The notes below the pieces were generated by a model. It searched no databases and was not told the origin of the DNA. It was given only the letters and a program-made list of their open reading frames with translations. Of a stretch of 64,000 bases of DNA, positions 1 through 64,000 are shown piece by piece. Made by a program: the position numbers and the translations under genes. Source of the stretch: Streptococcus henryi DSM 19005 (GTDB taxonomy: Bacteria > Bacillota > Bacilli > Lactobacillales > Streptococcaceae); contig NZ_AQYA01000037.1 of the NCBI RefSeq assembly GCF_000376985.1, forward strand, positions 1 to 64,000. The letters run 5' to 3'. Position 1 is the first letter of the stretch; each line of letters starts with the position of its first letter.

Positions 1-209
1 TTCTTTAACTCTGATGAGTACTTCTTCCAAGTATGACTTCCCTTAAGACCTTCAATGCCATTGGTTTGGTATTTCCTTATCCAATCTCTAACAGAATATT
101 TTGAGATACCATATTCTCTGGCTAACTGGTCTGCAGATTTCCCTTCTCTTTGATATCTTAAGACAACCTCTAATTTTTCTTCTACACTTTTTGGACTTCT
201 TTTGGACAT
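1..209 (-). CDS. IS transposase OrfA-like helix-turn-helix protein, partial
   Basis: Translation from the ATG at 209 gives 69 residues beginning MSKRSPKSVEEKLEVVL and continuing through a segment GKSADQLAREYGISKYSVRD. That is a typical helix-turn-helix of the first ORF of IS150-group IS3 elements, or of a single-ORF transposase with the same N-terminus. The rest, including any DDE catalytic domain, lies outside the window, so the copy cannot be judged intact or dead. Its role would be binding the terminal repeats during transposition. Confidence 0.65.
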   Translation of the reverse strand, partial: MSKRSPKSVEEKLEVVLRYQREGKSADQLAREYGISKYSVRDWIRKYQTNGIEGLKGSHTWKKYSSELK

Positions 210-216
210 ACGAAAA

Positions 217-271
217 CCCCTCATAGTTTCCAGTGAAATGTTTTTGTTATTTCACTGGAAACTATAAGGGG
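217..271. repeat. 23-bp inverted repeat (long hairpin) at IS edge
   Basis: The arms at 217-239 and 249-271 are complementary except for one base, with loop GTTTTTGTT at 240-248. The core ATAGTTTCCAGTGAAAT is perfect. It lies immediately before the transposase start and 115 bp before ftsW. It could be an IS end, a transcription-blocking structure or both. There is no clean T-run directly after either arm. Confidence 0.8.
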
Positions 272-323
272 AGTATATCAGATAGAAGGTCTTTGACTTT
301 TTCTTTTTTTAAAGTCTGAAAGA

Positions 324-332
324 TGTTATAAT
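324..332 (+). promoter_or_regulatory. Extended -10 promoter for ftsW
   Basis: TGTTATAAT at 324-332 is a perfect extended -10 (TGnTATAAT). No good -35 is seen at 16-18 bp spacing, which extended -10 promoters tolerate. It lies 53 bp before the ftsW ATG and outside the IS hairpin, so ftsW probably has its own promoter here. Confidence 0.6.
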
Positions 333-385
333 GAATTGATTATTTCATAATGACATAATATTATAAATGAACGATAGGTGATTAA

Positions 386-1660
386 ATGAAAATTGATAAG
401 AGGCATTTATTAAATTACTCAATATTATTGCCCTACCTAATTTTATCGGTTTTAGGATTGATTATGGTCTACTCAACGACCAGTGCAACTTTGATACAAT
501 ATGGAGCTAACCCCTTTCTATCTGTAATCAACCAAGGTGCTTTTTGGGTCGTCAGTCTTCTTGTAATTCTTTTTATTTATAAACTAAAACTCAATTTCTT
601 GAAAAATTCAAAAGTCTTAACATTAGTGATGTTAGTTGAGATTTTCATGCTAATCTATGCCAGACTTTTTACAGAATCTGTCAATGGCGCACATGGTTGG
701 ATTGTTATTTGGAAGTTGAGTTTCCAACCAGCTGAGTATTTAAAGATTATTATGGTATGGTTTCTTGCTTTTACTTTTGCTAGAAAGCAAAAAATGATTG
801 CTACTTATGACTATCAGGCTTTAACTCGGAGACGCTGGTGGCCGCGCAACTGGGGTGACTTGCGTGATTGGCGCGTGTATTTCCTTGTATTTACGGGACT
901 TGTTGCTATCCAACCTGATTTGGGAAATGCGGCCATCATTGTTTTAACTGGGCTAATCATGTTTAGTCTGAGTGGAGTAGCCTATCGTTGGTTTTCGGCA
1001 ATTCTTGCGACTGTTACAGCCTTATCAACTGCTCTTCTTGGTACAATTGCGCTTGTTGGTGTTGAAAAGATGGCTAAAATCCCTATTTTTGGATATGTTG
1101 CAAAACGCTTCAGTGCCTTTTTCAATCCATTTAATGACCTCCAGGAATCAGGACATCAGTTGTCCAATTCCTACTACGCTATGAGTAATGGTGGCTGGTT
1201 TGGAATGGGCTTAGGAAACTCAATTGAAAAACGCGGTTATCTACCAGAAGCTCAAACAGACTTTGTCTTTTCTATTGTTATCGAAGAACTTGGTTTAATT
1301 GGTGCTGGTTTAATTCTAGCCTTAGTTTTCTTCTTGATTCTTCGTATAATGAATGTCGGTTTAAAATCAAAAGATCCTTTTAACTCAATGATTGCTCTCG
1401 GTGTTGGCGGAATGATGCTAATGCAGGTTTTTGTAAATATTGGTGGTATTTCAGGTTTAATTCCATCAACAGGAGTTACTTTCCCATTCCTGTCTCAAGG
1501 GGGAAATAGTTTGCTAGTCCTTTCAGCGGCTGTAGGTTTTGTACTCAATATCGATGCCAGTGAGAAGCGAGATGATATTCTCCGTGAGGCAGAAGCAGAG
1601 TTACAATCAAAAGTAGAATCATATGATAATAAAATCATCAAATTTAATGATTTTCAGTAA
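386..1660 (+). CDS. ftsW: Septal peptidoglycan glycosyltransferase FtsW (SEDS family)
   Basis: This 424-residue polytopic protein has about ten hydrophobic segments. It is a SEDS glycosyltransferase that polymerises lipid II at the division septum with a cognate class B PBP. The SEDS-conserved loop PEAQTDFVFSIVIEE at about residues 286-300 carries the family's key acidic residue. The C-terminal 30 residues are charged and cytoplasmic. An FtsW rather than RodA assignment is favoured by the streptococcal context, where ftsW sits alone near tuf; RodA cannot be strictly excluded. The ATG follows a weak AGGTGA site. A terminator follows directly, so it appears monocistronic. Confidence 0.88.
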   Translation: MKIDKRHLLNYSILLPYLILSVLGLIMVYSTTSATLIQYGANPFLSVINQGAFWVVSLLVILFIYKLKLNFLKNSKVLTLVMLVEIFMLIYARLFTESVNGAHGWIVIWKLSFQPAEYLKIIMVWFLAFTFARKQKMIATYDYQALTRRRWWPRNWGDLRDWRVYFLVFTGLVAIQPDLGNAAIIVLTGLIMFSLSGVAYRWFSAILATVTALSTALLGTIALVGVEKMAKIPIFGYVAKRFSAFFNPFNDLQESGHQLSNSYYAMSNGGWFGMGLGNSIEKRGYLPEAQTDFVFSIVIEELGLIGAGLILALVFFLILRIMNVGLKSKDPFNSMIALGVGGMMLMQVFVNIGGISGLIPSTGVTFPFLSQGGNSLLVLSAAVGFVLNIDASEKRDDILREAEAELQSKVESYDNKIIKFNDFQ

Positions 1661-1687
1661 AAATCTCCATTTTGGGGATTTTTTTTG
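1661..1687 (+). terminator. Terminator after ftsW
   Basis: AAATCTCC, loop ATTT and TGGGGATTTTTTTT form a short stem (one G-T pair) followed by eight T residues, immediately after the ftsW stop. Confidence 0.75.
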
Positions 1688-1705
1688 TTAGAATACAGGA
1701 AAAGT

Positions 1706-1733
1706 TGTAACCAATTTCAATATTAATCGTTAT
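1706..1733 (+). promoter_or_regulatory. ECF-sigma-type promoter of the sigma/anti-sigma pair
   Basis: TGTAAC at 1706-1711 and CGTTAT at 1728-1733 are separated by 16 bases. This matches the TGnAAC-N16-CGTn architecture of ECF promoters in Firmicutes (SigM, SigV and SigW types). Its place directly before an ECF sigma gene implies autoregulation. Expected transcription start is about 1738-1741. Confidence 0.6.
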
Positions 1734-1737
1734 ATAA

Positions 1738-2256
1738 GTGAAGAAGGAGGTGAGGAGTATCAAACTGGATGATTTTGAAAAGGAATTGATAGGATTTGCT
1801 AAGGAGATTGCCTATTATTTGCGAAAGTCGGGTGCTAGCCCCGAAGAGGCAAATGATATCAGTCAAGATGTTCTGGTAAAAATGCTGGAATCTGAAATCA
1901 TTCTTCCTTTTGAAAAAATGAGGGCTTGGATGTATCGCTCTGCTATCAGACTATACATAGACCATTATCGAAGAGATAAGAAGTATTTGGATATTTTGCA
2001 GAAAGAATTTTTCAAGAATAAGCAAAACAAATATGAAACTCCTGACTATTTACCTCTTTACCATGCCATCAAAAAGCTACCAAGAAAATACCGTATGGTC
2101 ATTGATTTACATTATTTTCAAGACTTATCAGCCAAGGAAATAGCAGAGCTTTTACATATTTCTATTAGCAAGGTCAAAATCGACCTGATGCGTGGACGAC
2201 AAAGACTAAAAAAACAATTAGAGAAAGAAGGTTATACTTATGAAGACTTTAACTGA
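1738..2256 (+). CDS. ECF-type RNA polymerase sigma factor (start codon uncertain)
   Basis: The product is up to 172 residues and resembles sigma-70 family ECF factors. A region 2 is visible around EEANDISQDVLVKML and an RAWMYRSAIRLYIDHYRR segment. Region 4 carries the helix-turn-helix DLSAKEIAELLHISISKVK. It would redirect RNA polymerase to a small regulon, normally held inactive by the membrane protein encoded next. The start is ambiguous. GTG at 1738 lies before a strong AAGGAGG at 1744-1750, and the predicted transcript begins at about 1738-1741. Other in-frame codons are GTG 1750, ATC 1759, CTG 1765 and TTG 1786. It overlaps the next gene by 17 bases. Confidence 0.8.
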   Translation: MKKEVRSIKLDDFEKELIGFAKEIAYYLRKSGASPEEANDISQDVLVKMLESEIILPFEKMRAWMYRSAIRLYIDHYRRDKKYLDILQKEFFKNKQNKYETPDYLPLYHAIKKLPRKYRMVIDLHYFQDLSAKEIAELLHISISKVKIDLMRGRQRLKKQLEKEGYTYEDFN

Positions 2257-3343
2257 TTTTGAAAAAATCGCAAAGAAAAACAAGAGAAAACATCAAATAA
2301 AGACTATGCTATTAAGCACAGTTTTAGCCATCTTGACTATCGTTTTAGGCTATATGGGACTTGATAAATTGACCTCTAGCCATGGAGAGGCAATTAAAGA
2401 TAGATACTTACTCTTGTCTGAAATTGCCTATCCCAATATTGATTACAGTAGTTGGGGATTTGATTCCACCTCACAATTTACAGGGACATTTCGCTCCCAA
2501 AGATTTAAGGACATTGATGGCATCAAGGTTCCGTTTGAATCTTATCAGGCTAATTATTCCCTCAGACCTGGAATTGGTGGAGGCAGTAATCAAGATAGTT
2601 TGACAGGAGGAGATGATGGAAAATCTCTCTATACTCGCCAAAATGGCTACAAAGTTCCTATGTTCTATAATATAAACTATGACTACAATGAGGAGTCACA
2701 TGCTAAGGTTACCCAAGATATTTCTCTCCTCAGTCAAATGTCAGGACAAGCAGTAGAAGTAGCTGTGACCTTTGACAAACCCTATACTTTTGAGGAAATA
2801 GCAGAGCTGATACCAGATGATATTGCCATAAATTGGTATTGGATTGGAACAAAGAGTGACTATGACACTTCTTGGCTTCAACTAGGAGATCTTTTTGGTA
2901 TGGCACATAGTACTGACCAGACTAATAGTTATAGCAAGGCCAAAGAATGGGAAGAGAAAGCTGAAAAAGCGATAAAGAAAAATAGAAATGCCGACTTGTC
3001 ACAAATTGAGGCTGATTATCCAGAATCTGTAGACGAGCAGACTAGTCTTTTAAATAGTTATACTTTCTTTGAAGCAAACTTGAAGGAGGCCATTGAAAAA
3101 GATTATCTCGGTAGTAGCTATAGTTATACTGACAGTAATGGACAAGATACAGAATTAAATACAAAAAAAGAGGTAGAAAATTATTTGAAAGCAAACTCTG
3201 ATGGGGCCACTGCTAAATTCGCTGGTGTTATTCTAACTGGCCGTGCTGAAAACTTTGCCCAATTGCAAAAAGCTGACTGGATTTATGCCTCTAATATAGG
3301 ACAAAGTGTGCAGATTCAACCATATCACGTCTTGGATAAATAA
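2240..3343 (+). CDS. Membrane anti-sigma factor (sigma factor regulator N/C-terminal type)
   Basis: This 367-residue protein has a short basic cytoplasmic N-terminus, one membrane helix at about residues 22-42 and a large extracellular domain. The layout and overlap with the ECF sigma gene match Firmicute anti-sigma factors with sigma-regulator N- and C-terminal domains. The cytoplasmic part would bind the sigma factor and the outside domain would sense an envelope or peptide signal. The ATG at 2240 follows GAGAAAGAAGG and overlaps the upstream gene, implying translational coupling. The signal sensed cannot be read from the sequence. Confidence 0.72.
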   Translation: MKTLTDFEKIAKKNKRKHQIKTMLLSTVLAILTIVLGYMGLDKLTSSHGEAIKDRYLLLSEIAYPNIDYSSWGFDSTSQFTGTFRSQRFKDIDGIKVPFESYQANYSLRPGIGGGSNQDSLTGGDDGKSLYTRQNGYKVPMFYNINYDYNEESHAKVTQDISLLSQMSGQAVEVAVTFDKPYTFEEIAELIPDDIAINWYWIGTKSDYDTSWLQLGDLFGMAHSTDQTNSYSKAKEWEEKAEKAIKKNRNADLSQIEADYPESVDEQTSLLNSYTFFEANLKEAIEKDYLGSSYSYTDSNGQDTELNTKKEVENYLKANSDGATAKFAGVILTGRAENFAQLQKADWIYASNIGQSVQIQPYHVLDK

Positions 3344-3370
3344 AGAATTGACTAAAAAAGCATAAAATAC

Positions 3371-3398
3371 TTGCATTTCCGTCATAATTTGTTAAAAT
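3371..3398 (+). promoter_or_regulatory. Promoter of tuf
   Basis: TTGCAT at 3371-3376, 16-base spacer and TAAAAT at 3393-3398 lie 72 bp before the tuf ATG, leaving a leader of about 65 bases. Confidence 0.65.
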
Positions 3399-3470
3399 AG
3401 TAAGGTAAAGTTAGACCGTATTGCCTACTGTCTATCTATAAAATATATTTTATTGGAGGCTTTTCCTAAA

Positions 3471-4667
3471 ATGGCAAAAGAAAAATACGATCGTAGTAAA
3501 CCACACGTTAACATTGGTACAATCGGACACGTTGACCATGGTAAAACTACTTTGACAGCAGCTATCACTACTGTATTGGCACGTCGCTTGCCTTCATCAG
3601 TAAACACACCTAAAGATTATGCGTCTATCGATGCTGCTCCTGAAGAACGCGAACGCGGTATCACAATCAATACTGCACACGTTGAGTATGAAACTGAAAA
3701 ACGTCACTATGCTCACATCGACGCTCCAGGACACGCGGACTACGTTAAAAACATGATCACTGGTGCTGCCCAAATGGACGGTGCTATCCTTGTAGTAGCT
3801 TCAACTGACGGACCAATGCCACAAACTCGTGAGCACATCCTTCTTTCACGCCAAGTTGGTGTTAAACACCTTATCGTCTTCATGAACAAAGTTGACTTGG
3901 TTGACGATGAAGAATTGCTTGAATTGGTTGAAATGGAAATCCGTGACCTTCTTTCAGAATACGATTTCCCAGGTGATGATCTTCCAGTTATCCAAGGTTC
4001 AGCTCTTAAAGCCCTTGAAGGTGACACTCACTACGAAGATATCGTTATGGAATTGATGAACACTGTTGATGAGTACATTCCAGAACCAGAACGCGACACT
4101 GACAAACCATTGTTGCTTCCAGTCGAAGACGTATTCTCAATCACTGGTCGTGGTACTGTAGCATCAGGTCGTATCGACCGTGGTACAGTTCGTGTCAACG
4201 ACGAAATCGAAATCGTTGGTATCAAAGAAGAAATCCGTAAAGCAGTTGTTACTGGTGTTGAAATGTTCCGTAAACAACTTGACGAAGGTCTTGCTGGAGA
4301 TAACGTTGGTGTGCTTCTTCGTGGTGTACAACGTGACGAAATCGAACGTGGTCAAGTTATTGCTAAACCAGGTTCAATCAACCCACACACTAAATTTAAA
4401 GGTGAAGTTTACATCCTTTCTAAAGAAGAAGGTGGACGTCATACTCCATTCTTCAACAACTACCGTCCACAGTTCTACTTCCGTACAACTGACGTAACTG
4501 GTTCAATCGAATTGCCAGCAGGTATCGAAATGGTAATGCCTGGTGATAACGTTACTATCGACGTTGAATTGATCCACCCAATCGCCGTTGAACAAGGTAC
4601 TACTTTCTCTATCCGTGAAGGTGGACGTACTGTTGGTTCAGGTATCGTTTCAGAAATCGAAGCTTAA
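3471..4667 (+). CDS. tuf: Translation elongation factor Tu
   Basis: The 398-residue GTPase delivers aminoacyl-tRNA to the ribosomal A site. GTPase motifs are plain: GHVDHGKT at 19-26, the DAPGHADY motif and FMNKVDL near 138. Domains II and III follow with the usual lengths. The reading frame is open from 3453, but the family N-terminus [10 protein letters not shown] and TTGGAGGC upstream place the start at ATG 3471. Codon use is strongly biased to the highly expressed set (CGT, GGT, AAC, ATC), as in tpiA. It is single, with its own promoter and a strong terminator. Confidence 0.98.
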
Positions 4668-4713
4668 TCTAATTAAGTTCCCATAGACAATTAAAGCCAG
4701 ACACTTTATTTGT

Positions 4714-4740
4714 AGAGCCTCCTTCGGGAGGCTCTTTTGG
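4714..4740 (+). terminator. Terminator after tuf (UUCG tetraloop)
   Basis: AGAGCCTCC at 4714-4722, TTCG loop and GGAGGCTCT at 4727-4735, then a T-rich tail. A perfect nine-pair stem capped by a stable tetraloop. Confidence 0.92.
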
Positions 4741-5157
4741 TTTTATAGTCATTTGAATTTGCTTTGATACATCGTCACTATCGGCTAGCCATACTCTCGG
4801 TCGAGAGAAAGAAGTTTCTTCGAGACCAAGCTCAAAGAGTCTATCCCCAGACTTTTTTGTAAACCGACTTAGGTCAGTTATCATTTTCAACCTTAAATAG
4901 TCACTTCCCTGACTGTTTGAGCTACCTGTGCCTTACATTTCTTGTCTGAAAGCTAATTCATTCAACTATACTGAAAGAATTGGATGAGATTATCTGATAT
5001 ATTTAACTAGATCGACTCCAGCGACTAGTAATAGCTAGTTAAGGACAATAAAAAGTATATTATTAACTTCATTAAGTATAAGATTAGAAAACTGTAAACA
5101 GAATATTTAGAAAAGTGACTAAATAGACTTCTTTACCTTTAAATGAAAGTCAAAATG
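4741..5157. other. Gene-free stretch between tuf and tpiA
   Basis: I see no supportable gene here; a minus-strand 73-codon frame inside it has no family signal. The first 45 bases (4744-4786) are a one-armed copy of the dispersed repeat that is complete at 26009-26109. Next, 4795-4835 contains overlapping small palindromes (for example CTCTCG-GT-CGAGAG). The AT-rich remainder up to the tpiA promoter shows nothing recognisable. Confidence 0.55.
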
Positions 5158-5166
5158 TGGTAAAAT
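5158..5166 (+). promoter_or_regulatory. Extended -10 promoter for tpiA
   Basis: TGGTAAAAT at 5158-5166 is an extended -10 element 35 bp before the tpiA ATG. No convincing -35 box. Confidence 0.55.
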
Positions 5167-5200
5167 AGTACAGTAAATAAAAAAAGAAGAGGTATGTGAA

Positions 5201-5959
5201 ATGTCACGTAAACCAATTATTGCTGGTAACTGGAAAATGAACAAAACTGCGTCAGAAGCACGCGAATTTGTTGATGCTGTTAAAAATGCTATTCCATCAA
5301 ACGAACTTGTTGATACTGTCATCGGTTCACCTGCAATCTTCCTTGAAGGAATGAAAAAAGGTGTTAAAGGTACTGAATTGCAAGTTGCAGCACAAAACTG
5401 CTACTTTGAAAATGCAGGTGCTTTCACTGGTGAAAACAGTCCAGCTACAATCGCTGACCTTGGTGTTGAATATGTTATCATCGGTCACTCAGAACGTCGT
5501 GATTACTTCCACGAAACTGATGAAGACATCAACAAAAAAGCTCATGCAATCTTCGCTAACGGCATGACTCCAATCATCTGTTGTGGTGAGTCACTTGAAA
5601 CTTACGAAGCAGGTAAAGCAGTAGAATTCGTTGGTGCTCAAGTATCAGCTGCTCTTAAAGGTTTGACTGCAGAGCAAGTTGCTTCATCAGTTATCGCTTA
5701 TGAACCAATCTGGGCTATCGGTACTGGTAAATCAGCTACTTCAGCAGACGCACAAAACATGTGTAAAGCTGTTCGTGACGTTGTTGCTGCTGACTTCGGT
5801 CAAGAAGTTGCTGACAAAGTTCGCGTTCAATACGGTGGTTCTGTAAACCCTTCAAACGTTGCTGAATACATGGCTTGTCCAGACGTTGACGGTGCGCTTG
5901 TTGGTGGTGCTTCATTGCAACCAGATAGCTTCCTTGCACTTTTGGACTTCGTGAAATAA
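5201..5959 (+). CDS. tpiA: Triosephosphate isomerase
   Basis: This 252-residue TIM-barrel enzyme interconverts dihydroxyacetone phosphate and glyceraldehyde 3-phosphate in glycolysis. Catalytic residues are visible: the lysine in GNWKMNK, the histidine in IIGHSERR and the glutamate in [15 protein letters not shown]. The C-terminal phosphate-binding GGSV and GALVGGAS motifs are present. Full family length. Codon use indicates high expression. RBS AGAGG precedes the ATG and a hairpin terminator follows, so it appears monocistronic. Confidence 0.98.
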
Positions 5960-5980
5960 GTTCAACTAATTCTTTAGAAT

Positions 5981-6012
5981 AAAGGGCTCTAGCTTTTAGC
6001 TAGGGCTTTTTT
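5981..6012 (+). terminator. Terminator after tpiA
   Basis: AAAGGGCTCTAGC, loop TTTTA and GCTAGGGCTTTTTT. The stem includes G-T pairs and a six-T tail follows. Confidence 0.8.
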
Positions 6013-6135
6013 GTTGAACTTATTATACTCGAATGATATCAAAAGTTGATGAGAATATATGGCGTAAATATTCTAGGGGAGGATAAGTTGAAACTGGTAC
6101 CTCTTGTTTTGAGTATAATGGTGCATAATACAAAA

Positions 6136-6162
6136 TAAAAGCTCCTCAAACGTGAGGAGTTT
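6136..6162 (-). terminator. Terminator of the HAD-murM-murN operon
   Basis: Read on the minus strand: ACTCCTCA, loop CGTT, TGAGGAGCTTTTATTTT, just past the murN stop. Confidence 0.8.
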
Positions 6163-6167
6163 AAAGG

Positions 6168-7403
6168 TTATTGACGTCCAAGAATCTTTTTGATTCCTTG
6201 GATTGCTTTATATTTTAATGGTTTAGGATAATAGCGGAAGGTTCCAGCTTTGCGAACGATGTAGCCATTGAAGTTTTGTTTGAAACGAAGTACGCCATCG
6301 GAACCATCGAATTCTCCCATGATTCCAAGGAAGTTGTAGAAATTAATCCCACGTTTGATTGCTTCTAGCATGACATGTTCTTGTAAGAGGGCAGGAGCAT
6401 AGAACTTGTTAAATTCAGGATAAGAACCTGAGAAGAGATAAACAGCTTCTTGAGGGGTATAGACAAAGAGGCTTCCAGCAAGAATGACATCTTTTGTACC
6501 ATATTTAGAAATAAATTCATTAGCTTCATCCATACGAACTGTGAAGGTATCGAACTGGCTTGATAGTTCTCTGACTTGATTTTGTTTTTTTTCAGAATTT
6601 GGATTTTTTTCTAAATCAAGCTTCAATTTATCAATTCGTTGTCCTAATTTATCCTGATCTTTTTGGAGATTTTCTAAGTAATCTTTGAAATTCAAACTTG
6701 CAACCATGAATTCACAGGAATCGCCAAAGCTGTCATAGAAATCTTGATAGTAGTCCAATGACTTATCAACGTAATCACGTCGGTCAGAAGTTGAAGATGT
6801 AATTTCTTTGAAAAGAGGCAGTTCATCTCGACTTAATTTTTTTAGTTTTATACCAAAAGTTTTAGATTTTTTAACAAGGGGTTTCCCTTTTTTGCTAAAT
6901 GACTTAAATAAATTATTCTCATCAAGGCCATCCAAATCTTTGACATAAAGCCAATCTGGTTCACCTCCAGGGTAACCTGTTTGTAGACCGTCATGAGTGA
7001 ATCCTAAATCTAAAAAAGTGTTAATAAGCTCATTATTAGGATCGCTTGTTGGCTGACCATTACTCTCAAAGATTTGATAAGTGTCATAGGGCTTAATAAT
7101 GAGTTCAAGGGCACCGTTTTCTTTAGCATAGATTTTTACAGCTTCGTAAAAAGCAGGTAGATATTTAGAGTCAAGTGCAGTTGGACCGCAGTTGATTTCC
7201 ATATGAAGTCCGCCAGTCATTGGAATGGAATAAAGAAGTGAAGCAACTTGTAATTGCTCGTCTTCTTTAAGACCAATGAACTCAACATGACAACCGCGCT
7301 TGCTTAAAAGCTCCGCCATTTCCAAGGTTTGCATGAAAGATTTAGAGCTAGCTTGGCTGTAAAAATCTGCAAAAGTCTGAGCTGTTAATTTTTCGAGAAC
7401 CAT
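6168..7403 (-). CDS. murN: Peptidoglycan branching aminoacyltransferase MurN (FemABX family)
   Basis: This 411-residue FemA/FemB-type transferase should use aminoacyl-tRNA to add an amino acid to the lipid II stem peptide. By analogy with pneumococcus, MurN adds the second residue of the cross-bridge. Two GNAT-like halves are interrupted by a helical coiled-coil arm at about residues 240-300 (KLGQRIDKLKLDLEK). The segments LVKKSKTFGIKLKKL and KFYAPALLQEHVMLEAIKRG are typical. Its ATG overlaps the murM stop (TAATG), so translation is coupled. The MurN label, rather than MurM, rests on recalled similarity and on its position as the second gene. Confidence 0.85.
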   Translation of the reverse strand: MVLEKLTAQTFADFYSQASSKSFMQTLEMAELLSKRGCHVEFIGLKEDEQLQVASLLYSIPMTGGLHMEINCGPTALDSKYLPAFYEAVKIYAKENGALELIIKPYDTYQIFESNGQPTSDPNNELINTFLDLGFTHDGLQTGYPGGEPDWLYVKDLDGLDENNLFKSFSKKGKPLVKKSKTFGIKLKKLSRDELPLFKEITSSTSDRRDYVDKSLDYYQDFYDSFGDSCEFMVASLNFKDYLENLQKDQDKLGQRIDKLKLDLEKNPNSEKKQNQVRELSSQFDTFTVRMDEANEFISKYGTKDVILAGSLFVYTPQEAVYLFSGSYPEFNKFYAPALLQEHVMLEAIKRGINFYNFLGIMGEFDGSDGVLRFKQNFNGYIVRKAGTFRYYPKPLKYKAIQGIKKILGRQ

Positions 7404-8629
7404 TAGTGCTTGCTCCTTAATTTTTTACGAATGCTGTAGGCGAGATTTGATAATCGGTAGAGAATCGGGTTGACAGGAATGTTAAATTCTCCGATAAACT
7501 CTTCTATTGTTGGGTTGAATTTAGATTTGAAGTTGTAGAGGCCACCTGATAGGTCGTTTTCAACTCCTCCCATATTTTGCCATTCAATTCCTTTTTCAAA
7601 TGCATGGTTTGCTGTTTCATACCAGACGTTAATTGCCGGAAGGTAGCGCTTGAAGTCATCATCCATACCAGCATAGATATTTTCGGAGGTATTACCAAAA
7701 TTAAGGGAAATTGTAGCAGCTAGAGGAACTTTGTCACCCTTTTGGCTCAGCTTGCTAGTCAAAAAGGCAATTTCTTCTTCTAAGCGTTCTAACTCTTTAG
7801 CGTTGTTATCGACTTTTGATTGTCGTGTTTTTTCGGTAAAACTTGCCTTTTCAGTTAAGCATTTATCCTTTTGAGTTTCTAATTTGGCAATTCGTTCTGA
7901 AAGATTTAAAAATGCCATTGTCACGTAAGAGTCATCGGGATAGGTAGCCAAAAGTTTTTGATAATAGTCCAGTCCTCGTAAATGGATGCCTTTGCGAGAT
8001 TCTGTTTTTTTCATTAGTTCAGCAAAGTCTGGCAAAAATTCGGCTCCGCCAAATTCAACCACAACCCCTCTATTGCGAGATTGTTTAATGCTTTGCTTAG
8101 TTTTTTTAGGTAAGCGATCGAAATCAAAATCTTTTGAATAAATGTTGGCTTGGTAACGCGGTTGGATATTTTCAGCAATATCTGTTGTTCGTCCCACCCA
8201 TTGAGCTCCTACTTGAGTAAGTGTCTCGATAATAGATAGTGTTTCAAAATTATCATCAGATTTTGCTTCCTTATCACTAAGATTGGTTTGTTTTAGGAAG
8301 AGTGATGGATCAAATTTTATAAAAAGTGCACGTTTTGTTTTACCGTATTTTTTTAGAGATTTAATAACAAAGTTAACGAGATCTTTATCATTATAATCCA
8401 TAATTGGCCCTCTTGGGATGTAAATCAAGGTGAATCCTAGAGGAAGCGGTTGTACCAGGGCACTTGCAACGGCAAGGAGTTTGCCATCTTTATAAAATCC
8501 TAGTCGATCATTGCCCCAATTGTCTTTGATTTTTGCCCAATTGCTGCTTTGTAGTAAGTTAGTTTGGTTGCTTTCTTTGACAAAGGCATCATGTTCTTGG
8601 GCTGAAATTCCAACTTGATAGGTGTACAT
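7403..8629 (-). CDS. murM: Peptidoglycan branching aminoacyltransferase MurM (FemABX family)
   Basis: This 408-residue FemABX protein, paralogous to the gene downstream, should add the first Ala or Ser of the lipid II branch from aminoacyl-tRNA. GPIMDY occurs near residue 70 and a coiled-coil arm is predicted at about 245-295. I start it at ATG 8629 (MYTYQVGISAQEH), which overlaps the HAD stop as TAATG. An in-frame ATG five codons earlier at 8644 would eat into the HAD gene and lacks a better ribosome site. Branching affects beta-lactam tolerance and envelope-stress survival in streptococci. Confidence 0.85.
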   Translation of the reverse strand: MYTYQVGISAQEHDAFVKESNQTNLLQSSNWAKIKDNWGNDRLGFYKDGKLLAVASALVQPLPLGFTLIYIPRGPIMDYNDKDLVNFVIKSLKKYGKTKRALFIKFDPSLFLKQTNLSDKEAKSDDNFETLSIIETLTQVGAQWVGRTTDIAENIQPRYQANIYSKDFDFDRLPKKTKQSIKQSRNRGVVVEFGGAEFLPDFAELMKKTESRKGIHLRGLDYYQKLLATYPDDSYVTMAFLNLSERIAKLETQKDKCLTEKASFTEKTRQSKVDNNAKELERLEEEIAFLTSKLSQKGDKVPLAATISLNFGNTSENIYAGMDDDFKRYLPAINVWYETANHAFEKGIEWQNMGGVENDLSGGLYNFKSKFNPTIEEFIGEFNIPVNPILYRLSNLAYSIRKKLRSKH

Positions 8630-9438
8630 TATTTTAATACCCACTCTCTAAGGGCGTGAGCGACGCCGCTTTCTTCATTTGATTTTGTAATGTATTTGGC
8701 GATTTTTTTCAATTCAGGAACACCATTTTCCATTACAACAGGATTTCCAACGACTTCAAGCATTGGACGGTCATTTTCAGCATCGCCAATTGCCATTGTT
8801 TGGCTCATGTCTAAGCCCATTTTCTCAGCTAAGTGGATGATGGCATTCCCTTTACTTGTTTCTTTGCTCATGAATTCAAGATAGAAGGGTGTTGATTTGA
8901 CGATGTTATATTTGTCATGAAATTCCTGCGGAATTTTAGCGATAGCAGCATCGAGAATTTCAGGTTCATCAATCATCATCATTTTCACTATTTCTTTACC
9001 TGTCATTTCTTCAGGTGTACGGTAGAAGATTGGCATATTAACCAGCGTTGACTCATGAACGGTATACTTTCCAATATTGCGGTTAGCTGTAAAAATACCT
9101 TCTTTAGTGATAGCATGCATGTGGACATTTAATTTACGACTGAGATATTCGATATCACGATAATCATCATAAGTCATTGTTTCTTTAACAATTTCTTGTC
9201 CTGTGGCAGTATCTTGAACTAATCCACCATTGAATGTGATAACGTAATCGCCTGCATCACGTAAGTTGAGTTCTTCAAGAAGATTTTGAACTCCGGCAAT
9301 GGGACGACCAGTAGCGATAACAACTTTGACACCTTGTGCCTTAGCTTCTTGGACAGCATGAAAGACTTCGGTTGTAATTTTACGATCATTTGTAATTAAT
9401 GTACCGTCGATATCAACGGCAACAAGTTTGATAGACAT
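8629..9438 (-). CDS. Cof-type HAD-IIB sugar-phosphate phosphatase
   Basis: This 269-residue HAD hydrolase contains the nucleophile motif VDIDGTL at residues 7-13, motif II ATGRP, and the C-terminal GDAENDRPML that binds Mg2+. The size and the C2 cap between motifs II and III place it in the Cof/YidA group, which dephosphorylates sugar phosphates or flavin and vitamin phosphates. The true substrate is not readable. It is first in a translationally coupled operon with murM and murN, an arrangement I recall from other streptococci. Confidence 0.85.
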   Translation of the reverse strand: MSIKLVAVDIDGTLITNDRKITTEVFHAVQEAKAQGVKVVIATGRPIAGVQNLLEELNLRDAGDYVITFNGGLVQDTATGQEIVKETMTYDDYRDIEYLSRKLNVHMHAITKEGIFTANRNIGKYTVHESTLVNMPIFYRTPEEMTGKEIVKMMMIDEPEILDAAIAKIPQEFHDKYNIVKSTPFYLEFMSKETSKGNAIIHLAEKMGLDMSQTMAIGDAENDRPMLEVVGNPVVMENGVPELKKIAKYITKSNEESGVAHALREWVLK

Positions 9439-9577
9439 TTATTTCTCCAATTATATGTATAAATTCTCTAACTACTATCTTACTAAAAATCCCTATTTTT
9501 GTCATTGTTGACGTCAAAACAAAAAGCTTGATAGCGCTATAATCTTATGTTAAGCTAGAAAAAAATGGAGGTTACCT

Positions 9578-10129
9578 ATGGAGTGGAAAGATTCAGCTAT
9601 ATTAGCTTTAGCGCATCACCCAATATTAGACACAAAACGTTTACGTCTACGCCCGATGACTTTAGAAGATTTATCTGATTATCATGAGTACACTTCCGAT
9701 CAAGAGGTGCTTAAATATGATTATTATCCTCACCAATCGCTTGCTGAAAGTGAATTGTCATTGGTCAAGTGGAACCTTTCGCACCCCCTAGGACGATTTG
9801 GTATTGAGTTGAGAGAAAATGGAAAGCTCATTGGGAATGCTAGTATAACCTTGCAAGATGCTGAAATTGTAGTAATCGGTTATACTTTGAACAAGGATTA
9901 TTGGAGACAAGGTTTTGGTACTGAACTTGTCAATGCACTCTGTGATTTAGCTTTTGGAAAAATAGCTGCGCAGGCTGTACAGGCGAGGGTTGTATCAGAA
10001 AACATAGCCTCCATTGCTTTACTTGAAAAGTGTCACTTTAAGAGAATTTCAGAAAATCTAAAGGCGGCAAATAGTAGGGGTGAGAGCTGTGTATCTTATG
10101 ATTATGAACGACGCTCAAATCATATATAG
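9578..10129 (+). CDS. GNAT acetyltransferase, RimJ/RimL-like
   Basis: This 183-residue GNAT protein begins with the RimJ/L-type TKRLRLRPMTLEDL segment and has the acetyl-CoA signature YWRQGFGTELV. Such enzymes acetylate N-terminal amines of ribosomal or other proteins, or small molecules; the substrate is unknown. RBS ATGGAGGT is well placed. A possible -10 TATAAT lies at 9538-9543. It converges with the HD gene on a shared terminator. A second GNAT of the same type is at 27165. Confidence 0.8.
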   Translation: MEWKDSAILALAHHPILDTKRLRLRPMTLEDLSDYHEYTSDQEVLKYDYYPHQSLAESELSLVKWNLSHPLGRFGIELRENGKLIGNASITLQDAEIVVIGYTLNKDYWRQGFGTELVNALCDLAFGKIAAQAVQARVVSENIASIALLEKCHFKRISENLKAANSRGESCVSYDYERRSNHI

Positions 10130-10176
10130 TCATTCGACAATACAATAGGTGTCGAACAGAAGTTGATATTAACAAA

Positions 10177-10219
10177 AGTAGGAGCCTTCTTCTTTTCAGA
10201 TGTAAGCTCCTGCTTTTTT
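10177..10219. terminator. Bidirectional terminator between GNAT and HD genes
   Basis: AGTAGGAGC at 10177-10185 pairs with GCTCCTGCT at 10206-10214, with T-runs usable on both strands (TTTTTT after the right arm; A-rich before the left arm). Confidence 0.75.
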
Positions 10220-10240
10220 GTGATTAGTAGTAAATCGTTT

Positions 10241-11536
10241 TTAATGTTTAAAATGCTCGTTGGAAATATGAGACATAAAGGACTCTTTTACAGAAGAAAA
10301 GAGGTCATCTGAGATGAGCATTTCTTTAGGGAAATAGAAACGTCTGTCACCAAAGATTGTTCCAGTAAGAGTCTTAACGAGGGCTGATAGATTGGAGAGC
10401 TCAATGATACTGCCGTCTTTTTGAATCATATTAATTTCGGTACGTGGATTGGTTTTTTCTGGACGATAAATATCATATGGCAAATCAAAATTAACATGGA
10501 TTCCTGTATAATAGTCTGGATCAAAACCAATAGATTGAATTAATTCGATCAAACGATTTAGCTCTTTTTCTGAGTGGCTGTCAAATGTGATAGATTTAAA
10601 CATTTTGCGGTTGATAAATCTGCTAGCTAAGTCAGATAAAATATCATCCTCAGAGGACATCCAGCTTTGGAAATAGGTATTCATGACACCATCATCAAGA
10701 GCTAAATAGTCAGCAAGCTCTGCCTTATTTTCAAAAAATGGTAAAAGGTTTGGAGCAGTTTGTTTAAAGTAATCACTGTCGCTTAGATAGAGAACCTTTG
10801 CGCGTTTGAGAAGATTTTGCAGAAGGACCTCCATTGAGCGGCTAGCTGGGTGGAAGTAAACCTGCATGTACATTTGATAGCGGCTGACCAAATAGTCCTC
10901 GACTGCGTGCATACCGCTAGCGCTAAATACAATCCCGTCTTTAACAGGACGGATAACGCGTAAGATACGTGTTAGGTCAAATTGACCATAGCTTACCCCA
11001 CTGTAATAAGAATCCCTCAATAAATAGTCCATACGGTCACAGTCAATCTGACTGGAAATGAGTTGGACAACCTGTTTATTAGGATAGGTGTGGTTGATAA
11101 CACTGGCCACCTTATCAGGAAAATCAGGTGAAACTCGTCTTAAAATAGCATTGATTTCAGTCTCAGGACTTGTGATTATCTCTTGCGTATAAGCCTCATG
11201 GTCCGTATCAAATAGTCGTTCAAAAGTATGGGAATATGCGCCGTGTCCGACATCGTGAAGAAGTGCGGCAGCCATGGTTAAGAGTGATTCATCGGGATTC
11301 CAGATATCTGCGTACTTGTTGTCGAAAATATCAGTAACTCTTCGAGCGATTTCATAAACCCCTAAACAATGTGTGAAGCGGCTATGTTCAGCTCCATGGA
11401 AAGTGATAGCCGTAGTTGGGACTTGTTTAACACGACGCAGACGTTGGAATTCTTTACTATTGATGAGGTCATAGATGACTTCGTGATTTACGTTGATATA
11501 ATTGTGAACAGGGTCACGGAATACTTTTTCATTCAT
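10241..11536 (-). CDS. HD-domain dNTP triphosphohydrolase-like protein (YwfO family)
   Basis: This 431-residue HD-superfamily phosphohydrolase has metal ligands H56 (RFTHCLGVYE), H94/D95 in LLHDVGHGAYSH and a later aspartate in SQIDCDRMDYLLRD. The architecture is that of YwfO and EF1143-type dNTPases related to SAMHD1, so it probably hydrolyses dNTPs and may need an allosteric nucleotide. It is divergent from the TauE/SafE-type gene. The ATG has no Shine-Dalgarno and sits exactly six bases after an extended -10, so its mRNA is probably leaderless. Confidence 0.85.
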   Translation of the reverse strand: MNEKVFRDPVHNYINVNHEVIYDLINSKEFQRLRRVKQVPTTAITFHGAEHSRFTHCLGVYEIARRVTDIFDNKYADIWNPDESLLTMAAALLHDVGHGAYSHTFERLFDTDHEAYTQEIITSPETEINAILRRVSPDFPDKVASVINHTYPNKQVVQLISSQIDCDRMDYLLRDSYYSGVSYGQFDLTRILRVIRPVKDGIVFSASGMHAVEDYLVSRYQMYMQVYFHPASRSMEVLLQNLLKRAKVLYLSDSDYFKQTAPNLLPFFENKAELADYLALDDGVMNTYFQSWMSSEDDILSDLASRFINRKMFKSITFDSHSEKELNRLIELIQSIGFDPDYYTGIHVNFDLPYDIYRPEKTNPRTEINMIQKDGSIIELSNLSALVKTLTGTIFGDRRFYFPKEMLISDDLFSSVKESFMSHISNEHFKH

Positions 11537-11542
11537 ATTATC

Positions 11543-11551
11543 ATTATAGCA
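11543..11551 (-). promoter_or_regulatory. Extended -10 promoter giving a leaderless HD-gene mRNA
   Basis: On the minus strand TGCTATAAT is followed by GATAAT and then ATG. With the usual seven-base distance from the -10 end to +1, transcription should start on the A of the ATG at 11536. Confidence 0.65.
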
Positions 11552-11599
11552 AAAAGACTTGAAAATGCCTTAATAGTGATGAATACTGGACTAAAAATC

Positions 11600-11628
11600 T
11601 TTACAAAGTTTCATTTTTACATTACAAT
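11600..11628 (+). promoter_or_regulatory. Promoter giving a leaderless mRNA for the TauE/SafE-type gene
   Basis: TTTACA at 11600-11605, 17-base spacer and TACAAT at 11623-11628, then GAAACA and ATG at 11635. The expected +1 coincides with the start codon and there is no Shine-Dalgarno. Confidence 0.65.
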
Positions 11629-11634
11629 GAAACA

Positions 11635-12513
11635 ATGACTAGTAACTTTATTTTACACGCGATACAACTACTTTTAGTTGGCCTGATAATTTGGATTTTA
11701 GCAACTATTTTAAGTCATGCTAAGAAAAATAAGATTAAACTGACTGAAAAATTTTTCACTGGTCTCTGGATAGGCTACGTTACTGATTTATTAGACACAT
11801 TAGGGATTGGAACTTTTGCGACTACGACCAGTCTTTTTAAGGTGACTAAACTGGTCGACGATGACCGTAAGATTCCCGCGACTTTAACAACGGCTCATGT
11901 GATTCCAGTAATGGTAGAGGCACTCTGCTTTATTACTATTGTGCAGGTTGATATTGGAACATTGGTTTGTATGGCCCTATCATCATTCTCAGGAGCTTTT
12001 GTAGGAGCCCGTATCACTAAGAATTGGAATACACGTCAAGTTCAGCGCATCTTGGGAATCCTTCTGATTATCGCTGCCTTTGTCATGGTTTATCGGATGA
12101 TAACCAATCCAGGCGCAGGCATTTCAGATGATGTCAAGGGACTTTATGGTATCTGGTTATTGGTTGGTATGGTCTTTGACTTTATCGTTGGGCTGCTTAT
12201 GACAATGGGGCTTGGCAATTATGCTCCAGAATTGATTTTCTTCTCACTTATGGGGATTAATCCAGCGGTAGCTCTCCCAGTAATGATGCTTGATGCTGCT
12301 ATGATTATGGTAGCGGGATCTAATGAGTTTATCAAATCAGACCGTGTTAATTGGCCAGGTGTTTTTGGGATAATAGTTGGAGGCGTCTTTGGTGTTTTAA
12401 CTGCTGCCTTTTTCCTAAGTAGTTTAGACATTAATAACCTTAAAATTTTAGTGGTCTTCATTGCCATCTACACAGGAGCAACCCTCCTACGATCTTCCAT
12501 TATTAGGCGATAA
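11635..12513 (+). CDS. TauE/SafE (TSUP) family anion permease
   Basis: This 292-residue membrane protein has about eight hydrophobic helices and the two-repeat layout of sulfite exporter TauE/SafE proteins. The first half contains GTFATTTSLFKV and the second half a matching segment after IWLLVGMVFDFIVG. Members move sulfite, sulfonates or other small organic anions; the substrate here is unknown. No ribosome-binding site precedes the ATG. The DUF1934 gene follows 30 bases later with its own AAGGAG site, so the two may be cotranscribed. Confidence 0.78.
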   Translation: MTSNFILHAIQLLLVGLIIWILATILSHAKKNKIKLTEKFFTGLWIGYVTDLLDTLGIGTFATTTSLFKVTKLVDDDRKIPATLTTAHVIPVMVEALCFITIVQVDIGTLVCMALSSFSGAFVGARITKNWNTRQVQRILGILLIIAAFVMVYRMITNPGAGISDDVKGLYGIWLLVGMVFDFIVGLLMTMGLGNYAPELIFFSLMGINPAVALPVMMLDAAMIMVAGSNEFIKSDRVNWPGVFGIIVGGVFGVLTAAFFLSSLDINNLKILVVFIAIYTGATLLRSSIIRR

Positions 12514-12543
12514 TAGCAGAGCTAGACTACTGAAGGAGAAATC

Positions 12544-12927
12544 ATGAATATTACTATCAAAAATCAGATTCAACTGGATGGAGAGACTGAGCTAATCAAG
12601 CAAGTGTACCCTGTTCAAGTGACTGAAAAAAACGATCAAATTTATCTTGTTTATCAGAATGAAGAAAATGAAAAAGTCATTATTAAGTGTGGCATAGAAG
12701 AGTTAGTAATGACCCGCTATTCAACTCCAAAATCCATCATGCGTTTTCACAAAGACAACCCTGCATTGGTTGCAATACCAACACCAATTGGTACGCAACA
12801 TTTAATGACTGAAACAGACCTTTATCATTTTGACATTGAAAATAACCGCGTTCGTATAAATTACCAATTGAAACAGATTGAAACAGAAGCTGTATTTGCT
12901 GACTATCAACTGGAAATTCAGTGGTGA
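12544..12927 (+). CDS. DUF1934 (YwiB-like) beta-barrel protein
   Basis: This 127-residue soluble protein is rich in alternating beta-strand patterns (NITIKNQIQLDGETELIKQV; VRINYQLKQIETEAVFADYQ). Together with the motif MRFHKDN this matches the DUF1934/YwiB family, predicted as a small calycin-like barrel. Molecular function is not established. A good AAGGAGAAATC ribosome site precedes it. It lies just upstream of the manganese-riboswitch promoter, with no clear terminator between. Confidence 0.75.
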   Translation: MNITIKNQIQLDGETELIKQVYPVQVTEKNDQIYLVYQNEENEKVIIKCGIEELVMTRYSTPKSIMRFHKDNPALVAIPTPIGTQHLMTETDLYHFDIENNRVRINYQLKQIETEAVFADYQLEIQW

Positions 12928-12965
12928 TTCCTTGAAATAAACTTGGTCAAAAAGATTGATAATTC

Positions 12966-12993
12966 TTGCAAAATCATGAGATTTTGATATAAT
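12966..12993 (+). promoter_or_regulatory. Promoter of the manganese riboswitch transcript
   Basis: TTGCAA at 12966-12971, 16-base spacer and TATAAT at 12988-12993 preceded by TGA (extended -10). Expected +1 is about 13000, immediately before the aptamer. Confidence 0.75.
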
Positions 12994-13001
12994 TATCCAG
13001 T

Positions 13002-13090
13002 ACACCAAGGGAGTAGCAGACGGATTATTCCGTGATAATGTCGTCATTACGAAATCATTGATTTCCGGCATTGTCTTAAACAGCGAGACT
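13002..13090 (+). ncRNA. yybP-ykoY manganese riboswitch
   Basis: The leader has the family landmarks: CCAAGGGAGTAGC at the 5' side, a middle hairpin region, and the 3' end ACAGCGAGACTT. It is followed directly by a terminator whose 5' arm begins inside the aptamer's last bases (GAGACTTGTTT). This layout predicts that Mn2+ binding stabilises the aptamer, prevents the terminator and turns on the downstream exporter, as established for this riboswitch class in lactococci and streptococci. Confidence 0.88.
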
Positions 13091-13116
13091 TGTTTTTAGC
13101 AAACAAGTCTCTTTTT
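13085..13116 (+). terminator. Riboswitch-controlled terminator before the P-type ATPase
   Basis: GAGACTTGTTT at 13085-13095, loop TTAGC, AAACAAGTCTC at 13101-13111, then five T residues. A perfect eleven-pair stem overlapping the aptamer 3' end. Confidence 0.92.
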
Positions 13117-13162
13117 CTATTTTAAAGAGACTTGTGCCCCATTTTTAGAAGGAGGAAGCATT

Positions 13163-15847
13163 TTGTCTAAAGAACAAAAGAAAGAAGCATTCTACACGCA
13201 AGACACGGAAACTGTTTTTGCTAGTTTAGAATCCACTAAAAAAGGCTTGTCGTCAGATCAAGCTAAGCAACGTTTAGAGACCTACGGTCCAAATGAATTG
13301 GATGAAGGTGAAAAACGTACCATGTTCCAAAAATTCTTGGATCAATTCAAGGATTTGATGATTATCATTCTCTTGGTAGCGGCAGCTCTGTCTGTTATCA
13401 CTGAAGGTATGGAAGGTCTAACTGATGCCATTATCATCTTGGTTGTAGTTGTCCTTAATGCAGCTTTTGGTGTTTATCAAGAAGGACAAGCAGAAGCAGC
13501 TATTGAAGCCCTTAAATCGATGTCAAGTCCACTGGCGCGCGTGCGTCGTGATGGTCACGTTAAGGAAGTTGATTCGAAAGAATTGGTTCCAGGTGATGTA
13601 GTTATGCTAGAAGCTGGTGACGTGGTTCCAGCAGACATGCGACTAATTGAAGCAGCTTCGCTTAAAATTGAAGAGGCAGCCCTTACAGGTGAGTCAGTTC
13701 CAGTTGAAAAAGACCTCAGTGCAGTTGTAGCTGAAGATGCTGGTATCGGGGACCGTGTAAATATGGCCTACCAAAACTCAAACGTCACATACGGACGTGG
13801 TATGGGTGTTATTACTAATACGGGTATGTATACTGAGGTTGGTCACATTGCTGGTATGTTGGCTAACGCTGATGAAACGGATACACCACTTAAACAAAAT
13901 CTTAACCAATTGTCTAAGGTCTTGACTTACCTAGTGCTTATCATCGCTGCAGTAACATTTGCTGTGGGTGTATTTGTACGTGGACAAGCTCCCTTGAACG
14001 GTCTCATGACTGCGGTTGCTCTTGCAGTTGCGGCTATTCCAGAAGGTTTGCCAGCCATTGTTACCGTTGTGCTTTCCCTAGGTACTCAAACCCTTGCTAA
14101 ACGTAACTCTATTGTCCGTAAGTTGCCAGCGGTTGAAACGCTTGGTTCAACAGAAATCATCGCTTCAGATAAAACTGGTACTCTGACAATGAACCAGATG
14201 ACTGTTGAGAAACTCTACTACAAAGGTCAACTGCTTGATGCTAACGATGATTTAGCTTTGGATAATATGGCCCTTCGTGTCATGAACTTTGCTAATGATA
14301 CAAAAGTTGACCGCAAAGGAAAACTTATCGGGGATCCAACAGAAACAGCTCTTGTACAATATGGTCTAGATCATAATTTTGATGTTACTGAAGTACTTAA
14401 ATCAGAGCCACGTGTTGGTGAGCTACCATTTGACTCAGATCGTAAGCTCATGTCTACTATCCATAAATTAGCAGATGGTAAATTCTTGGTTGCGGTTAAA
14501 GGTGCGCCAGATCAACTGCTTAAACGTGTCACTCACATTGAAGATGCTGATGGTGTCCGTGAAATTACTGATACTGATAAAGAAACTATTCTAGCGACTA
14601 ATAAGGCCATGGCTAAACAAGCTCTTCGTATTCTGATGATGGCTTACAAGTATGAAGATACTGTACCTGAATTGGAATCTGAAGTGGTTGAAAATGGACT
14701 TATCTTCGCAGGTCTTGTCGGTATGATTGACCCTGAACGTCCAGAAGCAGCAGAAGCTGTTCGAGTGGCTAAAGAAGCTGGTATCCGTCCAATCATGATT
14801 ACGGGTGACCATCAGGACACTGCGGAAGCTATTGCCAAACGTCTAGGAATTATCGATGAGGGTGATACAGAAGATCACGTCTTTACTGGTGCTGAACTCA
14901 ATGAATTGTCAGATGAAGAATTCCAAAAAGTCTTCAAACAATATTCAGTTTATGCTCGTGTTTCTCCTGAACACAAGGTTCGTATCGTTAAAGCTTGGCA
15001 AAATGAAGGTAAAGTCGTTGCCATGACAGGTGATGGTGTTAATGATGCCCCATCGCTTAAGACTGCCGATATCGGTATTGGTATGGGTATCACTGGTACA
15101 GAAGTTTCTAAAGGTGCTTCTGATATGGTCCTTGCTGATGATAATTTCGCTACTATTATTGTGGCGGTTGAAGAAGGGCGTAAGGTCTTCTCAAACATCC
15201 AAAAATCAATTCAATACCTTCTTTCAGCTAACATGGCTGAGGTATTCACTATCTTTTTTGCAACCCTCTTTGGTTGGGATGTGTTGGAACCAGTTCACCT
15301 TCTTTGGATTAACCTGGTAACAGATACACTTCCAGCTATCGCTCTTGGTGTTGAACCTGCAGAACCTGGCGTTATGACTCACAAACCTCGCGGACGTAAA
15401 TCAAGTTTCTTCTCAGGCGGTGTTATGGGAGCAATTATCTATCAAGGTATTTTCCAAACTCTTCTTGTACTTGGTGTTTACGGCTGGGCTATCTTTAACC
15501 CAGAACATGCGACAAATGCTGAAATTCATGCGGATGCCCTTACAATGGCCTTTGCCACTCTTGGTCTTATCCAATTGGTACATGCCTACAATGTTAAATC
15601 AGTTTACCAGTCTGTCTTTACAGTTGGACTCTTCAAAAATAAACTCTTTAACTGGTCAATCCCGCTTGCCTTTCTTATCTTGATGGCAACCATTGTTATT
15701 CCAGGATTTAACCAATTCTTCCACGTTTCTCATTTGAGCGTCAGCCAGTGGGCAGTTGTTGTTATTGGTAGTTTCCTAATGTTAGTTCTTGTTGAGATTG
15801 TCAAAGCTGTGCAACGTGCCATGGGACAAGATCAAAAAGCTATTTAA
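13163..15847 (+). CDS. P-type cation-exporting ATPase (Mn/Ca efflux, MgtA/CaxP/YoaB type)
   Basis: This 894-residue P2-type ATPase carries the phosphorylation motif DKTGTLT with its aspartate at about 336, the TGES actuator motif (AALTGESVP), the hinge MTGDGVNDAPSLK and about ten membrane helices. Sequence type is SERCA-like. Control by a manganese riboswitch argues that it exports Mn2+, possibly also Ca2+, to prevent Mn overload, as its pneumococcal and lactococcal counterparts do. The start is TTG at 13163 behind a strong AAGGAGGAAG. It is monocistronic with its own terminator. Confidence 0.92.
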   Translation: MSKEQKKEAFYTQDTETVFASLESTKKGLSSDQAKQRLETYGPNELDEGEKRTMFQKFLDQFKDLMIIILLVAAALSVITEGMEGLTDAIIILVVVVLNAAFGVYQEGQAEAAIEALKSMSSPLARVRRDGHVKEVDSKELVPGDVVMLEAGDVVPADMRLIEAASLKIEEAALTGESVPVEKDLSAVVAEDAGIGDRVNMAYQNSNVTYGRGMGVITNTGMYTEVGHIAGMLANADETDTPLKQNLNQLSKVLTYLVLIIAAVTFAVGVFVRGQAPLNGLMTAVALAVAAIPEGLPAIVTVVLSLGTQTLAKRNSIVRKLPAVETLGSTEIIASDKTGTLTMNQMTVEKLYYKGQLLDANDDLALDNMALRVMNFANDTKVDRKGKLIGDPTETALVQYGLDHNFDVTEVLKSEPRVGELPFDSDRKLMSTIHKLADGKFLVAVKGAPDQLLKRVTHIEDADGVREITDTDKETILATNKAMAKQALRILMMAYKYEDTVPELESEVVENGLIFAGLVGMIDPERPEAAEAVRVAKEAGIRPIMITGDHQDTAEAIAKRLGIIDEGDTEDHVFTGAELNELSDEEFQKVFKQYSVYARVSPEHKVRIVKAWQNEGKVVAMTGDGVNDAPSLKTADIGIGMGITGTEVSKGASDMVLADDNFATIIVAVEEGRKVFSNIQKSIQYLLSANMAEVFTIFFATLFGWDVLEPVHLLWINLVTDTLPAIALGVEPAEPGVMTHKPRGRKSSFFSGGVMGAIIYQGIFQTLLVLGVYGWAIFNPEHATNAEIHADALTMAFATLGLIQLVHAYNVKSVYQSVFTVGLFKNKLFNWSIPLAFLILMATIVIPGFNQFFHVSHLSVSQWAVVVIGSFLMLVLVEIVKAVQRAMGQDQKAI

Positions 15848-15853
15848 ATTTAC

Positions 15854-15888
15854 TAAGTCATTGGACCTTATGTCTGGTGACTTTTTTA
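15854..15888 (+). terminator. Terminator after the P-type ATPase
   Basis: AAGTCATTGGAC ... GTCTGGTGACTTTTTT: an imperfect stem (outer AAGTCA/TGACTT, inner GGAC/GTCT) followed by a T-run. Confidence 0.7.
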
Positions 15889-15975
15889 TAAATAAGAGAA
15901 AGATGAAAATATTAGTCAAAATCTTTGCAATCGCTCTTAAAGGAGTCTAGAATATAATAGAAAGGTGGTAATATC

Positions 15976-16640
15976 ATGAAAAAATTCTTTGCTGAATTAA
16001 TCGGCACGTTTATTCTTGTCTTTGCAGGTACAGGGACTGTTGTTTTTGGTAATGGTGTAGAAGGTGTTGGACATCTTGGAATCGCACTTGCCTTTGGTTT
16101 GTCAATCGTAGCGGCAGCTTATTCAATCGGTGCAGTATCAGGAGCTCACTTGAACCCAGCTGTTTCAATTGCTATGTTTGTTAACAAACGTTTGGATGCT
16201 AAAGATCTTGGGACTTACATTGTAGCTCAAGTTGTGGGTGCCATCCTAGCTTCTGCGACAGTTTTGTTCTTGGCTTCAAATGCTGGTCTTGATACTTCTA
16301 GTCTTGGTGAGAATGGCTTCTCAACTGTAAATGCAGCTGGCGCTTTTATCTTTGAAACAATCGCTTCATTTATTTTTATCTTAGTTATTGTAACTGTTAC
16401 ATCAGCAACTAAAGGTAACGGTAAAATTGCTGGTCTTGTTATCGGTTTGACTTTGACTCTTATGATTCTCGTTGGTCTTAATGTAACTGGTCTTTCAGTT
16501 AACCCAGCACGTAGTCTTGCTCCAGCAATCTTCGTTGGTGGTCAAGCCCTCACCAAGTTTGGGTATTTATTCTTGCGCCAATCGTAGGAGGAGTTCTTGC
16601 AGCTCTTGTTGGTAAGAATCTTATTGGTACAGAAGATTAA
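15976..16640 (+). pseudogene. Aquaporin/glycerol facilitator gene with a C-terminal frameshift
   Basis: The MIP-family frame opens with MKKFFAELIGTFILVF and keeps both NPA motifs (SGAHLNPAVS near residue 60, LSVNPARSL near 176). After codon 193 it shifts and stops at 16587. Reading on in the +2 frame from 16557 restores VWVFILAPIVGGVL and ends naturally at TAA 16640. Adding one A to the AA at 16555-16556 would give the expected ACC-AAA-GTT and a 221-residue protein. The predicted loss is the last membrane helix. RBS AAAGGTGG and a -10-like TATAAT at 15953-15958 are intact, so a truncated 203-residue product could still be made. Confidence 0.88.
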
Positions 16641-16672
16641 ATTGTAGTCATTTAAAAATTGACGAATACATT

Positions 16673-16710
16673 AAAAAAAATCAGGTTCAAGTTTGAATCT
16701 GATTTTTTTA
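16673..16710. terminator. Bidirectional terminator after the aquaporin gene
   Basis: AAAAAAATCAGGTTCAA, short loop, TTGAATCTGATTTTTTT: a long stem flanked by A-run and T-run, serving both convergent genes. Confidence 0.85.
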
Positions 16711-16721
16711 GTTATTTGAAA

Positions 16722-17114
16722 TTAAGAGTTTTTAGCATTTGTCTTAACAAGATTGACGCGGGGTACCAAAGTTGATATCAGGAGAAGAAGCGACCAAGCA
16801 ATGCGTAACATTTGATCATTTCTTGAAGAGAAGTTGTCCAATGACCAAAAAAAGACTGGGAATATTGTTATGATAAGGAATATATCGAGAGAAATCCAAA
16901 GACGGCTGTTTCTTATCATAATTTGATCGCCATCTTGAACCATCATTCTTGGAAGATGTATCCAATTGATGCTAAGTGAAGAACTCTCTGTAGGTAAGTC
17001 AAGAATGACAGTTTCCTTATTGTCAATATCTCTTACATATTTCTTATTCAATCTTAGCGGAATTGCTAGATAACCTGTAAACCAGCTTGTTTTTCGAGTA
17101 ACTGTAATCGCCAT
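16722..17114 (-). CDS. Hypothetical membrane protein, 130 aa
   Basis: I do not recognise a family. The first 75 residues look soluble and strand-rich (TGYLAIPLRLNKKYVR, ETVILDLPTESSSLS). They are followed by two membrane helices at about residues 75-95 and 103-120 and a short polar tail. Start chosen at ATG 17114 behind AAGAAGG with seven-base spacing; a GTG two codons earlier is less well placed. It is a single gene between convergent aquaporin and a codirectional phosphoesterase. The N-terminal segment could be a small lipid- or envelope-facing domain, but that is a guess. Confidence 0.6.
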   Translation of the reverse strand: MAITVTRKTSWFTGYLAIPLRLNKKYVRDIDNKETVILDLPTESSSLSINWIHLPRMMVQDGDQIMIRNSRLWISLDIFLIITIFPVFFWSLDNFSSRNDQMLRIAWSLLLLISTLVPRVNLVKTNAKNS

Positions 17115-17196
17115 ACACACACCTTCTTTCTATCATCTATAGTTTTAGTATAACGCTTACAAAAAAATAATCAAGAAAAAGCGCTAGCGAAGCGCC

Positions 17197-18054
17197 CTAA
17201 AGGTCAAATATAGACATGGAGTTGAGAAATTCTCTTTCTAGATTTTCCTTTTTATAGTTTTGAAAATGGCTGAGCTTCTTAACCAAATTGTAGCGTTTTG
17301 ATAAATTCCAAGTGCCAGTTGGATTGAGCTCAGGATGTTTCTGAACATAATCAATGGTCAAATCCCATTCTCGTACATAACCAAGCGGACGTGAATGATA
17401 GCGGATGCCATTAAAATCAACTTGTCCAAATGAACGATGGGCATGACCAAAGACAACATCATTGACACCATGCTTTTGAAAAATATCATGAAAAATTTGG
17501 CTCCCTAGAAAAGCATTGAAGGGTCTAAAAGTCTCATGAGTCATGGTGAAATGGCTGTGGGGAACAAAATGCATGCTGACGATGACATCATTATCAATTC
17601 TGGCTAAGGTCTTGTCCAGTTGCTGGGCGGTTTGAAGGGTCAACTCCTTATCAGATAAACCGCGATTAAGTCTCCTGTCAAACCAAAATCTATTTTTAAA
17701 ATTAAGATTGTCTAAATCAGATTTTTCTGGATAAAAGGAGTAGTCATACCAACCGTGGAAGGCTAGAAGTGTCTTGTTTTCGAAAGGAATGATTTGAAAA
17801 TCCTGAGCTTTTATCTCGGATTCTTTTAAATCCAACATATCATGATTTCCAAAATTATAAGTCACCTTAAAATGCTCAGCCATTTTTTCAAGAAAAGGGA
17901 GAGAAATTTCCTGATGATGATTGGATATATCACCAGCTAAATGCAAGTGAGCAGTATCTTGGCTTTTAAGTGTCTGGATGAGTGTCTCCGTTTCAAAATC
18001 TCCAAAACCATTGAGATCAATGTGCAAGTCACTCATAACTGTTAGTTTAGTCAT
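17197..18054 (-). CDS. Calcineurin-like metallophosphoesterase
   Basis: This 285-residue protein has the metallophosphoesterase blocks in order: MSDLHIDL (D9, H11), HLAGDISNH, FGNHDM and VFGHAHRSFG near the C-terminus. It needs two metal ions and hydrolyses a phosphoester; the substrate is unknown. The minus-strand ATG has no Shine-Dalgarno and lies exactly six bases after TGCTAAAAT, predicting a leaderless mRNA. It is single, with no obvious partner. Confidence 0.85.
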   Translation of the reverse strand: MTKLTVMSDLHIDLNGFGDFETETLIQTLKSQDTAHLHLAGDISNHHQEISLPFLEKMAEHFKVTYNFGNHDMLDLKESEIKAQDFQIIPFENKTLLAFHGWYDYSFYPEKSDLDNLNFKNRFWFDRRLNRGLSDKELTLQTAQQLDKTLARIDNDVIVSMHFVPHSHFTMTHETFRPFNAFLGSQIFHDIFQKHGVNDVVFGHAHRSFGQVDFNGIRYHSRPLGYVREWDLTIDYVQKHPELNPTGTWNLSKRYNLVKKLSHFQNYKKENLEREFLNSMSIFDL

Positions 18055-18060
18055 AGCATC

Positions 18061-18069
18061 ATTTTAGCA
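18061..18069 (-). promoter_or_regulatory. Extended -10 promoter giving a leaderless phosphoesterase mRNA
   Basis: On the minus strand TGCTAAAAT, then GATGCT, then ATG at 18054. Expected +1 is the A of the start codon. Confidence 0.62.
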
Positions 18070-18204
18070 AAAAGATGAGGAAAAGTATGAGAAAATGTTT
18101 TATAAATTACTGTAAGAGGTTGATAAATCAGAGTAGTAAGCAATCAGGACTTAATGACTCATTCATAGCTTTATGGTACAATTGATAACAGAAATGAGGT
18201 AGCA

Positions 18205-18846
18205 ATGGTTAAAGCAATTATTTTTGATATGGATGGCGTCTTGTTTGATACTGAAAATTTCTATTTGAAACGCCGCGAGATTTTCTTAGGAACAAAAGGA
18301 ATTTCAATCTCACATATTGATGCTAAGGAGTTTATCGGTGGACGCTTAGAAGAAGTTTGGAAAAAGTTTTTAAAGCGTTATCACCTAGATTTTGATGTTA
18401 AGGAATTAAGAGCAGAGTACTCTGATTACAAACGCCAACACAAGGCACCTTATGCTGACTTAATTTTTCCAGAAGTCAAAAAAGTTCTAGCTCAACTTGC
18501 TGATATGGGCATTGTCATGGGGCTGGCTTCCAATTCAGAATTATCTGATATTGAACTCGCTCTGGAAAGTTCAGGAATAGATTCTTATTTTTCAGTGGTC
18601 TTGTCTGGCGGTGATTTTGTTAAGGCTAAACCAGACCCTGCTATCTACAATACTGCCTATGAGAAACTAGGATTCGATAAATCTGAAATTCTCATTGTTG
18701 AAGACAGTGAAAAAGGGATTGCTGCCGGTAAAGCATCAGGAATGCAAGTAATCGCTATTAAAGATAATATCTTTGGCATTGATCAGTCCCAGGCTGATAA
18801 GATTGTTGATGACTTGAGAGATGTAGTTGACTTAATTAAAGAATAA
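18205..18846 (+). CDS. HAD-superfamily phosphatase/phosphomutase (beta-PGM-like)
   Basis: This 213-residue HAD hydrolase has the nucleophile motif FDMDGVLFDTEN at residues 7-18, motif II LASNSE, and the C-terminal VEDSEKGIAAGKASGM metal-binding block. The four-helix cap and size match the subfamily I group containing beta-phosphoglucomutase and small-sugar-phosphate phosphatases. The substrate is not determinable. RBS ATGAGGTAGC and a -10-like TACAAT at 18177-18182 lie upstream, giving a normal leader in contrast to the neighbouring leaderless genes. Confidence 0.82.
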   Translation: MVKAIIFDMDGVLFDTENFYLKRREIFLGTKGISISHIDAKEFIGGRLEEVWKKFLKRYHLDFDVKELRAEYSDYKRQHKAPYADLIFPEVKKVLAQLADMGIVMGLASNSELSDIELALESSGIDSYFSVVLSGGDFVKAKPDPAIYNTAYEKLGFDKSEILIVEDSEKGIAAGKASGMQVIAIKDNIFGIDQSQADKIVDDLRDVVDLIKE

Positions 18847-18848
18847 TC

Positions 18849-18890
18849 AATGACAGGACTGGAGATTTTCTCACAGTCTTTTGTCATGTT
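18849..18890 (+). terminator. Hairpin after the HAD gene
   Basis: ATGACAGGACTG ... CAGTCTTTTGTCAT forms a two-part stem (TGACA/TGTCA and GACTG/CAGTC). The T-run is weak, so termination may be partial. Confidence 0.45.
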
Positions 18891-18925
18891 TGATACCAAA
18901 TGTCATAGTCTGTAACAGCAATGAC

Positions 18926-18954
18926 TTGCGGCTTTTACAAAATTTCCGTAAAAT
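18926..18954 (+). promoter_or_regulatory. Promoter giving a leaderless queG mRNA
   Basis: TTGCGG at 18926-18931, 17-base spacer and TAAAAT at 18949-18954, then AGCAAT and ATG at 18961. Expected +1 is the A of the start codon. Confidence 0.65.
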
Positions 18955-18960
18955 AGCAAT

Positions 18961-20079
18961 ATGGATATTAAGGCAGAAATTCAGCAACTTGCCAAAGAAA
19001 TTGGCATTTCAAAAATTGGTTTTACCACAGCCGACGACTTTTCTTATTTGGAAAAATCGCTTCGCTTAGGTGTTGAAGAAGGCAGAACAACAGGTTTTGA
19101 ACACAAGGTTATTGAGGAAAGAATCCATCCAAAATTATCCTTGGAATCCGCTAAAACCATCATTTCTATCGCTGTAGCCTATCCGCATAAATTACCCGTC
19201 AAAGCACCCAAAACAAATTATAAAAGAGGGAAAATCACTCCCAATTCTTGGGGACTTGATTACCACCATGTCTTGCAAGATAAGCTAAATCGCCTAGCCC
19301 AAGGCATTGAAAAATTAACTGAGAACTTTGAGTATAAGGGCATGGTTGATACAGGTGCTCTTGTTGACACAGCAGTTGCTAGACGAGCAGGTATCGGCTT
19401 TATCGGCAAGAATGGCTTGGTCATTTCTAAGGAATTTGGTTCTTACATGTTCTTGGGTGAGTTGATTACTAATTTAGACATTGAACCTGATCAGCCGGTT
19501 GATTATGATTGCGGGGACTGTCGCAGGTGTTTAGATGCTTGCCCAACCTCATGTTTGATTGGTGATGGTACCATGAATGCAAGACGTTGCCTGTCCTTCC
19601 AAACCCAAGACAAGGGCATGATGGACATGGAGTTCCGCAAGAAAATCAAGACCGTCATCTATGGCTGTGATATCTGCCAGATTTCTTGTCCTTACAATAA
19701 GGGAATAAACAATCCTTTGGCTACAGACATTGACCCAGAATTGGCTGAGCCAGAACTGATTCCTTTTCTTGAATTATCTAACAAATCCTTCAAGGAACAG
19801 TTTGGTATGATTGCAGGATCTTGGCGCGGAAAAAATATCTTACAGCGCAATGCCATTATCGCACTAGCAAACAGTCATGATAGAAGTGCAGTGGTAAAAC
19901 TCATGGAAATCATTGATAAGAATAACAATCCCATTCATACAGCGACAGCTATCTGGGCGCTGGGTGAGATTGTCAAAAAGCCTGAAGAAACGATGCTAGA
20001 CTTTATGCGCAGCCTTAATCCAAAAGAGGAAGAAAGTCAAAAAGAACTTGCTCTAGTACGCGCAAAATGGCAAATTTAA
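18961..20079 (+). CDS. queG: Epoxyqueuosine reductase QueG
   Basis: This 372-residue cobalamin-dependent iron-sulfur enzyme carries out the last step of queuosine synthesis in tRNA, reducing epoxyqueuosine. Two ferredoxin-type 4Fe-4S clusters are visible: CGDCRRCLDACPTSC near residue 184 and CDICQISCPYNK near 237. Before them is the family core (GALVDTAVARRAGIGFIGKNG), and a HEAT-like repeat is at the C-terminus (RNAIIALANSHDRSAVVKLM). No Shine-Dalgarno precedes the ATG. With the preQ1-regulated transporter gene queT at 31126 it implies salvage of preQ1 or queuine rather than only de novo synthesis. Confidence 0.92.
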   Translation: MDIKAEIQQLAKEIGISKIGFTTADDFSYLEKSLRLGVEEGRTTGFEHKVIEERIHPKLSLESAKTIISIAVAYPHKLPVKAPKTNYKRGKITPNSWGLDYHHVLQDKLNRLAQGIEKLTENFEYKGMVDTGALVDTAVARRAGIGFIGKNGLVISKEFGSYMFLGELITNLDIEPDQPVDYDCGDCRRCLDACPTSCLIGDGTMNARRCLSFQTQDKGMMDMEFRKKIKTVIYGCDICQISCPYNKGINNPLATDIDPELAEPELIPFLELSNKSFKEQFGMIAGSWRGKNILQRNAIIALANSHDRSAVVKLMEIIDKNNNPIHTATAIWALGEIVKKPEETMLDFMRSLNPKEEESQKELALVRAKWQI

Positions 20080-20131
20080 GGGCTTTGTGGTAGAATAAGA
20101 CGAAACTAGATTTTAAGATTGGAGTAATCTC

Positions 20132-21227
20132 ATGGAAGTGGCTGAAATCCGCCAAAAAATAGTAGAAAATCAAGAGAAGTTGACTAGCTTCAGGAGGTCT
20201 CTTTGACTTAGATCGTTTGGAGGAGGAGATTGCTCTTCTCGAAAACCGAATGACTGAGCCAGATTTCTGGAATGATAACATTGCGGCCCAGAAAACGTCG
20301 CAAGAATTGAACGAACTTAAACAAAAATTTGAAACCTTCCATAACATGCAGGAGCTGTCTGAAGAGACGGAGCTTTATTTGGAAATGTTAGAGGAAGATG
20401 AATCGGTTCACGATGACTTGGTTGAGAGTCTTGAAAAACTTGATAAGATCATGACAAGTTATGAAATGACTCTGCTCTTGTCAGAACCTTATGACCACAA
20501 CAATGCGATTTTGGAAATTCACCCAGGATCGGGTGGTACTGAAGCTCAAGACTGGGCAGATATGCTTTTCCGTATGTATACACGTTACGGAAATGCCAAA
20601 GGTTTCAAAGTTGAAACCCTTGATTATCAAGCAGGTGATGAAGCAGGTATAAAATCTGTTACCCTTTCTTTTGAAGGACCAAATGCATACGGTCTTCTCA
20701 AATCAGAAATGGGTGTTCACCGCTTGGTGCGTATCTCGCCGTTTGACTCAGCTAAACGTCGTCATACCTCATTCACATCAGTTGAGGTCATGCCAGAATT
20801 GGATGATACCATTGAAGTAGATATCCGTGATGATGATATTAAAATGGACACCTTCCGTTCAGGTGGTGCCGGTGGACAGAACGTCAACAAGGTGTCAACC
20901 GGTGTGCGTTTGACCCACATTCCAACAGGAATTGTTGTTGCGTCCACTGTTGACCGTACACAGTATGGTAACCGTGACCGCGCTATGAAGATGTTGCAGG
21001 CTAAGCTCTACCAAATGGAACAAGAGAAAAAAGCAGAAGAAGTTAATGCTCTCAAAGGTGATAAGAAAGAAATCACTTGGGGAAGTCAAATTCGTTCTTA
21101 CGTCTTCACACCTTATACAATGGTAAAAGATCATCGCACTAGCTATGAAGTAGCCCAAGTTGATAAGGTCATGGATGGGGATATTGATGGCTTCATCGAT
21201 GCTTATCTCAAATGGCGTATTGACTAA
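20132..21227 (+). CDS. prfB: Peptide chain release factor 2, programmed +1 frameshift
   Basis: RF2 recognises UAA and UGA. The gene starts at ATG 20132 and reads 24 codons to CTT-TGA at 20201-20206. Ribosomes shift +1 on CTT to continue with GAC at 20205 (join 20132..20203, 20205..21227; 364 residues). The stimulatory Shine-Dalgarno-like AGGAGG is at 20192-20197, three bases before the slip codon, as in the classical autoregulatory site where scarce RF2 favours the shift. The downstream part holds the GGQ motif at about residues 247-249 and the stop-recognition SPF in [11 protein letters not shown]. Confidence 0.96.
20192..20206 (+). promoter_or_regulatory. prfB programmed frameshift site
   Basis: AGGAGG-TCT-CTT-TGA-C. 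Internal SD at 20192-20197, slip codon CTT at 20201-20203 and in-frame TGA at 20204-20206. Confidence 0.95.
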
Positions 21228-21301
21228 AATTCTAGTATTGTGACCAAAAGTCACACCTAGTAAAAAACATCAAGAAGAACTCAAGTACATAGACTGGGGT
21301 C

Positions 21302-21443
21302 TTCTTTCAAACTAAAGAGAGGATTAGAGCAGAGAGTTCGAATAGGAATAGAACTCGAGCTAAAGGCTGCTTTAAACTTTTGTGCTCAAGAAACATGGTT
21401 AGAATTATTGTGTTTCTTTCAAACTAAAGAGAGGATTAGAGCA
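21302..21443 (+). repeat. Perfect 30-bp direct repeat, two copies, upstream of ftsE
   Basis: Identical 30-base blocks at 21302-21331 and 21414-21443 both begin TTCTTTCAAACTAAAGAGAG and end in GATTAGAGCA. The spacing is 112 bp. Each copy is immediately followed by an inverted-repeat structure, suggesting a duplicated leader module. Confidence 0.9.
21334..21356 (+). repeat. Hairpin after repeat copy 1
   Basis: GAGTTC at 21334-21339 and GAACTC at 21351-21356 with an 11-base loop. An outer pairing GAGCA (21327-21331) with TGCTC about 55 bases downstream is possible. Confidence 0.5.
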
Positions 21444-21444
21444 C

Positions 21445-21530
21445 GGGCTAAATGCTTGGAATTTAGATAGGACACTGTCGAAATCAAGATTTCGAGTGTC
21501 CTCCTAAAATTCAGTCGCATTTAAACGCCC
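21445..21530 (+). other. Long structured RNA hairpin in the ftsEX leader
   Basis: An 86-base imperfect palindrome. Outer GGGC-TAAATGC at 21445-21455 pairs with GCATTTA-AAC-GCCC at 21518-21530. The middle pairs GAATTT/AAATTC-type arms. The inner AGGACACTGTCGAAATC pairs with GATTTCGAGTGTCCT across a two-base loop. No T-run follows; ftsE starts 15 bases later without a clear ribosome site. Confidence 0.65.
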
Positions 21531-21545
21531 TTTGCATCATAAATT

Positions 21546-22238
21546 ATGGCTTTAATTGAAATGAAGGATGGTACGAAGAAGTATCGTCGATCTACGACTG
21601 CCTTGAGGGATATGACAGTTTCTGTTAATCAAGGTGAGTTTGTTTATCTTGTTGGTCCTTCTGGGGCTGGTAAGTCTACTTTTATCAAATTACTCTATCG
21701 TGAAGAAAAACTCTCAAGTGGTAGCTTGCGTGTTGGTGAGTATGATTTGAATAAACTAAAGAAGCGTGAAGTTCCGCTTTTACGCCGTTCAGTAGGTGTT
21801 GTTTTCCAAGACTATAAATTGCTTCCTCGCAAAACTGTTTTTGAAAATGTAGCCTATGCCATGGAAGTTATTGGTGAAAAACGTCGTAATATTAAAAAAC
21901 GTGTACCAGAAGTGCTAGATCTTGTTGGTCTTAAACATAAAATGCGTTCATTCCCAGATCAACTATCTGGTGGTGAACAGCAACGTGTTGCAATTGCGCG
22001 TGCTATTGTCAATAGTCCGAAATTACTTATTGCGGATGAACCGACAGGAAACCTTGACCCAGAAAACTCTTGGGAAATCATGCATTTATTGGAACGTATT
22101 AACCTTCAAGGGACAACTGTCCTAATGGCGACACATAACAGTCAAATCGTTAATGTCTTGCGCCATCGCGTTATTGCCATTGAAGATGGGCGTATTGTCC
22201 GAGATGAAGAGAAAGGAGAATACGGATACGATGATTAG
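21546..22238 (+). CDS. ftsE: Cell division ABC ATPase FtsE
   Basis: This 230-residue ATPase of the FtsEX complex drives conformational change in FtsX to activate a septal peptidoglycan hydrolase (PcsB in streptococci). Walker A GPSGAGKST is at about 37-45, the signature is LSGGEQQR, Walker B is LLIADEPTGNLDP and the switch histidine is in ATHN. The N-terminus MALIEMKDGTKKYRRSTTAL fixes the ATG at 21546, but no Shine-Dalgarno is visible there. It overlaps ftsX. Upstream lies an unusual structured leader with a duplicated 30-bp element. Confidence 0.95.
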   Translation: MALIEMKDGTKKYRRSTTALRDMTVSVNQGEFVYLVGPSGAGKSTFIKLLYREEKLSSGSLRVGEYDLNKLKKREVPLLRRSVGVVFQDYKLLPRKTVFENVAYAMEVIGEKRRNIKKRVPEVLDLVGLKHKMRSFPDQLSGGEQQRVAIARAIVNSPKLLIADEPTGNLDPENSWEIMHLLERINLQGTTVLMATHNSQIVNVLRHRVIAIEDGRIVRDEEKGEYGYDD

Positions 22239-23160
22239 ATATTTTTTCCGTCATCAATGGGAAGCAATGAAAAGTCTGAAACGTAATTTTTGGATGACAT
22301 TTGCTTCAATCAGTACGGTGACATTGACCTTAACACTACTAGGAATCTTTGCTGCAGTTCTTTTAAATACAGAACGCCTTGCAGCTGGTATTGAAAATAA
22401 CATTCGTATTAATGTTTATCTTGATGTCGATTCTACTGATAATCAGGAAACTGTTAAAGACGAATCTGGTAAAGAGATTCCAAATGAAAAGTATCAGCTA
22501 GTTAAGAAATCTATTGAAGAGTTAAAAGGTGTTTCATCAGTTACCTTTTCAAGCAAAGATGAGCAGTTAACGAAATTGCAAGAAACTGCGGGTGATGAAT
22601 GGAAGCTATTTGATGGCGATTCAAATCCCTTGCAAGATGTTTACGTTGTAGAAGCTGACACACCAAGTGATGTTAAGAAAGCTGCTAAAGCTATTGAAAA
22701 ATTGGATGGTGTAGAATCTGTCAATTATGGTGGTTCTGACTCAGATAACTTATTCAAAATGGCAAAAATTATTCGAACTTGGGGTCTTATCGGGACTGCA
22801 ATGTTGATTTTTGTGGCGATTTTCTTGATTTCAAATACTATTCGTATCACCATCATTTCTCGTCGACGTGACATTGAAATCATGCGTTTGGTTGGAGCGA
22901 AAAATTCCTATATCCGCGGACCATTTTTCTATGAAGGATCTTGGGTTGGATTGTTAGGTTCGCTTGTTCCAGCAGCTCTTGTTTATATTATCTATACCTA
23001 TGTATATTCAGAATTTAACATGCAGCTTGAGGTACAAGGCTTATCATTATATCCAGATAAAGTATTTGTACCAGCTATGATTGGTGGACTGCTCGTCATT
23101 GGTGTCGTTATTGGTTCAATTGGATCAGTACTGTCAATGAGACGTTATTTGAAATTTTAA
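22231..23160 (+). CDS. ftsX: Cell division membrane protein FtsX
   Basis: This 309-residue partner of FtsE has a first membrane helix near residues 20-45 and a large extracellular domain at about 48-175 that contacts PcsB. Three more C-terminal helices are visible, with the FtsX core TIISRRRDIEIMRLVGAKNSY at about 205-225. The frame is open farther upstream, but ATG 22231 is chosen because its MIRYFFRHQWEAMKSLKRN start matches the family. It overlaps the ftsE stop by eight bases with AAAGGAG inside ftsE, ensuring coupled 1:1 synthesis. Confidence 0.95.
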   Translation: MIRYFFRHQWEAMKSLKRNFWMTFASISTVTLTLTLLGIFAAVLLNTERLAAGIENNIRINVYLDVDSTDNQETVKDESGKEIPNEKYQLVKKSIEELKGVSSVTFSSKDEQLTKLQETAGDEWKLFDGDSNPLQDVYVVEADTPSDVKKAAKAIEKLDGVESVNYGGSDSDNLFKMAKIIRTWGLIGTAMLIFVAIFLISNTIRITIISRRRDIEIMRLVGAKNSYIRGPFFYEGSWVGLLGSLVPAALVYIIYTYVYSEFNMQLEVQGLSLYPDKVFVPAMIGGLLVIGVVIGSIGSVLSMRRYLKF

Positions 23161-23174
23161 ATACTAAACTAACT

Positions 23175-23220
23175 TAAGGCTAAAATTTCTGTGGTTAATA
23201 GAAATTTTGGTCTTTTTTTT
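23175..23220 (+). terminator. Terminator after ftsX
   Basis: AAGGCTAAAATTTCT, loop, AGAAATTTTGGTC, then eight T residues. Confidence 0.88.
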
Positions 23221-23223
23221 GTT

Positions 23224-23276
23224 GAAAAAAATCCTAAGTTATTGCAGTAGATGCAAAACACTTAGGATTTCTTTTA
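23224..23276. terminator. Terminator of the alpha/beta hydrolase gene (bidirectional)
   Basis: AAATCCTAAG at 23229-23238 and CTTAGGATTT at 23261-23270 are a perfect ten-pair stem with T-rich tails on both strands. Confidence 0.75.
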
Positions 23277-23279
23277 TTC

Positions 23280-24002
23280 TTATGCTTGACCATTTAGAAA
23301 ATTGAGCACTATCTGGCTAATTTCCTGATTTTGTTCATGACTTGTTAGACTAGCTTTGCCGTCGTGTGATTGTTGTCCATAATCACCGAAGCCACCATGA
23401 TTTCCACCTTCAATCGAACGGTATTGCGTTGATTCAGGTAATCTTTTTTTGGCATTCTCATAATTTCGCCACTTTAATACTTTGTCATTGGTAGCAGTAA
23501 TAGAAAGTACTCTCAGTTTGTCTGAGGATAAGTCTGTCTTTTCAGAAGGATAGCTTGCCAAAAGGATAAGTCCTTGGATTTTTGAAGATTTTTCAGCATT
23601 TAGACTGGCAACCACCCCACCAAGAGAATGACCAGCAAGATAAACATTGTCAAGATTCTCTTTCTCAATGATATTAAGAGCTTTTTGTTGAGCCAAGATT
23701 GGCAAATTCAATGGAGCTTTAAGGATATACACATCGTAGCCATCTTGAGAAAGGTTGGAAGCTATGGAAGCATAGCTACTTTCCTCAACTAGAGCCCCTT
23801 GATAAAAGAGGATGTTACCTTTCCTTTCTCCATAGGCTTTGAAATAGAGGTAATCTTTTGTTTGATTTGCTGTTTGGGAAATAGCTTGCGCTTGTTCGCT
23901 AGCTTGGTATGTCTTGGTGTGAAGAACTGTTCCAATTATCAGAATCAGTGCAAGGCAGAGCGTTAGAAAATAGCGACCTATTTTTTTAATTTTATTTGTC
24001 AT
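23280..24002 (-). CDS. Membrane-anchored alpha/beta hydrolase
   Basis: This 240-residue protein has an N-terminal signal-anchor helix (about residues 10-28) and an extracellular alpha/beta hydrolase domain. The nucleophile elbow is GHSLGG, with the serine at about 126, and a late histidine in GGNHGGFGDYG completes a likely triad. Chain length suits a lipase/esterase-like enzyme acting on the outside; the substrate is unknown. Start at ATG 24002, two bases after the upstream metallo-hydrolase stop (TAATATG), so translation is probably coupled. A longer frame to 24059 would overlap that gene. Confidence 0.75.
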   Translation of the reverse strand: MTNKIKKIGRYFLTLCLALILIIGTVLHTKTYQASEQAQAISQTANQTKDYLYFKAYGERKGNILFYQGALVEESSYASIASNLSQDGYDVYILKAPLNLPILAQQKALNIIEKENLDNVYLAGHSLGGVVASLNAEKSSKIQGLILLASYPSEKTDLSSDKLRVLSITATNDKVLKWRNYENAKKRLPESTQYRSIEGGNHGGFGDYGQQSHDGKASLTSHEQNQEISQIVLNFLNGQA

Positions 24003-24003
24003 A

Positions 24004-24639
24004 TTAATGGAAGAATGGATTGAAATTTTTCTCATGACCAATAGTTGTTGACCAACCATGGCCTGGATAGACTGTATAGTGATTTGGCAGAGTAAAGAGA
24101 TTCTCGCGAATGCCAGAAATCAAATCATCAAAATTGCTTGTTGGCAGGTCTGTGCGCCCAACGCTTTCTCTAAAGAGAGCATCTCCTGTGATAACTAACT
24201 CTTCTGACGGAAAGATGAATGAAACTCCACCCCAAGAATGACCGGGAGTTTTAACTACTTTAAACTGAAAACCGTCTAAATCATAGGCTTCATCATATTG
24301 AAAAACTTCTTCGGCGGGTTTCATAATGACATCATCCATGTCATCATGACGAGATAGACCAGATAGATTCATCTCAGGTGTATATAACCAAGATGCTTCT
24401 TTATCTGATACATAGACAGGAGGGTTGTTAAAACGAGCTCGAACCAAATCCAAACTCATGATGTGATCGTAGTGTGTATGTGTCAAAAGGATAGCCACAA
24501 CAGGTTTATTCAATTCCTTTATTTTAGCTACAATTGCATCTCCCTCACTTCCAGGGTCCACGACAATAATGCCATTATCCTTGATTAACAAGTATGTGTT
24601 TTCACGTGCAACGTGATTTAATAAACGTAATATTTCCAT
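24004..24639 (-). CDS. MBL-fold metallo-hydrolase (glyoxalase II-like)
   Basis: This 211-residue protein has the metallo-beta-lactamase motif THTHYDH at residues 53-59 (H54, H56, D58, H59). Further metal ligands lie in TPGHSWGGVSF, ITGDALF and YPGHG. The size and motifs match the short GloB-like group, which hydrolyses thioesters such as S-lactoylglutathione or related acyl compounds; the precise substrate is open. The minus-strand ATG lacks a Shine-Dalgarno and lies six bases after TGATAAACT, predicting a leaderless mRNA. It is the first gene of a two-gene unit with the membrane hydrolase. Confidence 0.85.
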   Translation of the reverse strand: MEILRLLNHVARENTYLLIKDNGIIVVDPGSEGDAIVAKIKELNKPVVAILLTHTHYDHIMSLDLVRARFNNPPVYVSDKEASWLYTPEMNLSGLSRHDDMDDVIMKPAEEVFQYDEAYDLDGFQFKVVKTPGHSWGGVSFIFPSEELVITGDALFRESVGRTDLPTSNFDDLISGIRENLFTLPNHYTVYPGHGWSTTIGHEKNFNPFFH

Positions 24640-24645
24640 AGAACT

Positions 24646-24674
24646 AGTTTATCAAATTTTTAGGATAATGGTAA
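24646..24674 (-). promoter_or_regulatory. Promoter giving a leaderless metallo-hydrolase mRNA
   Basis: On the minus strand TTACCA, 17-base spacer, TAAACT (extended by TGA), then AGTTCT and ATG at 24639. Confidence 0.5.
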
Positions 24675-24723
24675 TCATAAACTATCTGCTTTTAAAATAT
24701 AAAGAAAACATGAATAAGAAAGA

Positions 24724-24757
24724 AATTTTCAGAATTAATCATTATTTTCAGAATATT
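24724..24757 (+). promoter_or_regulatory. Two CodY-like boxes upstream of the ATP-grasp gene
   Basis: TATTTTCAGAATATT at 24743-24757 matches the CodY consensus AATTTTCWGAAAATT at 13 of 15 positions. AATTTTCAGAATTAA at 24724-24738 matches at 11 of 15. Both lie just upstream of the promoter at 24782-24790, so CodY-GTP/branched-chain amino acid repression is plausible. Confidence 0.5.
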
Positions 24758-24781
24758 ATGCTAGAAATTAGAAGTTTTTTA

Positions 24782-24790
24782 TGCTAAACT
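24782..24790 (+). promoter_or_regulatory. Extended -10 promoter of the ATP-grasp gene
   Basis: TGCTAAACT at 24782-24790, 30 bp before the ATG, which has a normal GAGGAGA ribosome site. Confidence 0.45.
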
Positions 24791-24820
24791 GTAAGAAATA
24801 GAAGGAATGAGGAGACAATT

Positions 24821-25999
24821 ATGTCTAGAAAAATGAATTTTGTAATGATTTCACCGCATTTCCCAGCCAACTTTGAAACATTTGCTGTTCGTTTACATGA
24901 AGCAGGTTTTAACACATTGGGAATTGCAGATACACCATATCATGAACTATCTGAAGGCTTGCGCAACAATTTAACAGAATACTATAAAGTAGATGATATG
25001 GAAGATTACGATCAAGTCTATCGTGCGGTAGCTTACTTTGCCCACAAGTATGGTCGTATCGACCGCATCGAGTCACACAATGAATACTGGTTGGAGTTGG
25101 ATGCTAAATTACGTACGGACTTTAATGTCTTTGGTTATAAAAATGAAGACATGCTCTCTATCAAGACAAAACGTCAAATGAAGGAAATCTTCCGTGACCA
25201 TGGCTTGAAAGTAGCAGCGGGGGATGTTTTCCATTCTGACGATGAAGCTCGTAAATTAGCTAAAAAACTTAAATTCCCAGTAATCATTAAACCAAACTCA
25301 GGTGTTGGTGCTTCTGATACTTATAAAATCAAGTCTAAAGAAGAGCTCGAAGACTTCTTTGGATATAAAACTGAAGGTGTTGAGTACATCATGGAAGAGT
25401 TTATTGATGGCGATATTGTCACTTTTGACGGTTTAACTGACCATGAAGGAAACATCGTCTTCTACTCAAGTCTTGAATACTCAGAAGCTGTCCTTGATAC
25501 TGTTGAAAAAGACGGGGATATGTTCTACTATGTTCCTCGTGAAATTTCAGATGAATTGGTTAAACTTGGTAAAGTCTGTGTTGAGGCCTTCAATGTTAAA
25601 GAACGTTTCTTCCACTTTGAATTCTTCCGTGTTAAAAAGACTAAAGAACTCATGGCCCTTGAAGTTAACTGCCGTCCGCCAGGTGGTTTGACAATTGATA
25701 TGTGGAATTATTCAAACGACTTTGATGTCTTCCGTGAGTATGCAAACATCGTTAGAGATAACCTTTTTGAAGCAGAAATTTTGCGCCCCTACAATGTTGT
25801 CTATATTTCACGTAAAGCTAACCAAAATTATGTTAATAGCCTTGATGCAGTTTGGGAACATTTTGGAGATAAAATTATTTCTATCCAATCTGTACCTGGT
25901 GTATTTGCTAAAATCATGGGTGAAAATGGTATCCTCGCACGTACACAGACAATGGAAGAAATGCGTGAGCTAGTTAAATTTGCTCAGGCAAAGAACTAA
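24821..25999 (+). CDS. ATP-grasp family carboxylate-amine ligase, substrate unknown
   Basis: This 392-residue ATP-grasp enzyme has an N-terminal pre-ATP-grasp domain (MNFVMISPHFPANFETFAVR). The nucleotide loop PVIIKPNSGVGASDTYK is near residue 155 and the metal-binding MALEVNCRPPGG is at about 282-293. Such enzymes join a carboxylate to an amine (or other nucleophile) through an acyl phosphate, as in dipeptide, biotin-carboxylase-like and D-Ala ligases. The substrate cannot be read. A putative esterase lies 250 bp downstream in the same direction with a repeat element between. Two CodY-like boxes precede the promoter, hinting at a role in amino-acid or nitrogen limitation. Confidence 0.82.
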   Translation: MSRKMNFVMISPHFPANFETFAVRLHEAGFNTLGIADTPYHELSEGLRNNLTEYYKVDDMEDYDQVYRAVAYFAHKYGRIDRIESHNEYWLELDAKLRTDFNVFGYKNEDMLSIKTKRQMKEIFRDHGLKVAAGDVFHSDDEARKLAKKLKFPVIIKPNSGVGASDTYKIKSKEELEDFFGYKTEGVEYIMEEFIDGDIVTFDGLTDHEGNIVFYSSLEYSEAVLDTVEKDGDMFYYVPREISDELVKLGKVCVEAFNVKERFFHFEFFRVKKTKELMALEVNCRPPGGLTIDMWNYSNDFDVFREYANIVRDNLFEAEILRPYNVVYISRKANQNYVNSLDAVWEHFGDKIISIQSVPGVFAKIMGENGILARTQTMEEMRELVKFAQAKN

Positions 26000-26008
26000 A
26001 GAGTGTTA

Positions 26009-26109
26009 TAGTCAATGAATTAGCTTTGAGACAAGGAACAGAGGCGAAGACAGTACTGGAGTACGGCAAGCCGATAGTGACGATATATCAAAGCTAATTC
26101 AAATGACTA
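26009..26109. repeat. Dispersed streptococcal repeat with terminal inverted repeats
   Basis: About 100 bp with imperfect termini (TAGTCAATGAATTAGCTTTGA and, inverted, TAGTCATTTGAATTAGCTTTGA) and a core AGTACTGGAGTACGGCAAG shared with the elements at 30869, 47289 and 63283. It is non-coding and lies between the ATP-grasp and esterase genes. MITE/BOX-like by layout. Confidence 0.7.
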
Positions 26110-26249
26110 AAGTAGCCTTGTTTTCATTGATACTAGTCACAGATTTAGGAAGATTTTAGAGAAAGGTTAGGAAGGTTTAAAGAGAGATAGGAACTTCGTT
26201 CTTACTATCGCAGATTGAAGTCTCTTGATAAACTTGAAAAAAATAAGAT

Positions 26250-27002
26250 ATGAAATTTGAAAGAAGAAGTCACTGGTCAGGCGAGCTTGGTCAGGAAATG
26301 TATTTTAATGTTTACGGTCATGCTGGTAAGCCAGTAATTGTTTTTCCATCTTCAGGTGGTAGCCAAAATGAATATGGTGATTTTGGTATGATTGAGGCCT
26401 GTAAAGACTTTATCGACCGTGGTATGGTAAAATTTTATACACCAGATTCTTATGATAAAGAGTCTTGGTTGAGCGAGTGGAAGAGTGGTCATGATATGGC
26501 GCTTGCTCACGAGGCATATGATCGCTACATTGTTAACGAGCTCGTACCTCTTATTCGTTATGAATCAAACTGGCAAGGTGGCATGATGGCTACAGGATGT
26601 TCAATGGGAGCTTTCCACACGGTTAATTTTGCTCTTCGCCATCCAGATTTATTTGATGTATCAGTCGCACTTTCAGGTGTTTATGATGCTCGTTTCTTTA
26701 CTGGTGATTATTATGGTGATCCCGTTGTTTACTACAATTCTCCAATTGATTTTCTTTGGAACCAAGGGGATTCATGGTTCTTGGATCGCTATCGTCAAAA
26801 CCGCTTTATCGTGGCTGTTGGTCAAGGTGCCTGGGAAGGTCCCCACATTGCGGATACTATTCGCTTGAAAGAAGCTTTTGAAGCGAAATCAATCCCAGGA
26901 TGGTTTGATTTCTGGGGTGATGATGTTGCACATGATTGGGATTGGTGGCGTGTCCAAATGCCATTCTTCCTCGGTAAACTGGAAGAAGAAGGTCGTATCT
27001 AA
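26250..27002 (+). CDS. Alpha/beta-fold esterase (esterase D-like)
   Basis: This 250-residue soluble hydrolase has the nucleophile motif GCSMGAF with the serine at about residue 118, an oxyanion-region segment FPSSGGSQNEYGDFG near the N-terminus, and a C-terminal histidine in DVAHDWDWWRVQMP. It belongs to the putative esterase family with esterase D/Fes-type folds, which cleave small acyl or phenolic esters. No strong ribosome site precedes the ATG. Its neighbour is an ATP-grasp ligase; a make-and-release pair is possible but is only inference. Confidence 0.78.
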   Translation: MKFERRSHWSGELGQEMYFNVYGHAGKPVIVFPSSGGSQNEYGDFGMIEACKDFIDRGMVKFYTPDSYDKESWLSEWKSGHDMALAHEAYDRYIVNELVPLIRYESNWQGGMMATGCSMGAFHTVNFALRHPDLFDVSVALSGVYDARFFTGDYYGDPVVYYNSPIDFLWNQGDSWFLDRYRQNRFIVAVGQGAWEGPHIADTIRLKEAFEAKSIPGWFDFWGDDVAHDWDWWRVQMPFFLGKLEEEGRI

Positions 27003-27149
27003 GACTGTCATATTTAAGGAGTCAGGTATTATACTTGACTCTTTTTTCTGTGAGCCCTATTTCAAAGTATTCAGTAGTAAATGGTAGGTATATAAAAGTA
27101 GTACAGTTGTGGCGAATTGAAATTCTGTTTCATAAAATTCTCTTTTCTG

Positions 27150-27158
27150 TGATATAAT
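27150..27158 (+). promoter_or_regulatory. Extended -10 promoter giving a leaderless GNAT mRNA
   Basis: TGATATAAT at 27150-27158, then AGTGTT and ATG at 27165. Expected +1 is the A of the start codon; no Shine-Dalgarno. Confidence 0.68.
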
Positions 27159-27164
27159 AGTGTT

Positions 27165-27719
27165 ATGGATATTTGGGTAGCCTTTGGTCGCTATGCTAAA
27201 GTTGAAACAGAATGTATGTTATTGCGCCCTTTTTCATTTGATGATAGCGATGATTTTTATGAGATAACTTCTAATCCTGATAACTTGACTTATATTTTTC
27301 CAAGTCAGGCTAGTCAGGAGGAAAGTGATTTTCTTTTAGTGCATTATTTTTTAAAGGAACCACTAGGTGTTTGGGCTATTGAAGATAAGAATAGCGGAAA
27401 GATGATTGGTTCAATTCGCTTTGAGAATATTGACTTATCTGCTAAAACGGCTGAAATTGGATATTTTTTACATCGTTCATTTTGGCAGCAGGGCTTGATG
27501 ACAGAATGTCTAAAAACAATCACTTTTATGGCATTTCAAGTTTTTGGTTTCAAACAGCTCAGCATTATTGCTCATAAGGAAAATGTGGCAAGTCAGAAAG
27601 TAGCTATGAAGTCTGGTTATAGCTTGAAGCGCCGATTTAAAGGGAGCGACCGTTATACCCGAAAAATGAGAGAATATGTGGCCTATCAGATGACAGTCAT
27701 GGAGTATCGTTATGAGTAA
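27165..27719 (+). CDS. GNAT acetyltransferase, RimJ/RimL-like
   Basis: This 184-residue GNAT resembles the protein at 9578. It has a RimJ/L-type beginning (VETECMLLRPFSFDDSDDF) and an acetyl-CoA loop region FWQQGLMTECLKTI. The likely role is protein N-terminal or small-molecule acetylation, target unknown. It overlaps the following regulator gene by eight bases, implying coupling, and the ATG is predicted to be leaderless. It heads a run continuing through the DRTGG-CBS protein, map and yihY with little or no spacing. Confidence 0.78.
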   Translation: MDIWVAFGRYAKVETECMLLRPFSFDDSDDFYEITSNPDNLTYIFPSQASQEESDFLLVHYFLKEPLGVWAIEDKNSGKMIGSIRFENIDLSAKTAEIGYFLHRSFWQQGLMTECLKTITFMAFQVFGFKQLSIIAHKENVASQKVAMKSGYSLKRRFKGSDRYTRKMREYVAYQMTVMEYRYE

Positions 27720-28995
27720 GCATCAGGAAATTTTAAATTATTTGGAAAATTTAGCGGTTGGAAAACGCGTCAGTGTTCGCAGTATTTCTAATCATTTAAA
27801 AGTCAGCGATGGGACGGCCTATCGTGCCATTAAGGAAGCTGAGAATCGTGGGATTGTTGAGACTCGACCTCGTAGCGGTACTGTTCGCGTAGAGCAAAAA
27901 GCTAAGGTGCGTATTGATAAGCTTACTTATGCTGAAATTGCACGTATCAGTGATTCTGAGGTGTTAGCTGGTCAAGCTGGTTTGGGACATGAATTCAGTA
28001 AATTTTCTATCGGAGCCATGACGCGTCAGAATATCAGCCGTTATCTGGTTAAAGGTGGCTTGCTGATTGTCGGTGACCGTGAAAATATTCAGTTATTGGC
28101 TTTGGAAAATCATAATGCTATCTTGGTGACAGGTGGTTTTCCTGTGTCAAACCGGGTGATTAGAATGGCTGATAGTCAAGGAATACCGGTTATGGTTACT
28201 CATTATGATACCTTTACAGTTGCGACTATGATTAACCATGCCCTCTCAAATGTCCGCATTAAAACAGATTTGAAGACTGTTGATCAAGTTTACCAAAATC
28301 TGTTTGATTATGGTTTTTTACGAGATGTGGCTACGGTAAAAGATTTTCATAATCTGATTAAGCAAAGTAAAAATGTTCGTTTCCCAGTCATTGATGGGGA
28401 AAACAAGTTGGTCGGGTTGGTCAGTATGCGTGATGTCGTCGGACACGAAGCACACACTGTACTCAAAGATGTCATGACGGTAAATCCCATCATTGCCAAA
28501 CCTAATATGAGTCTTGCTAATATCAGTCAAAAAATGATTTTTGAAGACTTAAACATGCTACCTGTTGTTAATGACGATCTGACAGTGGTGGGTGTCATCA
28601 CCCGTCGACAAGCTATGGAAAATATGCCAAACTTCCAGCACAATAATCTTTATACTTATAGTGACCAAATGCTGTCGAATTTGAGGGTAGAAGATGGTCA
28701 GTTTCAATTCATCGTGGAACCAGCTATGATTGATCAGGCAGGGAGTCTTGCACAGGGTGTACTAACTGAGTTTCTTAAGGAAATCTGTCTACGTGTCTTG
28801 ACGAAAAAGAACCAAAAGAATATCATAATAGAACAGATGATGATATACTTTTTGCAGGCTGTCCAAATTGATGATTGCCTGACAATTAAACCTAAAATCA
28901 TCACAGAGAGCCGAAAGAGCTCAACATTAGACTTTGAAGTCTATTTAGAAAATCAAATTGTTGCAAAAGCAATTGTGACAACAAAAATTAATTAA
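27712..28995 (+). CDS. HTH-DRTGG-CBS-HotDog regulator (YtoI-like)
   Basis: This 427-residue protein has four parts. An N-terminal helix-turn-helix (about 15-60, VRSISNHLKVSDGTAYRAIK) is followed by a DRTGG domain (about 70-185). Two CBS motifs (about 195-305, FPVIDGENKLVGLVSMRD and LPVVNDDLTVVGVITRRQ) and a C-terminal HotDog-like domain complete it. This matches B. subtilis YtoI and streptococcal homologues, thought to sense an adenine nucleotide or acyl-CoA-type ligand; the target is unknown. It is embedded in a tight run between a GNAT and map. Confidence 0.82.
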   Translation: MSKHQEILNYLENLAVGKRVSVRSISNHLKVSDGTAYRAIKEAENRGIVETRPRSGTVRVEQKAKVRIDKLTYAEIARISDSEVLAGQAGLGHEFSKFSIGAMTRQNISRYLVKGGLLIVGDRENIQLLALENHNAILVTGGFPVSNRVIRMADSQGIPVMVTHYDTFTVATMINHALSNVRIKTDLKTVDQVYQNLFDYGFLRDVATVKDFHNLIKQSKNVRFPVIDGENKLVGLVSMRDVVGHEAHTVLKDVMTVNPIIAKPNMSLANISQKMIFEDLNMLPVVNDDLTVVGVITRRQAMENMPNFQHNNLYTYSDQMLSNLRVEDGQFQFIVEPAMIDQAGSLAQGVLTEFLKEICLRVLTKKNQKNIIIEQMMIYFLQAVQIDDCLTIKPKIITESRKSSTLDFEVYLENQIVAKAIVTTKIN

Positions 28996-29030
28996 TGGGG
29001 CATTGCCCATCGAAGGAGAAATTTAGATAC

Positions 29031-29891
29031 ATGATTACTTTAAAATCAGCGCGTGAAATTGAAGCTATGGATCGTGCAGGAGATTTCCTTGCAAGCATTC
29101 ATATTGGTTTACGTGACCTTATTAAACCAGGTGTTGACATGTGGGAGGTTGAAGAATACGTTCGCCGTCGTTGTAAAGAAGCAAACGTTCTCCCTTTGCA
29201 AATTGGTGTGGATGGGCATATTATGGACTATCCCTATGCAACTTGTTGTGGTTTGAATGATGAAGTAGCGCATGCTTTTCCGCGTCATTATATTTTAAAA
29301 GAAGGCGATTTGCTAAAAGTTGATATGGTTTTGTCTGAGCCACTTGATAAATCAGTGGTTGATGTATCAAAATTAGACTTTAACAATGTTGCTTTGATGA
29401 AAAAATATACAGAACCTTACCAAGGTGGCCTTGCTGATTCATGTTGGGCTTATGCAGTTGGTGAAGTTTCAGAAGAAGTTAAAAACCTTATGGACGTCAC
29501 AAAAGAAGCTATGTATATTGGTATTGAGAAAGCTGTCATTGGTAACCGTATTGGTGACATTGGTGCAGCAATTCAAGAATATGCTGAAAGTCGCGGATAT
29601 GGTGTCGTTCGTGATTTAGTAGGACACGGCGTTGGTCCAACAATGCATGAAGAACCAATGGTTCCTAACTATGGTACAGCAGGACGTGGTTTGCGTCTTC
29701 GTGAAGGAATGGTTCTTACTATTGAACCAATGATTAATACAGGAACATGGGAAATTGATACAGACATGAAAACTGGCTGGGCACATAAAACCCTTGACGG
29801 TGGACTTTCTTGTCAATATGAACATCAATTTGTCATCACCAAAGATGGTCCAGTTATCTTGACCAGCCAAGGAGAAGAAAGAACATATTAA
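29031..29891 (+). CDS. map: Type I methionine aminopeptidase
   Basis: This 286-residue enzyme removes the initiator methionine from nascent proteins. Metal ligands occur in the expected blocks (LKVDMV, VGHGVGPTMHEEP, LTIEPMI, YEHQFVIT). An insertion at about residues 110-145 makes it longer than the E. coli enzyme, as in other streptococci. The open frame reaches back to 28995, but ATG 29031 behind AAGGAGA gives the conserved MITLKSAREIEAMDRAG start. It lies just downstream of the YtoI-like gene and just upstream of yihY. Confidence 0.93.
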   Translation: MITLKSAREIEAMDRAGDFLASIHIGLRDLIKPGVDMWEVEEYVRRRCKEANVLPLQIGVDGHIMDYPYATCCGLNDEVAHAFPRHYILKEGDLLKVDMVLSEPLDKSVVDVSKLDFNNVALMKKYTEPYQGGLADSCWAYAVGEVSEEVKNLMDVTKEAMYIGIEKAVIGNRIGDIGAAIQEYAESRGYGVVRDLVGHGVGPTMHEEPMVPNYGTAGRGLRLREGMVLTIEPMINTGTWEIDTDMKTGWAHKTLDGGLSCQYEHQFVITKDGPVILTSQGEERTY

Positions 29892-29892
29892 G

Positions 29893-30837
29893 ATGAATCG
29901 TAAGCGACTGCTAGATAAGCTCTGGGAAAAATTAGAATGGCCGCCATTGCAGGTCTACCTCAAACATTATCGCAGTGCGGAGGTGGATTTATCTGCCATA
30001 GCGGTCGCCTATTACCTCTTATTGACCGCCTTTCCTTTAATTGTTATCGCGGCAAATATCTTTCCCTACTTTAATATCAACATTACAGATTTACTAGCAT
30101 TAATGAAGCAAAATCTGCCTTCGAATATCTATAAATCGGTATCCGCAATCACAATAAATATTTTCTCCAAACCCTCAAGTTCGATATTGGGAGTGGCTAC
30201 ATTGACAGGGCTGTGGACAATGACTAAATCATTGACCTCCCTTCAAAAAGCTATTAATAAAGCATATGGTGTTTCACAACATAGGGATTTTGTGATTGGT
30301 CGCTTGGTTGGAGTTCTGGCTAGCCTCCTAATCCTCTTCCTTTTGACCTTTGTTTTGCTCTTTTCGACTTTTTCAAAAGCTGCGCTACAAGTTCTCAATG
30401 CTCGTTATGATTTGAGTGATACCATTTCAGATATTGTCCTGAATCTCGCTCAACCAGTAACGATACTTACCATTGTTGGCGGTTTGATGGTACTTTACTT
30501 TATTCTGCCAAATGTTCGTATAAAAAGGCTGCGCTATATTTTGCCAGGTACTATCTTTACTGCAGTAGTCATCGTCTTTTTAAATAGCATGTTTAGCAAT
30601 TACATTATGCGAAATTTTGAACGCATGGTTGACTTGAAAACCTTTGGTTCGGTGGTCATCTTTGTACTGATGGTTTGGTTTATTTTCCTTGCACACATTT
30701 TGATTTTCGGTGCTGTTTTCAATGCAACATATCAAGAATTAAAACTTGGAAAATTAGAAAGTCGACGAGGAGATGTCCTTTCGATTATTCAAAATCGTAA
30801 ACAACACAGTCATACACATCATAAAACAAAAAAATGA
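29893..30837 (+). CDS. YihY/BrkB family membrane protein
   Basis: This 314-residue integral membrane protein has about six helices. It contains the family's opening segment (SAEVDLSAIAVAYYLLLTAF) and the central motif GLWTMTKSLTSLQKAINKAY. Members are called virulence factor BrkB or YihY, but a molecular function is not established. It starts one base after the map stop, so it is cotranscribed. A terminator follows. Confidence 0.85.
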   Translation: MNRKRLLDKLWEKLEWPPLQVYLKHYRSAEVDLSAIAVAYYLLLTAFPLIVIAANIFPYFNINITDLLALMKQNLPSNIYKSVSAITINIFSKPSSSILGVATLTGLWTMTKSLTSLQKAINKAYGVSQHRDFVIGRLVGVLASLLILFLLTFVLLFSTFSKAALQVLNARYDLSDTISDIVLNLAQPVTILTIVGGLMVLYFILPNVRIKRLRYILPGTIFTAVVIVFLNSMFSNYIMRNFERMVDLKTFGSVVIFVLMVWFIFLAHILIFGAVFNATYQELKLGKLESRRGDVLSIIQNRKQHSHTHHKTKK

Positions 30838-30866
30838 GCGTTATTTTCTAAGCGTTCATTTTTTGT
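30830..30866 (+). terminator. Terminator after yihY
   Basis: AATGAGCGTTA, loop TTTTC, TAAGCGTTCATTTTTT, overlapping the yihY stop. Confidence 0.82.
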
Positions 30867-30868
30867 GA

Positions 30869-30971
30869 TACTCTTTTAAAATCAAAATGATAGACGTCAG
30901 TTTCGACTTGCCCTACCCTAGTACTGCCTTGGTCTCGCTTCCTCATCTGACTTTGATTTTATTTGAGTTTG
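30869..30971. repeat. Dispersed streptococcal repeat, copy 2
   Basis: Bounded by ACTCTTTTAAAATCAAAATG and the inverted CTGACTTTGATTTTATTTGA. The core GACTTGCCCTACCCTAGTAC is nearly identical to the copy at 63283 and related to those at 26009 and 47289. It lies directly upstream of the queT promoter. Confidence 0.72.
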
Positions 30972-30973
30972 AC

Positions 30974-31002
30974 TTGGAAAGTGTTGATATTTTTGCTATA
31001 AT
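30974..31002 (+). promoter_or_regulatory. Promoter of queT
   Basis: TTGGAA at 30974-30979, 17-base spacer and TATAAT at 30997-31002 preceded by TGC. Expected +1 is about 31009, just before the riboswitch. Confidence 0.75.
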
Positions 31003-31019
31003 AGGAAAGTTGTTTCGAG

Positions 31020-31120
31020 CAACCCTTGGTACTTGTATTCTTGAGAGGATGAAAAACTTTTAAGGATAAATTCCCCTTTGACCAAGCATATTATAGGTGA
31101 TAACAATCACTAAAGAGGAG
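31020..31120 (+). ncRNA. preQ1-II riboswitch
   Basis: The leader contains CTTGGTACTTG at 31025-31035, and then, after an inserted arm, GACCAAGCATATTATAGG and TGATAACAATCACTAAAGAG. The pairing CTTGGT/ACCAAG, the conserved CAAGCATATTA and the capped hairpin before GAGGAG are hallmarks of preQ1-II, a class found in Streptococcaceae. The final GAGGAG is the queT ribosome site, so preQ1 binding should hide it and switch translation off. Confidence 0.88.
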
Positions 31121-31125
31121 TCTAA

Positions 31126-31632
31126 ATGAAAAATTTTACTGTACGCGACTTTGTTCAAGTTGCACTAGTTGCAGCACTCTACATTGTTTTGACAATTACA
31201 CCACCACTTAATGCAATAAGTTATGGTGCTTATCAATTTCGAGTGTCTGAAATGCTTAACTTCACCGCCTTCTACAACCGTAAGTATATCATTGGTTTAA
31301 CACTGGGCTGTATGATTTCTAATTTCTACAGTTTTGGTTTGGTGGATGTTATCGTTGGTGGCGGATCAACCTTGGTCTTCGTAACGCTAGGTGTTATCCT
31401 GTTTGACTGTTTCAAGAAAGATTATTTGTTTAATGGTTTGTTTAACAAAGCATTCTTTTATTTCTCTTTCTTCTTTGCAGCATCAATGGTAACCGTTGCT
31501 ATCGAATTGTATTTCTTTGGTTCACCATTCTGGCTCACATGGTTCACAACAGCAGTTGGCGAATTAGCTTCACTTTTAATCGGTGCCCTTATTATGGATA
31601 AGTTGGGCAAGCGTATTGATTTGACCAAATAA
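31126..31632 (+). CDS. queT: Queuosine precursor transporter QueT (ECF S component)
   Basis: This 168-residue protein with five or six membrane helices belongs to the QueT (COG4708) family of substrate-binding S components of energy-coupling factor transporters. It imports a queuosine precursor such as preQ1 and would use the shared EcfAAT module encoded elsewhere. The preQ1-II riboswitch directly in front supports the assignment. The ATG follows GAGGAG within the riboswitch expression platform. Its terminator includes a nested hairpin. Partner in the pathway: queG at 18961. Confidence 0.92.
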   Translation: MKNFTVRDFVQVALVAALYIVLTITPPLNAISYGAYQFRVSEMLNFTAFYNRKYIIGLTLGCMISNFYSFGLVDVIVGGGSTLVFVTLGVILFDCFKKDYLFNGLFNKAFFYFSFFFAASMVTVAIELYFFGSPFWLTWFTTAVGELASLLIGALIMDKLGKRIDLTK

Positions 31633-31659
31633 AAAAACAAAAGTTGAGTTCAATAGATA

Positions 31660-31709
31660 AAAACTCCTAACCCTGAAAGCATCATTGATGCAAAGGCTAG
31701 GAGTTTTTG
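31660..31709 (+). terminator. Terminator after queT
   Basis: AAAACTCCTAACC ... GGCTAGGAGTTTTTG, with an inner GCATC/GATGC hairpin forming a branched or extended stem. Confidence 0.82.
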
Positions 31710-31935
31710 TGTACTTGTTGACGAAAGGTGATTAATCTTCTAGAGAGAATCATACTCTGCAAATTTTTCTATTTAAATGGAAGTTATTTACAATTTAAAT
31801 AATTAAACTCTTAGTAAGAGAGGGTTTAATTAAAGTATTTGCATCAGTCAAGTTGCTAGTCTTGTACCATTTTTTAAACTTCTCGTCATTGAAAACATTT
31901 ACACTAGTTTCAGCTCTGCCTTTTTCAAAAAAATG

Positions 31936-31944
31936 TGGTATAAT
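31936..31944 (+). promoter_or_regulatory. Extended -10 promoter of typA
   Basis: TGGTATAAT at 31936-31944, 41 bp before the typA ATG. Confidence 0.6.
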
Positions 31945-31984
31945 TCAAAAGTTAGAAACAAATTTTTATATAAACGAGGAAACA

Positions 31985-33829
31985 ATGACAAATTTAAGAA
32001 ATGATATCCGCAACGTAGCCATCATCGCCCACGTTGACCACGGTAAAACAACCCTTGTTGACGAACTCTTGAAACAATCTCATACACTTGATGAACGTAA
32101 AGAGCTTCAAGAGCGCGCTATGGACTCGAACGATATTGAAAAAGAGCGTGGGATTACTATCCTTGCTAAAAATACTGCGGTTGCCTACAATGGTACTCGT
32201 ATCAATATCATGGACACACCAGGTCACGCGGACTTCGGTGGAGAAGTAGAACGTATCATGAAAATGGTTGATGGGGTTGTCCTTGTCGTAGATGCTTACG
32301 AAGGAACAATGCCACAAACACGTTTCGTATTGAAAAAAGCTTTGGAACAAAACTTAGTTCCAATCGTAGTTGTTAATAAAATTGACAAACCTTCAGCGCG
32401 TCCAGAAGAAGTTGTGGATGAAGTTCTTGAACTTTTCATCGAACTTGGTGCTGACGATGATCAATTGGAATTCCCAGTAGTTTATGCATCAGCTATCAAC
32501 GGAACATCTTCACTTTCAGATGATCCAGCTGATCAAGAACACACAATGGCCCCAATCTTCGATACAATCATCGAGCATATTCCAGCACCAGTTGATAATT
32601 CAGATGAGCCTCTTCAATTCCAAGTGTCACTTCTTGACTACAATGATTTCGTTGGACGTATTGGTATCGGGCGTGTCTTCCGCGGAACGGTTAAAGTTGG
32701 TGACCAAGTTACACTTTCAAAACTTGATGGCACAACTAAAAACTTCCGTGTTACAAAACTTTTCGGTTTCTTTGGTCTTGAACGTAAAGAAATCCAAGAA
32801 GCTAAAGCTGGTGACTTGATCGCTGTTTCAGGTATGGAAGATATCTTCGTTGGTGAAACAATCACACCAACTGATTGTATCGAACCATTACCAATTCTTC
32901 GTATTGATGAGCCTACACTTCAAATGACTTTCTTGGCTAACAATTCACCATTTGCAGGTCGTGAAGGGAAACACGTAACATCACGTAAAGTTGAAGAGCG
33001 TTTGCTTACTGAACTTCAAACTGACGTATCTCTTCGTGTTGAAGCAACTGATTCACCAGATAAATGGACTGTTTCAGGTCGTGGTGAACTTCACTTGTCA
33101 ATCCTTATCGAAACAATGCGTCGTGAAGGATATGAGCTCCAAGTATCTCGTCCAGAAGTTATCATCAAAGAAATTGATGGCGTGAAAATGGAACCATTCG
33201 AACGTGTTCAAATCGATACACCAGAAGAATACCAAGGTGCTGTTATCCAATCCCTTTCAGAACGTAAAGGTGAAATACTTGATATGCAAGCAACTGGTAA
33301 CGGACAAACACGTCTTATCTTCTTGGCTCCAGCCCGTGGTCTTATCGGATACCCAACTGAGTTCCTTTCAATGACACGTGGTTACGGTATCATGAACCAT
33401 ACCTTCGACCAATACCTTCCAGTTATCAATGCTGAAATCGGCGGACGTCACCGTGGTGCCCTTGTATCAATCGATACTGGTAAGGCAACAACTTATTCAA
33501 TCATGTCAATTGAAGAACGTGGTACAATCTTCGTTAACCCAGGTACTGAAGTTTATGAAGGAATGATTATCGGTGAAAACTCACGTGAAAATGACTTGAC
33601 AGTTAACATCACTAAAGCTAAACAAATGACAAACGTTCGTTCAGCTACTAAAGACCAAACTGCAGTTATCAAAACACCGCGTATTTTGACACTTGAAGAA
33701 TCACTTGAATTCCTTAATGATGATGAGTACATGGAAGTAACACCAGAATCAATTCGCTTGCGTAAACAAATTCTTGATAAGAATCAACGTGCTAAAGCAG
33801 CTAAGAAGAAAAAACTTGGTGATGCTTAA
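31985..33829 (+). CDS. typA: Ribosome-associated GTPase TypA/BipA
   Basis: This 614-residue translational GTPase is related to EF-G. It has G1 AHVDHGKT at residues 15-22, a DTPGHADFGGEVER motif, NKID, EF-G-like domains III and V, and the BipA-specific C-terminal domain. It binds the ribosome and helps 50S assembly and stress or cold adaptation. The frame runs open from 31853, but the promoter and the family N-terminus MTNLRNDIRNVAIIAH put the start at ATG 31985 behind ACGAGGA. High-expression codon use. A small DUF3165 gene follows. Confidence 0.95.
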   Translation: MTNLRNDIRNVAIIAHVDHGKTTLVDELLKQSHTLDERKELQERAMDSNDIEKERGITILAKNTAVAYNGTRINIMDTPGHADFGGEVERIMKMVDGVVLVVDAYEGTMPQTRFVLKKALEQNLVPIVVVNKIDKPSARPEEVVDEVLELFIELGADDDQLEFPVVYASAINGTSSLSDDPADQEHTMAPIFDTIIEHIPAPVDNSDEPLQFQVSLLDYNDFVGRIGIGRVFRGTVKVGDQVTLSKLDGTTKNFRVTKLFGFFGLERKEIQEAKAGDLIAVSGMEDIFVGETITPTDCIEPLPILRIDEPTLQMTFLANNSPFAGREGKHVTSRKVEERLLTELQTDVSLRVEATDSPDKWTVSGRGELHLSILIETMRREGYELQVSRPEVIIKEIDGVKMEPFERVQIDTPEEYQGAVIQSLSERKGEILDMQATGNGQTRLIFLAPARGLIGYPTEFLSMTRGYGIMNHTFDQYLPVINAEIGGRHRGALVSIDTGKATTYSIMSIEERGTIFVNPGTEVYEGMIIGENSRENDLTVNITKAKQMTNVRSATKDQTAVIKTPRILTLEESLEFLNDDEYMEVTPESIRLRKQILDKNQRAKAAKKKKLGDA

Positions 33830-33901
33830 ACAGCATACTTAAAAGTGGTGCAATCAGGCCATGCAGAGAGTATCTAATTAAATTCAAGAGAAAGGAGTGC
33901 C

Positions 33902-34153
33902 ATGTTTTATTTAATCATAGCCATCTTATTAGCCTTGTATTATTTCTTTATGGCACCTAAAACGGTTAGAAATACTCTAAATGCTATTGTTTTAGTAGGA
34001 GTAGTAGCAGTTCTCTTGGTTTTAGCAGCAATGAGCTTTATAAAAATCATGCAATCTCCACCTGAAATTTTTGTGGTGATAGGAATGATTATTTTGGCTT
34101 ACTTTGCTATACGGGACATTCTCAATATGCCTGATAGACCCTCAAAAAAATAA
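33902..34153 (+). CDS. DUF3165 family small membrane protein
   Basis: This 83-residue protein consists of three hydrophobic segments (about 1-17, 27-48, 57-72) and a short polar tail. It matches DUF3165, a small streptococcal family of unknown function. RBS AAAGGAG precedes the ATG. It follows typA by 72 bases without a terminator between, and a terminator follows it, so the two are likely one transcript. Confidence 0.72.
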   Translation: MFYLIIAILLALYYFFMAPKTVRNTLNAIVLVGVVAVLLVLAAMSFIKIMQSPPEIFVVIGMIILAYFAIRDILNMPDRPSKK

Positions 34154-34159
34154 GTAGTG

Positions 34160-34188
34160 AAGCCAGACTAGATTATAGTCTGGTTTTT
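34160..34188 (+). terminator. Terminator after typA-DUF3165 unit
   Basis: AGCCAGACTA at 34161-34170, loop GATTA, TAGTCTGGTTTTT. Confidence 0.85.
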
Positions 34189-34442
34189 AAATTTCTTATT
34201 GTACTCAAAAAATTAAAATCAGACAAGGTAAGCTAAAAAAGCATAACTGGAGGTTGGCAAGGAGGCTTAACAATGTATCATAATATGAGTCATTATCTTA
34301 CCGCATTGTCCTATCATTCAAAAATAGAAAGATTATAAGCTCTACAAAAAGTGAAAGTGCAGCAAAATGGCTCCAACCTTGAAAAAGGGGGTGAATAAAT
34401 GTACAATAGAAGCAAGCTAGAAAATTAGAAAATGGACTTGTT

Positions 34443-35795
34443 ATGAAATCAATAAAACAATTTGAAAATAAAAAAGTTTTGGTACTTGGTTTAGCTCGTT
34501 CAGGCGAGGCAGCAGCCCGTCTGTTGGTGAAATTAGGTGCCATTGTAACTGTAAATGATGGTAAACCTTTTGATGAGAATCCAGCTGCACAAGCTCTACT
34601 TGAAGAGGGCGTGAAAGTTGTTTGCGGCAGTCACCCAATTGAACTTTTAGATGAAAATTTTGAATTAATGGTAAAAAATCCAGGGATTCGTTATGATAAC
34701 CCAATGGTAGCCAAAGCACTTGAAAAAGGGATTCCAGTCTTAACAGAAGTTGAATTAGCTTATCTAGTTTCTGATGCTCCAATTATTGGTATCACAGGAT
34801 CAAATGGTAAAACAACAACTACAACAATGATTGCGGATGTCTTTAATAATAGCGGTAAATCGGGTCTCTTATCTGGTAATATTGGTTTTCCAGCTTCAGA
34901 AGTCGTTCAAACTGCAACTGACAAAGATGTTCTAGTCATGGAATTATCCTCATTTCAATTGATGGGAGTTGATCAATTCTGCCCTCGCATTGCAGTTATA
35001 ACTAACCTCATGCCAACTCACATTGATTATCATGGTTCATTTGAAGAATATGTTGCAGCGAAATGGAATATCCAAAACAAAATGACTGCAGAAGACTTTG
35101 TTGTTCTTAACTACAATCAAGACATCTCAAAAGAACTCTCAGAAAAAACTAATGCGACGGTTGTTCCATTTTCGACAAGTGAAAAAGTAGATGGCGCTTA
35201 TCTTGATAATAATGTTCTCTACTTTAAAGAAGAAGCTATCATGGCTGCTGATGAAATTGGTGTTCCTGGGACACATAATGTTGAGAATGCTCTGGCAACT
35301 ATTGCTGTTGCTAAGTTATCAGGAATTTCAAATACTGTAATCAAAGAAACCCTTTCTCACTTTGGAGGAGTAAAGTACCGCCTGCAATCTCTTGGTGAAG
35401 TTAATGGTGTTAAGTTTTACAACGACTCAAAATCAACCAATATCTTGGCTACTCAAAAAGCATTATCAGGTTTTGACAATAGCAAAGTGACCCTAATTGC
35501 CGGCGGTCTTGACCGAGGAAATGAGTTTGATGAACTTGTACCGGATATTCAAGGTCTAAAAGCTATGGTTATTCTTGGAGAATCAGCTCCGCGTGTTATT
35601 CGTGCAGCAGAGAAAGCTGGAGTACCTTACATAGAAGCTGAAGACGTTGCGGATGCAACCCGTTTGGCTTTTGAGAATAGCACAGCAGGAGATGTTGTTC
35701 TTCTCAGCCCAGCCAATGCTAGCTGGGACATGTATAAGAACTTTGAAGTGCGTGGCGATGAATTTATTGCTACATTTGAAGCATTGAGAGGGTAA
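34443..35795 (+). CDS. murD: UDP-N-acetylmuramoyl-L-alanine:D-glutamate ligase
   Basis: This 450-residue cytoplasmic Mur ligase adds D-glutamate to UDP-MurNAc-L-Ala using ATP. Domains: an N-terminal Rossmann-like UDP-binding domain ([19 protein letters not shown]), a central ATPase with [13 protein letters not shown] near residue 116, and a C-terminal domain with [16 protein letters not shown]. Full length. First gene of the division/wall cluster. The 250 bp upstream (34189-34440) shows no clear promoter consensus. The ribosome site before the ATG is weak (GGA). Confidence 0.96.
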
Positions 35796-35797
35796 CT

Positions 35798-36883
35798 ATG
35801 GCTACTAAAAAGAAAAGAATTGTCTTTACAGGTGGCGGTACAGTAGGACATGTGACACTTAATCTCATTTTGATTCCACGTTTTATCAAAGATGGCTGGG
35901 AAGTTCACTATATTGGTGATAAACACGGTATTGAGCATGAACAAATTGAAAAGTTAGGACTAGACGTTTCTTTCCATTCAATTGCAACAGGTAAGCTACG
36001 TCGATATTTCTCATGGCAGAACATGCTGGATGTTTTTAAAGTTGGTTTTGGTATCCTCCAATCTATGGTAATCATAGCAAAAATCCGTCCTCAAGCCCTC
36101 TTTTCCAAAGGAGGTTTTGTGTCGGTACCGCCAGTTATTGCTGCAAAAACACTTGGCGTTCCTGTTTTTGTTCATGAGTCAGATTTATCAATGGGATTAG
36201 CCAATAAAATTGCCTATAAGTTTGCAACTACCATGTACACGACTTTTGAGCAAGCTCACGGTCTTGTAAAAGCGAAACATATCGGGGCCATTACTAAAGT
36301 TGGTAGTCCATCGGATTTTGATCAAAATCAAATTGATAAGATAAAAGAAGCGTTTGACCCTGAATTAAAAACTCTCCTTTTTATTGGTGGATCAGCAGGC
36401 GCGCGTGTTTTCAATGATTTTATTAGCAATTCTTCTGAATTAGTCCAACATTTCAACGTTATTAATATCTCTGGTGATAAGTCACTTAATACGCTTTCTA
36501 AAAATTTGTACCGCGTTGACTATGTGACAGACCTTTATCAGCCTCTTTTGGATATGACAGATGTTGTCATCACGCGTGGTGGATCAAATACGATTTTTGA
36601 GTTGTTAGCCATGCACAAATTGCACTTGATTGTTCCACTTGGCAAAGAAGCAAGTCGTGGAGATCAGTTGGAAAATGCGGATTACTTTGAGAAGAAGGGC
36701 TATGCTCGACAGTTACAGGAACCTGATTTAACTTTTGAAAACTTAACTAGAGAAGTCGCTCTGCTATTGTCCCAAAAAGAACAATATGAAGGGGCTATGG
36801 CAAATTCAACTGAAATCAAGTCGCAAGACGAATTCTATGACTTGTTGACTGCAGAAATTGCCAGAGTGGTAAAAGGAAAGTAG
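35798..36883 (+). CDS. murG: UDP-GlcNAc:undecaprenyl-PP-MurNAc-pentapeptide GlcNAc transferase
   Basis: This 361-residue peripheral membrane glycosyltransferase turns lipid I into lipid II. The GT-B fold is marked by the N-terminal glycine-rich loop [14 protein letters not shown] and the C-terminal nucleotide-sugar site with [14 protein letters not shown]. The length is about family average. It starts two bases after murD and abuts divIB, so this is an operon. Confidence 0.96.
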
Positions 36884-38095
36884 ATGGCAAAACAAAAAGA
36901 TAAAGAAAAACATGAAACTGCTGAACTGACAGAATGGCAGAAGCGAAATATTGAATTTCTGAAAAAGAAAAAAGAGGAAGAAGCGGAGAAGCAACGACAA
37001 CAAGCAAAGCTAAAGGCAGAGCGCAAGGAACAAATGAAAGCCCAGCCAGAAAAAGATAATGAAGATACTGCTGAAGCCGAAAGTTCTGAAGAAGTTGCAG
37101 AAGTGGTTACAGAAAGCTCACTAAAGAATGAGGACTTGAAAGAAGATAAGCCAGATAAAAAGTTGCTTAAAAAAGAAAAGTCGAAGAAACTCAGCCCTCA
37201 TCAGAAAGTTATTAGACGTGCAACCCCTATTTTGGTTATTTCTAGCCTTGTTCTTTTAGTGTCATTGTTTGTTGTATCCCCTCTCAGCAAAAGGAAACAG
37301 GTGACTGTTACAGGTTATAAAAATGCTTTGGAATATGACCTTCTAACACAATCAGAAATAAAAGATTCAGACTATATATTTAGTTTAATTTTCAATCATG
37401 GCGATTATGAAAAAGCTGTTACAGATGCCAATGTTTGGGTGAAAAATGCAAGGCTCTTGTATGAATTTCCGAATCATTTTACTTTGAAAGTCACGGAATA
37501 TGACATTGTTGCTTATGCACAATCTGCTAATGGTTACCAACCAATTCTTGCTAATGGTCAGCGAGTTGAAACAGTCAACGCTTCTGAGTTACCAGAACAT
37601 TTCATTTCTGTTAATTTATCTGATGAAAAGATGCAAAAAACCTTTATAGACAGTCTTTCTAAATTGGATAAAGATTTGGTTGCACAAATTCAAACTGTCA
37701 GTTTGGCCGACTCTTCAACAACGGCAGATCTCTTACTTTTGTCAATGATTAATGGACATACGGTGCGAGTTCCTTTGTCAGAGATTGAGAAAAAATTACC
37801 TTATTATATGAAAATTAAAGATAATTTAGCAGAGGATAGTATTGTTGACATGGAGGTGGGTATATATACAACTACACCAACTATTGAAGCAGAGATCCAA
37901 GAGGAAAAGTCAGAAGCTAAAAAAGCAGAAGAAGCCAACAAAAAGAATGCTGAGGAAGATGATACAGATGTCGATTCAACCGAAGACCAGACTGAGGCTG
38001 AAAATAACCAAACTGTCTCTGAAAATGCTGACATAGCCCCGGCTGAGGAAGGAACGGAAGAGGTCTCTTCTGAAGTGACAACAACAGACCAATAA
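36884..38095 (+). CDS. divIB: Cell division protein DivIB/FtsQ
   Basis: This 403-residue bitopic division protein begins with about 105 highly charged cytoplasmic residues (coiled-coil rich in Lys/Glu/Gln). One membrane helix lies at about 112-134 and is followed by an extracellular POTRA/FtsQ-type domain (KQVTVTGYKNALEYDLL onward). It ends in a long acidic, low-complexity tail. It joins FtsL and DivIC to regulate septal synthesis by FtsW/PBP2x. ATG abuts the murG stop. The long charged N-terminus and acidic tail are normal for streptococci. Confidence 0.93.
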   Translation: MAKQKDKEKHETAELTEWQKRNIEFLKKKKEEEAEKQRQQAKLKAERKEQMKAQPEKDNEDTAEAESSEEVAEVVTESSLKNEDLKEDKPDKKLLKKEKSKKLSPHQKVIRRATPILVISSLVLLVSLFVVSPLSKRKQVTVTGYKNALEYDLLTQSEIKDSDYIFSLIFNHGDYEKAVTDANVWVKNARLLYEFPNHFTLKVTEYDIVAYAQSANGYQPILANGQRVETVNASELPEHFISVNLSDEKMQKTFIDSLSKLDKDLVAQIQTVSLADSSTTADLLLLSMINGHTVRVPLSEIEKKLPYYMKIKDNLAEDSIVDMEVGIYTTTPTIEAEIQEEKSEAKKAEEANKKNAEEDDTDVDSTEDQTEAENNQTVSENADIAPAEEGTEEVSSEVTTTDQ

Positions 38096-38148
38096 CAGAC
38101 TTAATTAGTGTTCGGAAATGAGAGAAATTAAGATTAAGTTTCTATAAC

Positions 38149-38183
38149 AAAAAACGTAAAATGATAACATTTTACGTTTTTTT
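38149..38183 (+). terminator. Terminator between divIB and ftsA
   Basis: AAAACGTAAAATG, loop ATAA, CATTTTACGTTTTTTT: a nine- to thirteen-pair stem with seven T residues. Confidence 0.9.
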
Positions 38184-38184
38184 A

Positions 38185-38193
38185 TGATATAAT
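38185..38193 (+). promoter_or_regulatory. Extended -10 promoter of ftsA-ftsZ
   Basis: TGATATAAT at 38185-38193, immediately after the divIB terminator and 74 bp before the ftsA ATG. No good -35 because the terminator stem occupies that position. Confidence 0.6.
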
Positions 38194-38266
38194 ATTTTCT
38201 GAATAATTCTGTCTTGAGGCAGATGTTAGTATAGTAAATGATTGGAAAGATAGTGAGGTCGAGTGA

Positions 38267-39634
38267 ATGGCTAGAAATGGCTTTTTTACAGGATTAGATA
38301 TAGGAACTAGCTCGATTAAGGTTCTAGTTGCAGAGTTTGTTTCAGGTGAGATGAACGTTATTGGTGTCAGTAATGTCCCAAGTACAGGAGTGAAAGACGG
38401 GATTATTGTTGATATCGAAGCTGCTGCAGAAGCGATTAAATCAGCAGTAAAGCAGGCTGAAGAAAAAGCCGGAATTACGATTGATAAAGTAAATGTAGGA
38501 TTACCAGCTAACCTACTTCAAATTGAACCAACACAAGGAATGATACCAGTTCCAAGTGAATCAAAAGAAATTAAGGATGAGGATGTTGATAGTGTTGTCA
38601 AGTCTGCTTTGACAAAGAGTATCACACCTGAACGTGAAGTTATTTCATTGGTACCAGAAGAATTCATCGTAGATGGTTTTCAAGGTATTCGCGATCCTCG
38701 CGGAATGATGGGGATTCGTTTGGAAATGCGTGGCTTGATTTACACAGGCCCAAGCACAATCCTCCACAACCTACGTAAAACAGTTGAACGTGCAGGTATC
38801 GTCGTTGAAAACATCGTAATCTCACCATTGGCAATGACAAAATCAGTTCTTAATGAAGGTGAACGTGAATTTGGTGCTACTGTCATTGATATGGGTGGCG
38901 GTCAAACTACCGTTGCTTCAATGCGAGCACAGGAGTTACAGTACACTAATATTTATCCAGAAGGTGGAGAATACATCACTAAGGATATTTCAAAAGTATT
39001 GAAAACGTCAATGCAAATTGCAGAGGCTTTGAAGTTTAACTTCGGACGTGCTGATTTGGAAGAAGCAAGCCGTTCTGAAACTGTTAAAGTTGATGTAGTC
39101 GGCAGCGATCAGCCAATTGATGTTTCAGAATATTATTTAGCTGAAATTATTTCAGCTCGTATTAAACACATTTTAGAACGTGTGAAACAAGATTTAGAAC
39201 GTGGCCGCTTGCTTGATTTACCTGGTGGTATCATTCTAATTGGTGGTGGTGCAATCATGCCAGGTGTGGTAGAACTTGCACAAGAAATCTTTGGCACTAA
39301 AGTTAAACTTTACGTTCCAAATCAGGTCGGTATCCGCAATCCAATGTTTGCTAATGTTATCAGTATTGTTGAATACGTAGGAATGATGTCTGAAGTAGAT
39401 GTGATTTCACAACGTGCAGTTTCTGGTGAGGAATTGCTAAGACGCAAACCAGTTGAATTTGGTATGGTTAAGGAACGTGTAGTGCCAATGTTTAACGAAA
39501 AAGTTGAACAGCCTGTGGTACCAGCACAAAACTTCCAAGAGCAAAATCAACCAGTTTACAATCCAGAACCAAAAGAACAAAAGCCAAAATTAGGTGAACG
39601 TGTTCGTGGTATTTTAGGAAGTATGTTTGACTAA
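38267..39634 (+). CDS. ftsA: Cell division actin homologue FtsA
   Basis: This 455-residue actin-fold protein anchors FtsZ to the membrane and recruits later division proteins. Actin-type ATP-binding blocks are visible: FTGLDIGTSSIKVLVAE (phosphate 1), ATVIDMGGGQTTVA (phosphate 2) and GGIILIGGGAIMPGV (adenosine). The SHS2/1C subdomain is present. A linker rich in Pro/Gln/Glu leads to an amphipathic C-terminal helix (RVRGILGSMFD) that binds membrane. It has its own promoter after the divIB terminator and is followed by ftsZ after 19 bases. Confidence 0.96.
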   Translation: MARNGFFTGLDIGTSSIKVLVAEFVSGEMNVIGVSNVPSTGVKDGIIVDIEAAAEAIKSAVKQAEEKAGITIDKVNVGLPANLLQIEPTQGMIPVPSESKEIKDEDVDSVVKSALTKSITPEREVISLVPEEFIVDGFQGIRDPRGMMGIRLEMRGLIYTGPSTILHNLRKTVERAGIVVENIVISPLAMTKSVLNEGEREFGATVIDMGGGQTTVASMRAQELQYTNIYPEGGEYITKDISKVLKTSMQIAEALKFNFGRADLEEASRSETVKVDVVGSDQPIDVSEYYLAEIISARIKHILERVKQDLERGRLLDLPGGIILIGGGAIMPGVVELAQEIFGTKVKLYVPNQVGIRNPMFANVISIVEYVGMMSEVDVISQRAVSGEELLRRKPVEFGMVKERVVPMFNEKVEQPVVPAQNFQEQNQPVYNPEPKEQKPKLGERVRGILGSMFD

Positions 39635-39644
39635 AAATAAGTGA

Positions 39645-40967
<1,323 letters not shown>

Positions 40968-40975
40968 AATTTAAA

Positions 40976-41650
40976 ATGGATTTACAAAAAAATAAAGATC
41001 AGGTTTTTGCGGAAGTTGAAAAAGCAACTTCCCTAGCTGGTCGACCACAAGAAAGTGTTACTATTTTAGCGGTAACAAAATATGCTGATGCAGATATTGC
41101 TGGAAAACTAGTTGAAACCGGTATTAAGCACATTGCTGAAAATAGAGTGGATAAGTTTCTTGATAAATATCAAAGATTAAAAGATAGGAATTTAACCTGG
41201 CACTTAATTGGAAGCTTGCAGCGACGCAAAGTCAAGGATGTTATTAACTTTGTTGATTATTTCCATGCATTAGACTCAGTCAAGTTAGCTTCAGAAATTC
41301 AAAAACGCGCTGAACATCCGATTAAATGTTTCCTTCAAGTTAACATTTCGGGTGAAGAAAGTAAGCATGGCTTTACAGCCGAAGAAGCTTTTGAAGCGAT
41401 TGAGCAGATACGCGAATTTGATAAGATTGAACTTGTTGGTTTGATGACAATGGCTCCGCTTCACGCTGATGATGAAGAGTTGACTACTGTTTTCAGAAAG
41501 ACAAACGAACTAAGACATCAGTTGCAAGCAAAAGAATATCCCAATATGCCGATGACAGAATTAAGCATGGGAATGAGTGGTGATTTTAAAATCGCTATCA
41601 ATGAAGGTGCCACTTTCGTCAGAATTGGCTCATCATTCTTCATAGATTAG
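40976..41650 (+). CDS. ylmE: PLP-binding YggS/YlmE protein
   Basis: This 224-residue alanine-racemase-like TIM barrel has the PLP lysine in ILAVTKYADAD (near residue 35). Phosphate-binding segments HLIGSLQRRKV and ELSMGMSGDFKIAI are also present. The YggS family maintains pyridoxal-phosphate and amino-acid homeostasis and has no clear enzymatic activity. Its place between ftsZ and sepF is the standard Firmicute arrangement. It starts nine bases after ftsZ with no strong ribosome site, so it is probably coupled. Confidence 0.93.
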   Translation: MDLQKNKDQVFAEVEKATSLAGRPQESVTILAVTKYADADIAGKLVETGIKHIAENRVDKFLDKYQRLKDRNLTWHLIGSLQRRKVKDVINFVDYFHALDSVKLASEIQKRAEHPIKCFLQVNISGEESKHGFTAEEAFEAIEQIREFDKIELVGLMTMAPLHADDEELTTVFRKTNELRHQLQAKEYPNMPMTELSMGMSGDFKIAINEGATFVRIGSSFFID

Positions 41651-41659
41651 GAGGAACAA

Positions 41660-42262
41660 ATGGCCTTTAAAGATAAATTTGAAAAATTGGTTTCATATTT
41701 TGATACAGATGAAGTTAGCGATGTTGAAGAAACTGAGTTAGACCAATCACCTGTGAAACCACAACCTGCTTCTCAGCAAGCTCCTTTGCAGCCAAAACGC
41801 CCTAACAATCCGGTTTCACAACCAGTAAGACCAAGTCAACAACCAGCTCAAAGACAACAAGCTCCGATACATGCAGTAAAACCGACTGATGAACCTGCAC
41901 CTGTACGACCTACAAATCAGGCAAATCTACGTAGAGATAATTATCAACCTGCTGCACGTACAGAGCAAACAACCATTGCCTTGAAATATCCTCGTAAATA
42001 TGAAGATGCTCAAGAAATTGTTGACCTGCTCATTGTCAATGAATGTGTTTTGATTGATTTTCAATATATGTTAGACGCACAAGCAAGACGTTGTCTGGAT
42101 TTCATTGATGGTGCAAGTAAAGTTTTGTATGGAAAATTACAAAAAGTTGGTACCTCTATGTTCCTTTTGACACCATCTAATGTGACTGTTGATATTGAGG
42201 AATTAAATCATCAGCATTCAAGACAAGACCTTGGTTTTGATTTTGATATGAAGAGACGTTAA
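41660..42262 (+). CDS. sepF: Z-ring membrane tether SepF
   Basis: This 200-residue protein has an N-terminal amphipathic helix ([14 protein letters not shown]) that binds membrane. A Pro/Gln-rich linker at about 30-105 leads to the C-terminal SepF domain (about 112-195, [13 protein letters not shown] and [20 protein letters not shown]). SepF bundles and anchors FtsZ filaments. RBS AGGAGG is strong. It lies between ylmE and ylmG. Confidence 0.94.
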
Positions 42263-42265
42263 ATC

Positions 42266-42523
42266 ATGAATTATTTAATTCTAAGCATCTTACTAAAAGT
42301 GATAGATGTTTACACTTATCTACTGATTGCTTATGCCTTGCTATCATGGTTTCCAGGGGCTTATGACACTACAATTGGTCGTTTCATTATTGGCGTTGTT
42401 GAACCTGTTATTGCTCCATTTCGAAAATTGAAATTACAATTCTTTGGATTAGATTTCACTATCTGGATTGTCATGATTGCTTTCAATATTTTAGCACGTT
42501 TCCTCGTGTACCTATTGATTTGA
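42266..42523 (+). CDS. ylmG: YggT family membrane protein (YlmG)
   Basis: This 85-residue protein has two membrane helices (about 3-27 and 62-84) separated by a loop with the YggT landmark EPVIAPFRKL. YggT/YlmG proteins are conserved in this cluster and linked to division or nucleoid/membrane organisation; the mechanism is unknown. It starts three bases after sepF. Confidence 0.88.
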   Translation: MNYLILSILLKVIDVYTYLLIAYALLSWFPGAYDTTIGRFIIGVVEPVIAPFRKLKLQFFGLDFTIWIVMIAFNILARFLVYLLI

Positions 42524-42525
42524 TT

Positions 42526-43314
42526 ATGGTTCAAAATAGCCTATATCAACACTATAGGAAAGAAGAATATGACTTTGTTGATAAAGTGAGAGACCTTATT
42601 AACAAAGTAGAGTCAACTTACACGATGGATGTGACTGAATTTTTCAATCCTAGGCAGGTTGAAATTGTAAAAAGTCTCTGCCATTATTACGGTGTACAAG
42701 TCTTTGCATCTAGCGATTACTATGACATGGAATATGCTAAAGTTATTATTGCACCTGAATACTATGTCTTTGATTTTTTAGATTTTAATATAGCTTTAGT
42801 CGAAATTTCTTATAATGCTAAGTTCAATCAGCTTACTCATAGTCAGATTATGGGTACCTTAATTAATCAACTGGGTATTAAACGAACTGTTTTTGGAGAT
42901 ATTCTTGTTCAATCAGATCGTGCTCAGCTGCTTGTCGATAGATCTATATTATCCTATTTTACATCTCATATTGCTAAAATAGGAAGAGCAAGTGTGACAC
43001 TAAAAGAAATTGATTTTTCAAAGCTCTTGGTTCCAGAAAGTCAATCTCAATCTATTGAAATTCTTGTTTCCAGCATGAGATTAGACAAGGTTCTAGCGGC
43101 TGTTTTAAAAATCTCAAGAAGTCAGTCGACAAAGCTAATTGAGGCAGATAAGGTAAAAGTAAACTATCGACAATCGAATAAGATTTCAGAAATGCTCCAA
43201 ATTGGAGATAAACTCAGTATTCGAGGTTTTGGTCGATTTTCTATTGTTTCAGATAATGGATTATCTAAAAACGGAAAGTACAAGTTAACAATAGATAAAA
43301 TGATACACAAATAA
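42526..43314 (+). CDS. ylmH: S4-domain RNA-binding protein YlmH
   Basis: This 262-residue protein has an N-terminal YlmH domain and a C-terminal S4 RNA-binding domain (about 180-240, SSMRLDKVLAAVLKISRSQS). YlmH homologues act on stalled ribosomes as quality-control factors in Firmicutes and are clustered with sepF and divIVA. The frame opens at a TTG overlapping the ylmG stop, but I use ATG 42526 (MVQNSLYQHYRKEE). The ribosome site is poor, so coupling to ylmG is likely. Confidence 0.9.
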   Translation: MVQNSLYQHYRKEEYDFVDKVRDLINKVESTYTMDVTEFFNPRQVEIVKSLCHYYGVQVFASSDYYDMEYAKVIIAPEYYVFDFLDFNIALVEISYNAKFNQLTHSQIMGTLINQLGIKRTVFGDILVQSDRAQLLVDRSILSYFTSHIAKIGRASVTLKEIDFSKLLVPESQSQSIEILVSSMRLDKVLAAVLKISRSQSTKLIEADKVKVNYRQSNKISEMLQIGDKLSIRGFGRFSIVSDNGLSKNGKYKLTIDKMIHK

Positions 43315-43325
43315 GGAGAAGTTGA

Positions 43326-44084
43326 ATGGCACTTACAGCACTTGAAATTAAAGATAAAACATTTTCAACAAAATTTCGCGGATACAGTGAAGAAGAAGTT
43401 AATGAATTTCTTGATATTGTTGTAGATGATTACGAAGACTTGGTTCGTCGTAACCATGATCAAGAAAATAAGATTAAAGACTTGGAAGAAAAATTGGCTT
43501 ATTTTAATGATATGAAAGAATCATTGAGTCAGTCAGTTATTTTGGCACAAGAAACTGCAGAAAAAGTTAAAGCATCAGCTAACACTGAAGCTTCTAATCT
43601 TGTAAGTAAAGCTAATTACGATGCACAACATTTGTTAGATGAAGCAAAATCAAAAGCAAATGAAATTTTACGTGGTGCAGCTGATGAAGCTAAACGTGTA
43701 GCAGTGGAAACTGAAGACTTAAAACGTCAAACTCGTGTTTTCCACCAACGTCTAGTTGCTTCAATCGAAGCACAGCTTGGTTTGGTACAATCTCCTGAGT
43801 GGGATGAATTATTACAACCAACGGCTACTTACCTTCAAGGTTCTGATTCAGCTTTTAGAGAAGTTGTTGAAAAAGTCTTGGATGAAAAACTTCCTGAAAC
43901 AACTGATGAAGCTTCAATTGATGCAACACGTCAATTTTCAGCAGAAGAAATGGAAGAATTGCAACGTCGAGTAGATGCTGGCAATAAGCAATTGGAAGAA
44001 ACTCAGCAATTTGAGGTTTTCCAAGAAAATCCAGAGCTTAACCTCAGTGAAACACAAACCTTTAAATTAAATATTGAAGAATAA
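43326..44084 (+). CDS. divIVA: Cell-division/polarity protein DivIVA
   Basis: This 252-residue coiled-coil protein has the N-terminal lipid-binding motif (ALEIKDKTFSTKFRGYSEEE) containing the conserved phenylalanine and arginine that bind curved membrane. Long coiled-coil segments follow at about 30-135 and 205-230, with an acidic tail. In streptococci it localises to septum and poles and is a substrate of the StkP kinase. RBS AAGGAGAAG is good. It is the last gene of the division cluster; the following leader belongs to ileS. Confidence 0.95.
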   Translation: MALTALEIKDKTFSTKFRGYSEEEVNEFLDIVVDDYEDLVRRNHDQENKIKDLEEKLAYFNDMKESLSQSVILAQETAEKVKASANTEASNLVSKANYDAQHLLDEAKSKANEILRGAADEAKRVAVETEDLKRQTRVFHQRLVASIEAQLGLVQSPEWDELLQPTATYLQGSDSAFREVVEKVLDEKLPETTDEASIDATRQFSAEEMEELQRRVDAGNKQLEETQQFEVFQENPELNLSETQTFKLNIEE

Positions 44085-44094
44085 GAAAAACAGT

Positions 44095-44332
44095 ATTTAA
44101 ATCTAATATTACCAGCGAGTAAGTGATGGTGCGAGACTTACAATCCCTTAGATTTATAATCATCCTTTTCTTTCTTTCTGTCTGAATAAGATTAAGACAG
44201 AAGGTCTCATTCACCTTACGAATGAAAGAGGGAGTAGATTGATTTTGCTTGTTTTTGAACATAGCAGAGCATCTATTCTGAAAAAAGGTGGTACCACGAA
44301 CTTTCGTCCTTTACAGGCGGAAGTTTTTTTGT
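44095..44332 (+). ncRNA. T-box leader of ileS
   Basis: A leader of about 240 bases contains GGTGCGAGACTT (AG-bulge region of stem I) and the T-box/antiterminator sequence AAAAGGTGGTACCACGAAC at 44285-44303. An intrinsic terminator made from AACTTTCG and CGGAAGTTTTTTT lies at 44299-44332. Uncharged tRNA-Ile should stabilise the antiterminator and switch on ileS. I could not place the specifier codon with certainty; an ATC triplet occurs near 44159. Confidence 0.9.
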
Positions 44333-44379
44333 ACCCTGCAATTAATGATAATAATTTATAAAATGTTAGAGGAGATGTA

Positions 44380-47172
44380 ATGAAATTAAAAGAAACCCTT
44401 AATTTGGGAAAAACTGCTTTTCCAATGCGTGCTGGTCTTCCAAATAAGGAACCACAATGGCAGAAAGAATGGGAAGAGGCAAATATTTATGACAAGCGTC
44501 AACAGTTAAACGCTGGTAAACCTGCCTTCCACCTTCATGATGGACCTCCATATGCCAACGGTAACATCCACGTTGGACATGCTCTTAATAAGATTTCTAA
44601 AGATATCATTGTTCGTTCAAAATCAATGTCAGGTTTCCGTGCACCTTACGTACCTGGTTGGGATACTCACGGGCTTCCAATTGAGCAAGTATTGGCTAAG
44701 CAAGGGGTTAAACGTAAAGAATTAAATCGAGCAACATACCTCAAGATGTGTCGTGACTATGCTCTTTCACAAGTTGATAAACAACGCGATGATTTTAAAC
44801 GTTTGGGTGTTTCAGCAGATTGGGAAAATCCATATGTAACACTTTTCCCTGAATATGAAGCAGCACAAATTCGTGTCTTTGGAGCTATGGCAGATAAAGG
44901 TTACATCTATCGTGGTGCTAAACCAGTTTACTGGTCATGGTCATCTGAATCTGCACTTGCTGAAGCAGAAATTGAATACCACGATATTGATTCAACATCA
45001 CTTTACTATGCCAATAAAGTTAAGGATGGTAAAGGTGTCCTTGAAAATGGTACATATATCGTTGTTTGGACAACAACGCCATTTACAATCACAGCTTCAC
45101 GTGGTTTGACAGTTGGACCTGATATGGACTATGTTCTTGTTCAACCTGCCGGAGATAGCCGTCAATTTCTTGTAGCTGAAGTCTTGGTTGACACTTTGGC
45201 TGAAAAGTTTGGCTGGGAATCTTTTGAGCTTGTTTCTAAGCATAAAGGTGCTGAACTTGAGTACATTGTTACTGAACACCCTTGGGATGCTGAAGTTGAA
45301 GAACTCGTAATCCTTGGGGACCATGTTACAACAGATTCAGGTACAGGTATCGTCCATACTGCACCATCATTTGGTGAAGACGACTACAATGTTGGTATGA
45401 AATACGGTTTGGAAGTTTATGTGACAGTTAACGAACGCGGTCTCATGAATGAATTAGCTGGTCCTGATTTTGAAGGACAATTCTATGACAAAGTTGTTCC
45501 TACTGTTCTTGAAAAATTAGGTGATTTGCTACTTGCCAAAGAAGTCATCAACCACTCATACCCATTCGACTGGCGTACTAAGAAGCCAATCATCTGGCGT
45601 GCTGTACCACAATGGTTTGCCTCAGTTTCTAAATTCCGTCAAGATATTCTTGATGAAATTGATAATACTAAGTTCTACCCATCATGGGGTCACACTCGTC
45701 TCTTTAACATGATTCGTGACCGTGGCGACTGGGTTATCTCACGTCAACGTGCCTGGGGCGTTCCGCTTCCAATCTTCTATGCTGAAGATGGCACAGCTAT
45801 CATGATAAAAGAAGTAACTGACCATATTGCTAATCTCTTTGAAAACGAAGGATCAATCATCTGGTGGGAACGTGATGCTAAAGACTTGCTTCCAGAAGGT
45901 TTCACTCACCCAGGCTCACCAAACGGTATCTTTGAAAAAGAAACGGATATCATGGACGTTTGGTTTGACTCAGGTTCATCATGGAACGGTGTTATGAATG
46001 CCCGTGAAGAACTTGCTTACCCTGCTGACCTTTATCTTGAAGGATCTGACCAATACCGTGGTTGGTTTAACTCTTCATTGATTACATCTGTTGCAGTTAA
46101 TGGCCATGCACCATATAAATCAGTCTTGTCACAAGGTTTTGTTTTGGATGGTAAAGGTGAAAAAATGTCTAAATCTAAAGGCAATATCATCTCACCTAAC
46201 GATGTAGCAAAACAATACGGTGCTGAAATCCTTCGTCTCTGGGTGGCTTCTGTTGATACTGACAATGACGTTCGTGTATCTATGGAAATTCTTGGACAAG
46301 TTTCTGAAACCTATCGTAAAATCCGTAATACCCTTCGTTTCTTGATTGCTAACACTGCAGATTTCAATCCAGCAAGCGATAAAGTTGCTTTTGAAGACTT
46401 ACGTGCAGTTGATAAATATATGACAATCAAGTTCAATGGTCTTGTTAAGACTATCCGTGATGCTTACGAAAACTATGATTTTTTGGCAATTTACAAGTCT
46501 GTTGTAAACTTCATCACAGTTGATTTGTCTGCCTTCTATCTTGATTTTGCCAAAGATGTTGTCTACATTGAGGCTGCTGAATCTCAAGCACGTCGTCAAA
46601 TGCAAACAGTCTTCTATGACATTTTGGTCAAAATCACTAAACTATTGACACCAATCTTGCCACACACAGCAGAAGAAATCTGGTCTTACCTTGAGCATGA
46701 AGCAGAAGAATTTGTTCAACTGGCTGAAATGCCAGAAGTTGTAAACTTCTCTAACCAAGAAGCTATCTTGGAAGAATGGGATGCCTTCATGACTTTCCGT
46801 ACACAAGCCCAAAAAGCACTTGAAGAAGCTCGTAATGAAAAAGTTATCGGTAAATCATTGGAAGCTCATTTGACAGTTTACGCAAGCCAAGAAGTGAAAA
46901 CTCTGCTCACAGCACTTGACAGTGACATTGCTCAATTGCTCATTGTTTCACAATTGACTGTAACTGAAGACGCAGCTCCAGAATCAGCAGTTACCTTTGA
47001 TGATGTTGCCTTCACAGTTGAACATGCACATGGTGAGGTTTGTGACCGTTGCCGCCGCGTGGATGAAACTGTAAAAGAACGCAGCTATAATGCACTTGTT
47101 TGTGATCACTGTGCTCAAATCATTGAAGAAAACTTCACTGATGCAGTAGCGCAAGGATTTGAAACAAAATAA
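44380..47172 (+). CDS. ileS: Isoleucyl-tRNA synthetase
   Basis: This 930-residue class I synthetase charges tRNA-Ile. It has the HIGH-type motif HVGH at 64-67 within [12 protein letters not shown] and KMSKSKG near residue 595. The CP1 editing domain lies between ([15 protein letters not shown]). A C-terminal zinc finger CDRCRRVDE ... ALVCDHC is typical of bacterial IleRS type 1. Full length. The T-box leader directly upstream confirms the amino-acid assignment. Terminator follows. Confidence 0.97.
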
Positions 47173-47211
47173 GATTCAGACCTGATTAGTACATAGAATC
47201 TTGACATATAA

Positions 47212-47254
47212 TAAAAACCTGCAGGAATCAATATTTTTCTTGTAGGTTTTTTGG
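47212..47254 (+). terminator. Terminator after ileS
   Basis: AAAAACCTGCA, loop, TGTAGGTTTTTTGG. Confidence 0.82.
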
Positions 47255-47288
47255 GGTTTTAGGGATTTTCGAAAATTGTCTATGGTCA

Positions 47289-47391
47289 ATACTCTTCGAA
47301 AATTAAAATGATACTTTGTTTACTTCACCTTGCCGTACTTTAGTACTGCCTACGTCTTGTCGCCTCGTCTGACTTTGATTTTCAGTGAGTA
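47289..47391. repeat. Dispersed streptococcal repeat, copy 3
   Basis: Begins ATACTCTTCGAAAATTAAAA and ends TTTGATTTTCAGTGAGTAT, with core CTTGCCGTACTTTAGTACTG. The left end is the same as that of repeats I recall from pneumococcal intergenic regions. A partial inverted copy (AGTACTAGGGTAAGGCAA) follows at about 47446-47466. This pair and two terminators account for the whole 47173-47533 gap. Confidence 0.72.
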
Positions 47392-47504
47392 TGAGTAGAA
47401 TAATATTCAAAAAATAAGATTATATGAGGAAATGAGATGAAATCAGTACTAGGGTAAGGCAAATTGAGTCAATTAAGGTATAGTAAATTTCTTTATTTTG
47501 GTAA

Positions 47505-47533
47505 TAAAAAAAGCAAGTCAGGGATGACTTGTC
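47505..47533 (-). terminator. Terminator of the DUF1827 gene
   Basis: On the minus strand ACAAGTCA, loop, TGACTTGCTTTTTTT, directly after the stop. Confidence 0.82.
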
Positions 47534-47836
47534 TTAATTACTAATTGGAAATGAAATTTCAATTAATTTTGGTGTGTGAATAGTTTGTAATTGATCCATT
47601 TTGACAATTTTACTGTCGATTTTACGCTTGAGGAAGAAATCACGGATAGCCTCTAGTTCATTATCTTTGATAGCACGGTGCTTATTTGTAATCAACAACT
47701 CATAATGTTTAGGTGCTTGGGTAAAAATGACATCAGTATTGCCAGCTGAATAGATTTCAACTAATTTTGCATCTGTATTCCGGAGCTGATTTCTAACTAA
47801 ATCTGCATGGCTGTCTGTCGTGTTGATAAGTCTCAT
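47534..47836 (-). CDS. DUF1827 family protein
   Basis: This 100-residue soluble protein (MRLINTTDSHADLVRNQLRN) with a strand/helix pattern belongs to DUF1827, a small family of streptococci and relatives with no known function. RBS AAAGGAGG is strong and an extended -10 TGCTATAAT lies upstream on the minus strand. It is a single gene with its own terminator, downstream of the NUDIX gene. Confidence 0.78.
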   Translation of the reverse strand: MRLINTTDSHADLVRNQLRNTDAKLVEIYSAGNTDVIFTQAPKHYELLITNKHRAIKDNELEAIRDFFLKRKIDSKIVKMDQLQTIHTPKLIEISFPISN

Positions 47837-47892
47837 TATTTTCCTCCTTTGATTCTCATAGTTTTATTATAGCACGATTTGAATGATTGGGC

Positions 47893-48342
47893 TTAATTTT
47901 TATAAAGTTTTTGCCATTCTGTGATGCCCCACTTATGGCTTCCACGTTTTAGTTTTTCAATAGCTTCGCTTATATCAAACCATGCAAGGTTATTAAAATC
48001 TTCCAGTGGTTTGTCAACTTGCTTGAATCCAGTCACTTCATAAATATATGCTGGATTGTAGTAGTGAGTATCGCGATGACTTGAATAAAAGTACTCATCA
48101 GCTTGTCCGAAATATTTTCCGATTTCAGCCGTAAATCCAAGTTCTTCAATTAATTCGCGTTCAAGAGCTGTCATATGATTTTCTCCAGCTTCAATTTCCC
48201 CTCCTGGCAGAAACCATGCACCGTTTGGAGCTTGAACTAGAATAATTTGTGTTTTGTCAAGATTGGGAATAACAGCGTAGACTCCGTAACGTGCTTTGTA
48301 GTCAACACCATCAATTTTTTTACCGAAAGTTGGATTGGTCAT
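47893..48342 (-). CDS. NUDIX hydrolase
   Basis: This 149-residue protein contains the complete NUDIX box, from GGEIEAGE to RELIEELGF at about residues 48-71, with the metal-binding glutamates in place. It hydrolyses a nucleoside diphosphate linked to another group; it could be a MutT-like pool cleaner, substrate unknown. RBS AAAGGAG and a -10 TATAAT lie upstream on the minus strand. Single gene between clpE and the DUF1827 gene. Confidence 0.87.
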   Translation of the reverse strand: MTNPTFGKKIDGVDYKARYGVYAVIPNLDKTQIILVQAPNGAWFLPGGEIEAGENHMTALERELIEELGFTAEIGKYFGQADEYFYSSHRDTHYYNPAYIYEVTGFKQVDKPLEDFNNLAWFDISEAIEKLKRGSHKWGITEWQKLYKN

Positions 48343-48420
48343 AATATTTCTCCTTTGTGATTATTATACTAAAAATCATTACACTTGCCCATCGAAAGTG
48401 TTCCGTGATTTAGAGAAAAT

Positions 48421-48456
48421 TTTACCCCTTATTCTAGGATTTAGGATAAGGGGTAA
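48421..48456 (-). terminator. Terminator of clpE
   Basis: TTACCCCTTAT and ATAAGGGGTAA form an eleven-pair stem. On the minus strand the tail AAATTTTC is modest, so efficiency is uncertain. Confidence 0.7.
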
Positions 48457-48497
48457 GTTATTATGAATACCTCATTTTAATGAGCATCTTTAACTAC

Positions 48498-50789
48498 TTA
48501 TTCGGCTACAATTGTTTCTTCTGCTTTTTTAACTTTTTGAGCTGACTTAATGACTATTTTTCCATTACTTGTCATAATAGCTTTAAGGTCTTTTTCAGTT
48601 GGATTTTCAAGGTAGAAGTCGGTAATGGCATCTTCGATGTAGTCTTGGATGGTACGACGGAGTGGGCGGGCACCCATTTTTGGATCGTAACCCAGTTCTA
48701 CCAATTTTTCCTTAACCTTAGCAGTTACTTCAAGATGGATACCATTATTAGATAGGCGCTCATTGACATCATTAAGCATAAGATCAACGATGTGGAGGAG
48801 ATTATCCTTGCTGAGGGCTTGGAACTCAATGATACCATCAAAGCGGTTCATGAATTCTGGGCTGAAGTAGTTGCTGAGTTCACCAAGAACAGAGTTTGTA
48901 CGTCCTTCGCGTGCAGCTCCAAAGCCAACTGAAGCTTCAACTTTTCCTGTCCCAGCATTTGATGTCATGATAATGATAGTGTCCTTAAAGCTGACTGTAC
49001 GACCTTGTCCGTCAGTCAATCGACCATCATCTAATACTTGAAGGAACATATGCATCACATCTGGGTGAGCTTTTTCGACCTCATCCAAGAGGATAAGAGA
49101 GTAGGGGTTACGGCGAACTTTTTCTGTCAATTGGCCAGCTTCTTCATAGCCAACATAGCCTGGAGGGGCACCGACAAGTTTAGCCACACTGTGTTTTTCC
49201 ATGTATTCTGACATGTCGAAGCGGATCATACTGTCAGCAGAACCAAAGAGTTCAATAGCTAATTGCTTAGATAATTCAGTCTTACCAACACCAGTTGGAC
49301 CAACAAAGAGGAAGGATCCGATTGGACGGTTTGGAGTACCTAGTCCAACACGATTGCGTCGGATAGCTTTAGCAATTTTATCTACGGCATCATCTTGACC
49401 AATAACGTGAGATTTCAAATCTTCGGCTAAGTGAATGAGCTGAGATTGTTCTTTTTCTTTCAAATCACCAACTGGAATGTTAGTTTTCTCTTCAATGATA
49501 GCTTCGATTGTTTTTTCAGTAATAAGAGGAATATCCTGGTCTGTGACAGTCTGCTGCTGCATTTCCTTGAATTTGGCGATTTGGTCGCGGTAATAGGCTG
49601 CGCGTTCATAGTCTTCATCGCGTGTAGCTTGCGCTTTCATGTTTTCAGCTTCAATCAAACGTTGATCAATTTCCTTAGGATCGACGAAGTTGAGGGTTAG
49701 ATTCATCTTAGAACCTGCTTCATCTAAAAGGTCAATGGCCTTGTCAGGTAAGAAGCGGTCTTGTATGTAGCGATTAGAGAGAATGGCAGCCGATTCGATA
49801 GCATCTTCACTGTATTTAACGTGGTGGTAGTCTTCGTATTTCTTTTGAATACCTTTAAGAATAGTGATGGTTTCTTCAACTGAAGGTTCATCAACTTTTA
49901 CTGGTTGCATACGTCGTTCAAGAGCTGCATCCTTTTCAATAATGCGGTATTCGTTAAGAGTAGTTGCACCGACTAATTGGAGCTCTCCACGTGCAAGGGC
50001 TGGTTTGAGGATGTTTCCAGCATCCATGTTACCATCGCCTGCTGAACCAGCACCAACAATTTCATGGATTTCATCGATGAAGAGGATAACATCATTACGG
50101 TTGCGAATCTCTTCCATGAGTTTTTGCATACGCTCTTCAAATTGGCCACGTATGCCAGTTCCTTGAACAAGGCTAACCACATCTAATCGGATAACTTGTT
50201 TGCCCTGAAGTTTTTGTGGGACATTGCCGTCAACAATTTTCTGAGCAAGTCCTTCAACAACAGCTGTTTTACCAACACCAGGTTCCCCAATTAATACTGG
50301 GTTATTTTTAGTACGGCGGTTTAGGATTTCAATAACACGAATGATTTCAGCGTCACGTCCAATAACTGGATCGATGTCCCCACGTCGGGCAATGTCAGTT
50401 ACGTTGATACCAAATTCTTCAAGCAAGCCATTTGGTTTTTGGTTAGCTTGTTGTTGACCTGGTCCACTTGGACGACGGTTGTTGCCTGCTCCGCCATTGC
50501 CCCCATTACCGCCAGCTTGAGTAGGAGGGGTATTTGGGAGGTTATCGCTGAAAGCGCGGAAGTTATTGAGGTCACCAAAGAAATCCTCAAAGAATGGATT
50601 AAGGGAACTTGACTGTCCTTGATTAGAACTTTTAGGTGTGTTACCTAGACCACCTAAAATTGAATTATTAGGATCTGTTTTCATAATTTGATAACAATTT
50701 TGGCAAAGGTCAACTTGGCGTTGTTGACCGTTTACGTTTGTGTAGAGATGTATAGTTGATTCGTTTAATTTACAGTTTTGACAGAGCAT
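48498..50789 (-). CDS. clpE: ATP-dependent Clp protease ATPase subunit ClpE
   Basis: This 763-residue HSP100 unfoldase feeds ClpP or remodels aggregates. An N-terminal zinc finger (C3, C6, C29, C32) and a Gly/Asn/Gln-rich linker precede AAA-1 with [12 protein letters not shown]-like middle segment and AAA-2 with GPTGVGKT follow. The zinc finger in place of the ClpC N-domain marks ClpE. RBS AAGGGGG precedes the ATG. The upstream region holds a CtsR operator over the transcription start and a CIRCE element beyond the -35, suggesting dual heat-shock control. Confidence 0.95.
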
Positions 50790-50830
50790 AAACGTGCCCC
50801 CTTTCGTGATTTGTTGCCTCTTTGATCTTT

Positions 50831-50847
50831 AGTCAAAGATGGTCAAA
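50831..50847 (+). promoter_or_regulatory. CtsR operator of clpE
   Basis: AGTCAAAGATGGTCAAA matches the CtsR heptad repeat RGTCAAA-NAN-RGTCAAA perfectly and lies just downstream of the clpE -10, where bound CtsR would block RNA polymerase. Confidence 0.9.
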
Positions 50848-50859
50848 CTTTATGCTTCT

Positions 50860-50887
50860 ATTATAGCACTAGCAAGATAGAAAGCAA
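50860..50887 (-). promoter_or_regulatory. Promoter of clpE
   Basis: On the minus strand TTGCTT at 50887-50882, 16-base spacer and TATAAT at 50865-50860 preceded by TGC. Confidence 0.75.
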
Positions 50888-50904
50888 GTAAAAAGTTTCA
50901 AAAA

Positions 50905-50931
50905 TTAGCACTTTCTTATATAGAGTGCTAA
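50905..50931. promoter_or_regulatory. CIRCE-like HrcA operator upstream of clpE
   Basis: TTAGCACTT-N9-GAGTGCTAA differs from the CIRCE consensus TTAGCACTC-N9-GAGTGCTAA by one base. It lies about 18 bp upstream of the clpE -35 and about 130 bp upstream of the argF promoter on the other strand. Confidence 0.8.
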
Positions 50932-51038
50932 CAACCTATTTGGATCTCTACAGACCTGATTTTGAAGATAAGCTACTGGGACGATTATTTTTGACAGGAA
51001 GATATAAAGTACTGATCCCTACTATTTTCCTGTTAACC

Positions 51039-51085
51039 TTTGAATACTTATGACTTTTTCTTGACAGAATGAATAATTATGCTAA
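51039..51085 (+). promoter_or_regulatory. Two ARG boxes (ArgR/AhrC operators) at the argF promoter
   Basis: AATGAATAATTATGCTAA at 51068-51085 fits the ARG-box pattern (TGAATAATTAT core) and occupies the spacer between -35 and -10. TTTGAATACTTATGACTT at 51039-51056 is a weaker second box, 29 bp upstream centre to centre. Arginine-dependent repression is expected. Confidence 0.65.
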
Positions 51086-51088
51086 AAT
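51061..51088 (+). promoter_or_regulatory. Promoter of argF
   Basis: TTGACA at 51061-51066, 16-base spacer and TAAAAT at 51083-51088 with an extended TGC. A near-consensus promoter. Confidence 0.82.
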
Positions 51089-51122
51089 AAAGTATATTAT
51101 GTAGAAAGAATTGGATAAGACT

Positions 51123-52103
51123 ATGGTTAGGAATAATTCATTTTTAAAAGAGATTGATTTTACTAAGGAAGAACTTAATGATTTGATTGATTTGGGTCTT
51201 AAATTTAAAGAACTCAAGAAGGCTAGAATTCCGCATAAATATTTAGAAGGTCTTAATATTGCCTTGATTTTTGAGAAAGCCAGTACGAGGACTCGATCAG
51301 CCTTTACAGTAGCTGGTCAAGATTTGGGGATGAATGTTACTTACCTTGGTTCAGGTGAAATCCAGCTTGGTAAGAAGGAGTCTGTTATTGATACAGCCAA
51401 GGTTTTAGGTTCTATGTTTGATGGGATTGAATACCGTGGCTTTAAACAAGAAGATGTTGAAGCTTTGGCTGAATATTCTGGTGTGCCTGTCTGGAATGGC
51501 TTAACAGATACTTGGCATCCAACTCAGATGATTGCTGACTTTATGACCCTTAAAGAGCATTTTGGGAAATTGGAAGGTCTGACTATTGCCTATATCGGTG
51601 ATGGCCGTAATAACATGGCGAATTCACTTTTGGTAACATCAGCTATCTTGGGAGTTAACGTTAAGATTATTGCTCCAGCTGATTTGCAACCTGAGGCTGA
51701 AATTGTGGCAATAGCAGAGCAGTATAACAATGGAGCTGAATTGACTATCACAGATGATGTTGCTGCAGTCAAAGGTGTTGATATGCTCTACACTGATGTT
51801 TGGGTTTCAATGGGTGAGGAAGTTGATTTTAAAGAAAGGATTGATTTGCTCTTGCCATACCAAATTAATGCAGACTTGCTTGCTAAAGCTGAAAATCCAA
51901 ATCTTGTTGTTATGCATTGTCTGCCTGCTTTCCATGATCTCAACACAGAGATTGGTAAGGAAATCTATGAGACTTACGGACTTGCTGAACTTGAAATCAC
52001 AGATGAAGTCTTTCAAGAGCACAGTTCTACTATTTTCCAAGAGGCTGAAAATCGCATGCACTCAATCAAAGCGATTATGTATCAATCGCTAAAATCGCTC
52101 TAA
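51123..52103 (+). CDS. argF: Ornithine carbamoyltransferase
   Basis: This 326-residue enzyme makes citrulline from ornithine and carbamoyl phosphate. It has the carbamoyl-phosphate motif [11 protein letters not shown], the [13 protein letters not shown] segment, [11 protein letters not shown], and the ornithine site HCLPAFHD near the C-terminus. ATG 51123 is chosen over a TTG at 51111 because GGA lies seven bases before it. ARG boxes in the promoter point to an anabolic, arginine-repressed gene rather than an ADI-pathway arcB. It stands alone here without other arg genes. Confidence 0.93.
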
Positions 52104-52127
52104 AGTGGTGACGAATAGACCTATTTG

Positions 52128-52136
52128 TGTTAAAAT
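52128..52136 (+). promoter_or_regulatory. Extended -10 promoter of the DUF1797 gene
   Basis: TGTTAAAAT at 52128-52136, 32 bp before the ATG with a normal AGGAGA site. Confidence 0.5.
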
Positions 52137-52167
52137 AGAGAAGACAAAAAACGAATAGGAGAATAAC

Positions 52168-52398
52168 ATGGAATCACATTTGGTGAGAATCATCAACCGT
52201 CTCGAGTTGATGACTACTGATGGTAGCAATCTCAAACGTAATTTTGAACGTGATGGTGTTGTTGTAGCAGAAGTTTCTTTCAGCAACGACCCTGAAAATG
52301 GTCCAGTTTTCACATTGCGTGATGTTGAAGCACGTGAGTCTTACTCATTTGATAGCATTGACCTTATTGCAATGGAAATCTATGATTTGCTTTATTAA
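52168..52398 (+). CDS. DUF1797 (YkuJ-like) protein
   Basis: This 76-residue soluble protein (MESHLVRIINRLELMTTDG ... FDSIDLIAMEIYDLLY) matches the YkuJ/DUF1797 family of small Firmicute proteins with a known fold but no assigned function. It has its own extended -10, RBS AGGAGA and a terminator, so it is monocistronic. Confidence 0.85.
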   Translation: MESHLVRIINRLELMTTDGSNLKRNFERDGVVVAEVSFSNDPENGPVFTLRDVEARESYSFDSIDLIAMEIYDLLY

Positions 52399-52401
52399 GA
52401 A

Positions 52402-52430
52402 GTTAAAACTCGCTGAGCGGGTTTTTTTCT
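52402..52430 (+). terminator. Terminator after DUF1797 gene
   Basis: AAACTCGC, loop TGA, GCGGGTTTTTTTC. Confidence 0.8.
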
Positions 52431-52459
52431 TTGGGAGATTGGTATTTTTATGCAATTTG

Positions 52460-52468
52460 TGTTATAAT
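52460..52468 (+). promoter_or_regulatory. Extended -10 promoter of the amino-acid ABC genes
   Basis: TGTTATAAT at 52460-52468, 30 bp before the permease ATG. Confidence 0.6.
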
Positions 52469-52497
52469 TAGCTGATTACTAGTTTGAGGTATTTACT

Positions 52498-53184
52498 ATG
52501 AATTTTTCATTCCTGCCCACTTATTGGGGCTACTTTAACTATGGGGTTCTTGTAACCATCATGATATCAGCCTGTGTCGTATTCTTTGGGACAATTCTAG
52601 GGATTTTTGTTGCCCTAATGAAGCGCACTAATATAAAAGTGTTGGACTGGTTGGTAAGTTTTTACGTTTGGGTTTTCCGTGGTACACCTATGGTGGTACA
52701 AATCATGATTGCCTTCGCTTGGATGCACTTTAACAATGCTCCTATTGTTGGATTTGGTGTTCTTGACCTTGACTTCTCTCGACTCTTGCCTGGTATTATT
52801 ATTCTTTCTTTAAATAGCGGAGCTTATATTTCTGAAATTGTCAGAGCAGGTATCGAGGCAGTTCCAAAAGGACAACTTGAAGCAGCATACTCACTAGGTA
52901 TTCGTCCAGTTAATGCAATGCGTTATGTTATCTTGCCACAGGCATTTAAAAATATCTTACCCGCGCTTGGTAATGAGTTTATTACTATTATCAAGGACTC
53001 TTCACTCTTGCAAACAATTGGTGTTATGGAACTCTGGAATGGTGCACAGTCAGTTGCGACAGCAACTTATTCAACTGTAGCTCCGCTCTTGTTTGCGGCA
53101 TTTTACTATTTAATGGTAACAACAATTTTGTCTGCTGGACTTAAAGTTGTTGAAAAACGTATGGCTCAAGGAGGGAACCACTAA
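52498..53184 (+). CDS. Polar amino-acid ABC transporter permease
   Basis: This 228-residue HisM/GlnP-type permease has five membrane helices, the N-terminal [16 protein letters not shown] segment and the cytoplasmic EAA loop [19 protein letters not shown] that docks the ATPase. It belongs to the His/Glu/Gln/Arg/opine group. It has no fused substrate-binding domain and none is encoded nearby, so the binding protein must come from elsewhere. It overlaps the ATPase gene by one base (TAATG). Confidence 0.9.
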
Positions 53185-53918
53185 TGGCTGAGTCACTTAT
53201 CTCCATCAAAGACCTTCATAAATACTTTGGTAAGAATGAAGTTCTAAAGGGTATTGATCTTGATATCAAAAAAGGAGAAGTTGTGGTTATCATTGGACCA
53301 TCAGGTTCAGGGAAATCAACCTTTCTTCGTACCATGAATCTTCTTGAAGTTCCGACTAAGGGTCTTATCGAGTTTGAAGGTGTTGATATCACTGATAAGA
53401 AAAATGATATCTTCAAAATGCGTGAAAAAATGGGCATGGTTTTCCAACAGTTTAACCTTTTCCCAAATATGACTGTTTTGGAAAACATTACACTTTCACC
53501 AATTAAGACAAAAGGGATTGCTAAGGCTGAAGCTGAAGCAAAAGCTTATGATTTACTTGAAAAAGTTGGTCTTAAAGATAAAGCAAATGCCTATCCACCA
53601 AGTCTTTCAGGTGGTCAGCAACAACGTATCGCCATCGCGCGTGGTTTGGCCATGGATCCAGATGTATTGCTCTTTGATGAACCGACATCAGCCCTCGACC
53701 CAGAAATGGTTGGTGAGGTACTGAGTGTTATGCAGGACTTGGCAAAATCAGGAATGACCATGGCCATTGTAACCCATGAAATGGGCTTTGCTCGTGAAGT
53801 TGCAGATCGTGTTATTTTCATGGATGGCGGAGTCATCGTAGAAGAAGGAACACCACAACAAGTCTTTGAAAATACCCAAGAAGAACGTACCAAAGATTTC
53901 TTGAGTAAAGTTTTATAA
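53184..53918 (+). CDS. Polar amino-acid ABC transporter ATPase (GlnQ-like)
   Basis: This 244-residue ATPase has Walker [10 protein letters not shown] near residue 38, the Q-loop [16 protein letters not shown], signature LSGGQQQR, Walker [15 protein letters not shown] and the switch histidine in VTHEMGFA. It is close to GlnQ/ArtP-type ATPases. It pairs with the permease immediately upstream to import glutamine, glutamate or another polar amino acid; specificity is not determinable without the binding protein. Confidence 0.93.
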
Positions 53919-53928
53919 TTCTTTTAAG

Positions 53929-53955
53929 AGGCTGAGCTTATGCTCGGCTTTTTCA
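53929..53955 (+). terminator. Terminator after the amino-acid ABC genes
   Basis: GGCTGAGC at 53930-53937, loop TTAT, GCTCGGCTTTTTC. Confidence 0.8.
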
Positions 53956-53968
53956 TTTTGTTTATTAT

Positions 53969-54015
53969 TTATAATTATTCTAAATAGTGCTCTGTTTTAT
54001 TTAGAATAGCTCTAA
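53969..54015 (+). promoter_or_regulatory. Fur/PerR-like boxes upstream of feoA
   Basis: TTATAATTATTCTAA at 53969-53983 matches the 7-1-7 PerR/Fur box TTATAATNATTATAA at 14 of 15 positions. TTAGAATAGCTCTAA at 54001-54015 is a second, weaker palindrome. The two also contribute a larger inverted repeat ATTCTAAAT / ATTTAGAAT. Both lie upstream of the extended -10 at 54072. Confidence 0.6.
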
Positions 54016-54071
54016 ATAGTGTATAAAATACAGAAAAATATTCATTTTTGCTTAAAAATGAGTCTTTTTTA

Positions 54072-54080
54072 TGTTATAAT
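54072..54080 (+). promoter_or_regulatory. Extended -10 promoter of the feo operon
   Basis: TGTTATAAT at 54072-54080, 65 bp before the feoA start. Confidence 0.6.
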
Positions 54081-54144
54081 GATTCAAATGCTTTGAGCTA
54101 CTCAAACAAATCAATTGAATATTTTAATTAAGGAGGTCAGTCTC

Positions 54145-54624
54145 TTGCATATGTTACAAGCTAAGATAGGAGTGTCTTATAAAATTGTCAGTATTCATTT
54201 ACCAGCAGAAAGTCAGCGTCATCTTTCCAATCTTGGTGTCAAGGTGGGTACGTCTTTCAAATTAGTTTCTAAGACCACTTCAAGTGCGATTTTGATGCTT
54301 AAATCTAGTCGCTTGGCTTTTGACAAATCCATCTTGGAAAAAATTGATGTGGTTGAGGAGACAGTAGATAGACAAGCTCTGCCATTGTCAGAGCTAAAGG
54401 TTGGGGAGTTTGCTTATGTTGATGGGATTTTTGCCCTTGCTGAGACTAAACGCCGCCTCATGGACATGGGGCTGACGCGTCATACCAAAATTTATCTGCG
54501 GAAAGTTGCTCCTCTAGGGGATCCCATTGAGATTAGCCTGCGCGGTTATGAATTGACCCTACGTAAGTCAGAGGCCCAGATGATCAGTGTGGTAAAAGTG
54601 AGTGAGGAGGAAGGACATGACTGA
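54145..54624 (+). CDS. feoA: FeoA with two tandem FeoA domains
   Basis: This 159-residue protein is twice the usual FeoA length. One SH3-like FeoA domain covers about residues 1-75 (YKIVSIHLPAESQRHLSNLGV) and a second about 80-155 (LSELKVGEFAYVDGIF, TKRRLMDMGL). It is a cytoplasmic accessory of FeoB ferrous iron import. Start TTG 54145 is chosen because AAGGAGG lies eight bases upstream; ATG 54151 is an alternative and the frame upstream has no ribosome site. It overlaps feoB by eight bases. Fur/PerR-like boxes lie upstream. Confidence 0.88.
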   Translation: MHMLQAKIGVSYKIVSIHLPAESQRHLSNLGVKVGTSFKLVSKTTSSAILMLKSSRLAFDKSILEKIDVVEETVDRQALPLSELKVGEFAYVDGIFALAETKRRLMDMGLTRHTKIYLRKVAPLGDPIEISLRGYELTLRKSEAQMISVVKVSEEEGHD

Positions 54625-56752
54625 AATTGCTTTAATCGGAAACCCCAATAGTGGTAAGACTAGTCTCTTTAACTTATTAACCGGCACCAATCAGCGAGTT
54701 GGAAACTGGCCGGGGGTGACGGTTGAACGTAAAAGTGGGACGGTCAAGAAAGATAAAACTATCCAGGTTCAGGATCTTCCCGGAATCTACTCCATGTCTC
54801 CTTACACGCCAGAGGAGAAGGTGGCCCGTGATTACCTTCTTAGCAATCATGCTGACTCAATTCTCAATGTTGTGGATGCTACAAATCTGGAACGTAATCT
54901 CTATCTGACAACTCAGCTCATCGAAACTGGGATTCCAGTAACATTGGCCCTTAATATGAGTGATGTCCTTAAACAAGCTGGAAAATCCATCAGCACTTCA
55001 AAGCTATCTTATCAGCTTGGAATTCCTGTCGTTGCTACTAGTGCGGTTAAAGGCTTTGGGGTTGATAAGGCTGTCAAAATAGCTGCGCAGACTACTAAAG
55101 AAAGTGTCAGTCAGATTCAATATCCTCTATATGATGACAAGTTTGAAGCAGCGTTGGCCGAAATTATTGACATCCTTGGTAATTCTGTTCCTGAGCGGTC
55201 AGCACGTTTTTATGCTATCAAGCTTTTTGAAGGCGATGCCTTGGTTGAAGAAGATTTGAACTTATCAGATTTTCAAAAAGCAGAAATCAAAGATATCATC
55301 ACCATTACTGAGGAAATTTTCACGGAAGATGCCGAATCTATTGTCATCAATCAGCGTTATGATTTTATTGAGCGCGTGGCTAAGATGGCTCAGAGTCAGG
55401 ATAGTGATTTTAAATTGACCCTTTCAGATAAGATTGACAGGCTTGTGACTAATCGCATTTTGGCCATGCCAATCTTTGCCTTGGTTATGTTCTTGGTTTA
55501 TTTTCTATCGATTCAGACGGTTGGGACCATGTGGACTGATTGGGTTAATGAAGTCCTCTTTGGTGAATTGGTTCCAGGCTGGGTTCAGGCTGGTCTGGAC
55601 TATCTTCAAGTAGCAGACTGGCTGGAATCCCTCATTATTGATGGTATTGTGGCTGGTGTCGGAGCAGTCCTTGGTTTCCTGCCTCAGATTTTTGTTCTCT
55701 TTGTCTGTCTGGGGATTTTGGAAGACATAGGGTATATGAGTCGGATTGCCTTTGTCATGGATAGGATTTTCAGACGCTTTGGCTTGTCTGGTAAATCGTT
55801 CATTCCGATGTTGATTGCCACAGGTTGTGGTGTTCCGGCTATCATGGCCAGTCGGACCATTGAGAATGAACGTGACCGTCGTATTACCATTATGACGTCA
55901 ACCTTCATGCCTTGTTCGGCTAAGTTGGAAATTATTGCCCTTATTGCTGGGGCCTTTTTCCCTGACAATCCTTTCGTTGCACCGTCGACTTATTTCCTTG
56001 GCCTTTTAGCCATTGTCCTGTCAGGAATTGCGCTTAAGAAGACCCGTGTCTTGGGTGGCTATGCTAGTCCCTTTATCATGGAATTGCCTAGTTATCATTT
56101 GCCAAAGATAATGACGGTGCTTCGCTATGGTTTTACCAAGGCCTTGAGTTTTATGAAGAGAGCCGGAACCATTATTTTCAGTTTGACGGTCATGATTTGG
56201 TTCCTCTCATCTTATAATATGTCCTTTGAAGCGGTAGAGACAGACCAGTCCATTTTAGCCAGTCTTGGTCAGTCAGTCGCTTGGATTTTCCAACCGCTTG
56301 GTTTTGGCAACTGGAAGGCTGCTGTGGCTGCCTTTACAGGTCTGGCTGCCAAGGAGACTGTGGTTGCAACCTTTGGTATTCTCTATCATGATAGTTCTCA
56401 AACAGGTTTAGCTCAAGCGCTCTTAGGTGATTACTCAGCCTTAGCAGCTTATTCATTCTTGGTCTTCAATTTGCTTTGTGCCCCTTGTTTTGCGGCTATC
56501 GGAGCTATCAAGCGTGAGATGAATGACCTCAAATGGACCCTTGCTGCTATTGTTTTTCAAACGGGGCTTGCTTATGTGGTCAGTCTTATGATTTATCAGT
56601 TTGGACTAGTTTTGCTATACGGACAAAAAGTGTCCCTTTGGACATTTGTGGCTCTAGCTCTGCTATTTACCCTAGGATACTTTATTTTGAGAAAACCAAG
56701 GCAAGTAGAAGAAGTCATTAGCTTGGAAACACTTGGCATGGTGCAGGAATAG
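54617..56752 (+). CDS. feoB: Ferrous iron transporter FeoB
   Basis: This 711-residue protein has an N-terminal G domain with GNPNSGKT at residues 8-15, a DLPGIYS switch and LNMSD. A helical GDI region follows, then a membrane domain with two Gate motifs (IATGCGVPAIMASRTIENERDRR and APCFAAIGAIKREM regions). It imports Fe2+. I use ATG 54617 (MTEIALIGNPNSG), preceded by GAGGAGGAAGG inside feoA, rather than an upstream in-frame start. It is followed after nine bases by its small Cys-rich partner. Confidence 0.96.
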   Translation: MTEIALIGNPNSGKTSLFNLLTGTNQRVGNWPGVTVERKSGTVKKDKTIQVQDLPGIYSMSPYTPEEKVARDYLLSNHADSILNVVDATNLERNLYLTTQLIETGIPVTLALNMSDVLKQAGKSISTSKLSYQLGIPVVATSAVKGFGVDKAVKIAAQTTKESVSQIQYPLYDDKFEAALAEIIDILGNSVPERSARFYAIKLFEGDALVEEDLNLSDFQKAEIKDIITITEEIFTEDAESIVINQRYDFIERVAKMAQSQDSDFKLTLSDKIDRLVTNRILAMPIFALVMFLVYFLSIQTVGTMWTDWVNEVLFGELVPGWVQAGLDYLQVADWLESLIIDGIVAGVGAVLGFLPQIFVLFVCLGILEDIGYMSRIAFVMDRIFRRFGLSGKSFIPMLIATGCGVPAIMASRTIENERDRRITIMTSTFMPCSAKLEIIALIAGAFFPDNPFVAPSTYFLGLLAIVLSGIALKKTRVLGGYASPFIMELPSYHLPKIMTVLRYGFTKALSFMKRAGTIIFSLTVMIWFLSSYNMSFEAVETDQSILASLGQSVAWIFQPLGFGNWKAAVAAFTGLAAKETVVATFGILYHDSSQTGLAQALLGDYSALAAYSFLVFNLLCAPCFAAIGAIKREMNDLKWTLAAIVFQTGLAYVVSLMIYQFGLVLLYGQKVSLWTFVALALLFTLGYFILRKPRQVEEVISLETLGMVQE

Positions 56753-56761
56753 GAGGAAAAT

Positions 56762-56908
56762 ATGGCAACAGTTATTATTACTGGATTGATTGGTATTGCT
56801 GTTATTTGGGGCTTTCGCTCTTTTATCAAGGGCAAGGGCTCCTGCGGTGACTGCAACTGTGGCTGTCCTGTTAAAGCAGAAATGCAAAAGACAGGAAAGA
56901 TGAAATAA
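56762..56908 (+). CDS. FeoB-associated Cys-rich membrane protein
   Basis: This short gene encodes 48 residues: one N-terminal membrane helix (ATVIITGLIGIAVIWGF) followed by a cysteine cluster GSCGDCNCGCPVK. This is the FeoB-associated Cys-rich (FeoC-like position) family found downstream of feoB in Firmicutes, presumed to bind iron or support FeoB. RBS AGGAGGAAAAT is strong. Last gene of the feo operon before a terminator. Confidence 0.88.
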   Translation: MATVIITGLIGIAVIWGFRSFIKGKGSCGDCNCGCPVKAEMQKTGKMK

Positions 56909-56911
56909 AGA

Positions 56912-56945
56912 AAAGAGGCTTGTCCGATTGGGCAAGTCCTTTTAA
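56912..56945. terminator. Terminator after the feo operon
   Basis: AGAGGCTTGTCC, loop GATT, GGGCAAGTCCTTTT. It also lies just past the stop of the convergent histidine kinase gene. Confidence 0.78.
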
Positions 56946-56967
56946 GTGTTGAAAATTCATCTCATAT

Positions 56968-58269
56968 TTACTTCAGTGGTAGTTGGATAGTCACCAACAA
57001 GCCTGGTTTGTTGTCCTCGAATGTTATGCCTCCCTTGTGAAGAGAGATGATTTGCTTGGTAATGACGGTTCCCATGCCATGGGTATCATAGTTGCGAGAT
57101 TTCTGGTTGAGTTCCAAAATTTTGTCAGGAGAGATTATCCCATTATCAGCAATCTTAAGGATAGCCCACTCTCCCTCTTGGACAAGTGACAACTGAATTT
57201 TGCTGTCCTGATTGTGAGTCAGGCTATTGAGCAAGAGGTTGTTGATGGCTCGCGTCAGCAAGGTTTTATTTCCAGATAGGACTGTGGCATCATGAGGCAG
57301 GTCAAAGCTTAAATCTAAATCCTCATAATTATTGTAGAAATCAGCAATGATTTGTCTGAGTAAGCTGTTGAAATCAAACTCAGTCATTTCCTGATCAATG
57401 TCATGGTTCTCAAGGAGATAGCTCATGTTGAGGTTGGAAATGATGCCTTCCATCTTGTGGATATTAGCCTCAATTTGCTGGGTTTGTTTATTACTGCCCT
57501 GGGCTGATTCCAGCTGATTGATGTAGCCCAGAATGAGAGTCAAAGGATTTCTGAGGTCATGGCTGATGCCACGTATCCAATGGCTGCGCAGGTCCTTGTT
57601 TTCAATGAGGAGCTGGGAAGTCTGGTTGAGAGCAGACTTGATTTCTGACAGGTTACCCTTCTCATCTAAAGCAACAGGCTGGTTGTCTGATAAGTCTGCC
57701 AATGCTTGAGTAATAGGCTTAAATTCCTTGCGAAGTTTCACCTGCGAACGGTAGTAAATCAAGAACAGTAAGACTAACAAAACAAGTCCAATCATCAAGG
57801 ATAGTTTGATAAAACTGTAGAGGTCGCTGATGCGATAATAGTTTCCGGGCATCTTAGCATAAGTATCTTTGGGATAACCTAAGATGAGAAGTTTCTCGCC
57901 CACAACAAAATTGAAGACAGGATAATCATCTAAATACCAACGAGAGGCACGCGCGATATCAACAAGTGAATAGTGATGATTCAATTCATCAGGCAGCTGA
58001 TAGGACTGTGAGATTTGTCCATCAGCTTCTAAAACCATAAGCCAAACATCCTCTTTTTCAAGGAATTCCTGATTTTTCTTTGAGACAAGGACTTGGTCAT
58101 TTGAAATTAAGCTATTAGCAATATCTGAAGGGCTAGTCTCATTAAAGAGAGTCCCCTTGGTCATGGAAAAAGCACCAAAGATAAAGAGAGCCAGAGCGAC
58201 CACAAAGACAAAAAGAAGGGTCAAAAAATAGCGTAACAGTGTCTTAGAAAAATACTTAAACGTTGTCAT
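56968..58269 (-). CDS. Sensor histidine kinase
   Basis: This 433-residue kinase has two membrane helices (about 12-34 and 153-173) flanking an extracellular domain of about 115 residues. A cytoplasmic linker follows, then the DHp helix with phospho-acceptor H237 in RGISHDLRNP, and an ATPase domain (N box near INNLLLNSL, G box GMGTVITKQI). It probably senses an envelope or peptide signal. The adjacent regulator and divergent lantibiotic-immunity-like ABC genes suggest antimicrobial-peptide sensing. Its ATG follows the regulator's stop directly. Confidence 0.9.
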   Translation of the reverse strand: MTTFKYFSKTLLRYFLTLLFVFVVALALFIFGAFSMTKGTLFNETSPSDIANSLISNDQVLVSKKNQEFLEKEDVWLMVLEADGQISQSYQLPDELNHHYSLVDIARASRWYLDDYPVFNFVVGEKLLILGYPKDTYAKMPGNYYRISDLYSFIKLSLMIGLVLLVLLFLIYYRSQVKLRKEFKPITQALADLSDNQPVALDEKGNLSEIKSALNQTSQLLIENKDLRSHWIRGISHDLRNPLTLILGYINQLESAQGSNKQTQQIEANIHKMEGIISNLNMSYLLENHDIDQEMTEFDFNSLLRQIIADFYNNYEDLDLSFDLPHDATVLSGNKTLLTRAINNLLLNSLTHNQDSKIQLSLVQEGEWAILKIADNGIISPDKILELNQKSRNYDTHGMGTVITKQIISLHKGGITFEDNKPGLLVTIQLPLK

Positions 58270-58959
58270 CTAGTCCACCCGTAACTGGTAACCCAGCCCC
58301 TTAATGGTAATGAGATGAACGGGCTTGGACGGATTAACCTCAATCTTCTGACGAATCTTTCTGATATGAGCCATGAGCGTATTTTCATAGCCCTGATACT
58401 GCTCACCCCAAACACTAGCCAGTAGATTGTCAAAAGTGACAATCTTATTTTTATGGTCATACAGGACCCGAAGCAGACTAAACTCCTTGGCAGTCAAGGG
58501 GATTTCTTGATTTTCTTTGATAATGGCTGCGCGCTCAAAGTTAATGAGACAGCCAGTCAGCTGGACCAGCTCATCTTGCTGGGGATAGCTGCGCTTGAGA
58601 ATTGATAAGAGCCTTAATTCAAGCTCCTTGGGCCGAAAAGGCTTGACGATGTAATCATCCGCACCCAGTTCAAATCCCTGGTATTGTTTTTCAATATCAG
58701 ACACCGCTGACAGGAAAAGTACAGGCATGGTTGATTTTTTTCGGATATGTCTGAGCACTTCAAAGCCTGAGCCATCTGGCAACATGATATCTAAGATTGC
58801 TAGATCAAAGGATTCTCTATTAAGCAGGTCTAGGGCTTGAGTTTGACAGTTTGCAGTTGTCAAATTAGTGAAGCCAGCAATAGCCAAGCTTTCTGTGATT
58901 ACCTGTAAAATATCAGGATTATCATCTAAGATGAAAAGTTTTCTGTTTTTTATCTTCAT
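58270..58959 (-). CDS. OmpR-family response regulator
   Basis: This 229-residue regulator has a receiver domain with the acidic pair D12-D13, phospho-acceptor D57 in LAILDIMLPDG and the switch lysine in DYIVKPF. The C-terminal winged-helix domain is at about 130-229. ATG 58959 (MKIKNRKLFILDDN) is preceded by GAGG at eight bases, so I use it rather than the longer open frame. It is cotranscribed with the kinase. A tandem 11-bp repeat in the divergent intergenic region is a good candidate operator. Confidence 0.92.
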   Translation of the reverse strand: MKIKNRKLFILDDNPDILQVITESLAIAGFTNLTTANCQTQALDLLNRESFDLAILDIMLPDGSGFEVLRHIRKKSTMPVLFLSAVSDIEKQYQGFELGADDYIVKPFRPKELELRLLSILKRSYPQQDELVQLTGCLINFERAAIIKENQEIPLTAKEFSLLRVLYDHKNKIVTFDNLLASVWGEQYQGYENTLMAHIRKIRQKIEVNPSKPVHLITIKGLGYQLRVD

Positions 58960-59020
58960 AGGTCTTACCTCAAAAACTAGTATAGCATAATCAGTCCCGT
59001 CAGCTCTGCTATTTCCCAAA

Positions 59021-59042
59021 AATTAAGGAAGAATTAAGGAAG
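59021..59042 (+). promoter_or_regulatory. Tandem 11-bp repeat, probable response-regulator operator
   Basis: AATTAAGGAAG occurs twice head to tail at 59021-59031 and 59032-59042. One helical turn between half-sites is typical of OmpR-family binding sites. It lies 28 bases upstream of the TATACT at 59071-59076 of the ABC genes, a usual activator position. Confidence 0.6.
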
Positions 59043-59070
59043 GGAAGATGGAGAGGTAAGGTGGGGGCGC

Positions 59071-59076
59071 TATACT
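59071..59076 (+). promoter_or_regulatory. -10 box of the ABC transporter operon
   Basis: TATACT at 59071-59076 with no recognisable -35, as expected for an activator-dependent promoter. A second TATACT, extended by TGC, lies on the minus strand at 58979-58984 for the regulator gene. Confidence 0.45.
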
Positions 59077-59102
59077 AGAGGTGTCAAGAAGGAGGACATC
59101 AA

Positions 59103-60014
59103 ATGACAACAATGATTGAACTTAAAAATGTTAAGCGTGTGTTTGGTAAGCAAGTAGCAGTTGATTTGAGCGATTTGCATATTGAGCAGGGAGAAATTTA
59201 CGGGCTGATTGGTCCAAATGGTGCAGGAAAGTCAACCATTATGAAAATGATTTGTGGTCTCTTAGAACCCAGCTCTGGTCAGGTTAGTGTGGCGGGTGCT
59301 GCCATGTCAGAGGCTAATAGGATTGGCATATTAAAGCAAATTGGTTCCCTTATTGAAGAGCCAGCCTATTACGATAATCTGACTGGTTTTGAAAATATGC
59401 AAATTTTAAAGGAGCTCAAAGGTTTGACGAATCATGATGTGGCTGAAGCCTTAGCTATTGTTCGCTTGACTGACCATAAAGACAAACGTGTCAAACACTA
59501 TTCGCTGGGCATGAAGCAAAGGCTCGGTATTGCCATGGCTATCATGGGGCGCCCAAAGTTGATTGTTTTGGATGAGCCGACAAATGGACTTGACCCACAG
59601 GCGCGTGAAGAGATTCGTAGGCTCATTCGTAGCTTACCTGAAAAATTTCACACAACGGTCATGATTTCTTCCCATGCCCTAGATGAAATTGAAAAAATGG
59701 TGACCCAGATTGGTATTATTGGCAAAGGAAAACTTCTTTATCAAGGAACTGTTGAACATTTTAAGAGTCAACACAGCGGTCATATCTGTCTTAAAACATC
59801 AGCTGATGATAGCGTTTTGACGCTTTTGGAACTTGATGATCGTCGAGTTCAGTTGACTGAGCAAGGTCTTATTATGCCACATGTTTCAGATAATCAGGTT
59901 GCTCAAATGGTTAGGACAATAGTTGAAGCAGATATAGCTGTCTATAGGATTGTTGAAATGACTAAGTCCTTGGAAGAACTCTTTATTGATTTTACAGCCA
60001 GCGATATCTTGTAG
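59103..60014 (+). CDS. ABC transporter ATPase, lantibiotic/bacitracin-immunity type
   Basis: This 303-residue ATPase has Walker A GPNGAGKST, signature YSLGMKQRLGIAMAIM and Walker B LIVLDEPTNGLDP, plus a C-terminal extension of about 80 residues. The LIEEPAYYDNLTGFENM segment is typical of BcrA/LanF-type ATPases, which clear antimicrobial peptides from the membrane. With two permeases of unlike sequence it forms a LanFEG-like complex. RBS AAGGAGG. No lantibiotic structural or modification genes are nearby, so it serves resistance rather than self-immunity, or the producer genes are lost. Confidence 0.85.
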   Translation: MTTMIELKNVKRVFGKQVAVDLSDLHIEQGEIYGLIGPNGAGKSTIMKMICGLLEPSSGQVSVAGAAMSEANRIGILKQIGSLIEEPAYYDNLTGFENMQILKELKGLTNHDVAEALAIVRLTDHKDKRVKHYSLGMKQRLGIAMAIMGRPKLIVLDEPTNGLDPQAREEIRRLIRSLPEKFHTTVMISSHALDEIEKMVTQIGIIGKGKLLYQGTVEHFKSQHSGHICLKTSADDSVLTLLELDDRRVQLTEQGLIMPHVSDNQVAQMVRTIVEADIAVYRIVEMTKSLEELFIDFTASDIL

Positions 60015-60023
60015 GAGGATGCC

Positions 60024-60776
60024 ATGTTGAAATTGTTTAAGATTGAAGTGAGAAAATACCGTGGCCTACCAGTGCTGAGACTGTTAGTGGCTTCTATGGT
60101 TATATCACTTTTGTTTGCTAGTATGCAGATTTTTGACCCAAAAACTGTAGCAGATTTGGCTAATCAGGTAAAACTCTATCAAGTCTGGGATGCAGTTGCT
60201 CTTGTCAAAATTATCATTCAGCCTGTTATCCTAGCTAGTCTGGTTAGTCTTGCGGTGCAGTTGGAAAATCGTCACAAGATGTGGAAGGTTTTGACCAGTA
60301 GTGGGGTAGATTATAAGTCCATCTACACTGTCAAGTTCTGTTACATCTTTGGGGTTTATTCAGTGATGCAGATTTTAGAAATCCTAGCCATAACTGGTCT
60401 AATCAAGATGCGTGGCTACACTGCCAGTATCCCGATAGGAAGAGTAGTTTTGTATTGCTTGTCCATCCTAGCCATTTCAGGAGTCATTATGCTTATTCAT
60501 TATATCCTGTCTCTCAAATGGTCCAATCAGTTGATTAGCTTGTCTCTTGCAGTCTTAGCATCCTTGGTCAGCATTATCATGATTTTTATTTCAAAGACTG
60601 TTATGTATGTTATTCCTTATACTTGGTATAGTTTTCTCATGGCAAGTCAGCCACAGTCGAAAGGGGATGGCTTTGTTTATCATATCCTAGATTTTGACTA
60701 TTATCCTTTGATTGCTTCACTAGTCCTTGCTTTGGTCCTTTACCAAGCTGGTAAACATGTAAAGATTGGAGATTAA
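60024..60776 (+). CDS. ABC transporter permease, LanE-like
   Basis: This 250-residue protein with six hydrophobic segments and a basic cytoplasmic start (LKLFKIEVRKYRG) is typical of lantibiotic-immunity permeases of the MutE/SpaE type. It should dimerise with the next permease and use the upstream ATPase. RBS GGAGGATGCC is well placed. Specific identification is by context; sequence conservation in this family is low. Confidence 0.78.
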   Translation: MLKLFKIEVRKYRGLPVLRLLVASMVISLLFASMQIFDPKTVADLANQVKLYQVWDAVALVKIIIQPVILASLVSLAVQLENRHKMWKVLTSSGVDYKSIYTVKFCYIFGVYSVMQILEILAITGLIKMRGYTASIPIGRVVLYCLSILAISGVIMLIHYILSLKWSNQLISLSLAVLASLVSIIMIFISKTVMYVIPYTWYSFLMASQPQSKGDGFVYHILDFDYYPLIASLVLALVLYQAGKHVKIGD

Positions 60777-60777
60777 G

Positions 60778-61515
60778 ATGACCTTATTTAAAGTTGAAGT
60801 GTTAAAATTACGTCGGGCAAGATTGTGGCTACCACTTTTAATCATGCCTCTCTTATCCATTCTATACGGAAGCCTAAACTATGCTGGCAACCAAGGAATT
60901 TTACAGAAAGAATGGTTGAGCCTGTGGACTCAAGTCTATCTCTTTTATGGTCTATTTTTCTTTCCATGTATAGTGGGAATTGTCTGTGCCTATATTTGGT
61001 ATGGTGAACACAAGCATCATAATGTCAAACTATTGCTGACCTCAGCCTATTCTTTAAGAAAGATTATTTGGGCTAAAATGCTGGTTGCCTTTGTTTTGGT
61101 TATGCTATCGCAAGTTTATTTTTTAGGGCTCTATTCATTGAGTGGCCTATTCTTCCATTTTAAGATGGCTTTTCCGTTAGAATTGATTTTCTTGGCGCTT
61201 GTAGCTAGTTGTTTTTCTATAGGATTGGTTGCTATCCAGTCTTACCTTTCCTTGGTAGTTAAAAGCTTTGCACCGCCAATTGCCCTATCAATGTTAGTAG
61301 GTATTCTAGGCTTCCTCCTTTCTGTGCAAAATATCATCCCTGAGCTCAGCTATGTTCTAGCTTCATCAAAATTATCCAGTTTGATGAACCAGACTAATAC
61401 GACTCACCTTGCCCTACCACTGAGTATGTGGATTCGCTTTATTATTTATACCACTGCAATAGTTACCATTTCTCTCTTCCTTCAAAAGAAACATTTGAAA
61501 GACTTGATGAAATAA
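60778..61515 (+). CDS. ABC transporter permease, LanG-like
   Basis: This 245-residue six-helix permease (MTLFKVEVLKLRRARLWLPLL) is paired with the gene upstream. The frame opens earlier at a TTG, but ATG 60778 has GGAG at a proper distance and begins one base after the previous stop. It completes a two-permease ABC exporter of the LanFEG kind. A terminator follows. Confidence 0.78.
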   Translation: MTLFKVEVLKLRRARLWLPLLIMPLLSILYGSLNYAGNQGILQKEWLSLWTQVYLFYGLFFFPCIVGIVCAYIWYGEHKHHNVKLLLTSAYSLRKIIWAKMLVAFVLVMLSQVYFLGLYSLSGLFFHFKMAFPLELIFLALVASCFSIGLVAIQSYLSLVVKSFAPPIALSMLVGILGFLLSVQNIIPELSYVLASSKLSSLMNQTNTTHLALPLSMWIRFIIYTTAIVTISLFLQKKHLKDLMK

Positions 61516-61532
61516 GGCTTTAGAATCTTCAG

Positions 61533-61560
61533 AAAAGGAAGTGACATGACTTCCTTTTTT
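61533..61560 (+). terminator. Terminator after the ABC operon
   Basis: AAAGGAAGT, loop GACATG, ACTTCCTTTTTT. The same bases contain the -35 of the folD promoter. Confidence 0.85.
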
Positions 61561-61569
61561 GGTTATAAT
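61541..61569 (+). promoter_or_regulatory. Promoter of folD
   Basis: GTGACA at 61541-61546, 17-base spacer and TATAAT at 61564-61569. The -35 lies in the loop of the preceding terminator. Confidence 0.68.
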
Positions 61570-61603
61570 AGGGTCATAGTATTGATTTTGAGGAGATGTA
61601 ACG

Positions 61604-62458
61604 ATGACGACGATTATTGATGGTAAAGCGTTGGCGCAGAAGATGCAGGCTGCCCTGGCTAAAAAAGTTGCAAAGATGAAAGCAGAAAAGGGAATTGTCC
61701 CTGGTCTTGTCGTGATTTTGGTGGGAGATAACCCAGCAAGCCAGGTCTATGTGCGTAATAAGGAGCGCTCTGCCATTGCCGCAGGCTTTAAGAGTGAAAC
61801 AGTACGCCTTTCAGACAGCACAAGCGAGGAAGAACTGCTTGACCTGATTGCTAAATATAATGCGGACGACAGCTTCCATGGGATTCTGGTTCAGTTACCG
61901 CTTCCTGCTCATATCAATGATAAACGTATTCTCTTGGCTATCGATCCTAAAAAAGATGTGGATGGCTTCCACCCTATGAATACGGGACATCTTTGGAATG
62001 GCCGTCCTCAAATGGTTCCCTGTACACCAGCTGGTATCATGGAAATGCTGCGCGAATATGATGTTGAATTGGAAGGGAAAAATGCTGTTATTATCGGTCG
62101 TTCTAACATTGTTGGAAAGCCTATGGCTCAGCTTTTACTTGATAAGAATGCCACAGTAACTCTAACGCATTCTCGTACACGTCACTTAGCTGAAGTTTGT
62201 CGCCGTGCTGATGTCCTCATCGTTGCTATTGGTCAAGGCCACTTTGTTACTAAAGACTTTGTCAAAGAAGGCGCTGTTGTCATCGATGTTGGCATGAACC
62301 GCGACGATAATGGCAAACTCATCGGTGATGTTAAGTACGATGAAGTCGCACCGCTTGCCAGCATGATTACACCGGTTCCAGGTGGCGTTGGCCCAATGAC
62401 CATCACCATGCTTATGGAACAAACCTACCAAGCTGCCCTCAGAAGTGTGACCAAATGA
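61604..62458 (+). CDS. folD: Methylenetetrahydrofolate dehydrogenase / cyclohydrolase
   Basis: This 284-residue bifunctional enzyme interconverts 5,10-methylene-, methenyl- and 10-formyl-tetrahydrofolate with NADP. The catalytic lysine lies in [14 protein letters not shown] is intact, the NADP loop is [16 protein letters not shown] and the C-terminal [15 protein letters not shown] is typical. Full length. RBS GAGGAG. It overlaps nnrD by four bases (ATGA), implying coupling. Confidence 0.96.
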
Positions 62459-63306
62459 TTATTGATGAAAACCTTGCTCGCCAAGTTGTTCAACCTCGTC
62501 AAAGTCAGAGCCACAAGGGATCCTATGGCCGTGTCCTCCTAATCGGTGGACTCTACCCATACGGAGGTGCCATCATCATGGCGGCCCTTGCTTGTGTCAA
62601 TAGCGGAGCTGGCTTGGTGACAGTAGCCACAGACAAAGAAAACATCCCAGCTCTCCATGCCCATCTGCCTGAGGCCATGACCTTTGATCTAGCAGAAGAA
62701 GACAGATTGCGTGAGCAGATGAAATCGGCTGACCTCATCCTCATCGGCCCTGGCCTGGGAGAAGACCAGCTGGCGCAGAAGGCTTTTGATTTGATCTTGG
62801 AACAGATTTCAGCCCACCAGAAGCTAATTATCGATGGCTCTGCTCTAAACCTCTTGGCTAAAAAAGAACAAGTCAACTTTCTGACCAATCAATTAGTTCT
62901 GACACCTCATCAGAAAGAGTGGGAGAGACTATCGGGCCTAGCCATTTCTGAGCAGACTGATGCCAATAACCAAGCTGCGCTCCGCCATTTTCCAAAAGGA
63001 ACTGTGCTAGTAGCTAAATCTCACCAGACTAAGGTCCTGCAGGGAGATTTGCTTGGAGAATTGCGAGTGGGTGGACCTTATCAAGCCACTGGGGGTATGG
63101 GAGATACCTTGGCCGGCATAATTGCAGGTTTTTTGGCCCAGTTTCAGTCTGGAAATTTTGAAACGGTAGCTGCAGCAACCTATCTTCATTCGGCAATTGC
63201 TGATGAACTTTCCAAGGAAGCCTATGTGGTATTACCCACTAAGATTAGTGCTGAGCTACCTAAGGTAATGGCCAAGCTAAGTAATACTCTTTTAAAATTA
63301 AAATGA
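62455..63306 (+). CDS. nnrD: ADP-dependent NAD(P)H-hydrate dehydratase
   Basis: This 283-residue ribokinase-fold enzyme repairs hydrated NAD(P)H using ADP. It corresponds to the C-terminal half of E. coli NnrE-NnrD (YjeF). Hallmarks are [36 protein letters not shown] and [14 protein letters not shown]. Its last eight codons and stop fall inside a dispersed repeat copy beginning at 63283, so the natural C-terminus may have been replaced when the element inserted. Coupled to folD. Confidence 0.92.
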
Positions 63307-63383
63307 TGGACGTCGGTTTCGACTTGCCCTACCCTGCTCTGCCTTCGTCTCACATTCTCGTCTGATTTTGATTTTATTTGACT
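63283..63383. repeat. Dispersed streptococcal repeat, copy 4
   Basis: Begins AATACTCTTTTAAAATTAAA and ends CTGATTTTGATTTTATTTGA, with core CGACTTGCCCTACCCTGCTC. It closely matches the copy at 30869. It contains the nnrD stop codon. Confidence 0.72.
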
Positions 63384-63399
63384 ATAAGATGAATAATAT

Positions 63400-63450
63400 A
63401 AAAACGACTGCTAGAAGCCTGATAACACAGGACAACTAGCAGCCGTTTTT
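63400..63450. terminator. Bidirectional terminator between nnrD and the TetR gene
   Basis: AAAAACGACTGCTAG and CTAGCAGCCGTTTTT enclose an inner CCTG/CAGG hairpin, with T-runs on both strands. Confidence 0.85.
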
Positions 63451-63485
63451 ATATGCGGTCTGTTTTTTATATCTAATCTGTAAAC

Positions 63486-64000
63486 TTAGAATTTTTCAAC
63501 TTCATTTAGTTGGCTAAAGAATGACATCAAATTACTAGCAACTGCCCTTGAAGGGCGGGGATTTTCTTCCATCAGCCAATTACAAACAATATTGAAGTAA
63601 CCACCGATAATCAATTGACCAATATCTCTCTGAAGTTCATTTTTGTTTTCACGAGAAGTGATATGTAACGTGTTATAGATTTGATCAGTAGATTTATTAA
63701 AACTTAAGAGAAGAAGATGAAATTTTTGATTAAAAATAAGCAAACGTAAGTCTTCTCTGTGTTTTAGAAAAAAGTCTAGACTAGTGACAATTCTATCTTC
63801 CAAAGTTTCGTTTGTTGGAGTTTCCTTCTTCAAAGCAACATATCTAGCAATAAAGTAATCAAAGTAATCTTTTAAAATAGCATCTTTATTGTCAAAATAG
63901 CGATAAAAAGTGCGTCGTGAAAGTTCAGCTTCTTCAAGAAGATCACCAACAGTGATAGCATCAAAGTTTTTTTGAGTCAGCAACTTAAACATTGCAGCAA
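63486..64000 (-). CDS. TetR-family transcriptional regulator, 5' end outside the window
   Basis: At least 171 residues of a TetR-type repressor. The DNA-binding helix-turn-helix ITVGDLLEEAELSRRTFYRYFDNKDAIL is visible at the N-terminal side, followed by a helical ligand domain. The frame continues past the window edge (AAMFKLL), so the ATG at 63992 is probably internal. Targets and ligand are unknown, and the gene it controls is likely beyond 64000. Confidence 0.85.
   Translation of the reverse strand, partial: AAMFKLLTQKNFDAITVGDLLEEAELSRRTFYRYFDNKDAILKDYFDYFIARYVALKKETPTNETLEDRIVTSLDFFLKHREDLRLLIFNQKFHLLLLSFNKSTDQIYNTLHITSRENKNELQRDIGQLIIGGYFNIVCNWLMEENPRPSRAVASNLMSFFSQLNEVEKF

Follow-up and report, generated by a model that had tools for sequence, protein, structure and literature searches.

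The closest described parallels to the locus reported here are genes 38 and 25 of bacteriophage T4, in which a hairpin between the Shine-Dalgarno (SD) sequence and the AUG cuts their spacing (from 22 to 5 nt and from 27 to 11 nt) and in which structure-destabilising mutations reduce initiation (as summarised in PMC3014915). The operator of E. coli thrS is likewise characterised as a split ribosome binding site, at which the ribosome accommodates a long hairpin without unfolding it (in the account excerpted from PMC3936740). For the E. coli S1 mRNA, a split site formed by folding was proposed and later contradicted (in the relevant passage of PMC1805508), a precedent that counts against the reading we favour below.

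A second group of relevant systems consists of small dispersed repeats. BOX, RUP and SPRITE elements are reported to be over-represented between convergent genes and almost entirely absent from streptococci other than the pneumococcus, except for S. mitis and BOX-like elements of S. suis (PMC3049150). The Streptococcus motif ScRE of Weinberg et al. 2010 is entered in their Table 1 with 'y' for cis-regulatory, '?' for RNA and no Rfam number (PMC2864571), and Efa-1 of E. faecalis is outlined as a multicopy intergenic stem-loop family of 163 bp with two adjacent stem-loops (PMC2267715). We compared with these the ftsE leader of Streptococcus henryi DSM 19005, which lies in a 64-kb stretch of one contig, here called the window.

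Two 30-base blocks that are 100% identical and spaced 112 bp from start to start precede ftsE, and the second leads into an 86-base palindrome that opens with GGGC at 21445-21448, closes with GCCC at 21530 and leaves 15 nt to the ftsE ATG at 21546 (Table 1). Both features had been recorded in a first-pass annotation and hold exactly as described there. The same annotation placed an inverted repeat after each block, which is true of the second, where 21440-21545 folds at −38.2 kcal/mol (z −6.4; 0/200 shuffles as good), and weakly so of the first, where 21300-21413 reaches −26.9 kcal/mol (z −1.4) and 18 of 200 shuffles equal it; the structure after the first block resembles a copy of the element described below that has decayed or been shortened. 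The leader is made up of one full element copy and, probably, one decayed copy. ftsE had also been thought to lack a clear ribosome site; in fact its SD stands on the other side of the hairpin, with 4 nt between GAGAGG and the foot of the element and 7 nt between the element and the ATG. An SD on the hairpin's far side from the ATG, repeated at dozens of genes, is the feature that explains the layout, and it had been missed. The ftsE foot, GAGCA:UGC-A-UC, is a compensated variant of the family foot. Within the second 30-mer, TTTCTTTC (window 21414-21435) is able to pair with the SD AGAGAGGA in the predicted fold, and the ftsE SD might itself be masked by this pairing, which would be local to the ftsE leader. 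The closest named match to the FtsE protein is that of S. orisratti (93%).

Table 1 Features of the ftsE leader of S. henryi DSM 19005 (window coordinates).
Feature	Position	Strand	Basis
First 30-mer copy, with SD-like AGAGAGGA at 21316-21323	21302-21331	+	Sequence reading, repeat search
Probable earlier element copy, decayed or shortened; GAACTC-GAGC-TAAAG...CTTTA...GCTC, without central and apical stem	21332-21389	+	Sequence reading, weak fold; inference
Second 30-mer copy: 5' flank, SD and 5' foot of element	21414-21443	+	Sequence reading
SD AGAGAGGA, putatively serving ftsE across the hairpin	21428-21435	+	Sequence; far SD in 65/66 start-abutting copies
Complete hairpin element with its foot helix, GAGCA (21439-21443) / UGC-A-UC (21533-21538, A21536 bulged)	21439-21538	+	R1 match, covariation, spacers
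86-nt imperfect palindrome; P1 GGGC/GCCC, P2 TAAATGC/GCATTTA, P3 GAATTTAG/CTAAAATTC carrying a bulged A, and an apical stem that varies	21445-21530	+	Sequence, fold, covariation
ftsE, 230 aa	21546-22238	+	NCBIfam TIGR02673 FtsE, 294.9 bits (cut-off 264.85)

The repeated unit is the hairpin and not the 30-mer. No further 30-mer copy with up to 3 mismatches occurs in the 64-kb window (100 shuffles gave none either), and a DNA search of the 2.42-Mb S. henryi genome found no second match to the full 30-mer. Scattering of the 30-mer over unrelated loci, envisaged in the first-pass annotation, was not found in these searches, and it is the hairpin after the second 30-mer that is scattered; the 30-mer is a local duplication of the SD together with the 5' edge of the element. 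The same search revealed diverged hairpin copies directly upstream of ynzC/DUF896, glyS, ybeY, purB and uvrA. Eight aligned copies (six from S. henryi and the ftsE copies of S. thoraltensis and S. hyovaginalis) were used to build a covariance model, R1, which matches the ftsE leader, itself in the training set, at 21428-21548 with 121 bits. R1 matches at least 56 places in the S. henryi genome at E ≤ 10 and at least 44 at E ≤ 0.01, and at the latter threshold it has matches in at least 193 of 197 Streptococcus genomes. Counts at E ≤ 0.001 in 12 named genomes, all of them lower bounds, were at least 47 in S. ratti, 33 in S. orisratti, 23 in S. suis, 21 in S. vestibularis, 20 in S. hyovaginalis, 19 in S. 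thoraltensis, 14 in S. gallolyticus, 9 each in S. equinus and S. ferus, and 2 each in S. agalactiae and S. cuniculipharyngis, with none for S. phocae among the matches listed.

Outside the genus the family becomes faint. At least 7 genomes in a class-wide draw of 151 match R1, all of them Streptococcus, with none of the remaining 144 among the matches listed, and a denser order-wide draw yielded at least 53 of 246, namely 33 Streptococcus and 20 other Lactobacillales with weak scores. Ten loci read from five of these 20 genomes share the same core by eye (TCGGAAWWWAGATAAA...TTTCCTAWWWTTCWGTCG); several form tandem arrays with a period of ~121 bp, some lie upstream of normal SDs and others elsewhere, and abutment on a start codon was seen in none of the ten. 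One 3.7-Mb Lactobacillales genome holds at least 66 matches at E ≤ 0.05. A phage search gave no element match and a plasmid search a single one, to an S. agalactiae record (72% over 79% of the query).

The helices of the element covary strongly. In the MAFFT alignment of the eight copies, the cleaner test, 16 of 22 pairs show double changes. A larger alignment fitted to R1 was drawn from 98 loci, leaving out 14 near-duplicates and the other-genus loci; in its 108 distinct rows, which include one truncated duplicate of a counted copy, as do the foot counts below, 95.2% of cells pair as compared to 70.3% when shuffled, and double-change cells number 557 as compared to 138. Sliding the partners by one column drops pairing to 53-59%. 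An outer foot helix that is absent from R1, GAACn with n'GUAUC and a bulged A, is 93.5% paired, with 56 double-change cells versus 17.9 shuffled. Of 87 copies scored at its variable pair (for want of a clear motif, 21 of the 108 were skipped), 64 are Watson-Crick there versus 25.7 shuffled, and 0/20000 shuffles matched the observed count; the other 23, including 4 with G-U, comprise several sites of the second form described below. Internal loops UCGG/CAGUCG and AGAUAA/UUCCUA are conserved, as is a bulged A. G-U pairs are scarce across all helices despite the heavy covariation (46 of ~2175 paired cells), which would fit either a constraint acting on the DNA or the correction of palindromes by template switching.

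These homologues bear on several earlier suggestions. A chance palindrome next to a local 30-bp tandem duplication would agree with the local nature of the 30-mer; it is refuted by the many covarying homologues genus-wide, and its probability is negligible. The view that the leader matches no known riboswitch class is borne out, in that Rfam 15 has no family over the element in the window at gathering or permissive thresholds, nor a match in 20 element loci (14 from other Lactobacillales and 6 from streptococci). Rfam matches in the window are SSRC10 (76.9 bits, 13004-13116, + strand) and the preQ1-II riboswitch (60.5 bits, 30992-31128, + strand). Covariation across streptococcal leaders is likewise found, with the difference that homologues sit at many genes and not at ftsE alone.

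We then examined where copies lie relative to genes. The R1 model end coincides with the ATG of an ORF of at least 80 aa in 66 of 107 distinct copies, a proportion that reflects a model favouring this class (all eight training copies abut an ATG) and a sample in which most loci from other genomes are the best scorers; in S. henryi, 31 of 48 copies examined end at an ATG. An SD-like tetramer occurs within the last 18 nt before the ATG in only 2 of the 66 start-abutting copies, and 65 of the 66 have an SD upstream of the hairpin, mostly AGAAAGG. With the eight training copies and the truncated duplicate removed, the near tetramer is present in 2/58 sites, a direct SD at the foot in 23/58, and GAAAGG upstream of the modelled region in 32 of the 35 sites without a direct SD; as background, 2.2% of 72-nt windows taken from intergenic DNA contain GAAAGG. 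Of 56 genes in the window, 40 show an SD tetramer at the usual distance, under a lenient test that counted any start within the first 40 codons. Four window genes, at 10240-11536 (−), 17196-18054 (−), 24003-24639 (−) and 27164-27719 (+), have by eye a −10-like box a few bases 5' of the ATG and no SD, and may possibly give rise to leaderless mRNAs.

The genes concerned are largely housekeeping genes. NCBIfam was used to check 20 of the 31 start-abutting genes of S. henryi, and cut-offs were reached for thrS, glyS, alaS, hisS, pheS, dnaK, groEL, purF, purE, purB, carB, deoD, nusA, fpg (mutM), prmA, galE, ybeY, ftsE and a lipoyl-domain dihydrolipoyl dehydrogenase; uvrA, a 501-aa piece, takes its name from its best NCBIfam matches, all below cut-off. 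On contigs C17 and C30 the purine genes purF, purE and purB (NCBIfam) and purL and purN (by eye) each have their own copy. The remaining 17 of the 48 S. henryi copies lie away from an ATG: eight are, by eye, just 5' of a normal SD, with the tail GTATCTTAAT-AAAGGAG, and the others are beside convergent genes, beside a tRNA or within a longer repeat. In S. henryi and S. ferus, copies lie on the opposite strand to a tRNA gene, itself recognised by eye, and just beyond it. Two further ideas about the foot were dropped without formal test: its TTG/CTG as start codon, which would leave too little room after the SD and is missing from several copies, and base-pairing between GGTATC and the 16S 790 loop, since ftsE has GCATC.

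The spacing on either side of the hairpin is narrowly set. The gap from AAGG to the foot is 4 nt in all 25 direct-SD sites that fit the pattern, and that from the foot to the ATG is 6 or 7 nt in 52 of 61 start-abutting sites. Once the hairpin is discounted, the SD-ATG distance is 8-12 nt at the 24 of these 25 direct-SD sites that were measured (10 nt in 12 of them), as compared to a median linear spacing of ~128 nt at element sites; ordinary window genes with AAGGA or GAAAGG have 7-12 nt in 9 of 11 cases. In a second form of the element a small hairpin lies 5' of the foot, and an outer helix joins the far arm to the bases that directly follow the SD. Across 36 such sites at 27 genes, which include one true direct-SD site (ynzC), own partners pair better than mismatched ones (0/2000 permutations). 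Bridged spacing in this form, read from the best helices, is longer, at ~12-17 nt, and unconstrained folding of 64 leaders leaves 6-26 unpaired nt between SD and ATG.

Taken together, these data point to a dispersed element, with signs of recent multiplication in one variant, that would serve as a ribosome binding site of the bridged or 'split' kind, a reading to which we assign a probability of roughly 0.74. Among the copies examined, its commonest position is between an SD of the AGAAAGGA type and the start codon. The arms pair into one long hairpin; ..AAGG precedes its foot by 4 nt, and the ATG usually follows the foot by 6-7 nt. Looping out the hairpin would let the 30S subunit engage SD and ATG at their normal distance; in the second form, the outer helix drawn from the post-SD bases brings the ends together. 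The SD at these sites is linearly too distant, with a near SD in 2/66 and an upstream one in 65/66; a stable structure between SD and AUG is indicated by folding and covariation; and the predicted fold reduces the spacing to a presumably functional 8-12 nt at 24 direct-SD sites. That ribosomes use the bridge in Streptococcus is what we infer from analogy and from this anatomy. Weighing against it are the 17/48 S. henryi copies that do not end at an ATG, the 23/87 variable foot pairs that are not Watson-Crick, the longer second-form spacing together with the spread of the unconstrained folds, the arrayed relatives in other Lactobacillales, none seen at start codons in the loci read, and the low G-U share, which may indicate a constraint at the DNA level.

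The first-pass annotation had suggested a duplicated mobile palindromic element, and the dispersal of the hairpin at unrelated genes genus-wide agrees with mobility of a unit other than the 30-mer. A long, 174-bp variant has three further copies in S. henryi at 94-95% identity, the four sites together lying on contigs C22, C28 and C27 and at C34:133199-133399. The two of these three that were aligned with it have different flanks, with likeness continuing into neighbouring repeat sequence. By its sequence, this variant has multiplied recently in S. henryi, and perhaps spread as part of a longer repeat. It is found within a longer mosaic repeat, GGAGTGGGACAGAAC ... CACTAGGCTACTGCG, of which the genome holds further partial copies. 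Such observations would also suit a purely parasitic repeat of MITE or REP-like kind, tolerated between SD and ATG because the hairpin loops out and bringing the host no gain. Many dispersed copies at unrelated genes, tandem copies at uvrA (two, by eye) and in S. ratti, arrayed relatives in other genera, and a patchy occurrence at ftsE (2 of 40 named species, the window not counted) and at ybeY (S. henryi only; 0 of 24 other Streptococcus loci) all speak for it. Its precise placement at the ATG with a constant 4-nt 5' spacer speaks against it, as do the strongly diverged, still paired copies found at the same gene across species for deoD and purB, whose sequences suggest that some copies have been maintained for long. 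So does the lack of a Y1 transposase: TnpA_REP (PF01797) had no match in the S. henryi genome (the control search was positive in 5/14), on which ground a REP/RAYT system was rejected as the mover. This alternative does not conflict with bridging and departs from it solely on the question of benefit; we regard it as the less likely account, if one to be taken seriously. Target-site duplication at the element ends was dropped, none being seen by eye, and IS91-like ends (GTTC/CTTG) and intron-like removal were considered and dropped without formal test.

The conserved foot and loops cannot exist for bridging only, because 17/48 S. henryi copies are not at an ATG. An improbable alternative is a factor-controlled regulatory RNA, in which a protein or ligand on the two internal loops would open or close the bridge and so coordinate housekeeping genes. 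The conserved loops and bulged A exceed what bridging needs, in the second form the GAAC and GCCCTT segments have other possible partners, and many synthetase, purine and chaperone genes are among those with a copy; however, the gene set is broad, no partner is known, and the same core also turns up in other genera and in copies away from an ATG. Of the tandem regulatory RNA first suggested for this leader, a structured leader with strong covariation stands, and regulation by a ligand or switch would be hypothetical. A role as transcription attenuator or RNase III processing site, which the long stable stems might favour, is very improbable: no U-tract follows the hairpin, and cutting it would part the SD from the ATG, yet the upstream SD is conserved. 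The annotation was likewise right that this is no simple terminator, and an intrinsic terminator was rejected, as there is no U-tract 3' of the stem and the three terminator-like sites in 20900-21900 all fall outside the leader.

Leaders that do not carry the element bear on the bridged reading as well. Of 40 other species, two have the element at ftsE, and in eight a short hairpin of unrelated sequence separates the SD of ftsE from its ATG (within this short hairpin, S. suis and S. varani also have an SD-like tetramer); in the remaining 30, GAAAG or an SD-like tetramer is close to the ATG. Three further SD-hairpin-ATG layouts were seen by eye at ybeY in relatives without the element. Judged by their sequences, the unrelated ftsE hairpins would lend independent support to bridging, and with those at ybeY they suggest that bridging may be commoner than the element family.

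Compared with the systems introduced above, and as far as the accounts cited for them extend, the element resembles T4 genes 38 and 25 in that a hairpin shortens an over-long spacing, here from ~128 nt (median) to 8-12 nt at direct-SD sites; it differs from those two phage genes with their small hairpins in being a repeat family with one ~100-nt structure at dozens of housekeeping genes, genus-wide. With E. coli thrS it would share ribosome binding across a folded hairpin. In thrS, SD and AUG lie together with the hairpin upstream, under autoregulation by ThrS, whereas the hairpin of the element lies between SD and AUG. Like BOX, RUP and SPRITE of the pneumococcus, the element is a small, structured, dispersed streptococcal repeat; unlike them it is genus-wide and often abuts start codons, a distinction drawn by description and not by sequence. 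ScRE, compared by its Table 1 row only, shares the genus and the cis-regulatory label and may or may not be the same element or a relative. Efa-1, again compared by description only, is also a multicopy intergenic stem-loop family, differs in its 163 bp and two adjacent stem-loops, and may correspond to the relatives in other Lactobacillales. A literature search, which was not exhaustive and in which ScRE and Efa-1 were compared by description, found no description of the element. As far as checked on that basis, the mechanism is of a known kind, and a genus-wide dispersed family using it at core genes is new.

Models of ribosome binding sites and start sites commonly assume that SD and AUG are adjacent in sequence. 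If bridged sites do operate genus-wide at nusA, uvrA and the genes for synthetases, chaperones and purine synthesis, then a class of initiation site escapes the gene finders and expression models used for streptococci. A more speculative extension, which we consider doubtful, is that a fold of ~100 nt is extruded from the 30S subunit during initiation at dozens of core genes, and that a factor recognising the conserved internal loops could command a genus-wide translational regulon built by a repeat for which the SD-AUG gap is a safe harbour. If the bridged reading is true, streptococci would hold a natural library of ~100-nt structures with which to probe how the 30S subunit accommodates folded mRNA, and their genomes would harbour a family of repeats able to occupy start codons while leaving the genes active.
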